A stretch of 36,360 bases of DNA from Acidimicrobiia bacterium (GTDB taxonomy: Bacteria > Actinomycetota > Acidimicrobiia > Acidimicrobiales > AC-14). The position numbers and the translations under genes were made by a program. The stretch lies in contig JAHFUP010000053.1 of the NCBI GenBank assembly GCA_023265025.1, positions 1-36,360 of the forward strand, in the 5' to 3' direction. Below the pieces are notes generated by a model, which had not been told where the DNA came from, made no database searches, and saw only the letters and a list, made by a program, of their open reading frames with translations. The stretch's first letter is position 1. Each line of letters starts with the position of its first letter. Of this stretch, positions 1 to 36,360 are shown piece by piece.

Positions 1-96
1 AACGCCCGCGGCTTTCACAACCCAGATGCGTTCATCACCATGATCATGCTGGACCGAGGTGGGCTCGGCCCCGAGCTTCCTTGGGCCGCCGCCTGA
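1..96 (+). pseudogene. C-terminal tail of an ISL3-family-like transposase
   Basis: An open frame enters from the left edge and stops at TGA 94-96, giving 31 residues. The motif ARGFHNPDAFITMIMLDRGG followed by PELPW resembles the C-terminal end of ISL3-type DDE transposases, which carry a pattern like FGFxSPxALIxLAMLxxGGxxPxLPGR. I recognise it from memory of the family, without an alignment. Only the tail is in the window, so I cannot tell whether the element is complete to the left. It touches the point where the SIMPL gene next to it loses its 5' part, which suggests that the insertion or a later deletion cut that gene. Confidence 0.45.
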
Positions 97-1094
97 CCCA
101 CGGAAGCGTCAGTTGTCCCGTGAAGGTTCCCGTCGCCCAGCTCGGGGCACGGGGCCCGAAGGTGGTCCAGGCCATCGAGCGCACCTTGGGCCGATCACGC
201 TCGTCGGGTGCAACATTCTCGGTGGCCAACTGCGAGCCGGCGGCTGGCGCCATACGCAAGCAGGCCCTGCAGCAGGCCGAGACCCAGGCCAAGGCAATGG
301 CCGAGGCGGCAAAGCTGACCCTCGGCAGCGTGGTATCGATGAGCCAGGACGGTCTGGCACGAGCCTCCGGCACGGGCGGCTGCCCGCTCGTCGCAACCGG
401 TCAGCTGGAGGCCTTCGACGCCAAGCCTGAGGCCAGGCTGTCAGTGGGCGTGAGCGTCACCTACGCGGTTGGAGGGGCGCCGGCCGCGGGTTCGCCCGTT
501 CGCCCGCTGCTCTGGGCCGGTGGCTCGGCGACCGCGAAGGCCAAGGCCGACGAGGCGTATGTGCTGGTCCTGTTCGAGTCCGAGGACGAGGAGCCGACCG
601 GCGGGCCCACCGCCGACGACCGCACCCGGATCCTCGATGCCCTGAGCAATCTCAAGATCGACCGCAAGGCCGTCGAGATCACCAGTCGATCGGACTACGG
701 CGTGACCACGATCGTCCAGGTGCAGACCAAGGCCGACGGGCTCGCCACCAGCGCCAAGGACATCGTCCGGGCCGTGGAGGACGTGCTGGGCCGGGCCGAC
801 TCCAGCGGCGTCCGCTTCGGCAGCTCCGGCTGCGCCGGCCTGCAGGCCAAGGCCCGCAAGGATGCATTCGGCGACGCCCGCCAGCGGGCGGGCAGTCTGG
901 CCGAGGCGGCCGGCGTGAAGCTCGGCGAGCTTCAGTCGATCTCCGAGTTCACGCCGACCGGCACCGATCCGTGCGACGACAGCATCGACGCCGTCCTCGG
1001 TAGCGGGTACGACTCGTCCCCACTGCAGCCCTTCGACGCCGAACCCACGTTCACCCTGATCACCTCCGCCCAGCTGGGCTTCGCCATCTCCTAG
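81..1094 (+). pseudogene. 5'-truncated SIMPL (DUF541) domain protein
   Basis: The frame contains two related segments. About residues 15-90 and 210-285 both follow the pattern V(V/D)xAIExxLGRxxSSG, then a Cys, then a KAxAxAxxAGxxLGxxxSxS helix-strand. This is the second half of the SIMPL/DUF541 fold (BP26/OMP28-like periplasmic or surface proteins, poorly defined role). The second repeat has its own first half (about 155-210), but the first repeat starts in mid-domain. There is no signal peptide or the usual N-terminal ITVxGxGxV strand. The frame from 81 to about 115 overlaps a transposase tail in another frame. I therefore read this as a gene whose signal peptide and first half-domain were replaced by IS sequence. 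The ATG at 81 is only the first available start. The stop is TAG 1092-1094. Confidence 0.6.
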
Positions 1095-1419
1095 CTCAGT
1101 TTCGGTGACACTGCGGCTCGGCGAGGTGCGGAGGTTGGTGTCGTCGAGTCGCGCCGGAAGACGAGGTCAGCGTCGCCCTCGGCCACGAGGAACACCGCCA
1201 CGTTGATGGCGGCGATGACCAGGGCGAGGGAGAAGAGCGCGCCACGGTGCAACGGCCGGACTTGCGCCTCTCCGCTCGGGCGGCGGCGACGCACGCCGGG
1301 CAGTGGTGACCGACCGGAGCGGCGATCATGCACTCGGTGCAGATGGCGTTCCCGCACCGGGTGCAGCGGACCCGCGTCTCCCGAGCGGCGTGGCGGTAGC
1401 ACTGCTGCACCTCCGCCAT
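1091..1419 (-). pseudogene. Frameshifted, truncated rhomboid-like protein (zinc-finger N-terminus plus one TM)
   Basis: Starting at ATG 1419 the frame reads MAEVQQCYRHAARETRVRC, then TRCGNAICTECM and HHCPACV. This is the B-box-like zinc-binding N-terminus common in actinobacterial rhomboid proteases. After about residue 50 the frame loses sense. The neighbouring frame then encodes a clear hydrophobic helix, ALFSLALVIAAINVAVFLVA, typical of rhomboid TM1. A one-base change near 1265-1280 joins the two. Nothing after TM1 is present, because the sequence ends against the stop of the SIMPL gene at about 1091. The catalytic GxSG and His helices are missing, so no protease function is expected. It lies 21 bp downstream of rimM, where trmD is usually found. 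Confidence 0.55.
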
Positions 1420-1440
1420 CCGCCGTCTGCTCCGGTCGGC

Positions 1441-1914
1441 TCAGTCGAGCAGGCCCGCCGGCGGGTCGATGACCACCCTGCCGGGCAACCGGGTCTTCAC
1501 GAACACGAGCGGGACAAGCCGGTCGCCGGACAGCACGAGCAGGTCCGAGGCCGGGTTGGCCTCCACCGCCTCCACGGCTCCGTAGCTCCGCCCGTCGAGG
1601 TCGAACACCTCTGAGCCGATCAGCTCGTGCACCCACAGCGTGTCGTCGTCGCCCTCGATGGGCTCGGCTGAGAGGGCGGTGTTGCGGTACGTCTCCGCCG
1701 CGTTGCGGTCCTCGATGCCGCGAAACGCCACGATCCACCGATTCTGGTGGGGGGTGGACGTCAGCACTTCAAGGGGCCCCAGCGCGGAGGAGAGCACCGA
1801 ACCAGGCGCCAGCCGAAGGTCCGGCCGGTTCGAGATGAGGTCGACGATCACCTCGCCGCGGATCCCGTGCGCCTTGACGATCCGCCCAACTTCGAGCAGC
1901 CCTTCCTGCGTCAT
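1441..1914 (-). CDS. rimM: Ribosome maturation factor RimM
   Basis: This 157-residue protein is a 16S rRNA processing and 30S assembly factor that binds ribosomal protein uS19 during maturation of the 30S head. It opens with LLEVGRIVKAHGIRGEVIV, the RimM N-terminal beta-barrel signature. The C-terminal PRC-barrel follows from about residue 90 (LWVHELIGSEVFD) and ends PLVFVKTRLPGRVVIDPPAGLLD-like, which is normal for the family. Length is slightly short but complete. It follows the KH protein by 44 bp in the ffh-rpsP-KH-rimM series. The usual next gene, trmD, is absent; a rhomboid remnant is there instead. Confidence 0.95.
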   Translation of the reverse strand: MTQEGLLEVGRIVKAHGIRGEVIVDLISNRPDLRLAPGSVLSSALGPLEVLTSTPHQNRWIVAFRGIEDRNAAETYRNTALSAEPIEGDDDTLWVHELIGSEVFDLDGRSYGAVEAVEANPASDLLVLSGDRLVPLVFVKTRLPGRVVIDPPAGLLD

Positions 1915-1958
1915 TTCACATCGCCAGGACGGCGCGCAACGACGCCACGTGGTCCTGC

Positions 1959-2282
1959 CTAATCGACGATGTCGACGTGGACGTCCATGCCCTCGCGGGC
2001 GGCGGCGGCGCGGACGACGGTGCGGATGGCCTGGGCGGTGCGTCCCCGCCGGCCGATGACGCGACCCATGTCGTCGGGGGAGACGTTCAGGCGCAGGCTG
2101 ACCGTGCTGCGGCTCTCGTCGACCTCGACCACGACGGAGTCGGGGTCGTCGACGATGGCCTTGGCCACGTACTCCAGGACGGTGCGGGGCACAGAGCCTT
2201 CGAGGCGGTTGCCGTCCTCGACCTCGTCGTCATCGTCCTCGTCGAGGTCGACGTCGACCTCCTCGATGCCGGCGTCACTCAT
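1959..2282 (-). CDS. KH-domain RNA-binding protein (KhpA-like)
   Basis: The protein has 107 residues. An acidic N-terminal tail (about residues 8-23 are nearly all Asp/Glu/Val) precedes a single KH domain with the GxxG loop GRVIGRRGRTAQAIR at about 73-87. KhpA proteins bind RNA and sit between rpsP and rimM in most actinobacteria and firmicutes, as here. The ATG at 2282 overlaps the rpsP stop as ATGA (2279-2282), so translation is probably coupled to rpsP. The long acidic tail is more than the usual short KhpA N-terminus. Confidence 0.9.
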   Translation of the reverse strand: MSDAGIEEVDVDLDEDDDDEVEDGNRLEGSVPRTVLEYVAKAIVDDPDSVVVEVDESRSTVSLRLNVSPDDMGRVIGRRGRTAQAIRTVVRAAAAREGMDVHVDIVD

Positions 2283-2581
2283 GAAGTGGCCGCCGGCGCC
2301 GCGGGGGCGGGGGCGCCGCCGGCGCCGGGCTTGAACTGCTCCCAGGCGCCGGAGATCTTCAGCAGGGTCTGCACCCGCTCGGTCGGCTGGGCGCCCTTCT
2401 GGAGCCAGGCGACGGCCTTGTCGTTGTCGACCTTGATCACCGACGGTTCGGCCCGGGGGTCGTAGGTGCCGAAGATCTCGATGAAACGACCATCGCGCGG
2501 CGAACGCCCGTCGGCGGCGACGAGTCGGTAGGTCGGCTGCTTCTTCTTGCCCATCCGCATCAGGCGGAGCTTGACTGCCAC
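2279..2581 (-). CDS. rpsP: 30S ribosomal protein bS16
   Basis: This is a 100-residue small-subunit ribosomal protein. It begins VKLRLMRMGKKKQPTYRLV and contains GRFIEIFGTYDPR, both bS16 signatures. The C-terminus carries an Ala/Pro/Gly-rich extension of about 20 residues. The start is GTG 2581, preceded by an AGGAAAGAGGA Shine-Dalgarno region, and lies 15 bp downstream of the ffh stop. The stop overlaps the next gene as ATGA. The order ffh-rpsP-KH-rimM is classic. Confidence 0.97.
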   Translation of the reverse strand: MAVKLRLMRMGKKKQPTYRLVAADGRSPRDGRFIEIFGTYDPRAEPSVIKVDNDKAVAWLQKGAQPTERVQTLLKISGAWEQFKPGAGGAPAPAAPAATS

Positions 2582-2596
2582 TGGTCCTCTTTCCTG

Positions 2597-3922
<1,326 letters not shown>

Positions 3923-3932
3923 GGCTCAGCCC

Positions 3933-3938
3933 AGGGTA
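3933..3938 (-). promoter_or_regulatory. Candidate -10 box of ffh
   Basis: On the minus strand TACCCT fits the actinobacterial TANNNT -10 pattern and ends 10 nt before the ffh ATG at 3922. No Shine-Dalgarno sequence is visible in the gap. It belongs to a pattern seen at many start codons in this window. Confidence 0.4.
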
Positions 3939-3959
3939 CTGGAAGCCGACCTCCTGCCC

Positions 3960-4007
3960 GATTTGGCTGCAGTTGGCCGCGTAGGCGCGGCGAACTGCAG
4001 CCAGATC
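3960..4007. repeat. Palindromic intergenic element, copy 1 (GATTTGGCTGCA arms)
   Basis: The left arm 3960-3974 (GATTTGGCTGCAGTT) pairs with the right arm 3993-4007 (AACTGCAGCCAGATC). This gives a 15-bp stem with a single T.G wobble around an 18-nt GC-rich loop. It fills the ftsY-ffh gap. No T-run follows on either strand. A second element with the same arm sequence and the same wobble lies at 9345-9390, so this is a repeat family and not just a local terminator. Confidence 0.75.
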
Positions 4008-4016
4008 GGACTGGCG

Positions 4017-5225
4017 TCAGGCGAACAGGGCGTCGATGAACTCGTCGGGGTCGAAGGGGACGAGGTCGTCGGCGGTCTCGCCCAGGCCGACCAGCTTGAT
4101 CGGGATGCCAAGGTCGTTCTGGATGGCCAGGACGATGCCGCCCTTGGCCGTGCCGTCGAGCTTGGTGAGGACCACGCCGGTGACCTCGACCGCCTCGGTG
4201 AACTGCTTGGCCTGGACCAGGCCGTTCTGGCCGGTGGTGGCGTCGATGACCAGGAGGACCTCGGTGACCTTGCCCGGGGGCTTGTCGGCCACCCGCCGGA
4301 CCTTCTTCAACTCCTCCATCAGGTTGACCTTGGTGTGGAGGCGGCCGGCGGTGTCGGCGAGGACCAGGTCGGTCTGGCGGGCGGCGGCGCGTTCGACGGC
4401 GTCGAAGACCACGGCGCCGGGGTCACCGCCCTCGTTGCCCCGCACCAGCGTCGCCCCCACCCGCTTGGACCACAACTCCAGCTGCTCGGCGGCCGCGGCC
4501 CGGAAGGTGTCGCCGGCGGCCATGATCACCGTGCGGCCCTCGGCGATCTGCAGGTGGCCCACCTTGCCGATGGTGGTCGTCTTGCCCACCCCGTTGACGC
4601 CGACGAACAGCCACACGTTGGGCTGGCCGGGCTCGATGCGCAGGGTGCGGTCGGCGATGGACAGGCGCTTCTTGAGGTTGTCCTTGAGGGCGTCGACCAG
4701 GGCCTCGGAGGTCTGGATGCCCTCGGCCTTCACCTGAGCCCGGAGCTGGTCGAGGAGGGCGGTGGTGGCGGTGATGCCGACGTCGGCCCTGATCAGGGCC
4801 TCCTCCAGCTCCTCCCAGCTCTCGTCGTCGATCTTGGTGCGGGAGCGGACCGAGCCGAGGTAGCCCGCCAGCAGGCCGCGGGCCTTGCCGATGCGGTCAC
4901 GGAAGCGGGGCTTGAGCGCGGCCGGCGCTTCGCCGGGCTCGGGCTCGATGACCGGCGCCTCGCGGGCGCCGGCGAGGACGGCCTCGGCCTCGGCCACCAC
5001 CTCGGCGGCCTGGCGGGCCAGCTCCTCCTCGGACGGGATCTGCGGACGCCTGGCCTTCGCCGGCTTCGGCGCCGCGGGCGCGGAGCCGTTCTCCGCCTTG
5101 GGCGGCAACGGCGGGGCCGACGGCGGCTCCAGCTCGGCGTTGCGCCGGCGAGGGCGGGCGGCGATGAAGGCGGCCACCAGGCCGCTGACCACGAGGACGG
5201 CCAGCAGTCCGAGCACGATCTCCAT
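4017..5225 (-). CDS. ftsY: Signal recognition particle receptor FtsY
   Basis: The protein has 402 residues and is the membrane docking GTPase for SRP. Residues 3-23 form an N-terminal transmembrane helix, as in actinobacterial FtsY, followed by an Arg-rich stop and a Pro/Ala/Glu linker to about 105. The NG domain follows with GVNGVGKTT (209-217), DTAGR (291-295) and TKLDG (354-358), and the family C-terminus GETADDLVPFDPDEFIDALF. The ATG at 5225 has a TAACCT box 6 nt upstream. It is the second SRP-pathway gene in the block. Confidence 0.97.
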   Translation of the reverse strand: MEIVLGLLAVLVVSGLVAAFIAARPRRRNAELEPPSAPPLPPKAENGSAPAAPKPAKARRPQIPSEEELARQAAEVVAEAEAVLAGAREAPVIEPEPGEAPAALKPRFRDRIGKARGLLAGYLGSVRSRTKIDDESWEELEEALIRADVGITATTALLDQLRAQVKAEGIQTSEALVDALKDNLKKRLSIADRTLRIEPGQPNVWLFVGVNGVGKTTTIGKVGHLQIAEGRTVIMAAGDTFRAAAAEQLELWSKRVGATLVRGNEGGDPGAVVFDAVERAAARQTDLVLADTAGRLHTKVNLMEELKKVRRVADKPPGKVTEVLLVIDATTGQNGLVQAKQFTEAVEVTGVVLTKLDGTAKGGIVLAIQNDLGIPIKLVGLGETADDLVPFDPDEFIDALFA

Positions 5226-5231
5226 GGGGCC

Positions 5232-5237
5232 AGGTTA
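5232..5237 (-). promoter_or_regulatory. Candidate -10 box of ftsY (leaderless)
   Basis: TAACCT on the minus strand ends 6 nt before the ATG at 5225. Initiation about 6-7 nt downstream would put the first base of the mRNA at or next to the start codon. There is no room for a Shine-Dalgarno sequence. Confidence 0.45.
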
Positions 5238-5281
5238 CCGGTACTGGCAAGTCCCCCGGAGGGCGGATTCCTGGGGTGCGG

Positions 5282-5836
5282 TCAGCCGCCGGCGTTCAGG
5301 AGCGCCGTCACGTCGATGGAGAGGCCGGGAAGGAGCACCGTCGTCAGCTCGGTGCCCGCTTCGAGCAGGGTGGGGGTCGGGTACTCCTGGCCGGCGAGCC
5401 GGTGAACCTCGACCCGCTCGCCGTCCGGATCGACGATCCAGTACTCGGCCACGCCGAACTGGGCGTAGAGCCGGCGCTTGCGCACCCGGTCGTGCCGGGC
5501 GTCGGACAGCACCTCGACGGCGAGGGTCGGAGGGCCCTGCAGGTTGGCCCGGGTGATTCTGTCTTTGTCGGCGTCGGCCACGAACAGGATGTCGGGCTCG
5601 ACGACGTTGGTCGGCGACAGCACCACGTCGACGGGCGCGACGTACACCCGGCCGCCACCGTGGCGGTCGACGTGCTGGTACAGACGCACGAAGAGCCAGC
5701 CCACGATGTCCTGGTGACGCATGTTCGGCGCCGGCGTCACGAAAACCTCGCCCTCCACGATCTCGTAGCGCTTTCCGTCGTCGGGGAAATGGAGGTAGTC
5801 CTCGTAGGTCCATGGGGTGGCGGGACGTACCGACAT
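5282..5836 (-). CDS. Uma2-family (DUF820) restriction-endonuclease-fold protein
   Basis: The protein has 184 residues. It starts with the Uma2 pattern TYEDYLHFPDDGKRYEIVEGE. It contains VEPDILFV (about 98-105), LAVEVLSDARHD and the family hallmark YAQFGVAEYWIVDP. These supply the Asp, Glu and Lys/Arg positions of a PD-(D/E)xK-like core. Uma2 proteins are common in actinobacteria and cyanobacteria; their biological role is not settled. It sits between smc and ftsY, which are usually adjacent, so it is probably an insertion into the housekeeping block. A TAGTCT box and a GAGGTG sequence both lie just upstream of the ATG. Confidence 0.88.
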   Translation of the reverse strand: MSVRPATPWTYEDYLHFPDDGKRYEIVEGEVFVTPAPNMRHQDIVGWLFVRLYQHVDRHGGGRVYVAPVDVVLSPTNVVEPDILFVADADKDRITRANLQGPPTLAVEVLSDARHDRVRKRRLYAQFGVAEYWIVDPDGERVEVHRLAGQEYPTPTLLEAGTELTTVLLPGLSIDVTALLNAGG

Positions 5837-5844
5837 CGCACCTC

Positions 5845-5850
5845 AGACTA
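5845..5850 (-). promoter_or_regulatory. Candidate -10 box of the Uma2 gene
   Basis: TAGTCT on the minus strand ends 8 nt before the ATG at 5836 and overlaps the end of smc. GAGGTG immediately before the ATG could instead act as a Shine-Dalgarno on a readthrough transcript from smc. Confidence 0.35.
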
Positions 5851-8800
5851 CCGGTTGGCCGCCACCCGCTCGCTGACGACACGTGACGACCCGCCCGGCT
5901 GCATGGTCACCCCGTACAGGCAGTCGGCCGCCTCCATCGTGCGCTTCTGGTGGGTCACCACCATGAGCTGCGCCTCCTGGCGGAACTCGCCGAGGAGGTC
6001 GAGGAACCGGCTCAGGTTGACGTCGTCCAGCGCGGCTTCGACCTCGTCCAGCAGGTAGAAGGGCGACGGGCGGCTGCGGAAGACGGCGAAGAGGAAGGCC
6101 AGGGCGACCAGGGACCGCTCGCCGCCGGAGAGCAGCGAAAGCTTGCGGACGTTCTTGCCCGCCGGCCGGGCCTCGACCTCGATGCCGGCCTCCAACAGGT
6201 TGTCGGGGTCCGTGAGCCGCAGCCGGCCCTGCCCGCCGGGGAACAGGGTCTCGAACAGGCGGACGAAGTGGTCGGCGACGTCGGCATAGGCGGCGGCCAG
6301 GAGCTGGGCCATCTCGACCTCGACGGCGCGGATGACCTTGGTCAGCTCCTTGCGGGTGCCCTTGACGTCGTCGAGCTGGGCGGCGAGGAAGGCGTGGCGC
6401 TCCTGGAGGGCGGCCAGCTCCTCCAGGGCGAGAGGGTTCACCGGACCCATGAGGCGCAGCTCGCGCTCCAGCTCCCGCACCCGGCTGGCCGGGCTGGTGC
6501 CGTCACGCAGCTCGGGGCACTCCGCAGCCAGCGCGGTGTCGGGCTCGCAGTCCAGCTCCCGGCGCAGCGTCTCGACTGCCGCCTCCTGGCGCATGCGGGC
6601 CTCGGCGTCGTCGAGCTCGGCCCGGCGGAAGCGCTCACGGACCTCCTCCAGGCGCCGGCCGGCGTCCTGCCGGCGCCGGCGAAGATCCTCGAGGCGGCCC
6701 GACGCGGTGGCCAGGGCCTGGGCCTGGCGGTCCCGGCGGGCGCGGACATCGGCCAGCTCAGTGTCGAGGACGGCGAGGCGGTCGTCGACGAAGGCGGCCA
6801 GGCGCCCGGTGTGCAGGCTGAGCAGCTCGATCTCCTGCCGGCGGGTGGCGGCCGCAGCCCGCTCGGCGCCGTGCCGTGTGAGCCGGGCTTCCACATCGGC
6901 CAGCCGGCGCTCCAGGTAGGCCCGGCGATCGCCGAGGGCGGTGGCCTGCACGTCGAGCTCGGTACGCCGGCTGCGGAGCGCCGACATGCGCTCCTGCACC
7001 TCCTGGCGGGCGGCGGCCAGTCGGGACGCCTCGGCTGCGCCGGCGACGTCTTCGGCCTCGAGGATCGGCAGGAGCTCCGCCAGCTCGTCGATCCGGGACT
7101 GCTCATGCGCCAGCCGGCGGGCCAGCTGGTCGAGGTGCGACCGGACGCCCTCGGCCTCGGCCAGGGCCTCCCGGCGGCGGGTCTCGGCCCGGTCGAGGTC
7201 GACCCGGGTCGCCCGGGCGTCACGCACGGCTGCGTCCCGGCGCTGGCCGGCGTCCTTGGCGGCGGCGACGGCCTGCTCGGCCTCGGCAGACGCCCGGACC
7301 AGCTCGCCGGCGGCGACGGCCGAGGCGGCGACCGCCTTCTGCGCCGCCGCCCGCGCCTCGTCGAGGGCGGCGCGGGTGGCGGCGGTGCCGGTGTTGCCCC
7401 GGCGCCAGGCGGTCACGCCGAAGCGGTCACCGGCGCGGGTCAGGGCGACGACACCCGGATGGGCCAGGCTGGCGTCGAGCGCCTCGGCCCAACCGCCGGC
7501 GACAACCACCACGCCGGCCAGCAGGACGTCGAGCGCCCGCTCGACCCCGGGGTGCGCGGACCGGACGTGGGCCCGCAGAGCCTCCCCGGGCAGGCCTTCG
7601 ACGGTGACCGTCACGGCCGGCGCCGGGGCGCCGAGGGCCAGGACACCGGCGGCGGCGTCGTCGAGGCCGGCGAGCAGCGCCCGGGCGGAATCGACGCCGT
7701 CGACCACGACCGTGTGGGCCAGCTCGGCTGCCGCCGCGACCCAGGCGTCCTCCCAGCCCTTGTCGACCTCGACCAGCCCGGCCAGCGGGCCCAGCACGCC
7801 GGCGGTGCCGGCCAGCCGGTCGGCGACCGGGGATCCGAGGGCGTCGGCCAGGGCCAGCGCCAGCGCTTCGGCCCGTGCCACCCACACCCGCTCGGCGGCG
7901 GCCGTCTCGCGGGCGTCGGCCCGGGCGGTGTCCAGACGGGCGACCGCATCGACACGTCGCGAGTCCGCGGCCTCAGACTCGGCGACCGCGGTCCGCTCCA
8001 CCACGGTCAGGCCGTCGACCTCGGCTCGCCGGCTGGTGACCTGGTCCTCGAACGCGGCCGCCTGGGCCTCCAGCGCAGTCAGTCGCTCCTGGAGACGCGC
8101 CATCTCGGCCCGGCCCCGGTCGGCACCGGTTCGGACGGCGGCCAGCTCACCCCTGGCCTCGGCCGCCTGGGCGGGACGGGGCTTGGGGATAGCCAGGGCC
8201 TGCAGCTCCCGGGCCACCCCGGCCTCGGCCTCGGCCACCTCGGCCCGCAGCGGCGCCAGGGCCCGGGTGTCCACGGTGACCTCGGCCAGCTCGGCGGCGA
8301 GCCGGGCGGCCTCGGACTCCAGGCCCGAGATCACGGTGGCGTCGACCGCCATGGCCCGGTCACGCCCCAGCGACCGCCGGCGCTCGGCCAGCACCGCGGC
8401 CAGGCCCCGGGCCCGCTCGCGCAGCGCCTCCAGCCGACCCAGGGCCTCGCCGAGGCCCGATCCGCCGGCGGACGCCACCCACGCCTCGGCGGCGGCGACG
8501 GAGGAGTCGAGGCCCCGAAGCTCGACCTTGATCGACGACTCGTCGGCCGCCAGTGAGGTGCGGGCTGCGGCGGCGGCATTGCGACGGGCGGTGAGGGCGG
8601 CCAGCTCCCGCCCGGCCAGGAACAACCGCAACGAGCGCAGCTCGGCGGCGAGGGTGTCGTGGCGGCGGGCGGCGTCGGCCTGGCGCTCCAGCGGCTTGAG
8701 CTGGCGCCCGACCTCCCGGTTCAGGTCGGCCAGGCGCACCAGGTTGGCCTCGGTCGCTTCGAGCCGGCGCTCGGCCTTCTCCTTGCGCCGGCGGAACTTC

Positions 8801-9306
8801 AGGATGCCGGCCGCCTCCTCGATGATGAGCCGGCGGTCCTCGGGCCGGGCGTCGAGGACCGCGTCGAGGTTGCCCTGCGACACGATGACGTGCTGCTGGC
8901 GGCCCACACCGGTGTCGGACAGGAGCTCCTGGACGTCGAGCAGGCGGCACTGCGCCCCGTTGATGGCGTATTCGCTCTCACCGGAGGTGCGGAAAAGGGT
9001 CCGGGTGATGGTGACCTCGCTCAACCCGATGGCCAGCAGGCCCGACGAGTTGTCGATGGTGAGGGTCACCTCCGCCCGTCCCAGCGCTGAGCGCCGGCCG
9101 GTGCCGGCGAAGATCACGTCGTCCATGCGCGTGGACCGCACCGAGCGGGGGCCCTGGGCGCCCAGCACCCACGCCACCGCGTCGACGATGTTGGACTTCC
9201 CGCTCCCGTTCGGCCCCACGACCGCGGTCAGGCCCGGCTCCAGCTCCAGCGTCGTGGGGTCGGCGAACGACTTGAACCCCTTCAGGGTCAGCGACCGGAG
9301 AAACAT
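5848..9306 (-). CDS. smc: Chromosome segregation protein SMC
   Basis: This 1152-residue protein is the ATPase of the SMC-ScpAB condensin that organises and segregates the chromosome. It has a Walker A motif GPNGSGKS (31-38) and a long coiled coil (about 170-500). A hinge lies near 500-650 (PVADRLAGTAGVLGPLAGLV is typical). After a second coiled coil come the ABC signature LSGGERSLVAL (from about 1059) and Walker B FYLLDEVEAALDD (about 1083-1095). Length is normal. Very long open frames on the opposite strand are coding shadows caused by GC-rich third positions. The ATG at 9306 has a TAGATT box 9 nt upstream in an unusually AT-rich stretch and no Shine-Dalgarno. Confidence 0.97.
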   Translation of the reverse strand: MFLRSLTLKGFKSFADPTTLELEPGLTAVVGPNGSGKSNIVDAVAWVLGAQGPRSVRSTRMDDVIFAGTGRRSALGRAEVTLTIDNSSGLLAIGLSEVTITRTLFRTSGESEYAINGAQCRLLDVQELLSDTGVGRQQHVIVSQGNLDAVLDARPEDRRLIIEEAAGILKFRRRKEKAERRLEATEANLVRLADLNREVGRQLKPLERQADAARRHDTLAAELRSLRLFLAGRELAALTARRNAAAAARTSLAADESSIKVELRGLDSSVAAAEAWVASAGGSGLGEALGRLEALRERARGLAAVLAERRRSLGRDRAMAVDATVISGLESEAARLAAELAEVTVDTRALAPLRAEVAEAEAGVARELQALAIPKPRPAQAAEARGELAAVRTGADRGRAEMARLQERLTALEAQAAAFEDQVTSRRAEVDGLTVVERTAVAESEAADSRRVDAVARLDTARADARETAAAERVWVARAEALALALADALGSPVADRLAGTAGVLGPLAGLVEVDKGWEDAWVAAAAELAHTVVVDGVDSARALLAGLDDAAAGVLALGAPAPAVTVTVEGLPGEALRAHVRSAHPGVERALDVLLAGVVVVAGGWAEALDASLAHPGVVALTRAGDRFGVTAWRRGNTGTAATRAALDEARAAAQKAVAASAVAAGELVRASAEAEQAVAAAKDAGQRRDAAVRDARATRVDLDRAETRRREALAEAEGVRSHLDQLARRLAHEQSRIDELAELLPILEAEDVAGAAEASRLAAARQEVQERMSALRSRRTELDVQATALGDRRAYLERRLADVEARLTRHGAERAAAATRRQEIELLSLHTGRLAAFVDDRLAVLDTELADVRARRDRQAQALATASGRLEDLRRRRQDAGRRLEEVRERFRRAELDDAEARMRQEAAVETLRRELDCEPDTALAAECPELRDGTSPASRVRELERELRLMGPVNPLALEELAALQERHAFLAAQLDDVKGTRKELTKVIRAVEVEMAQLLAAAYADVADHFVRLFETLFPGGQGRLRLTDPDNLLEAGIEVEARPAGKNVRKLSLLSGGERSLVALAFLFAVFRSRPSPFYLLDEVEAALDDVNLSRFLDLLGEFRQEAQLMVVTHQKRTMEAADCLYGVTMQPGGSSRVVSERVAANR

Positions 9307-9315
9307 GTAATTACG

Positions 9316-9321
9316 AATCTA
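9316..9321 (-). promoter_or_regulatory. Candidate -10 box of smc (leaderless or nearly so)
   Basis: TAGATT on the minus strand ends 9 nt before the smc ATG. The sequence around it (about 9305-9325) is AT-rich in an otherwise about 70% GC neighbourhood, which supports a promoter. No purine-rich ribosome binding site fits between it and the start. Confidence 0.55.
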
Positions 9322-9344
9322 TCGGGTGCCGGCGCCCCGCGGCG

Positions 9345-9390
9345 GATTTGGCTGCACCTACGTGCCTATTGGCACGTCAGTGCAGCCAGA
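9345..9390. repeat. Palindromic intergenic element, copy 2 (GATTTGGCTGCA arms)
   Basis: The outer arms are TTTGGCTGCAC (9347-9357) and GTGCAGCCAGA (9380-9390), with one T.G wobble at the same place as in copy 1. Inside them a second perfect stem, ACGTGCC (9360-9366) and GGCACGT (9371-9377), closes on a TATT loop. It lies between the Ntn hydrolase and smc and runs into the last four codons of the hydrolase. The arm sequence GATTTGGCTGCA is shared with copy 1; the centre is not. Confidence 0.75.
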
Positions 9391-10513
9391 ACCGGTGGTA
9401 GGGCGAGCGCCGGCCCTCGCCCAGGTAGAAGGACACCTCCAGGCTGCGGTCGACGGCGTCGTACACCCCCTGCCAGAGGGTGCGGGTTGGCGACGCCGGA
9501 TCCTCCCGGTGGACACACGCGTGGGCCGCCTTCACGCCGTCGACCGACAGCGGCCCGGAGGCTCCGTCGAACCCGGCGGTCAGGCGGCGGGCCCGCAGGT
9601 AGGTCGACGACGGGCCGTCCTCCGCCGGCAGGTCGTCGAGCGACCGCCGGCCGTTCAGGAGGTGGTTGGTCACGACCTGGACGCCGCCGGCGCCCTCCAC
9701 GATGTGCTCGCGGTTGGCCGTGCGCTCCCATACGAAGGAGTCGCCGCCGGCGTCGCCGATCAGGAAGTGGCAGGGCAGGAACATCCAGTGCTGCTTGGCG
9801 GAGAGCAGCGCCTCCCGCGCCTCGGCCGTGCTGGCGCACGTCTCCAGCACGAAGCGGAGGAGCTGGATCTCGTTGAGGCCGACCGCCGGCGCCAGCGTGG
9901 GGTCCGTTCCGGACGACTCGTCGTCGGCCAGCAGCGCCACGACCAGGCCCTCGGAGTTCACCCCGTCGATACAGCCGCCGAGCAGCTCGTAGGCGCAGAC
10001 GAAGAGGCAGGCCGGCCCGCCGTCGGTGGGACGGGTCTCCATCACGTAGGGGCGGCCGGTCATCGGCAGCTCGCCGGGCTGGGCCTCGCCGCCGAGGATC
10101 TCCGTCAGCGTCCCGGTCGGGAAGTCGAAGTTGCGGCTCAGGGTCGGGTGGCCGGAGGCGACCGCGGGCGCCGGCAGCCACGCCACCGAGCACGCCGGCG
10201 CCGCGCCCAGGTACGCCAGCAATCCCAGCTCGACGTCGTCGTCACCGACATCGCGCCCGTGGACGTCGGCGACGCCCCGCATCCGCTCGTAGTGGGCGGG
10301 CCATTCCGACTGGTACCAACGCCGGCGGGCCCGGGTGACCAGCGGGTCGCCACCCCGGGCCGGGACGACCCCGTGCCGTTCGAGGGCCAGCGCCGCCAGT
10401 GCGGCGCCGATCTCCCGGTTCGTCCCGTTCAGGACGAGGTGGCCGACCTCCATGTAGTCATCCGGCCCGCCGGCGACAATCTGCAGGGGCACGGGAGCTA
10501 GCGCCCTGACCAC
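9377..10513 (-). CDS. C45-type Ntn hydrolase (acyl-CoA:6-APA acyltransferase-like)
   Basis: The protein has 378 residues from GTG 10513. It contains the choloylglycine/penicillin acyltransferase-like layout: about 107 residues of N-terminal pro-region, then APACSVAW with a candidate autoprocessing nucleophile Cys108, then SRNFDF (about 126-131). Later come VGLNEIQLLRFVLETC and VVTNHLL. In the C45 family self-cleavage before the Cys exposes an N-terminal nucleophile that hydrolyses or transfers amides. The substrate cannot be told. It is a passenger between mutM and smc. An ATG at 10591 extends the frame, but it lies inside repeat copy A and the added residues are low-complexity, so I chose the GTG. 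No clear Shine-Dalgarno is visible at either start. Confidence 0.75.
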   Translation of the reverse strand: MVRALAPVPLQIVAGGPDDYMEVGHLVLNGTNREIGAALAALALERHGVVPARGGDPLVTRARRRWYQSEWPAHYERMRGVADVHGRDVGDDDVELGLLAYLGAAPACSVAWLPAPAVASGHPTLSRNFDFPTGTLTEILGGEAQPGELPMTGRPYVMETRPTDGGPACLFVCAYELLGGCIDGVNSEGLVVALLADDESSGTDPTLAPAVGLNEIQLLRFVLETCASTAEAREALLSAKQHWMFLPCHFLIGDAGGDSFVWERTANREHIVEGAGGVQVVTNHLLNGRRSLDDLPAEDGPSSTYLRARRLTAGFDGASGPLSVDGVKAAHACVHREDPASPTRTLWQGVYDAVDRSLEVSFYLGEGRRSPYHRFWLH

Positions 10514-10548
10514 AGACGTTCGCCGCGTTCGTGGGGTTTCCCGTCCGT

Positions 10549-10696
10549 GGCCGCCGTCGCCGCCCAAGGCGGCCCCTCCGGCAGCGGGCACGAGCGAGGG
10601 ACAGGCCGGAGGCGGCGCGAGCTCCGCTCGCCCGCCGGAGCACGATCACTTCGACCGAATGGAGTGAGCGAAGCGAACGAATGAGGTCGAGGCACT
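10549..10696. repeat. Composite intergenic repeat, copy A
   Basis: The left part has GCCGCCCAAGGCGGCCCCTC followed by CGGC. The middle part has a self-complementary GCGAGCTCCGCTCGC then CCGGAGCACGAT. The right part is an imperfect palindrome bounded by TTCGACC (10650-10656) and GGTCGAG (10685-10691) with GAGCGAAGCGAACGAATGAG inside. The same order of modules recurs in copies B and C. It lies between copy B and the Ntn hydrolase. Confidence 0.7.
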
Positions 10697-10707
10697 AGGA
10701 AGGGCCG

Positions 10708-10843
10708 GCGGCCGCTCCCGCCGACGTCAGGCGGCCCCCCTCGGCTGACGGCGAGGACGAAACGGCGGAGGGTGGCCGGCTCCGCCGGACGCCCGTAGCA
10801 CGATCAACTCGCCCGAACGGAGCGAAGCGAGTGAGGGCGATAC
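10708..10843. repeat. Composite intergenic repeat, copy B
   Basis: Modules in order: GGCGGCCCCCCTCGGC, then GGCCGGCTCCGCCGGACG with CCGTAGCACGAT, then a palindromic end bounded by CTCGCCC and GGGCGA with GGAGCGAAGCGAGTGAG inside. The right end touches the mutM stop codon at 10844. Together with copy A it fills the 330-bp gap between mutM and the Ntn hydrolase, in which I see no gene. Confidence 0.75.
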
Positions 10844-11686
10844 TCAGACCTGGCACTGGGGGCAGAGGAACGACGACCGACCGTTGAACTTGACCCGCGT
10901 GATCGTGCTGCGGCACCGCCGGCACGCCTGGCCCTCCCTGTCGTAGACCTTGTGCATGTTCTGGTACTCGCCCGGGTTCCCGAACAGGTCGCGATACTGC
11001 TCGTCGGACAGCGAGGAACCCCGGTGCTTGATGGCGTCCTGCAGCGTCTCGACCATGGCCCGGTAGAGCCGGCGGACCTCCTGGGACGACAGTGTCTCCG
11101 AGGAGCGGTCGTAGCGGAGGCCGGCGGCGAACAGGATCTCGTCGCTGTAGATGTTCCCGATGCCGGCGCAGAACTTCTGGTCCATGAGCAGGGACTTCAG
11201 CTTCGCCTTGCGGGCCACCAGCAGCTCGCCGAACTTCGTCCAGCTCATCATGAACTCGACCGGGTCGAACCCGAGGTGGGCCAGCTCGGGCACCACGTCG
11301 GGGAGCTCCTCGGGGGTGGTGACGAACATCTCCCCGAAGGTGCGGGGATCGACGAAACGGAGCTGGCCGCCCTGGGTGAAGGTGATCACCACGTGGGTGT
11401 GGGCGGTCAGCGGATCCTTGGTCTCGTTGCGGGCCCGGAGCAGCTGGCCGCTCATGCCCAGGTGGATGACGAGCACGTCGCCGCCCTCCAGGCGGATCAG
11501 CAGGTACTTTCCCCGCCGCTCGACCCCCGCGAGCTTGTGGCCCTCCAGCTTGGCGATGAAGTGCTTCTTGTTGGGATGGCGGCGGATCGACCGCATGCCG
11601 GTGACTTCGACCAGCTTGACCCGCTTGCCGACCACCTCCTTGTCGAGGTCACGGCGGATGGTTTCGACCTCGGGCAGCTCAGGCAT
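10844..11686 (-). CDS. mutM: Formamidopyrimidine-DNA glycosylase (Fpg/MutM)
   Basis: The 280-residue bifunctional glycosylase/AP lyase removes 8-oxoguanine and formamidopyrimidines. After Met removal the N-terminal Pro2 is the nucleophile, followed by Glu3 (PELPEVETIRRDL). The helix-two-turn-helix segment includes CAGIGNIYSDEILFAAG. A C-terminal zinc finger has Cys pairs CRRC and CPQC with KFNGRSSFLC between. Its start overlaps the rnc stop by 8 bp, giving the common rnc-mutM-smc order, here interrupted by the Ntn hydrolase. Confidence 0.97.
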   Translation of the reverse strand: MPELPEVETIRRDLDKEVVGKRVKLVEVTGMRSIRRHPNKKHFIAKLEGHKLAGVERRGKYLLIRLEGGDVLVIHLGMSGQLLRARNETKDPLTAHTHVVITFTQGGQLRFVDPRTFGEMFVTTPEELPDVVPELAHLGFDPVEFMMSWTKFGELLVARKAKLKSLLMDQKFCAGIGNIYSDEILFAAGLRYDRSSETLSSQEVRRLYRAMVETLQDAIKHRGSSLSDEQYRDLFGNPGEYQNMHKVYDREGQACRRCRSTITRVKFNGRSSFLCPQCQV

Positions 11687-12434
11687 CGTCCTCTTCGGCG
11701 GCAGTCATGGGTGGATCGGCCACGGGTGTTTCCGGGACCGAGTCGGGATCGGATGCGCCGAGCGTCGGTAGCTCGGCGCCGGACAGGCGCTCCCAGGCGA
11801 CACGTGCCGCGGCTTGCTCGGCCTGCTTCTTGGAACGGCCCTCGCCTTGGCCCACGATCTCGCCCTTGACGGTGACCGTGGCCGAGAAGCGCTTGGCGTG
11901 GTCGGGGCCCTCGGAGGTGTGGTGGTAGCGGGGCAGCTCGTCGTAGACCCGGGCGCACAGCTCCTGGAGGCGGGTCTTGAAGTCGTGGCCGCCGGGGCCG
12001 GCGGCACCCTCGATGATCCGCTCGCCCAGCAGGCCCATGACCAGGTCGACCGCCGCGTCCCAGCCGCCGTCGAGGTAGACGGCACCGATGACCGCTTCCA
12101 TGGCATCGGACAGGATCGACGGCTTCTCCCGCCCACCCGAGGCGTCCTCCCCCTTGCCGAGCAGCAGGCCGGCACCGAGCTCGATTTCCTCGGCCACCTC
12201 GGCCAGGGCTTCGGCGTTCACCACCGACGCCCGCACCTGGGCCAACTGGCCCTCTGGCAGGTCCGGGTAGGTGCGGTAGAGGTAGTCGGTCACCACGAGG
12301 CCGAGGACGGCGTCGCCGAGGAACTCGAGCCGCTCGTTGGACAGGTTGCCGGGTACCTCGGCGCACCAGGACCGGTGCGCCATGGCGCGGGCAAGGAGCT
12401 CGCGGTCGTCAAACGGCCGCCCCAACCGCTCCAT
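11679..12434 (-). CDS. rnc: Ribonuclease III
   Basis: The 251-residue endonuclease cuts double-stranded RNA in rRNA precursors and structured mRNAs. The signature NERLEFLGDAVLG begins at residue 33. The second acidic cluster is SDAMEAVIGAVYLDGG (about 108-123). A dsRNA-binding domain follows (about 148-220, with GRSKKQAEQAAARVAW). An acidic Pro/Glu/Asp tail closes the protein. It lies 26 bp downstream of acpP and overlaps mutM by 8 bp, so these genes are probably one transcript. Confidence 0.97.
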   Translation of the reverse strand: MERLGRPFDDRELLARAMAHRSWCAEVPGNLSNERLEFLGDAVLGLVVTDYLYRTYPDLPEGQLAQVRASVVNAEALAEVAEEIELGAGLLLGKGEDASGGREKPSILSDAMEAVIGAVYLDGGWDAAVDLVMGLLGERIIEGAAGPGGHDFKTRLQELCARVYDELPRYHHTSEGPDHAKRFSATVTVKGEIVGQGEGRSKKQAEQAAARVAWERLSGAELPTLGASDPDSVPETPVADPPMTAAEEDDA

Positions 12435-12460
12435 CAGGCCCTCCGGTTCGGGCAGGCTGC

Positions 12461-12766
12461 TCAGCTGGACGACGCCCCGCCGACGCGCCCCAGCACGTAG
12501 TCGACGGCGTCGCGGACGGTCTTCAGATCCTCGAGGTCCTCGTCCTCGATCCGAAAGCCGCCGACACGCTCACCCAGCTCCTTCTCGAGGTCCTCGACCA
12601 GCTGGATCATGGCCAGAGAGTCGGCATCGAGGTCGTTGGTGAACGACGCCCCCTCGGCGATGCTCGACGGGTCGATCTCGAGGATGTCCGCCAAACGGTC
12701 ACGGACCAGCTGCAGGACCTCCGGGCGGTCCAGCGGGCCCTGCTCGACGTCAGTTTCGGCAGGCAC
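12461..12766 (-). CDS. acpP: Acyl carrier protein
   Basis: The protein has 101 residues. The attachment motif DLDADSLAMIQLV carries the Ser that receives 4'-phosphopantetheine. Helices and acidic composition are typical of the fatty acid synthase ACP. It is longer than the 77-80 residue norm at the N-terminus (about 18 residues, Glu/Asp-rich). The start is GTG 12766; a GAGGAG sequence lies about 12 nt upstream, rather far. It sits between plsX and rnc, the common bacterial arrangement. The Sfp-type transferase at 27289 is one possible activating enzyme, although AcpS normally does this. Confidence 0.93.
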   Translation of the reverse strand: MPAETDVEQGPLDRPEVLQLVRDRLADILEIDPSSIAEGASFTNDLDADSLAMIQLVEDLEKELGERVGGFRIEDEDLEDLKTVRDAVDYVLGRVGGASSS

Positions 12767-12861
12767 GACCGCAACTACTCCTCATTCTCAAGGAATCCGG
12801 GACAGGAAACCGTCATGAGTGTACCGGCGCCGGAGATTGTGCGCTTGTGAACGAACGGCCC

Positions 12862-13848
12862 TCAGCCCGGGGTGACGGCCCGGCGGATGCTCCCCACCAG
12901 GTCGCCGGCCACCATCTCGGCGGCCAGGCCTACCGCGTTCACGATGGCCCGAGCCGAGGACGACCCGTGGCTGATGATGCACACCCCGTCGACGCCCAGC
13001 AGGGCGGCGCCGCCGTAGGAGTCGGGGTCGAGCTCGGCTTGCAGCGGCAGCAGGGCCGGGAGCAGCACCTTGGCCGCCGCCCGGGCCTCCTCGGTGGAGG
13101 TCATGGCCAGCAGCAGGGCGTCGACGACGACCCGCACTGACCCCTCCAGCGTCTTGAGCACCACGTTGCCGGTGAAGCCGTCGGTGACGACGACGTCCGC
13201 CGCGTCCGTCAGCACGTCGCGACCCTCGACGTTGCCGACGAATCGGCCCGTCGACAGCGCGCCGGCCTCGGCGAGCAGGGCGTGGGCCCCCTTGACCAGC
13301 TCGTTCCCCTTGCTCTTCTCCTCGCCGATCGACAGCAGGCCGACGGTGGGCACGTCCTTGCCCAGTCGGAGCACGGCGTACGCCGCCCCCATCTGGGCGA
13401 ACTGGAGCAGCCAGGGCGGCGTGCACTCGGCGTTCGCCCCGCTGTCGAGCAGGACGGTGGGCGTGGACCCGGGCACCGGCAGCATGGTGGCGATGGCCGG
13501 GCGGGCCACGCCGGAGATCCGGCCCATGCGCAGGAGGGCGCTGGCCATCGCCGCACCGGTGTTGCCGGCGCTGACCATGGCCGACGCCCGGCCGTCGCGC
13601 ACGGCCTCGGCCGCCCGCACCATCGAGGCGTCCTTCTTGCGCCGGACGCCCTGCATAGCGTCATCGGCCATGTCGATGACCTCGGTGGCGGCCCAGACCT
13701 CCAGGTCGCCGGGGTCGTCGATGTCCTCCGGTCGCCCGACCAGCACCACCGGAACCCCGAACCGCGCCGCCGCCTCGCGGGCGCCGGCGACAATCTCCGA
13801 GGGCCCCTTGTCCCCGCCCATGACGTCAACCGCAATCGGGAGTATCAC
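12862..13848 (-). CDS. plsX: Phosphate acyltransferase PlsX
   Basis: The 328-residue enzyme makes acyl-phosphate from acyl-ACP for phosphatidic acid synthesis. It begins with ILPIAVDVMGGDKGPSEIVAG, the PlsX signature. Other family marks are GNTGAAMASALLRMGRI, LLDSGANAECTP and ADVVVTDGFTGNVVLKTLEG. I chose GTG 13848, next to the conserved start. An ATG at 13884 would add 12 residues of low complexity coded by repeat copy C. No strong ribosome binding site is seen at the GTG. The gene is followed by acpP after 95 bp. Confidence 0.95.
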   Translation of the reverse strand: MILPIAVDVMGGDKGPSEIVAGAREAAARFGVPVVLVGRPEDIDDPGDLEVWAATEVIDMADDAMQGVRRKKDASMVRAAEAVRDGRASAMVSAGNTGAAMASALLRMGRISGVARPAIATMLPVPGSTPTVLLDSGANAECTPPWLLQFAQMGAAYAVLRLGKDVPTVGLLSIGEEKSKGNELVKGAHALLAEAGALSTGRFVGNVEGRDVLTDAADVVVTDGFTGNVVLKTLEGSVRVVVDALLLAMTSTEEARAAAKVLLPALLPLQAELDPDSYGGAALLGVDGVCIISHGSSSARAIVNAVGLAAEMVAGDLVGSIRRAVTPG

Positions 13849-13865
13849 CGCGGAAGCAATGCCGG

Positions 13866-13996
13866 TGGCCGCTGCCGCCGCCAAAGGCGGCCCCTTCGGC
13901 TACCGGCCAAGAACGGACGGCGAAGGACGGCCGGCTCCGCCGGACGGCCGCAGCACGATTGCCTCGCCGAGCAAGCTCTGCTTGCGACGGCGACTA
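13866..13996. repeat. Composite intergenic repeat, copy C
   Basis: It contains GCCGCCAAAGGCGGCCCCTT, a GGCCGGCTCCGCCGGACGG core followed by CCGCAGCACGAT, then an end palindrome bounded by CTCGCCG and CGGCGA with GCAAGCTCTGCTTGC inside. It fills the gap from rpmF to plsX and its right end includes the rpmF stop codon, just as copy B abuts the mutM stop. Confidence 0.75.
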
Positions 13997-14173
13997 GTCA
14001 ACCTCTATGGCTTGGCGGCCGCCGTACCATCCGCAGTTGGCGCAGACGACGTGGGGAGTCTTGGCCTGGCGGCACTGCGGGCACATGCTCCGGGGCGGGC
14101 TGCCCAGGCGCCACGCCGACGCCCGCCGGCTACGGCTCTTGGCCTTCGAGGTCTTTTTCTTCGGGACAGCCAT
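13994..14173 (-). CDS. rpmF: 50S ribosomal protein bL32
   Basis: This is a 59-residue ribosomal protein beginning MAVPKKKTSKAKSRSRRA, the bL32 signature. Zinc-ribbon cysteines CPQC (31-34) and CANC (44-47) are both intact, so this is the zinc-binding form. It starts 12 bp downstream of the DUF177 gene and ends in TAG at 13994-13996. A TAAGAT box overlaps the end of DUF177, 9 nt before the ATG; it may be fortuitous. Confidence 0.96.
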   Translation of the reverse strand: MAVPKKKTSKAKSRSRRASAWRLGSPPRSMCPQCRQAKTPHVVCANCGWYGGRQAIEVD

Positions 14174-14185
14174 AAGCCGACGATC

Positions 14186-14698
14186 TTACTCGTCGCCGGC
14201 GAGACGGAGCACATCGAGGGCCGCCCACCGCACGTCGGCAGCCGACGGCAGGCAGTCGCAGTCGCCCTCGTTGAGGTCCTTCCCGCATGTTGGGCAGAGC
14301 CCCCGGCAGTCATCGCGGCAGAGCGGGACGAGGGGAAGATCGAGGATCAGCGACTCCCGGGCCAGGGGCTCCAGGTCGACCCGGTCGTGGCCGAGGGGGT
14401 AGCTCTCGCCGTCGCGAGGGGTGGCCTCGAACAGCTCCTGCACGTCGACCTTGAGCATGCCGTCGACCGGGCGCAGGCAGCGCCGGCACGGCCCTTCCCA
14501 GGCACCTTCCACCGTCCCGGTCACCAGCAGCCCGTCGGACACCCATTCGAGCACGCCGTCCACGACGGCGGGGACCTCAGTGCGCAGCGACGAGTCGACG
14601 ACCATGATCGGCCCGGGCAGGCGCCCCTCGACGTGCTCGTGGCGCCGGGCGCCCGGTTTGTTCACCAGATCGGCGACATTCACGATGAAGGGGTTCAC
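14186..14698 (-). CDS. DUF177/YceD family protein
   Basis: The protein has 170 residues. YceD/DUF177 proteins are linked with 23S rRNA maturation and are almost always encoded next to rpmF, as here. The core CRRCLRP (about 70-76) and the C-terminal cluster CRDDCRGLCPTCGKDLN with CDC are the family cysteine motifs and may bind metal. It lies 3 bp downstream of the coiled-coil gene, indicating one operon with it and rpmF. Confidence 0.92.
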   Translation of the reverse strand: MNPFIVNVADLVNKPGARRHEHVEGRLPGPIMVVDSSLRTEVPAVVDGVLEWVSDGLLVTGTVEGAWEGPCRRCLRPVDGMLKVDVQELFEATPRDGESYPLGHDRVDLEPLARESLILDLPLVPLCRDDCRGLCPTCGKDLNEGDCDCLPSAADVRWAALDVLRLAGDE

Positions 14699-14701
14699 GG
14701 C

Positions 14702-15262
14702 TCACCACTGGTCCTGGTCGAAGAAGACCTCCCCGGTGTCGGGGTCGGCGTCGGCGGACGTCTGGTCGGCCTCGGAGGTCTCGGGGATCGGCATCACCCG
14801 CAGCTTCTCCCGCCCGCCCACGACGGTCTTCATGATCCGCTCGAGTACGATCTCGAAGCTGGCCAGCTTCTGGTCGACGTAGTCCTCGGCCTCGTGCTTG
14901 AGCTTGCGGGCCTCGTCGTTGGCCTCTTCCATCGTCTTGTTGGCCACCCGCTGGGCCTCGCGGACCAGCTCGGTGCGCTGGACGATGCGCTCGGCCCGCT
15001 CCCGGGCCGCGCTGAGGATCTCGTCGCCCTCGCGCTGGACCTTGGCCAGGTACTCCTGGCGCTCCTTGAGCAGCCAGCGGGCCTGGCGCATCTCCTCCGG
15101 TAGGCGACTGATGGCCTCCTCCAGCATCTCCACGACCTCGTCCTTCTCCAGCCTCACGGTGGAGGAGAGGGGCATCTTGGGTGCGGAGTTCACGAGGTCA
15201 AGCACCCGCCGCAGCAGTACCTCGGTGTCCATGGCCTCGCTGTGGCGATCCGGGACGATCAC
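14702..15262 (-). CDS. Coiled-coil protein, DivIVA/ATP-synthase-B-like
   Basis: The protein has 186 residues from GTG 15262. A conserved front part (MDTEVLLRRVLDLVNSAPK, then VRLEKDEVVEMLEEAISRLP) is followed by a long charged coiled coil (about 70-150) and an acidic tail. Genes of this type lie between coaD and DUF177-rpmF in many actinobacteria and are annotated as DivIVA-like or as ATP synthase B-like; the role is not established. I chose GTG 15262 because a TACGGT -10 box lies 6 nt upstream. The ATG at 15232 has GAGG just before it and is the alternative. Confidence 0.75.
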   Translation of the reverse strand: MIVPDRHSEAMDTEVLLRRVLDLVNSAPKMPLSSTVRLEKDEVVEMLEEAISRLPEEMRQARWLLKERQEYLAKVQREGDEILSAARERAERIVQRTELVREAQRVANKTMEEANDEARKLKHEAEDYVDQKLASFEIVLERIMKTVVGGREKLRVMPIPETSEADQTSADADPDTGEVFFDQDQW

Positions 15263-15268
15263 GGTTTC

Positions 15269-15274
15269 ACCGTA
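15269..15274 (-). promoter_or_regulatory. Candidate -10 box of the coiled-coil gene (leaderless GTG)
   Basis: TACGGT on the minus strand ends 6 nt before the GTG at 15262. A perfect palindrome, GCGTAGT C ACTACGC, at 15289-15303 lies 14 bp upstream of the box, a plausible operator or -35-overlapping site. Confidence 0.45.
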
Positions 15275-15288
15275 GCGGGCGCGGAGAT

Positions 15289-15303
15289 GCGTAGTCACTA
15301 CGC
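15289..15303. promoter_or_regulatory. 15-bp palindrome, possible operator
   Basis: GCGTAGT and ACTACGC are exact reverse complements around a central C. It lies upstream of the coiled-coil-DUF177-rpmF operon, at the expected position for a regulator of that operon. No regulator gene is adjacent. Confidence 0.4.
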
Positions 15304-15607
15304 TTCACTCCGCCCAGGACCGCGTAGTCCACTGACGGTAACCACGACCAGCTACCTCGCCCGGGCGTTCTTCGCGAGCAGCGCCCGGAACAGCCGGGAG
15401 CTCCTGGTCAGCTCCTGCAACACCGGACGGTCGGTGCCAGTTCAGCACGGACCACCTCGGCAGAAGGGCGACCGCACCTCGTGCGAGGGGCCTCAGGGTG
15501 CGGGCTGATCCCGATCGACTCTCAACGATGGGAAGGATCGCGTCGCTGGGGGTCAGGAAATGGAGGACACCGGCGGCCTTCGCGACGACGGCCCTCACCG
15601 CCCCGCT
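15304..15607. other. Non-coding gap between coaD and the coiled-coil gene
   Basis: About 300 bp with no gene I can support. It contains a hairpin at about 15472-15506: outer arms CCGCACC and GGTGCGG, inner arms CCTC and GAGG. A short minus-strand frame (about 15360-15430, ELTRSSRLFRALLAKNARAR then stop) looks protein-like but has no identifiable family. It may be a remnant. Confidence 0.5.
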
Positions 15608-16087
15608 TCACCGGACGAAGCGCTCTTTCAGCCGCTGGGCGATGTGCGCCGGCACCATCGCCGACACGTCGCCACCGAACTTGGCCACCTCCCGCACCAG
15701 GCTGGACGAGAGGAACGAGTGCTCCGGGGCGGTCGGGAAGAACAGGGTGGCGATGCCCGACATCCGCTCGTTGACCTGGGCCATCTGGAGCTCGAAGTCG
15801 AAGTCGGACACGGCCCGGAGCCCCTTGACGATGGCCTCGACGCCGTTGGCCAGGGCGAAGTCGACCAGGAGGCCCTCGAAGGCGCCGATCTCGACGTTGT
15901 CCAGGTGGGAGGTGACCTCGGCCAGCATGGCCTGGCGCTCGTCCACGCCGAACAGCGCCGGCGCCTTGCCGGGGTTGGCGACCACTACCACCAGGACGTG
16001 GTCGAACAGGCGGGCCGTGCGCTCGATGACGTCGAGGTGCCCAAAGGTCACGGGGTCGAACGAACCGGGTATGAGTGCCTTCGGCAT
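15608..16087 (-). CDS. coaD: Phosphopantetheine adenylyltransferase
   Basis: The 159-residue enzyme converts 4'-phosphopantetheine and ATP to dephospho-CoA. It begins MPKALIPGSFDPVTFGHLDV with the nucleotidyltransferase TxGH-type motif (TFGH). It has the KGLRAVSDFDFELQMAQVN substrate-binding segment and FLSSSLVREVAKFGGDV near the end. Its ATG shares one base with the rsmD stop codon (TAATG), so the two are coupled. CoA supply fits with acpP and plsX nearby and with the CoA-ester cluster downstream. Confidence 0.97.
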   Translation of the reverse strand: MPKALIPGSFDPVTFGHLDVIERTARLFDHVLVVVVANPGKAPALFGVDERQAMLAEVTSHLDNVEIGAFEGLLVDFALANGVEAIVKGLRAVSDFDFELQMAQVNERMSGIATLFFPTAPEHSFLSSSLVREVAKFGGDVSAMVPAHIAQRLKERFVR

Positions 16088-16644
16088 TACCCCTCTTCCT
16101 CCGCCGGGGCCAGAGGGGCCTCCGGCTCGGCCCGGGCGAGCGTCACCACGGTATCGCCGTAGCGCTTGGACCTGAGGGCCCGCCACCCCGCCGGCATCTC
16201 GATGTGGGCCCGGGCCTCGATAGCGACCAGGCGGGCCGGGAGAGAGGCCAGCAGCCGGGGCCAGTCGGTGAAGGCGTAGGGCGGGTCGGCGAAGGCGACA
16301 TCGACGGCCACCGGCGGCGAGTCGGCCAGGAACCGGAACACGTCGGCGTGCACGACCCGGGCCCGCTCCCCCAGCCCGGTCACGGCCAGGTTGTCCTTGA
16401 TGGCCCGAACAGCCTCGATGTCGGCGTCGACGAACGTGGCCGCCGCCGCCCCGCGCGACAGGGCCTCGATGCCCAGGGCGCCCGTGCCGGCGAAGAGGTC
16501 GAGCACGGTGGCGCCGTCGACCGCGTCGAGGCTGCCGAGGGAGTTGAACAGGGCCTCGCGGACCCGCTCGCTGGTCGGGCGCACCTTCCGGCCGGCGGGC
16601 GCCCGCAGCCGCCGTCCGCCGGCGAGCCCGGCCACCACCCTCAT
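16087..16644 (-). CDS. rsmD: 16S rRNA (guanine-966-N2)-methyltransferase RsmD
   Basis: The 185-residue SAM-dependent enzyme methylates G966 of 16S rRNA. It begins MRVVAGLAGGRRLRAP, has PTSERVREALFNSL, the SAM-binding VLDLFAGTGALGIEALSRGA (about 47-66) and the catalytic DPPYAF. The start is ATG 16644 because this is where the family begins. A TACCGT box ends 6 nt before it. rsmD-coaD is a very common pair. Confidence 0.96.
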   Translation of the reverse strand: MRVVAGLAGGRRLRAPAGRKVRPTSERVREALFNSLGSLDAVDGATVLDLFAGTGALGIEALSRGAAAATFVDADIEAVRAIKDNLAVTGLGERARVVHADVFRFLADSPPVAVDVAFADPPYAFTDWPRLLASLPARLVAIEARAHIEMPAGWRALRSKRYGDTVVTLARAEPEAPLAPAEEEG

Positions 16645-16650
16645 GGCTGC

Positions 16651-16656
16651 ACGGTA
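16651..16656 (-). promoter_or_regulatory. Candidate -10 box of rsmD (leaderless)
   Basis: TACCGT on the minus strand ends 6 nt before the rsmD ATG. It lies in the 59-bp divergent gap shared with the secreted metalloprotease gene. Confidence 0.45.
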
Positions 16657-16686
16657 GCCCGGCATGCCTTTGGCGAAGGGCCTGTG

Positions 16687-16692
16687 TAGCGT
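16687..16692 (+). promoter_or_regulatory. Candidate -10 box of the secreted metalloprotease gene
   Basis: TAGCGT ends 11 nt before the ATG at 16704, so the mRNA leader would be only about 4-5 nt. No Shine-Dalgarno is present in the gap. Confidence 0.4.
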
Positions 16693-16703
16693 CTCTGCCA
16701 GCC

Positions 16704-18338
16704 ATGCGACGACTCCTCCCCCTACTCCTCGTGCTCGCCGCCGCGCTCGGCGGCACGTCGGCGGTCCTGTCGCCGGCCACGCCGGCCGCAGCCGACGCCC
16801 CGCGCCTGCCCGACAACCCCGGTCTCGGCCTGATCTACGACGGCCTGCGCGAATCCGCCCGGGACAGCATCTGCCGCGGGGCGTACGAGTCCCGGCTCTC
16901 GCCGTCGGCGGACGAGGCCCTGTGCACCCACGGCCCCGACCCGGCACCCGACGGCGTCGACGTCCGCCAGGACCGGCGGCCGGACCCGGCCGCCGAGTTG
17001 GCCCTCCCGCCCGCCGGCACCGCGGCCGAAGACGGGGCCGTCTCCTGCTACGGCAACGGCGCCGACGGCTTCCGGGTCCAGCTCATCTACGCCCGCCGCT
17101 CGACGAGCACCGACCGGTTCGACACCTACCTAAACTCGTTCCGCTCGTGGGCGGCCCGCCTCGACCAGGTGGTCAACGACAGCGCGGCGGAGACAGGAGG
17201 CACCAGGCACGTCCGGTTCGTCACCGACTCGGCCTGCGACCCGGTCATCGACCGCATCACTCTCACCAGTGGCGCCATCTCCACCTTCGGCACCATGCAG
17301 TCCGAGATGCGGTCCAAGGGCTACTCACGCCCGGACCGCAAGTACCTGGTGTGGGTCGACGCCAACGTCTACTGCGGCATCTCCGAGATCCAGTTCGACG
17401 ACCGCCCCGACACCACGCCCGGGGTGAACCGCAACAACGGCAACGCCCAGGTCAGGGGCGGCGTCGGCCGCGTCGACAACGGCTGCTGGGGCCTGACCAA
17501 CCTGGTCGAGGCCCACGAGCTGACCCACCTCCTCGGCGGCGTGCAGACCTCGGCGCCCAACGCCACGCCCGGCTACCACTGCAAGGACGAGTCCGACCGC
17601 CTCTGCTACGCCGACGGCTCGGCCGGCGCCACCATGCGCCAGGTGTGCCCATCGGCGCACGAGAAGCTCTACGACTGCAACCACGACGACTACTTCAGCA
17701 CCGCGCCGACGCCGGGCAGCTACCTCGCCACTCACTGGAACACCGCCAACAGCGCCTTCCTCACCAGCCAGTCCGGCGTCGTCGTGACCACCACGACGCT
17801 GCCACCGACAACGACAACGCTGCCTCCGACCACCACGACGACGCTGCCTCCGACCACGACCACGACGTCGACCACGACGTCGACGACATCGACCACGTCC
17901 ACCACCGTGACGTCCACCACGCTTCCGCCGGCCACGACCACCACCACGCCTCCGCCGGCGGGCAGCCCCCCGTCGGCGCCACAGTCGCTGACCGCCAGGC
18001 AGCCGGCCGTCGGCGCCGGCATCCAGCTGGCGTGGGTCGCGCCGGCCACCGGGCCGGTCACCGGGTATCGCGTGTACCGGGGCTCGTCGCCGTACACCCA
18101 GACGCTGCTGGCCACCATCGGCAACGTGCTCGGGTACGCCGACGCCTCGGCCCTCCCGACGCTCTACTACTACCGGGTCACGGCCTTCAACGACGCTGGG
18201 GAGGGCCCCAGCTCGCCGTTGGCGGGGATGATCGGCAAGGCGGCGACCGCGGCCGGCGTGGCCGGCCAGGGGGCCGACCCCCGCTTCGTCATGTCCGACC
18301 AGCGGATGGGCGTCCAGTGGATCCGCCGGTGGGCCTGA
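16704..18338 (+). CDS. Secreted HExxH metalloprotease-like protein with Thr/Pro linker and FN3 domain
   Basis: The protein has 544 residues. A signal peptide (about 1-31, cleavage near TPAAADA) is followed by a Cys-containing catalytic-like region. AHELTHLLGGVQ (270-281) contains HELTH, the zinc metalloprotease HExxH motif; a third ligand may lie in the following GYHCKDESDRLCY segment. Residues 361-418 are an almost pure Thr/Pro/Ser linker. Residues 423-512 form a fibronectin type III domain (SAPQSLTARQ ... GYRVYRG ... YYYRVTAFNDAGEGPSS). It should act outside the cell. The linker DNA (about 17790-17950) is a repetitive ACC/ACG tract that could vary in length. It lies 21 bp before the CaiB-like gene and may be transcribed with it. 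Confidence 0.8.
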   Translation: MRRLLPLLLVLAAALGGTSAVLSPATPAAADAPRLPDNPGLGLIYDGLRESARDSICRGAYESRLSPSADEALCTHGPDPAPDGVDVRQDRRPDPAAELALPPAGTAAEDGAVSCYGNGADGFRVQLIYARRSTSTDRFDTYLNSFRSWAARLDQVVNDSAAETGGTRHVRFVTDSACDPVIDRITLTSGAISTFGTMQSEMRSKGYSRPDRKYLVWVDANVYCGISEIQFDDRPDTTPGVNRNNGNAQVRGGVGRVDNGCWGLTNLVEAHELTHLLGGVQTSAPNATPGYHCKDESDRLCYADGSAGATMRQVCPSAHEKLYDCNHDDYFSTAPTPGSYLATHWNTANSAFLTSQSGVVVTTTTLPPTTTTLPPTTTTTLPPTTTTTSTTTSTTSTTSTTVTSTTLPPATTTTTPPPAGSPPSAPQSLTARQPAVGAGIQLAWVAPATGPVTGYRVYRGSSPYTQTLLATIGNVLGYADASALPTLYYYRVTAFNDAGEGPSSPLAGMIGKAATAAGVAGQGADPRFVMSDQRMGVQWIRRWA

Positions 18339-18359
18339 CGAGCGGTTGAGCGTCCGCCA

Positions 18360-20105
18360 ATGAGCCCCGGGCGGACCGCCCCCCGGCTCGCCAGCGACAC
18401 CTGCGCCCGCCGCCTCGGGGCTGCCGGCGTGGATGCCGGCGCCCCGGAGATCACCTGGTACGGCCCCGCCGGCTTCCCCGCAGGACACCCCGCCAGCGAG
18501 GCGACCGAGCAGGCCCGCTGCGGCCTCATGGATGTGAACGGCCGCGACGCCGGCACGCCCCGGCGCCTCGGCCTGGAGGTGGCGTCGGTGGCCGCCGGCA
18601 TCCTCGCCGCGCAGGGGGCGGTCGCCGCCGAACTCGCCGGCCTGGTCGGAGGCGGGCCGGCGCCGGCCGTCCACACATCTGTCCTGCAGGCCGGCCTGCT
18701 CCTCCTGTCGCACTACTTCGTGGTGGCGACGGGCCTGGGCGACGCCGTCCCGGGCCCGCCGCTGCCGGCGCCCGGCCCCCCGTTCCGCAGCGCGGACGGG
18801 CACTGGTTCGAGATCGAGACCCTCGACGCCGAGCCGTGGAAGGCGTTCTGGACCACCCTCGGCGTCACCGCCGACGCCGACCTCGGCCGGGCGTGGACGC
18901 TGTTCCGGTGGCGGTACGAGCGCGCCGCCTGCTCGCTGCCGGTGGGGTTGCACGAGGCGACGCAGCGCCGGCCGCTGGCCGAGCTCCGCCAGGTGGCGGC
19001 CGGGAGCGAGGTGAGCCTCACGCCGCTGCGGGCGTACGCCGACGTCCTCGCCGAGCCCGGCACCGGCGTCGCCCACCCCGTCCTACGGGCGGTCGACGGC
19101 CTGCCGCCGGCCCCATTCTCCGTGCGGCCCCCGGACGCCGCCCTGCCGCTGTCGGGCGTCCGGGTCGTCGAGGCGACCAGCCGCATCCAGGGCCCGTTCG
19201 CCGGGATGCTGCTGCGCATGTTGGGGGCCGACGTCACCCGCATCCAGCCGCCGGAGGGCGACTACGGCCGGGCGGCCCAGTGCCTGCACCGGGGAAAGCA
19301 GGCGGTCCGGCTGGACCTGAGCCGCCCGGCCGGCCGGGCCGAGCTGATCGACCTGGTCACCGGCGCCGAGGTCTTTCTGCACAACTGGCGGCCCGGCAAA
19401 GCGGCGGAGTGGGACCTCGAGTTCGACGACCTGGCAGCCCGCCGGCCCGGTCTCGTCTACGCCAACACGTCGGGTTGGGGTGACCGCCCGGAGGCCCGAC
19501 GGCTGGTCGGCACCGACTTTCTCGTCCAGGCCTACGCCGGCATGGGCCACGGCCTGCACCCCGACGACGCGCCCGCGTTCCCGTCCCGCGTCATCCTGTG
19601 CGACCTGTTCGGCGGCCTGGTCGCCGCCGAAGGGGTGGTGACCGGCCTGCACCGACGGGCGCGCACCGGGCAGGGGTGGGAGGTGCGGTCGTCGCTGCTG
19701 GCCGGGGCGATGGCGGCCCAGGCCCATGTCCTCGATGACATGGCGCGGGGCAAGGAGGACGGCCGGCGCGACGGCCGTCCGGTGTGGGGCAGCCTCGACC
19801 ACCCGATCCCCACCACCGACGGCGACCTCGTCGTCAGCGCCGAGGACGACGCCGACCACGCTCGCCTCGGCGAGCTGTTCCGGGTGCGCCCCGGGCCACG
19901 TGAGGTCATGGACCGGCAGATCTGCGACAGGCTCCGCGACGGCACCGCCGCCGACTCGGAGGCGATGCTCACCGACGCCGGCATCCCGGCGGCCGTCGTC
20001 TGCAACGACCTCGCCGGTGTCCCGGCCGACCCCCGCCTCGCCGGCCTGTTCGAGCCGGCGGGCGGGACGTGCGTGGCGCCCCGGAGTCCGTGGACGTTCG
20101 AGTGA
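18360..20105 (+). CDS. Tandem CaiB/BaiF-family CoA-transferase-like protein
   Basis: The protein has 581 residues. The C-terminal part (about 263-575) is a CaiB/BaiF-type fold: LSGVRVVEATSRIQGPFAGM, LGADVTRIQPPEGDYGR, GTDFLVQAYAGMGH and FGGLVAAEGVVTGL. The N-terminal part (about 70-240) resembles the second half of another CaiB unit (ASVAAGILAAQGAVAAEL, FRSADGHWFEIETLDAEPW). Class III CoA transferases use an Asp in a pattern like DVSLLDAAL. The matching positions here are Gln110 (TSVLQAG) and Ala448 (RSSLLAGA), so the catalytic Asp seems absent in both halves. That assignment is by eye. It starts the plus-strand operon; its stop overlaps the next GTG. Confidence 0.75.
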   Translation: MSPGRTAPRLASDTCARRLGAAGVDAGAPEITWYGPAGFPAGHPASEATEQARCGLMDVNGRDAGTPRRLGLEVASVAAGILAAQGAVAAELAGLVGGGPAPAVHTSVLQAGLLLLSHYFVVATGLGDAVPGPPLPAPGPPFRSADGHWFEIETLDAEPWKAFWTTLGVTADADLGRAWTLFRWRYERAACSLPVGLHEATQRRPLAELRQVAAGSEVSLTPLRAYADVLAEPGTGVAHPVLRAVDGLPPAPFSVRPPDAALPLSGVRVVEATSRIQGPFAGMLLRMLGADVTRIQPPEGDYGRAAQCLHRGKQAVRLDLSRPAGRAELIDLVTGAEVFLHNWRPGKAAEWDLEFDDLAARRPGLVYANTSGWGDRPEARRLVGTDFLVQAYAGMGHGLHPDDAPAFPSRVILCDLFGGLVAAEGVVTGLHRRARTGQGWEVRSSLLAGAMAAQAHVLDDMARGKEDGRRDGRPVWGSLDHPIPTTDGDLVVSAEDDADHARLGELFRVRPGPREVMDRQICDRLRDGTAADSEAMLTDAGIPAAVVCNDLAGVPADPRLAGLFEPAGGTCVAPRSPWTFE

Positions 20106-21664
20106 GCCGGCTCGAGCCGAGCCTCTATGCCGCCTGCCGGCGCTGGCCGAACCGCCCGGCGGTCACCTTCGACGGCACGACGATCACCTACGCGGAGCTG
20201 GGCCGGGGCGTCGCCCGCCTGGCCGCGTCGTACCGCCGGCTCGGCATCGGCGCCGGCGACCGCATCGTCTGCCAGCTGCCCAACTCCCCCGAGCACGTCA
20301 TGGCCGTCAACGCGGCGTGGGCCGTCGGCGCCATCCACGTCGGCACGGACGACGACCTCACCGCACCCGAGCTGGCGTGGCTGGCCGAGCGGACCGAGGC
20401 CGCGGCGCTGCTGTTCCGATCCCACGCCGGCGCGCCCGACCCGGCCGCCACGGAGGACGCGGTGCGGGCCGCCTCCCCCGGCACCCGGCTGATCGTCTCA
20501 GGGGCTGCAGGTGCCGACCACCGGCTCGACGACCTGCTCGCCGGCCCCGACGAGATCGAGGACTGGGCCCCGCCCCATGGCCCCGACGACACCGGCCACC
20601 TGCTGCTCACGTCCGGCACGACGGGACGCCCCAAGGCGGTCATGGAGACGCTGCCGGGGTGCTGGGCCAAGATGCAGTTCTTCGTCGACGCCTTCCGCCC
20701 GGGGCCCGACGACGTCCACCTCCTCTACCTCCCGATGTCCCACGTCTTCGGCCTGCGGCTGGCCATGCTGGCCCTGCTCAGCGGCGGCCGGCTCATCCTC
20801 ATGGACCGGTTCTCCCCCCGGCGTGCGCTCCACCTGATCGCCGACGAGCGCGTGACCGTCCTCCCCGGCATGCCGGCCCACTTCACCCTGCTGTTCGACG
20901 CCCTCGACCCCGTGCAGCACCACGTCAGCACCCTGCGCTGGGCCATCTCCGCGGCGTCGACCCTGCCCCGGCCCCTCGTCGACCGCATCTACGACGAGCT
21001 GGGCGTGGAGCTCCTGTACGTCTACGGCTGCAGCGAGAACTTCACCGTGCTGACGACCGACCGGGACGAGATCCGCCGGGGCTCCGTCGGGCACGTCGTG
21101 TTCAAGGGGCCGGTGGGCACGCCGCCGGACGGCACCATCGCTGTCCTCGACCCCGGCGGAACGGACGTGCTGACCTCTGGCACGGTGGGCGAGATCGCCT
21201 TCGGCGCCGCCCACCCGGTGCGGTACTGGAAGGATCCCGACGCCGCCGGCGACGGCTGGTACCGCACCGGCGACCTCGGCCGGGTCGACCCCGACGGCAC
21301 CGTCTACATCCTCGGCCGCATCAAGGAGCTGGTGAACCGCGGTGGCTTGCACGTGTCGCCCACCGAGGTGGAGACGGCGGTGCGCCTGCACCCGGGCGTG
21401 GCCGACGCGGCCGTGGTGGCCACGCCGGACGCCGTGCTGGGAGAGGCGGTCTGCGCCTGCGTGGTGGCCGGGCCGGCGGGGCCGCCCGACCTGGCCGGCC
21501 TGCGTGAGTTCCTGGCGCCGACCCTCGCCCGGCACAAACTCCCCGACGAGCTGTGCCTGGTCGATACCATCCCCCGTACCAAGATCGGCAAGGTCGACCG
21601 GTCGGCGCTCCAGGCCATGGTGCGCGACGGCGGCCGAACCAGGGAGCGGTGGAGGGCGGGGTAA
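20102..21664 (+). CDS. Acyl-CoA ligase / AMP-dependent synthetase
   Basis: This is a 520-residue adenylate-forming enzyme that should activate a carboxylic acid with ATP and load it on CoA. The P-loop is TSGTTGRPK (170-178). Later motifs are YVYGCSEN (A5-like), WYRTGDLGRVDPDGTVYILGR (A7-A8) and the catalytic Lys at about 497 in PRTKIGKVDRSAL. All core motifs look intact. I chose GTG 20102, which overlaps the previous stop as GTGA, instead of ATG 20069, which would overlap by 37 bp. The substrate is unknown. Confidence 0.88.
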   Translation: MSRLEPSLYAACRRWPNRPAVTFDGTTITYAELGRGVARLAASYRRLGIGAGDRIVCQLPNSPEHVMAVNAAWAVGAIHVGTDDDLTAPELAWLAERTEAAALLFRSHAGAPDPAATEDAVRAASPGTRLIVSGAAGADHRLDDLLAGPDEIEDWAPPHGPDDTGHLLLTSGTTGRPKAVMETLPGCWAKMQFFVDAFRPGPDDVHLLYLPMSHVFGLRLAMLALLSGGRLILMDRFSPRRALHLIADERVTVLPGMPAHFTLLFDALDPVQHHVSTLRWAISAASTLPRPLVDRIYDELGVELLYVYGCSENFTVLTTDRDEIRRGSVGHVVFKGPVGTPPDGTIAVLDPGGTDVLTSGTVGEIAFGAAHPVRYWKDPDAAGDGWYRTGDLGRVDPDGTVYILGRIKELVNRGGLHVSPTEVETAVRLHPGVADAAVVATPDAVLGEAVCACVVAGPAGPPDLAGLREFLAPTLARHKLPDELCLVDTIPRTKIGKVDRSALQAMVRDGGRTRERWRAG

Positions 21665-21666
21665 GC

Positions 21667-22512
21667 GTGCCGGGATTCGTCACGACCGACGACGGGCTCG
21701 ATGTGGCGACCCACGACCTGGGCGGCGCCGGCCCGCCGCTCGTGATGGTCCACGCCGCCGGCCTCCACGGCCTGGTGCTGGCGCCGCTCGCCCGCCGGCT
21801 GGCCGGCGCGTTCCGGTGCCTCTCCCTCGACGGGCGGGGCCACGGCGACTCTCGCCTGCCGGCGGGGGGCGAACTCGACTGGTACGGGCTGGCGACCGAC
21901 GTCCTCGCCGTGGTCGACGGGCTCGACCTCGACCGCCCGTACGGCTTCGGTCACTCCAGCGGCGGCACGGCGGCGCTCATGGCCGAGCAGGCCCGCCCCG
22001 GCACGTTCGCCGCCATCTACTGCTTCGAGCCGGTGATCGTCGCCGCCGACCCGCCCCTCGGGCGCGACGACGACAGCGTGCTGGGCGCCCGCGCCCGCCG
22101 CCGGCGCACGTCGTTCGCCTCGCGCCAGGAGGCGTTGGCGCACTATGCGTCCAAGCCGCCGCTCGACAGTGTGGACCCCGAGGCGCTCCAGGCCTACGTC
22201 GACCACGGGTTCGACGATGACGGCGGCGGCGGCGTGCGGCTCAAGTGCCGGCCCGAGGACGAGGCCACCGTCTACGAGACGGCCACCGCCCACGACGCCT
22301 ACGGCCGTCTGCCGGAGGTCGCCTGCCCGGTGGCGGTCGCGTGCGGCTCGGTGAGCGAGGGGTGCACGCCCGAGCGGGCACGGTCCCACGTCGAGCGGCT
22401 CGCCCGGGGCCGCAGCCTGATACTGGCCGGCCTGGGCCATCTCGGGCCTCTGGAGCGGCCCGACCTGGTGGCCGCGTCGATCGCCGCCTACTTCGCCGGC
22501 ATCGAGGGATGA
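21667..22512 (+). CDS. Alpha/beta hydrolase
   Basis: The protein has 281 residues. The nucleophile elbow is GFGHSSGG with Ser97, and LSLDGRGHGDS (about 52-62) is the typical oxyanion-side motif. GLGHLGPLERPD near the end supplies the His. The acid residue is not obvious: the usual Asp strand reads VACGSVSEGCTPE here. The start is GTG 21667, with GGAGG about 11 nt upstream, two bases after the ligase stop. In this operon it may cleave a thioester, lactone or epoxide; this cannot be decided from sequence. Confidence 0.85.
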   Translation: MPGFVTTDDGLDVATHDLGGAGPPLVMVHAAGLHGLVLAPLARRLAGAFRCLSLDGRGHGDSRLPAGGELDWYGLATDVLAVVDGLDLDRPYGFGHSSGGTAALMAEQARPGTFAAIYCFEPVIVAADPPLGRDDDSVLGARARRRRTSFASRQEALAHYASKPPLDSVDPEALQAYVDHGFDDDGGGGVRLKCRPEDEATVYETATAHDAYGRLPEVACPVAVACGSVSEGCTPERARSHVERLARGRSLILAGLGHLGPLERPDLVAASIAAYFAGIEG

Positions 22513-23603
22513 GTGGCGTCGGGGCGCTGGTCGCAGAGGCGGCGGCGCGTGCCGGTCCCTGGCCCGGCGACGTCCCGTTCCTTGACAACCTGGAGCTACT
22601 CGTCGGCTCGTGCCGGGGGCTGAACACCGTCGGGGCGGAGGTGCTTCACAAGGCCGCCGTCCGCCACCTGCGGAACCTGCGCTACCTCCGGGCCTACGTC
22701 GACGAGCACCCCGACGCCGCCCGCCGGCCCCTTGACGGTGCGGTCGTGATCTCCGGGCTGCCGCGGACCGGTACGACGCTCCTGCACAACCTGCTGGCCC
22801 TCGACCCCGACCACCGGGTGCTGCGGTTCTGGGAGGCGTTGCACCCGGTCCCGCCCGACGCCGGGGGGCCGCCGGCGGAGGCGTTGCAGGCCCAGGCCGA
22901 GCGCTGGCTGGACGGCTTCCGCCGGCTGGTGCCGGCGTTCGGTGCCATCCACCGGGCGACGGCCACCGGGCCGGAAGAGTGCGACGCCCTCCTGCAGAAC
23001 ACCTTCGCCAGCCAGCACTTCGACGACATGTTCGACGCGCCGGCGTACTCGTCGTGGATGGCCGGCGCGCCGCTCACCGATGAGTACGCGCACTACGCCC
23101 TGCAGCTGCGAGTGCTGTCGGGCCCGGGCACGCGCTGGGCGCTCAAGTCGCCCAGCCACCTCGGCCACCTCGACGCCCTGCTGGCCGCCCTGCCGGGCGC
23201 GTCGGTCGTCCTCCTTCACCGCCACCCGCACGAGGCGGTGGCCTCCTACGCCAGCCTGATCCGCACCCTGCGGCGGGCCTACAGCGACGAGGTGTCGTCT
23301 GACGATGTGGGGCGCCAGGCCCTGGCGCGGACGTCGACGGCGATGCGGCGGGCACTCGGGGTGCCCGTGATCGACGTGTCGTACGCCGAGCTCGTGCGCG
23401 ATCCGGTGGCGGTCGTGCGGTCCGTCTACGCCGGCGTCGGGCGACCGCTGGACGCCGGCGTGGAGGCCGCGGTGCGGGCCTGGACGGTCGCCCACCCCCA
23501 GCACGAGCACGGTCCGCACCGCTACGACCTGGCCGAGTTCGGACTCACCGGCGACCAGGTCGACGCCGCGTTCGGCGACTACATGGAGCGCTTCCGGTCC
23601 TGA
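22509..23603 (+). CDS. Sulfotransferase family protein (Sulfotransfer_3-like)
   Basis: The protein has 364 residues. The PAPS 5'-phosphosulfate loop is LPRTGTT (84-90) in VISGLPRTGTTLLHNLLA. The 3'-phosphate region is in LLHRHPHEAVASYASLIRTL. WALKSPSHLGHLDALL is typical of the mycobacterial and proteobacterial Sulfotransfer_3 group. It would transfer sulfate from PAPS to a hydroxyl or amine; some relatives have unknown acceptors. The ATG overlaps the hydrolase stop as ATGA. Its end overlaps the convergent ligase gene by 25 bp. Confidence 0.85.
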   Translation: MSGVGALVAEAAARAGPWPGDVPFLDNLELLVGSCRGLNTVGAEVLHKAAVRHLRNLRYLRAYVDEHPDAARRPLDGAVVISGLPRTGTTLLHNLLALDPDHRVLRFWEALHPVPPDAGGPPAEALQAQAERWLDGFRRLVPAFGAIHRATATGPEECDALLQNTFASQHFDDMFDAPAYSSWMAGAPLTDEYAHYALQLRVLSGPGTRWALKSPSHLGHLDALLAALPGASVVLLHRHPHEAVASYASLIRTLRRAYSDEVSSDDVGRQALARTSTAMRRALGVPVIDVSYAELVRDPVAVVRSVYAGVGRPLDAGVEAAVRAWTVAHPQHEHGPHRYDLAEFGLTGDQVDAAFGDYMERFRS

Positions 23604-25015
23604 TCGCCGGCGCCCCATCCCCCGGCCCGCAACACGAAGCGGCGGAGCTTGCCGGTCGGGGTGCGGGGCAGGGCGTCGACCAGCACCACGGCGCGGGGCA
23701 CCTTGAACGGCGCCAGCTCGGCCCGGGCCAGGGCGACCAGCTCGTCCTGCACCACGTTCGCCGGCGGCGCGCCGAGGCCGGTGACGACGAACGCCTCCAG
23801 GCGCGACGCCCCGTCGACGCCGATCACGCCGGCCACCGCCACCTCGGTGACCGCCGGGTGGCGGCACAGCACCTCCTCGATCTCCTGGGGCGACACGGAG
23901 ATGCCGCCGACCTGCTCGACGTCGTCGGTGCGGCCCCGCAGGTGCAGGAAGCCGTCGTCGTCCAGGAACGCCCGGTCGCCCGTGCACAGCCACTCGCCGG
24001 CGTGGCCGACCGGCAGCGTGGGGCCGGCGACCCACAGCACGCCATCCCGCACGTCGACCCGGTAGGGCGGCAGGGCCCGGCCGACCGTGCCGTCCCGGCA
24101 CGCGTCGAGGGTGTTGCTGGCGAACGTCTGGCCCACCTCGGTGGAGCCAAGGCCGTCGAGGATCGGGCCGTCGAGGAAGGCCCGGGCGCGCGCCGCCAGC
24201 TCGACGCCGAGGGCCTCGCCGGCGGACACCGCCACCCGCACCGACCGGAGCGCCTCGGCCCGCCCGGCGGCGACAAGGTGGGCGTAGGACGTCGGGACGC
24301 TGAACAGCACCGTCACGCTGTGCCGCTCGACGAGGGCGGTGACGTCGGCCGGGCGGGGGTGGCCGGCGTGGAGGACGGCGCGGCACCCGGTCAGGAGTGG
24401 GAAGAACAGCGAGTTGCCGAGCCCGTAGGCGAAGTACAGCTTGGAGACCGACAGGACGACGTCGGAGCGGGCGAGCCCGATGGCCGGGCCGGCGAAGGCG
24501 GCGGCGTAGACGAGCGGGTGGCCGTGGGCGTGCACCACGACCTTGGGCGACCCCGTCGTGCCCGAGGTGAACTGGGCGTAGGCCGGTTCGCCGGCGCCGA
24601 CGGCGGCGGGCTCGGCCGCCGGGCGGCCCGCGATCTGTGCCGCCAGACCCTCTCCCGGTACGACGGGCCCGGCGAACCGGCGGGCGAGGCCGGCGCTGCA
24701 CACCACGACCGCCGGCTCGACCTCCGCCGCCGCGGCGCGGTGGTCGCCGGCGGTCAGCCGGGGGTTGACCGGCACGGCGACGGCGCCGATGCGGACCGCG
24801 CCGAGGAACGCCCAAACGAACTCGATGCCGTCGGGGAGGGCGATGAGCACCCGGTCGCCGGGGCCGGCGCCTTGCGCGGACAGGAGTGAGCCGGTCCGGG
24901 CCGCGCCGTCGTGGACCTCGGCGTGGGTGGCGACACGGTCGCCGGCGAGGAAGGCCACGTCGCCGGCCCAGCCGCCCTTGTCGGCTCGCACCGCCATGAC
25001 GGCAGCGAGGTTCAC
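23579..25015 (-). CDS. Benzoate-CoA-ligase-like acyl-CoA synthetase
   Basis: This is a 478-residue adenylate-forming ligase. The P-loop TSGTTGSPK is at 150-158. SKLYFAYGLGNSLFFPLLTG (191-210) is close to the pattern of the benzoate-CoA ligase subgroup, so an aromatic acid is the likeliest substrate. LCTGDRAFLDDDGFLHLRGR and PRTPTGKLRR (Lys456) complete the motifs. It starts at GTG 25015, overlapping the previous stop as GTGA. It is the last gene of the minus-strand operon and ends 25 bp inside the sulfotransferase gene. Confidence 0.88.
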   Translation of the reverse strand: MNLAAVMAVRADKGGWAGDVAFLAGDRVATHAEVHDGAARTGSLLSAQGAGPGDRVLIALPDGIEFVWAFLGAVRIGAVAVPVNPRLTAGDHRAAAAEVEPAVVVCSAGLARRFAGPVVPGEGLAAQIAGRPAAEPAAVGAGEPAYAQFTSGTTGSPKVVVHAHGHPLVYAAAFAGPAIGLARSDVVLSVSKLYFAYGLGNSLFFPLLTGCRAVLHAGHPRPADVTALVERHSVTVLFSVPTSYAHLVAAGRAEALRSVRVAVSAGEALGVELAARARAFLDGPILDGLGSTEVGQTFASNTLDACRDGTVGRALPPYRVDVRDGVLWVAGPTLPVGHAGEWLCTGDRAFLDDDGFLHLRGRTDDVEQVGGISVSPQEIEEVLCRHPAVTEVAVAGVIGVDGASRLEAFVVTGLGAPPANVVQDELVALARAELAPFKVPRAVVLVDALPRTPTGKLRRFVLRAGGWGAGDQDRKRSM

Positions 25016-25644
25016 GCCGCGCTGACCACAAGCCGGCCGCGGCACGGTCCGATGGGCCACCAGCCGGCGACCACCAGCCAGGCCCAGGCCGCGAACGGAT
25101 CCGAGTCCGCCCCGCCGAGAGCCGACACCACTGCGCCCGCCAGCAGCCACAGCCGTGCGCCCGAGGCGACGTGGGCGTCGACGTCGGCGTCGTCGGTGGG
25201 GTCGAGCCGCTCGGTGGCGACCAGCATGGCGACATGGAGGGCAGCCTCCAGCTCTTCCGTCCGTCCCGCGGCGAGCACCGAGTCCCGCAGTGTCGCCCGC
25301 CGGCGCTCCACCTCGGCCAACCACACCGGGTCGACGTCGGCCGTCGCCGCCACACCGCCGGGAAGCGCCACGACGTCGACCGGGAGGTCGACCGGGCCGG
25401 CCGGCGTCAGCCGGGCCAGGGATTCCACGTCGACCTCGGTGTCGCCGTCGCTCAGCGCGTCCAGCAGGTCCTGCACCCGCCGGCCGCCGGCGCCGAGCAC
25501 GGCGGCCAGATCGAGACGCCGGCCGTCGTCGGCCGCCACGCCCACCGGCCACGCCACGACCGCGGCCGCGCATAGCGCAGCCGCCGCCGTGGGCCGCGCC
25601 GGACCGAGGTCACCGCCGCCGGCGTCGACCGCCTTCCAGCTCAC
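25012..25644 (-). CDS. Unknown protein in the diiron/ligase operon
   Basis: The 210-residue protein matches no family I know. It is Ala/Val/Asp-rich. The N-terminal half reads like a small alpha/beta region (AALCAAAVVAWPVGVAADDGRRLDLAAVLGAG). The middle is helical and charged, with AEVERRRATLRDSVLAAGR. The last 50 residues are hydrophobic with three Trp (WAWLVVAGWWPIGPCRGR). No clear signal peptide is present. Both ends are GTGA overlaps (start 25644 with the diiron gene, stop 25012 with the ligase), so it is tightly coupled. It may be a structural partner of the diiron protein; this is inferred from position only. Confidence 0.7.
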   Translation of the reverse strand: MSWKAVDAGGGDLGPARPTAAAALCAAAVVAWPVGVAADDGRRLDLAAVLGAGGRRVQDLLDALSDGDTEVDVESLARLTPAGPVDLPVDVVALPGGVAATADVDPVWLAEVERRRATLRDSVLAAGRTEELEAALHVAMLVATERLDPTDDADVDAHVASGARLWLLAGAVVSALGGADSDPFAAWAWLVVAGWWPIGPCRGRLVVSAA

Positions 25645-26351
25645 CCGTTCCAATGGGGATCGACGTCGGGGAACGACAGGCCCAGGTCGCCCTCGACGAA
25701 CGCCCGACCCCGACGGGCCCACTCAGCCCGCGCCTCGTCGTTGGTCCGATGCTTCACGCCCCAGTGCCGGAAGGCGTCGTTGTTGGCCGACGCGCTGCGA
25801 CCGAAGAACGGCACGGTGAGGCGCACGAGATCGTCGACCGCCTGCTGTACCTGCGGGCGCTGCGCCGGACGATCGAGGAGGTCGCGAGTGTGGGCGATGC
25901 CGAAGGCAACGTGGAAGTGCTCCTCGGGCAGGAGCTTGACGACGAGGTCGCGCAGCGGCACGTACGAGGTGGCCAGCAGCTCCTCCATCAGCACCACCTC
26001 GGCCAGGTCGACCAGCGCCTTCAGCACCACGAACTCGACCCACGAGGTCAGCCGGTAGTCGAACACCGTCATCGGGCGGCCGGCCGTGGCGTCCTCCAGG
26101 CCGAGGTCCGTCGCCAGCCGCTGGAACTTCAGGTGGTGGCCGTACTCCTCCATGGCGATCCGGCACGCCAGCCACTTCTCCTTCGGCGCGGGCGCCAGGG
26201 CGATGGCCGGCTCGTCGAAGGCGGCGGCGCCGGCCAGCTCGTTGCGCACGTGGCTGGCCACCACCTTGCCCACGGCGGCGACGTACTCGGGGCCGACGGC
26301 GTGGGCCGCGGCGGCGTCGGCCACCTCGCCGGCGAACGGGGCCGCCGTCAT
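25641..26351 (-). CDS. Paa-type (PF05138-like) diiron oxygenase component
   Basis: The protein has 236 residues and a ferritin-like four-helix layout. A full diiron ligand set is visible: Glu38, Glu69-x-x-His72 (EEYGHH), Glu at 118-124, and Glu144-x-x-His147 (PEEHFH). The spacing and LPEEHFHVAFGIAHTRDLL resemble PaaA/PaaC, subunits of the phenylacetyl-CoA epoxidase. It is shorter than PaaA and has no visible reductase or PaaB, PaaD or PaaE partner in the window. With the aryl-CoA ligase next to it, oxygenation or epoxidation of a CoA thioester is a reasonable guess. The ATG overlaps the SDR stop as ATGA. Confidence 0.82.
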   Translation of the reverse strand: MTAAPFAGEVADAAAAHAVGPEYVAAVGKVVASHVRNELAGAAAFDEPAIALAPAPKEKWLACRIAMEEYGHHLKFQRLATDLGLEDATAGRPMTVFDYRLTSWVEFVVLKALVDLAEVVLMEELLATSYVPLRDLVVKLLPEEHFHVAFGIAHTRDLLDRPAQRPQVQQAVDDLVRLTVPFFGRSASANNDAFRHWGVKHRTNDEARAEWARRGRAFVEGDLGLSFPDVDPHWNG

Positions 26352-27253
26352 CCGCCGACTGCGACGGGTGGGCCGCCGAACAGGTCCCACTCCGACTCCA
26401 GCGGAACGAGGTTGGGCTCCAACGTGGCCCGCGCCGCGTCGAGCGACTCGGCGGTCCAGCCGGCGGGGTCGACCAGGCGCACTGCGGGCCGGGGCTGCGA
26501 CCACAGGGCGATCTCCGCGGCCCGCGCCCCGAACACCTGGCCCGACACGCCGGCCGCCGCCGGCGAGCACAGCCACGCGATCAACGGTGCGATGTCGGCC
26601 GGGCGGGCGGCCGGCGCCGTGTCGAGGTAGCGCCGCAGCTGCTCGGTCGCCGGCGGGATCGACTCGGTCATGCGGGTGAAGGCGGACGGGGCGACGTAGT
26701 TGACACACACGTCCCTCGTCGCCAGCTCCAGGGCGACGGCGCGGGTCAGCCCGAACAGACCCGCTTTGGCCACGGCGTACGCGGCCTGGCCGACGCTGCC
26801 CACCAGGCCGGCGGTGCCACCGAGGTAGACGATGCGGCCGTACCCGTCGCGCCGCATCGTCGGGGCCAGCGCCCGAGTCAGCTCGATGGCGACGCTCAGG
26901 TGCGATCCGAGCACCTCCGCCCAGTCGTCGTCGGTCGCCTTGTGCACCATGCGGTCGCGCAGCGTGCCGGCGGCGTGGACCAGCACCGAGGGCGGCTCGC
27001 CGGCCCACGCCTCGACGGCGTCCCGCACCGCCTCGGCGCCGGCCCGGGTGCGGGCGTCGACGTCCACCGCGAGGGCCCGGCCGCCGGCGGCGCGTACCTC
27101 CTCGGCCACCGCCTCGGCCGGCCCGGCGCCGGCCGCCGAGCCGTCGAGGGCGACGCCGGTGTCGTTGACGCCCACCGGGTGGCCGTCAGCCGCGAGCGCC
27201 AAGGCGACGGCTCGACCGATGCCCCCGGCCCCTCCCGTGACGATCGCTGCCAT
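26348..27253 (-). CDS. Short-chain dehydrogenase/reductase lacking the usual catalytic Ser
   Basis: The protein has 301 residues. The NAD(P)-binding TGGAGGIGRAVA is at the N-terminus, VNDTG follows, and YAVAK is the YxxxK motif. The position of the catalytic Ser, 13 residues before the Tyr, reads Gly in IVYLGGTAGLVGSVGQAAY. A Thr is next to it. About 60 residues after the core (AVRLVDPAGWTAESLDAAR to the end) are an extension, as in some 3-hydroxyacyl-CoA dehydrogenase-like SDRs. It starts the minus-strand operon at ATG 27253; a GGTGGG sequence and a TACGGT box both lie just upstream. Confidence 0.85.
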   Translation of the reverse strand: MAAIVTGGAGGIGRAVALALAADGHPVGVNDTGVALDGSAAGAGPAEAVAEEVRAAGGRALAVDVDARTRAGAEAVRDAVEAWAGEPPSVLVHAAGTLRDRMVHKATDDDWAEVLGSHLSVAIELTRALAPTMRRDGYGRIVYLGGTAGLVGSVGQAAYAVAKAGLFGLTRAVALELATRDVCVNYVAPSAFTRMTESIPPATEQLRRYLDTAPAARPADIAPLIAWLCSPAAAGVSGQVFGARAAEIALWSQPRPAVRLVDPAGWTAESLDAARATLEPNLVPLESEWDLFGGPPVAVGG

Positions 27254-27262
27254 CCGCGACCC

Positions 27263-27268
27263 ACCGTA
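27263..27268 (-). promoter_or_regulatory. Candidate -10 box of the SDR operon
   Basis: TACGGT on the minus strand ends 9 nt before the ATG at 27253. The whole divergent gap is 35 bp, so promoters for both directions must overlap the opposite 5' end or lie inside the genes. Confidence 0.4.
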
Positions 27269-27274
27269 GATCGG

Positions 27275-27280
27275 TACCAT
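27275..27280 (+). promoter_or_regulatory. Candidate -10 box of the phosphopantetheinyl transferase gene
   Basis: TACCAT ends 8 nt before GTG 27289, which would give a leaderless or one-base leader mRNA. It is only 6 bp from the opposite-strand box of the SDR operon. Confidence 0.4.
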
Positions 27281-27288
27281 CCGCCGGC

Positions 27289-27963
27289 GTGCAACGGGTC
27301 GAGGTGTGGGTCGCCCCTCTCGACGGCCCGCCTGCCGCGAACGCCGGCCTCTCCCCCGCCGAGTGGGCCCGCGCCAAGCGCTACCGGTTCCCGGACGACG
27401 CACGCCGCTTCACCGCCGCCCGAAGCTGGCTGCGCCGGGTCCTCGGCGCCGAGCTCGGCGTGGCGCCGGCCGACGTCGCCTTCGCCGATGGTCCGGGCAA
27501 GCCCCGCTTGCGCGACGAGGCCGGCGTGCGGTTCAACCTCTCCTACACCGAGGACGTGGCGTTGATCGCGGTCGCGGATCGCGAGGTCGGTGTCGACGTG
27601 GAGCACCTCGGCCGGGGGCTGCGGATCCTCGACGCCGCCAGCGTGGCCTGCACACCCGAGGAGATCGCCACCCTGCACCAACTGCCGCCGGACCCCCGGG
27701 CCGAGGAGTTCCTCCGTCTGTGGACAGCCAAGGAGGCGGTCCTCAAGGCCACAGGCCAGGGCTTGACCGTGCCACCCGACCGGGTGCGCGTGGGTGCGCG
27801 CCGAGCCGGCGCCGCCACACCGGTCGTGATCCTCGGCGATGCCAGCCCGCCCCGGTGGTGGGTGCGAGAACTTCGGCCGGCGCCGGGCTACGTCGGTGCG
27901 GTGGCCGCCGAAGGGGGGGACTGGGACATCCACCTTCGGATCGTCACGGCCGCGGACCTGTGA
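27289..27963 (+). CDS. Sfp-type 4'-phosphopantetheinyl transferase
   Basis: The 224-residue enzyme moves phosphopantetheine from CoA to a carrier-protein Ser. Motifs: RFNLSYTEDVALIAV (81-95), GVDVE (101-105, metal-binding Asp103 and Glu105) and LWTAKEAVLKATG (144-156, Glu149 and Lys152). Length and motif spacing fit the Sfp/Gsp group. It starts at GTG 27289, divergent from the SDR operon by 35 bp. No PKS, NRPS or extra carrier protein is in the window, so its target is either outside or is the AcpP at 12461. Confidence 0.92.
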   Translation: MQRVEVWVAPLDGPPAANAGLSPAEWARAKRYRFPDDARRFTAARSWLRRVLGAELGVAPADVAFADGPGKPRLRDEAGVRFNLSYTEDVALIAVADREVGVDVEHLGRGLRILDAASVACTPEEIATLHQLPPDPRAEEFLRLWTAKEAVLKATGQGLTVPPDRVRVGARRAGAATPVVILGDASPPRWWVRELRPAPGYVGAVAAEGGDWDIHLRIVTAADL

Positions 27964-28304
27964 CCACGAGGGACCGATCGGCTGCGTCGGATAGCGAGCC
28001 GTCACCGAGACGTTTCTCCGAACCAGTCTTACGGGACAAGGGCCGCTCCCGCTCTCGCGCTGACCAGCACTGTCTAGTTGCGGTCCTCCTGCGGGCCCCC
28101 CCGGTCGTCGTTCCACTGGCCGGACGGCCGGTCGACCTGCCGAGAGGGCGTGGTGGCAGGGCGGCGATGGTCGCCTACTCCGCCGAATCGGCCGCCCGGA
28201 TCTGGAGGTGGCGGTAGCGGGTCCGGCGGTCACGCCGAACTGGGCCGCCTTCGCACCTCTCGTCGTACGGTCGCTGGGCGATCCTGTCGATCGGCAACAC
28301 CGCG
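27964..28304. other. Gene-free stretch with one copy of the CCTCCTGCGGG repeat
   Basis: I see no supported gene here. The only recognisable element is the repeat at 28083-28114. The stretch marks the switch from the metabolic cluster to the decayed accessory region. Confidence 0.6.
28083..28114. repeat. Short GC-rich repeat, locus 1
   Basis: It reads GTCCTCCTGCGGGCC, a C-run, then GGTCGTCGTTCC. The same two blocks occur in the tandem array at 29562-29648 and once at 32505-32536. Confidence 0.6.
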
Positions 28305-29375
28305 TCAGCTGGTCGTCACGGGCCGGCACCCGACTGGCGTGCTGGGGGTGCGCGAGTTGACGCTCACGGCGAAGCCGTGGGCGAGCGTGAAGTGGGTCGT
28401 GGGCTGGGCCAGGCTGGTGGCGTAGAGGACGAGCGTCCGGGTGCCCAACCCGCTGACCACCTCTTGCCCGTTCCCGGCTGGCCGGCTGCAGGCCGAGTCG
28501 GCGCCGTAGATGACGAGTTGGAGGGGAGCGAGCGGTCCCGGACCGAGGTTCACCGGCTGATCGAACGTCAGGGTCACCGTGCCCGCGGACCGGTCAGCGG
28601 CGGCCGACCGCAGAACCGGAGGCTTGTCGTAAATCGTCGTCGTGCTCGTCGGCGCACCGGTGGTCGTCGGGTGTGCCGTGGTCGTCGGCGCAGGGGTGGT
28701 CGTCGGGGTCGGCGGGACCGTGGTGGCGCTGGCGTCGCTGGAGATCTGCCTTGGGCCCGATCCGCCGCCGATGAGCAGGGCCAGGACCGCCACGACCGCG
28801 ACGGCGGCGACCGCCGCCACGGGAACGATTGCCCGCTTCGGCCGCCAGCCCGGGGTCGGGCGGTCCGGCACCGGCCCCGGCGGCGGTGCAGGCACGGGCC
28901 TCTTGCCGATCGGTTCCTCAACAACGCTCTTCAGGGTGGCGATGAGCCGCCCGATGTCGTAGTCCCACCGCAGGTCACTGACCTCGAGGGCGTTGATGCG
29001 GGTGAGTGGGGTCAAGTCGACCGGCAGTTGGGCGGCTGTCGGCATGGAGGCCTGCTGGACCAGCACGGGGATCAACGGCACCTTTCGGCGCAGCGCCGCC
29101 GCCAGCTCAAGCCGGACGAAGTCGTTGGGATCGTCGAGTCGACGGTGGCCGTGGCGGTCAGTGATGGCGAGCCAGTCCTCGCCGATGAGGAAGACGACCA
29201 CGTCGCAGGACGCTATGGCCTCCTCGATGATGCTGGGGACGTCAACGCCCGGCTGGATGGTGTCGACGTCCATGAAGACCCGTGACTGCGGGAATGCGGT
29301 CCGGAGACGGTCGACCAGCCGGCCGGCGTGACCGGCCGAGTCTCCCCTCCGGTAGCTCACGAAGATCGTACTCAC
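28305..29375 (-). CDS. TIR-domain protein with TM helix and extracytoplasmic Ig-like domain
   Basis: The protein has 356 residues from GTG 29375, which has GGCGGAGGG 8 nt upstream. TIR domain (1-150): STIFVSYRRGDSAGHAGRL, VFMDVDTIQPGVDVPSIIEE, CDVVVFLIGEDWL and NDFVRLELAAAL. Glu90 is at the position of the NADase Glu of catalytic TIRs. A Pro-rich linker leads to a TM helix (183-203). A Thr/Pro stretch (218-248) follows, then a C-terminal beta domain with VTLTFDQPVN, as in SwmB/Big-type Ig-like domains. TIR is predicted inside and the Ig-like part outside. Signalling or defence are both possible. No partner gene is adjacent. Confidence 0.82.
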   Translation of the reverse strand: MSTIFVSYRRGDSAGHAGRLVDRLRTAFPQSRVFMDVDTIQPGVDVPSIIEEAIASCDVVVFLIGEDWLAITDRHGHRRLDDPNDFVRLELAAALRRKVPLIPVLVQQASMPTAAQLPVDLTPLTRINALEVSDLRWDYDIGRLIATLKSVVEEPIGKRPVPAPPPGPVPDRPTPGWRPKRAIVPVAAVAAVAVVAVLALLIGGGSGPRQISSDASATTVPPTPTTTPAPTTTAHPTTTGAPTSTTTIYDKPPVLRSAAADRSAGTVTLTFDQPVNLGPGPLAPLQLVIYGADSACSRPAGNGQEVVSGLGTRTLVLYATSLAQPTTHFTLAHGFAVSVNSRTPSTPVGCRPVTTS

Positions 29376-29777
29376 GCGTTCGCCCTCCGCCGTGACCCCA
29401 CCGCGGAGAATGATACGACTATCCATTGCCAATGGGAGCGGTCGAGAGGCGCCAGAGATACACGGACTACGGCGGAGCGTGGCGCAGCTCGAGATCGACA
29501 ACCGTCCTTAAGCCTGGATCTGTGCGCGTGCGCTGGTCAGGCCAGCACGCAGTCGGAGAACACCCCCTGCGGGCCCCGATCGTCGTTCCTCCTGCGGGAC
29601 CCCGGTCGTCGTTCCTCCTGCGGGACCCGGTCGTCGTTCCTCCTCCGCCACACCGGTCGGGCTCCCCCTCCGGGACCGAGACCCCGGCTCGCCAGCTCGG
29701 CGCCCGGCGGGCGTTCTGTGACACCGGCGCGTCTGACTAGCGATTCCCGAGCCGTCGAATCGGTTGGAGGCGGATAG
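29376..29777. other. Gene-free stretch between the TIR gene and the cysS remnant
   Basis: This contains the promoter side of the TIR gene (a TATCAT box at 29410-29415 on the minus strand, about 35 nt upstream of the GTG, which leaves room for its Shine-Dalgarno). It also holds an imperfect palindrome TGCGCTGG/CCAGCACGCA near 29529-29551 and the tandem repeat array at 29562-29648. No gene is supported. Confidence 0.55.
29562..29648. repeat. Tandem array of a 25-26 bp GC-rich repeat
   Basis: There are three successive copies of CCTCCTGCGGGACCCCGG followed by TCGTCGTT; the first copy reads CCCCTGCGGGCCCCGA and a degenerate fourth follows. Units abut without spacers. Single copies lie at 28083 and 32505. 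Confidence 0.75.
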
Positions 29778-31220
29778 TCACGTCCATCGCCATGATGATG
29801 TTCCGTCGGCTTGGTCCTCGAGGTTACGCCGAGGCTGACGAGTTGACCTCGGAGGTCATCCGATTTAGCGAAGTCCTTGGCGAGCCGTGCGGTCATCCGC
29901 TCGGCCATGAGTGCCTCGACGCGCTCCTCCGTGACGTCGACGCCAGCGCGCTTGAGGTCTAGGTCGCCTGGTGCCAGGTCGATGAGGCCCACCGCGAGCA
30001 CGGCGTCGAACTCCCGGGCGAGGGCACTCACTTCCGCATCGGTGAGGGCGTTGTCCCGCGAGCTGGCCGTGATAACTGCGAGCGCCTTGGCGGTGTTGAG
30101 GTCGTCGCTGATGGCGGCGTCAAACGCGTCGAGGTGGTCTTGTGCAGCGTTGCCCAACGATGAGGCCGGTTGGGTGCGGGCCGAGGCGTAGCGCTCGAGC
30201 AGCCGGCGCAGAGCGGTGCGGGCGCCGTCCATCGCGTGCCAGCTGAACTCGATCTGGCTGCGGTAGTGGGCTTGCAGGAGGAGGTACCGGTAGACGAGGG
30301 GGTGGTACCCGCGGTCGACGAGGTCGTCGACCAGGACACCACCTCCTGTGGACTTGGAGATCTTGGCGCCCCTGAGGTTGATGAACTCGCCGTGTAGCCA
30401 CCAATCAACCCAGTCCTGTCCATCGGCCAGGTAGGCCTCGCTCTGCGCTATCTCGTTGGTGTGGTGGATCGCGATGTGGTCCACGCCCCCAGTGTGGATG
30501 TCGAAGTGGCGCCCGAGGTGCTCGATCGACATCACGGAGCACTCAAGGTGCCAACCCGGCGCTCCACGGCCCCATGGAGAGTCCCAGTCCATCTGCCGCT
30601 GCTCGGCCGGGTCGGCCGTTCGCCAGACCGCGAAATCGGCCGGGCGGCGTTTGCCTGCGACCGACTCCACCCGGGCACCTTCGAGCTGACCCTCGATATC
30701 GAGTAGGGCGAGTTTGCCGTAGTCGGCGTCGCGGGCGGTGTCGAAGTAGAGGCCGTTCGGCAGCGTGTAGCACCACCCTGTCCGAGCGAGTTCGGCCGCG
30801 AACTCGATCATCTGCGGGATGTGGTCCGTCGCCTTCGACCAGCAGGTCCGGGTCAAGCACCCGCAGGTTGGCCAGGTCTGCCTTGAACGCCTCGGTGTAG
30901 TGCTCAGCGATTTCCCAGATCGTGCGCCTCTCGCGCCGGGCCGCCACCTCGAGCTTGTCGTCGCCGACGTCGGCGTCGGAGGTCAGATGACCGACGTCGG
31001 TGATGTTGATGACGTGGCGAACATCAAAGTCCTTCCACCGCAGGGTCCGCTTCAAGGTGTCGGCGAACACGTAAGCCCGCATGTTGCCGATGTGCTGGTA
31101 GGCGTACACCGTCGGCCCGCACGAGTACATCGCGACATGCGGCGGGGTCCTCGGTTCGAACGCTGACACCCGACGTGTCAGCGTGTTGAACAGCCGCAAC
31201 GGCGATCTCGACACGAACAT
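29778..31220 (-). pseudogene. cysS: Cysteinyl-tRNA synthetase gene broken by two frameshifts
   Basis: The N-terminal frame (ATG 31220) has [19 protein letters not shown] (HIGH-like motif) and [13 protein letters not shown]. At about 30835-30850 the reading moves by one base into the frame with [19 protein letters not shown]. It continues through [29 protein letters not shown] and the KMSKS-like AKISKS. Near 29815-29835 a second shift is needed to reach the normal C-terminus (NLEDQADGTSSWRWT, stop 29778-29780). Without it the frame runs on into unrelated repeat DNA to 29537. All class I CysRS landmarks are still present, so decay is recent. A working cysS is presumably elsewhere. Sequencing error is an alternative for each single-base change. 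Confidence 0.8.
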
Positions 31221-31784
31221 GACCGTAGCGATCGTCGCCCGAGTCGTCCGCTGTGGCGGCGCCCGCTACATCAGGGCGATGGCGCTTCGGGCACGCTCCA
31301 TCATCTTCAGACCAGTTGGCAGGCGCGCCAGATTCGGCGATCGGCTCAGCCGGCGGTCACCAAACTGGAGCAGAACGCGCGACGCGCGCGGGTAGCTGTC
31401 CTGGCCCGGGGGCGACGCGCGCTGCCGGCACCCTGTCTGACCTACGGGTGCCGGCACTCTTCGGCGAAGCTCTCGTCTCGCAAAGCGATCGGCGAACGGG
31501 ACCCGCAGCCGGATCGGCTTCCAGGACACTGGTCTCCGAGGAGCCGCAATCGAACGCAGCGGCCGTGCGCGTCGGCAGGCGTTCCACTGGAGCCTCCCTT
31601 GTCGGATGGGTCATGGAGGACTCGAATATCGCGACAGTCATGCTCGGTCCGAGCGGACTCCCGCACGTCTGGCTCGACCGAGCGACACTCGTGACCACGG
31701 CCGGCTCCAAGAGGTCGGCATCGGACCGGTGTCAGAGGCCCACGGGCCAGTCACACGCGAGGGCCGCTGCGCTCCCTCATCCCA
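31221..31784. other. Gene-free stretch with a strong hairpin
   Basis: No gene is supported in these 560 bp; open frames lack family features or codon bias. An exact 11-bp inverted repeat, TGCCGGCACCC (31423-31433) and GGGTGCCGGCA (31446-31456), around a 12-nt loop is the clearest structure. No T-run follows it. Confidence 0.5.
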
Positions 31785-32366
31785 TCAGCGGGCCGAGTGG
31801 AACGACGCGCCCATCGACGAGTAGGTGGCGGACGTGTAGGCAAACGTGGTCGTGCCGGTGTCCACGTGAGGAGTGCCTGTGCCCGTGGGGCCGATGACGG
31901 CCGTGTAGGTGCCGGAGTAGACAATCCCGCTGCTGAAGGCGCTCTGACAGGTGCCAGTGGTGGTGGAGGTTCCGAGTGATTTGACGCCCCGAACCGTCGT
32001 TGCGGGGGAGAAGATCACGAACGCGGCCGAGAAGGACAGGATCGGCGACTCCAAAGACCCAGGAGGCGACGCAGGGCCCATCACGATAACGCCCCACTCA
32101 ACGAACGTGCCCGGGAACGTGCCGGTGGCCGTCCCGAACGCCACGAACGACACGATGCCGCTGTTGTCCGCGTTACAGCGGCTCTGGACCGTCATTCGCC
32201 CGCCTTGGAAGGGTTGGCTCTGGAGGAACTGCCCAGTAAGCGTTGACGCGGACGCCGGCGCTTGCGGCGCGGCTGTCACCTCGGTCGCACCGAAGCCGAC
32301 GAACACGACTATCGAGGTCAACGTCGCGATCAGCGCCCGCCGGCAAGTCCCGCCCTTCCGCCGCAA
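31785..32366 (-). CDS. Secreted protein of unknown function
   Basis: The protein has 193 residues. A signal peptide (about 1-33: RRALIATLTSIVVFVGFGA, cleavage near VTAAP) is followed by a Thr/Ser/Gly-rich beta-type domain with two Cys (Cys63 in VQSRCNADNSG and one in TTTGTCQSAF) that may form a disulfide. It ends in TTTFAYTSATYSSMGASFHSAR. The start is TTG 32366 with AGGGGG about 8 nt upstream. I do not recognise the family. Confidence 0.6.
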   Translation of the reverse strand: MRRKGGTCRRALIATLTSIVVFVGFGATEVTAAPQAPASASTLTGQFLQSQPFQGGRMTVQSRCNADNSGIVSFVAFGTATGTFPGTFVEWGVIVMGPASPPGSLESPILSFSAAFVIFSPATTVRGVKSLGTSTTTGTCQSAFSSGIVYSGTYTAVIGPTGTGTPHVDTGTTTFAYTSATYSSMGASFHSAR

Positions 32367-32504
32367 TGGAGATCCCCCTGTGAGATGGAGCGTGATAGTA
32401 GGTCCTTCTGGTCGGCGTTGCTGTCCCGACCGCCTCGGAGATCGTTGCCGTGTCGCCGAGCGCCATCGATCGTGTCGGCGCCCCCACGACTGTTGCGCAA
32501 AGGG

Positions 32505-32536
32505 ATCCTCCTGCGGGACCCCCGGATGTCGTTCCG
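32505..32536. repeat. Short GC-rich repeat, locus 3
   Basis: It reads ATCCTCCTGCGGGACCCCC then GGATGTCGTTCC, one base different from the block in the array at 29562-29648. Confidence 0.55.
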
Positions 32537-32583
32537 GCTTGCGGACGCGGTCGCATCGGCTGCGGAGCCGGTCACGTTTTCAG

Positions 32584-32689
32584 CTGACAGGGCAACTGCT
32601 CGACGCCCGGCGCGCCGGGCCTGCACTTCTATACGCTCAACCGGTCGACGGCGACCCGGTAGATCTACATCAACCTGGGTCTCTCATGA
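32584..32689 (+). pseudogene. metF: C-terminal remnant of methylenetetrahydrofolate reductase
   Basis: LTGQLLDA is followed, after one extra base near 32608, by GAPGLHFYTLNRSTATR. This is the very conserved MetF C-terminus. Next comes TAG (32660-32662) where MetF has Glu, then IYINLGLS and TGA at 32687-32689. Nothing of the catalytic barrel is upstream. This is a dead tail with one frameshift and one nonsense codon. Confidence 0.8.
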
Positions 32690-32701
32690 GGAGGTACCGG
32701 T

Positions 32702-33103
32702 GTGTCGGTCGAGAACACGGCAGTCGTGCGGGCGTTTCTCATGGAGGTCATCGGCAGTCACGACGCTGATGCCCGGCCCGACCTGATCGCGCCGGGGTAC
32801 CTATCGCACTTCGGGTCTATGCCGCCCCTCGACCACGAGGGCTGGAAGCAGATGGCGGGCGGCTTCTTCACCGCCTTCCCCGACCTCGACTTGACCATCC
32901 AGGACGAGGTCGCCGCGGGCGACAGGGTCGCAGTCCGCTGGACGTGGACGGGCACCCATGCCGGCGACCTCATGGGTATGCCCCCCACCGGCAAGCGCGT
33001 GCACACCGTCGGCATGGGCGTCTACCGAGTCGTCGACGGCAAGATCGCCGAGGAATGGGTCCTCGAGGACATGATGGGGATCATGCACCAGTTGGGCGGC
33101 TGA
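32702..33103 (+). CDS. SnoaL-like / ester cyclase family protein
   Basis: The 133-residue protein has the SnoaL-like cone fold: NTAVVRAFLMEVIGSHD, YLSHFG, GGFFTAFPDLDLTIQDEVAAGDRVAVRWTWTGTH and the typical GMPPTGKRV then GMGVYRVVDGKIAEEWVLED. Members include polyketide cyclases and many uncharacterised ester cyclase-like proteins. The start is GTG 32702, with GAGGAGG (32688-32694) well placed; this site overlaps the stop of the metF remnant. Confidence 0.88.
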   Translation: MSVENTAVVRAFLMEVIGSHDADARPDLIAPGYLSHFGSMPPLDHEGWKQMAGGFFTAFPDLDLTIQDEVAAGDRVAVRWTWTGTHAGDLMGMPPTGKRVHTVGMGVYRVVDGKIAEEWVLEDMMGIMHQLGG

Positions 33104-33458
33104 CGCAGGGCGCGTATCCCCGCGGCGGCTTCCCGCCAAGATCAGGTCGACCCTGACCGCCGGCTGAACGTCCCGGACGAGCCGGTCATCCCGTATCGCC
33201 ACGCGCGTCCCGGTCGTCGATCCGGCCAAGGGACCGGGCGGTCAAGCACGAGCGGCAATTCGTACACCGTACGGGCGCGCCCTCGCTTCCGCGGGCCTAG
33301 ACCTCGGCCCCGCCGCGCCGACCTCGCTCGACCACGTCCGGCCGGTCCCAGTAGGTCGGTCGCCGGCGGTCATGCGCGACAGCCAGGACGTGAATAAGGT
33401 CGTCTGCGACCTCCCGTTTGGGATCCATGTGGGGCGTGGAGAGGCGAGTCGGGACTCG
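33104..33458. other. Stretch without a firm gene
   Basis: Apart from one possible 43-residue minus-strand frame (33297-33428), I see nothing. Base composition is still GC-rich but codon periodicity is weak. Confidence 0.5.
33297..33428 (-). CDS. Possible small protein, 43 residues
   Basis: From ATG 33428 the frame reads MDPKREVADDLIHVLAVAHD followed by RRRPTYWDRPDVVERGRRGG and AEV. The amphipathic first half looks protein-like. There is no Shine-Dalgarno and no known family. It may be a remnant or a chance frame. Confidence 0.2.
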   Translation of the reverse strand: MDPKREVADDLIHVLAVAHDRRRPTYWDRPDVVERGRRGGAEV

Positions 33459-33650
33459 TCATCGGTCCGGCGCGAACCTCGTCGTTCGGGACCGCATATC
33501 AAAATGAGCCCCGGCCGCGTCGATCTGACGTTGATCAAGCAACCAGCGTTGGCCGTGCTCGGCGGTCGACCTCGAGGACGTCACGCGCAGCCAGTGTCGG
33601 AGGGTCTTCGGGCTGATTCCGAGCTGGGCTGCCAATTCGTTGGGCGTCAT
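33459..33650 (-). CDS. Small helix-turn-helix protein
   Basis: The protein has 63 residues. MTPNELAAQLGISPKTLRHW followed by LRV is a typical actinobacterial small HTH. EHGQRWLLDQRQIDAAGAHF matches the second half of the same small family, in which a conserved GQRW leads to the last helix. The ATG at 33650 has CAGGAG 7 nt upstream. A DNA-binding role is likely; the target is unknown. It stands alone in the accessory region. Confidence 0.65.
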   Translation of the reverse strand: MTPNELAAQLGISPKTLRHWLRVTSSRSTAEHGQRWLLDQRQIDAAGAHFDMRSRTTRFAPDR

Positions 33651-34027
33651 CGGCGACTCCTGAGCTGCAGTCGGGCGGGGGGATCGACTCCATTCTCGCT
33701 CGTGCTCGACTGAGGGGTCGTCTGTGGAACGCGCCGCAGCGGTCGTCCATCGGGACAACCACGGCGGGAACGCGTTGTACGGGGATAGCCGCAACCGCCG
33801 CGTCCGGGCGATGTTCTGAGACACCCTGACGGCTGCGCCGTGGGAACAGATCGCCGAATCGGGTGAGTTGTTTGTCCCGTCAGCCGGCGCGGTGGATGGC
33901 TGTGCGGAAGCCGTCGAGGTACTGGCGGAACACCCTGGCGGCCAGTTCAGCGGACTGAGACACTGGTTTCGACGATGGCCTTGACGTGGTCGCGAACGAT
34001 ATTCGTCGGTCACGGAGCGAGGCTGGC
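33651..34027. other. Stretch without a firm gene, possible mobile-element scars
   Basis: CTGAGACAC occurs twice here, near 33815 and 33954, in the same orientation. The minus frame ending at 33880 (SQSAELAARVFRQYLDGFRTA) looks protein-like but has no identity. I cannot name an element. Confidence 0.35.
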
Positions 34028-34705
34028 TCACCGGTCGAGCGGTCGCCCCTCTCGGCGCGGGAGGAGGCTCCAAACCAGCATGGGCACTGCGACCACGCCA
34101 GCAATGAAGCCGATCATCGACGGAGCGACGAACAGGTACCAGTACCGGTCGTGCATGTTTTCGCTCGGCAGCGAGTTGATCACGAGCCCCAGCACGTAGA
34201 CGACGATCGCGACGACTACGACCATGAATCGGACCCGCTTTTGCCGGGTCAAGGTGCTGTGGTTCACGACTGCTCCTGTCTTGTCGCCGCGGGAACGTTG
34301 CCGGGCGACGAGCGCGGCTGCGGGCACCGTCACCAGGAGAAGTACGGGCAGTCCGACCGCGATGGGAACTGCGCACGCGACCGCAGCGAGCACTGCGCCG
34401 CGGCCGACCAGTCGCATGCGCCGGTCCCATGTGCGATCTATCGCAAGGTTGGCCACCTCTAGCCTCCTGATGGGTCGTCGTTCTCCTGCTCTCCACAGGA
34501 GGTCAGCTGGCATGCCAGGACAGACGCGGGCGGCGAGACCGGCGGCCGACCGATGGCGGCCGTGGTCCTCTTCGTCGTGCTGTTGTTCCCAGAGGTCGCC
34601 CGCGATCTCCTCACGGCGGCGAGCTCGTGTCTCGGCAGGCAAGCCGACGGTGTACATCGCGCACCAGCGACGGGCGAACGCCGCGACGACGGATGCGGAG
34701 TTCAT
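34028..34705 (-). CDS. Membrane protein paired with PadR
   Basis: The protein has 225 residues. The first about 85 residues are a soluble helical region with YTVGLPAETRARRREEIAGD and LWEQ. This pattern is common in membrane proteins encoded next to PadR regulators (HAAS-like or permease-prefix). Four hydrophobic helices follow: about 100-118, 119-137, 160-180 and 190-215. Function is unknown. Its ATG overlaps the PadR stop as ATGA, so the two are co-translated and probably regulated by the PadR protein. Confidence 0.75.
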   Translation of the reverse strand: MNSASVVAAFARRWCAMYTVGLPAETRARRREEIAGDLWEQQHDEEDHGRHRSAAGLAARVCPGMPADLLWRAGERRPIRRLEVANLAIDRTWDRRMRLVGRGAVLAAVACAVPIAVGLPVLLLVTVPAAALVARQRSRGDKTGAVVNHSTLTRQKRVRFMVVVVAIVVYVLGLVINSLPSENMHDRYWYLFVAPSMIGFIAGVVAVPMLVWSLLPRREGRPLDR

Positions 34706-35058
34706 CCCGGAGCCAAACGTCGGATGACGGGTTCAGGCAGCGGCCGCTGCGCTCGCGCCATCGCCAGGGCATGCTCGCCCACGTCGGTGACGTGATACAG
34801 GCGGCGGCGTGGCCGCCCTTCGGCGACCGCGATGTCGGCGTCTTCCCACTCGCTGGCCAAGAGTCCGGCGCGCTCTAGACGTCCGAGGGCCTTGTACAAC
34901 GTGCCGTGCGAGGTCAACCGGCGGGCGTCGCGGTTCGTTTGGATCAACTTTGCGGCGGCGAAGCCATGGAAGCGCTCGGAGCCTTTGGCCTTCAGGGTGA
35001 GGGCGACATCCAAGATGTCCTCCTCGATCGCCAACAGGTGCCCGGCCTTTCGTCTCAC
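34702..35058 (-). CDS. PadR-family transcriptional regulator
   Basis: The 118-residue winged-helix protein has the core FHGFAAAKLIQTNRDARRLT then SHGTLYKALGRLERAGLLASEWE, the PadR recognition helix and wing, and RPRRRLYHVTDVGEHAL. It is a short PadR with little C-terminal dimerisation helix. The start is GTG 35058. A TACACT -10 box lies 6 nt upstream, so the mRNA is probably leaderless. A perfect palindrome sits directly upstream of the box, consistent with autorepression. Confidence 0.88.
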   Translation of the reverse strand: MRRKAGHLLAIEEDILDVALTLKAKGSERFHGFAAAKLIQTNRDARRLTSHGTLYKALGRLERAGLLASEWEDADIAVAEGRPRRRLYHVTDVGEHALAMARAQRPLPEPVIRRLAPG

Positions 35059-35064
35059 AGGCTC

Positions 35065-35070
35065 AGTGTA
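35065..35070 (-). promoter_or_regulatory. Candidate -10 box of padR-membrane protein operon
   Basis: TACACT on the minus strand, inside CTATACACTG, ends 6 nt before GTG 35058. It is AT-rich and lies next to the GAAGATATCTTC palindrome. Confidence 0.5.
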
Positions 35071-35073
35071 TAG

Positions 35074-35085
35074 GAAGATATCTTC
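35074..35085. promoter_or_regulatory. Perfect palindrome GAAGATATCTTC, probable PadR operator
   Basis: The twelve-base perfect palindrome is AT-rich in GC-rich DNA and lies in the spacer just upstream of the padR -10 box. A bound repressor there would block RNA polymerase. PadR proteins commonly bind short AT-rich palindromes at their own promoter. Confidence 0.6.
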
Positions 35086-35233
35086 GTATGCAAGACCAAC
35101 GGCTCGAGGGACTTACGGGGCACGCGACAGATCGACGGCTCTGGGTGCGCGTGGCGACTGCGCCGCTCCCCCTCGCGGTTGCTCGATCCGGAGCGGGCGC
35201 AGCCTGGCGAACACCGTCCTCAGGGGGGACGTC

Positions 35234-35630
35234 ATGGATGCTCTGCTCATCGGCTACGCCCGTGTCTCGACCGAGGAACAGGACCTCACCGGCCCAACGG
35301 GATGCGCTGGCCGCTCTCGGCGTCGGCGCTGAGCGCACCTACGTGGACCAGGGGCTGACCGGGACCAACCGGGAGCGGCCGGGGTTGCGCGTGGCCCTGG
35401 CCGCATGTCGCGCCGGCGACACCCTGGTCGTGACCAAGCTCGACCGCCTGACCCGCCCCCTCCCCGACGCCCGAACCATCGTCGAGGAGCTCACCCGCCG
35501 ACAGGTCAAGCTCAGCCTGCGCGGCGCAGTCCACGATCCCGCCGACCCGGTGGGAAGGCTGCTGTTCAACCTACTGGCCATGGTGGCCGAAGTCGCGGGC
35601 TCATGAAGGTGGCGAGGGCGAAGGGCCGCG
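35234..35630 (+). pseudogene. Decayed serine recombinase (resolvase/invertase family)
   Basis: From ATG 35234 the frame reads MDALLIGYARVSTEEQDLT, with the catalytic Ser in GYARVST. An extra G at 35291-35292 then shifts the frame. Moving back gives AQRDALAALGVGAERTYVDQ, then LVVTKLDRLTRPLPDARTIV and DPVGRLLFNLLAMVAE. After AE the usual FEADLIRMRTREG segment is deleted, and MKVARAKGR resumes in another frame at about 35602. The gene is thus inactivated by one insertion and one small deletion, and its DNA-binding end is lost. It is a trace of a transposon or other mobile element. Confidence 0.75.
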
Positions 35631-36126
35631 CTCCGGGGTCCGGCACCCCGGAGCGCCGGTGCGTCAGGTCCGCCGAGGGCGGCGTGCTCGGCGTCGACGA
35701 TGGCTCGCAGCCCGATGTGGCCCGACGCCGAGTAGTCGGCCCGGGCTCGGACGAACGCGCCCACGGCTTCGTCGGTCCGGCCGGCGCGCGGCCAGGCGGG
35801 CGGCGACGTGGGCGGGTGACGGGCACCGCCCGAGGGCGAGGCCGTAGACGACCTGGCGGGCCGGCACCGGCTCGAGGGTCGGCACCCGCTCGCCGGTCGC
35901 CGAGGTGCGTAGCCGCGCCCGCCGAGAACTACAGGGCGCCGGCGACGCCGTGGTCCTCGGGCTGGTGGCGGTCGAGGGCGTCGATGGCAGGACCAAGCAG
36001 GTCGGTCGCGGCGCGCCGGCGGTCCGCCATGGCCAGGGCCGTCGCACCGATGGCGATCGTGACGCCGCCGAACGGAATGGGGGCGGCCGGCGGCGGGCGG
36101 CGGCCCCGGCCTTCGCCGACCTGGCC
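35631..36126. other. Stretch without a recognisable intact gene
   Basis: On the minus strand two protein-like pieces in different frames stand out: TIAIGATALAMADRRRAATD with LLGPAIDALDRHQPEDHG (about 35940-36070), and AFVRARADYSASGHIGLRAI with VDAEHAALGG (about 35665-35760). They may be one helical-repeat gene broken by frameshifts. I cannot name the family. Confidence 0.35.
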
Positions 36127-36360
36127 ATGACGAGGTGGGCCGCCACCCTGTCCGGTCCGGCGACCCCCGGATCGGGGGCGCCCGGGCTGAGCGGGAGGGA
36201 GGAGGAGGTGCCGGGCCTCCTCGCCTCCGGGCTCACGAACAATGAGATCGCGGGCCGCCTCGGCCTGTCGCTCCTCATAGTGAACCGGCACGTGGCTAAC
36301 GTCTACGTGAGGCTCGGCACTCGGAACCGGCCGAGGCCACGGCTTGGGCAATGCGACGCC
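36127..36360 (+). pseudogene. LuxR-type HTH domain, partial and frameshifted at the right edge
   Basis: From 36187 the frame reads LSGREEEVPGLLASGLTNNE, then IAGRLGLSLLIVNRHVANVY and VRLGTRNR. This is a LuxR/GerE C-terminal DNA-binding domain. After NR the expected AEATAWAMRR is found only one frame over, so a base seems to be missing near 36330. No signal-sensing or ATPase domain precedes it in frame. The gene may continue past the window edge. Confidence 0.6.

Follow-up and report, generated by a model that had tools for sequence, protein, structure and literature searches.

A conserved Acidimicrobiia gene set pairing a PaaA-like diiron protein with an unnamed protein family: a candidate oxygenase pathway for CoA-bound aromatic acids

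The window (the whole stretch of DNA analysed, 36,360 nucleotides from an Acidimicrobiia bacterium) carries two operons that meet tail to tail. The plus-strand operon encodes a CaiB/BaiF-type family III CoA-transferase of 581 residues (18360..20105; PF02515), an acyl/aryl-CoA ligase with a GTG start, Lig1 (20102..21664; PF00501 and PF13193), an alpha/beta hydrolase (21667..22512; PF12697), and a sulfotransferase of the Sulfotransfer_3 type (22509..23603; PF13469, 129.7 bits). The minus-strand operon encodes, from its 5' end, an SDR oxidoreductase (26348..27253; PF13561/PF00106), a PaaA-like protein that would be the catalytic protein of a diiron oxygenase (25641..26351; PF05138, 74.1 bits), a protein of an unnamed family that is probably an oxygenase partner subunit, UNK (25012..25644), and Lig2, an aryl-acid ligase resembling benzoate-CoA ligase and FadD22 by its similarity to TIGR02262 and PRK06060 (23579..25015). 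A Sfp/HetI-type PPTase gene on the plus strand (27289..27963; PF01648), which is probably outside the pathway, starts 35 nt from the SDR start. Searches of Pfam and NCBIfam recovered all of the families that a preliminary description of this DNA had named for the eight genes and the PPTase. Its picture of two tail-to-tail operons with near-universal 4-nt overlaps was also borne out: GTGA or ATGA overlaps of this length occur at five of the six same-strand junctions of the eight-gene set, including the one between the Lig1 GTG start and the CaiB stop. The sole non-overlapping junction is Lig1/hydrolase, where the last base of the Lig1 stop is 21664 and the first in-frame start after it, a GTG, lies at 21667. 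The operon tails (sulfotransferase and Lig2) share 25 nt (23579-23603), and third-position GC is 0.88-0.97 across the nine frames in a window of 72% GC.

The PaaA-like diiron protein and UNK are the core of the set. PaaABCE, the 1,2-phenylacetyl-CoA epoxidase, consists of the catalytic subunit PaaA, the structural subunit PaaC, the bridging subunit PaaB, and the reductase PaaE. Residues E38, E69, H72, D115, E144, and H147 of the PaaA-like protein did not vary among the 37 aligned sequences (alignment A3, which represents 37 of the 83 PaaA-like loci) and align with E42, E72, H75, D126, E155, and H158, the diiron ligands of PaaA as listed in PMC4498308 (the numbering of the PDB chain index being shifted by two residues). 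The window set thus has in common with PaaABCE the PF05138 fold family, the six aligned ligands, and a neighboring aryl-acid CoA ligase, and family membership together with the ligands would fit a diverged phenylacetate (Paa) catabolic locus. We consider such an origin very improbable. With TIGR02156, the PaaA equivalog model, whose cut-off is 280 bits, the window protein reached 55.2 bits; of three outgroup proteins, two truncated ones reached 249.2 and 235.7 and the third had no match. Only the PaaA and PaaC models of NCBIfam matched the window protein at E<=0.01. In a tree with 27 Acidimicrobiia PaaA-type outgroup proteins, the 37 PaaA-like rows were separated on one branch with 100/100 support, in a tree that has long branches and does not include L118, an outgroup fragment, or some of the PaaA-like rows. 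Furthermore, the 98.4% complete genome contained a single PF05138 match, the window gene itself, and no second PF05138 protein that could be a PaaC structural subunit. On the basis of the score, the separate clade, and the lack of a second PF05138 protein, a Paa operon was therefore rejected; Lig2, moreover, is like benzoate-CoA ligase, not phenylacetate-CoA ligase.

A PaaB bridging subunit is not among the eight genes, and no PaaE-type or other dedicated reductase was found in the Acidimicrobiia loci or in the actinobacterial loci described below as group B. Elsewhere in the genome, there are four distant reductase-like matches, the best with 31% identity over the flavin/NAD part. Unlike PaaABCE, the window set combines a separate clade with a genome in which no second PF05138 protein (PaaC) was found, no adjacent PaaE, and UNK as the probable partner. 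A plasmid search returned 47 records, all below 60% identity; the 30 records listed have 26-31% identity and are probably other PaaA-type proteins.

UNK had no Pfam or NCBIfam match, and its predicted structure had a model pLDDT of 96.3. The preliminary description listed it as an unknown protein, but it is not an orphan, as its family is tied to the oxygenase clade across phyla. In all 71 rows, which stand for 68 distinct loci because three were entered twice (L010=L014, L011=L127, and L012=L015), the UNK family gene and the PaaA-like gene share a strand. The UNK family gene is adjacent downstream in 42 rows, about one gene further in 26, and upstream in 3. The family and this oxygenase clade occur together in three settings, namely the Acidimicrobiia set, the p-aminobenzoate/NRPS clusters of actinobacteria (group B), and operons of Proteobacteria (group C), and it was absent within about 1.5 kb of all 28 outgroup PaaA-type genes. 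UNK was not found in L020 or, using only the group C profile A2, in its genome, nor in 8 of the 52 group C loci with at least 3 kb of downstream sequence; in three of these eight genomes, the family was matched at another place, in one case by a partial hit only. The A1 alignment (17 rows) does not include L021, L015/L012, and the duplicate L010, although L021 matches the profile at 4e-61, and A2 contains 29 of the 30 group C sequences, the incomplete L039 sequence being left out.

We regard UNK as a probable partner subunit of the oxygenase. UNK could instead be an enzyme that handles an unstable oxygenase product, for instance by opening or isomerizing a ring epoxide, much as BoxC does for BoxB. 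In PMC4498308, BoxC is described as co-purifying with BoxB and as relieving product inhibition. UNK follows the oxygenase, yet it may sit behind a cupin gene or upstream, and the UNK and group C models each show one compact domain in which several polar and aromatic residues are invariant. Neither, however, clearly resembles a known enzyme fold, and the top structural neighbor of both is a protein-binding immunity protein, RhsI2, at a moderate match. For UNK, the best Foldseek E-value against PDB folds was 1.3 and the best VIA Z score was 5.1 (RhsI2); for the group C protein against the same RhsI2, the values were E 0.012-0.2 and Z 11-12. PaaC and ferritin-like chains were not among the listed Foldseek or VIA matches of UNK. 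Since helical folds often give Z values of this size, the fold that the models of UNK and the group C protein C8 appear to share was counted only as support. We judge the product-handling role to be a rather unlikely one, and a partner subunit remains our preferred assignment for UNK.

Lig2 scored below the cut-offs of both models that it resembles, with 320.8 bits for TIGR02262 (benzoate-CoA ligase, cut-off 375.25) and 344.7 bits for PRK06060 (cut-off 1228), and its best PDB match was the benzoate-CoA ligase 2v7b (2.6e-74). Benzoate-type acids are suggested as substrates because Lig2 is nearest to benzoate-CoA ligases, group B loci contain PabAB, and the group C locus L034 encodes a gentisate 1,2-dioxygenase (507.8 bits, above the cut-off of 442.1). 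The CaiB-like protein matched PF02515 in two stretches with 239.8 bits, above the gathering score of 23.3, and its closest PDB chains were succinate-HMG CoA-transferase and CaiB/BaiF proteins. Like the class III CoA-transferases (CaiB, Frc, and succinate-HMG), it has an aligned Asp of the GxD motif, which we take to be catalytic; unlike the solved members, it is 581 residues long with an extra partial N-terminal half, and only residues 262-510 align. In an alignment of 63 SDRs, read at the positions of the Asn-Ser-Tyr-Lys tetrad of classical SDRs, the window SDR kept Tyr159 and its Lys, while the catalytic Ser was replaced by Gly and the Asn by His, and both replacements were present in all six Acidimicrobiia SDRs. 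The best NCBIfam similarity of the hydrolase was to PcaD-type enol-lactonase, well below the cut-off.

Two unrelated pathways, an acyl-CoA/sulfotransferase operon and an aryl-CoA oxygenase operon, might simply meet tail to tail at this locus, and the opposite strands and the two distinct CoA ligases would be compatible with such an arrangement. The absence of some genes in relatives points the same way. No SDR lies in L018, L019, the covered stretch of L127, or any group B locus; the hydrolase adjoins the set in L014 and partly in L127 and was not found beside it in L015; the sulfotransferase occurs in the window, L014, L015, L127, L017, and L020; and Lig2, too, is absent from some relatives. 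However, two further genomes of the genus and one from a different family (L127) keep most of the eight genes together in a convergent arrangement like that of the window, and on four further actinobacterial contigs (L016-L019) Lig1 and CaiB flank PaaA and UNK in a one-strand operon with the order Lig1-(SDR)-PaaA-UNK-CaiB. Orthologs of CaiB and of Lig1 (the latter 61-78% identical) were each present in 8 of 9 distinct Acidimicrobiia loci. In a survey of 395 class genomes, the PaaA-like clade and the CaiB and Lig1 orthologs all pointed to the same two genomes, although these two belong to one genus. The UNK profile, in a phylum survey of 396 genomes, found one genome (G500) besides G000, on a contig of 3,943 nt that ends beside UNK. 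Because the gene set recurs in other genera, with its order both conserved and rearranged, we take it to be more than chance, and a meeting of unrelated pathways is improbable. Judged from gene content and order, the two operons behave as a single unit, in agreement with the preliminary description, which had held that they belong together unless they were never found together in related genomes or each matched a known separate pathway. We looked for the first outcome and found the operons together, and our searches gave no known separate pathway for either of them. No description of the gene set was found in the literature at the title and abstract level, in a search mostly of journals open without subscription.

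The related clusters bear on what the set might do. Group B carries the same PaaA-UNK-Lig2 trio as the Acidimicrobiia set, together with PabAB in 11 of 11 loci and NRPS genes in 10 of 11, and the PaaA-like proteins of Acidimicrobiia and group B form one supported clade (100/100). In the group B locus L026, a fused synthase scored 346.3 bits, which exceeds the pabB cut-off of 328.4 but not those shown for trpE, and an Aminotran_4 (PabC-type) gene comes next; with these observations, anthranilate in place of p-aminobenzoate was rejected for group B. It is possible that the oxygenase of the p-aminobenzoate clusters oxidizes the amino group rather than the ring. Since clusters with the same trio appear to make specialized metabolites, the window set might likewise produce one, such as a sulfated aryl compound, rather than break down an aromatic acid, and the common clade, the sulfotransferase, and the PPTase that adjoins the set in the window and L015 would be in keeping with this. 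On the other hand, the locus contains no NRPS, PKS, or carrier protein, CaiB and the two CoA ligases fit catabolism as well, and the related operons of Proteobacteria appear catabolic. We see a specialized metabolite as conceivable but rather unlikely.

The group C loci are SDR-PaaA-like-UNK operons with a dedicated reductase, and about half of them (26 of the 47 with at least 5 kb of downstream sequence) contain a gentisate 1,2-dioxygenase; an FAA hydrolase is also paired with them. No ring-cleavage gene was found around a cupin-less Reyranella locus (10 proteins from L077, L072, and L093). While these relatives resemble a gentisate pathway, the window set differs in having none of those ring-cleavage genes, and a search of its genome with the L034 gentisate dioxygenase, run without a positive control, gave no match. 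To our knowledge, the described routes to gentisate use flavin or Rieske enzymes.

We favor, with a modest degree of confidence, the reading that the eight genes form a single accessory pathway found in some Acidimicrobiia, in which a diiron oxygenase with UNK as its partner acts on a CoA-bound aromatic acid. That the family set points to CoA activation and diiron oxygenation, as proposed earlier, is supported. A benzoate-type acid would be converted to its CoA ester by Lig2 and/or Lig1. The diiron centre would reside in the PaaA-like protein, with UNK in the position that PaaC/PaaB hold in phenylacetyl-CoA epoxidase, and electrons would come from a reductase encoded elsewhere in the genome, where the proteobacterial relatives have a dedicated one in the operon. 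The SDR may then process the oxygenated acyl-CoA, the CaiB-type transferase may pass its CoA on or the hydrolase may release it, and the sulfotransferase may sulfate a hydroxyl. At the sequence level, there is one conserved gene set with intact iron ligands, a clade distinct from PaaA, and a UNK family linked to that clade; from these, we infer a physical subunit role for UNK, oxygenation of the ring of a benzoyl-type substrate, and every step that follows. The substrate, the product, and the roles of the SDR, CaiB, hydrolase, and sulfotransferase are putative, as is the order of activation, oxygenation, reduction, hydrolysis, and sulfation.

In this proposal, benzoyl-type CoA esters would be oxygenated by a PaaA-like enzyme that works without PaaC and has a new partner. 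This would resemble the Box system (the benzoyl-CoA 2,3-epoxidase BoxAB, and BoxC), in which, according to PMC4498308, BoxB does not require a structural subunit. Unlike Box, the eight-gene set has no BoxC-type gene and UNK has no known Box counterpart. At the level of NCBIfam models, no BoxB model was among the two matches of the window protein at E<=0.01. Paa and Box are the two CoA-dependent aerobic ring-oxygenation systems described in PMC4498308. More speculatively, the PaaA-like protein and UNK could replace PaaABC in a third one. In Proteobacteria, it might convert a benzoyl-type CoA ester to gentisyl-CoA (e.g., by 2,3-epoxidation, a 2,5-dihydrodiol, and oxidation by the SDR), and in Actinobacteria, the core might serve both p-aminobenzoate-derived peptide synthesis and the Acidimicrobiia set, whose SDR is without the Ser and Asn; we hold this extension to be doubtful. 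If true, it would add a further such system with a different partner across Acidimicrobiia, Streptosporangiales, and Proteobacteria and a testable function for the UNK family, which has no Pfam entry. It would also offer a candidate oxygen-insertion step in p-aminobenzoate/NRPS clusters that have yet to be described and, for soil and marine bacteria, a possible CoA-linked way of making gentisate.

The PPTase, which had been included with the pathway in the preliminary description, probably does not belong to it. Among nine distinct Acidimicrobiia loci, it was found next to the set in just two, the window and L015, with coverage on that side reaching about 1.1 kb upstream of the SDR in L014 and being short in several other loci. 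Because of this restricted adjacency, because the genome has only two ACPS-family genes, of which the PPTase is one, and because all NRPS condensation domains of the genome are on contig C150 and not on the locus contig, the PPTase was set aside as a pathway gene and is probably a bystander. The other ACPS-family gene, a 178-aa frame, would be AcpS.

The eight genes and the adjoining phosphopantetheinyl transferase (PPTase) gene carry the families assigned to them in the preliminary description, as Pfam and NCBIfam matches revealed, in a genome (G000) of 5.45 Mb and 185 contigs. The overlaps of 4 nt described there as near-universal were found at five of the six same-strand junctions, the remaining one (Lig1, an acyl/aryl-CoA ligase, to the hydrolase) being a 2-nt gap, and the tails of the plus and minus operons share 25 nt. 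We conclude that the window carries a genuine gene set, conserved and as yet without a name, for a probable aryl-CoA oxygenase of the kind represented by PaaA and BoxB. Literature searches found no paper on this gene set, a result that does not prove novelty.

To follow the set in other genomes, we scanned with the PaaA-like protein as query, took the best 80 of 151 relative-encoding stretches as loci, and read their gene content by tblastn with nine window proteins. The two operons behave as one unit, as had been proposed. The convergent layout is identical, with all eight genes, in L014 (genome G002) and is kept together with the PPTase, minus the hydrolase, in L015 (G001); both genomes, assigned to these loci through their coordinates, are of the same genus as G000. 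In L127, from another family (G111), CaiB-Lig1-hydrolase-sulfotransferase faces Lig2 (the benzoate-CoA-ligase-like enzyme)-UNK-PaaA, with a partial hydrolase match; the SDR was not found on this 10.3-kb contig. Elsewhere, Lig1 and CaiB lie on one strand with PaaA-UNK, in the order Lig1-SDR-PaaA-UNK-CaiB (L016 and L017, the latter with a divergent sulfotransferase) or Lig1-PaaA-UNK-CaiB (L018 and L019). In L020, where UNK and CaiB were not found, SDR-PaaA-Lig2 faces the sulfotransferase and a Lig1-like fragment lies at the locus edge. Counted over these nine different loci of Acidimicrobiia, window included and several on short contigs, the PaaA-like gene is present in 9/9; UNK, CaiB, and Lig1 in 8/9 each; the SDR and sulfotransferase in 6/9 each; and Lig2 in 5/9. 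Among 395 genomes of the class, PaaA-like matches reached 1e-10 in 73, while PaaA-like matches below 1e-18, CaiB at 1e-40, and Lig1 at 1e-120 all singled out G000 and G001; since these two belong to a single genus, the case for one unit leans more heavily on the rearranged loci. A putative secreted protein (16704-18338, plus strand), which matches fn3 weakly and in which a HELTHLLG motif resembling those of zinc proteases was spotted by eye, is kept beside CaiB in L014 and L015 (tblastx).

The PPTase is probably not part of the pathway, as the window and L015 are the only Acidimicrobiia loci in which it adjoins the set, and we treat it as a neighbor. The genome has just one other ACPS-family gene, and a likely client of the PPTase is the NRPS on another contig, C150, where three condensation-domain matches were found (L134). 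Also adjoining the PPTase is a TIR_2-domain protein with a threonine/proline-rich stretch (28305-29501, minus strand).

The PaaA-like protein belongs to PF05138, of which the genome encodes no second member, and resembles PaaA chains of known structure (5e-13). Its residues E38, E69, H72, D115, E144, and H147, invariant in 37/37 aligned PaaA-like sequences, align with the six PaaA iron ligands named in a review (PMC4498308). Yet although it keeps these ligands, the protein is ruled out as a true PaaA: it scores 55.2 bits against the TIGR02156 cut-off of 280 and lies outside the PaaA clade. In the tree, where long branches were flagged, it and 36 relatives split from 27 Acidimicrobiia PaaA-type proteins at a branch with 100/100 support; a joint branch of Acidimicrobiia and group B (actinobacterial p-aminobenzoate/NRPS loci) also has 100/100, while the Acidimicrobiia by themselves are unsupported (57/13).

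UNK (25012-25644, minus strand) has no Pfam or NCBIfam match, and neither its 17 relatives nor the 29 group C counterparts (C8; mostly Proteobacterial loci) had a Pfam match better than E 0.046. A UNK match occurs in 5/118 relatives, namely G000, G001, G002, G111, and, weakly, G012. The UNK proteins of Acidimicrobiia are clear homologs of those in group B (hhalign E 4e-35). Several lines link UNK to C8: hhalign, a bridging protein, models, and gene position. Against C8, hhalign gave 87% probability (E 4e-6) for the Acidimicrobiia UNK, 74% with group B added, and 37% for group B alone. The bridging Acidobacteriales protein (L032:155-757), encoded upstream of SDR-PaaA-cupin, matches the UNK and C8 profiles at 1.8e-7 and 2.8e-20 for a search size of one million. 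Models made from separate alignments (pLDDT 96.3 and 93.0) have a common element order over the last two thirds, including a terminal hairpin at the GWWPIG/GRWPLG motif. Both have RhsI2, the immunity protein against an Rhs toxin, as their top structural neighbor (Z 5.1 for UNK, 11.6 for C8), a moderate likeness that may reflect just a common helical arrangement. Wherever both genes were recorded (71 rows, 68 distinct loci), the family member shares the strand of the PaaA-like gene, being adjacent downstream in 42 rows, about one gene further in 26, and upstream in 3; none was found within about 1.5 kb of 28/28 PaaA-type control genes. It was not found in L020 or in 8 of the 52 group C loci with at least 3 kb downstream, and in three of these nine genomes a match turned up at another place, partial in one case (profile A2, built from group C proteins). 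A genome from another actinobacterial family encodes a further member at the edge of its contig (L133:3308-3943).

PaaA-like relatives occur in three genomic contexts, one being the Acidimicrobiia with the window set. Group B comprises ten Streptosporangiales loci and one Glycomyces locus (L021-L030, L053), with the PaaA-like gene, UNK, Lig2, and a PabAB fusion in 11/11, an NRPS in 10/11, PabC in 9/11 at the threshold used, and no SDR or reductase; these look like undescribed clusters for p-aminobenzoate-derived peptides. Group C (62 loci) carries a reductase in 50, an SDR in 57, a cupin in 33, an FAA hydrolase in 22, and an ADP-forming CoA ligase in 30. The cupin, present in 26 of the 47 loci with at least 5 kb downstream, is a gentisate 1,2-dioxygenase in L034 (NCBIfam), and the neighbors of one Reyranella locus lacking it include no ring-cleavage gene. 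We infer that the core common to the three contexts is activation of a benzoyl-type acid as its CoA ester followed by oxygenation. A bold reading for group C would have benzoyl-CoA epoxidized and the epoxide opened to a 2,5-dihydrodiol, which the SDR would oxidize to gentisyl-CoA.

In the window, Lig2 or Lig1 would activate the acid, and the PaaA-like protein with UNK would carry out the diiron oxygenation, served by an unlinked reductase, for which the genome holds four candidates, all distant. The SDR would act next, followed by transfer or hydrolytic removal of CoA and by sulfation. In the SDR (26348-27253, minus strand), as in 6/6 aligned from Acidimicrobiia, the catalytic Ser is replaced by Gly and Asn by His, with Tyr and Lys kept; Ser is retained in 56/56 non-Acidimicrobiia SDRs with a letter at that position. 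Judged from these substitutions, the redox role of the Acidimicrobiia SDR may be lost or altered.

Elsewhere in the window, a cysteinyl-tRNA synthetase catalytic domain (29537-31220, minus strand) is divided between two frames, with domain matches to model positions 3-97 in ORF 30543-31220 and 99-299 in ORF 29537-30856 (both minus strand), which is either a frame break or an assembly error.
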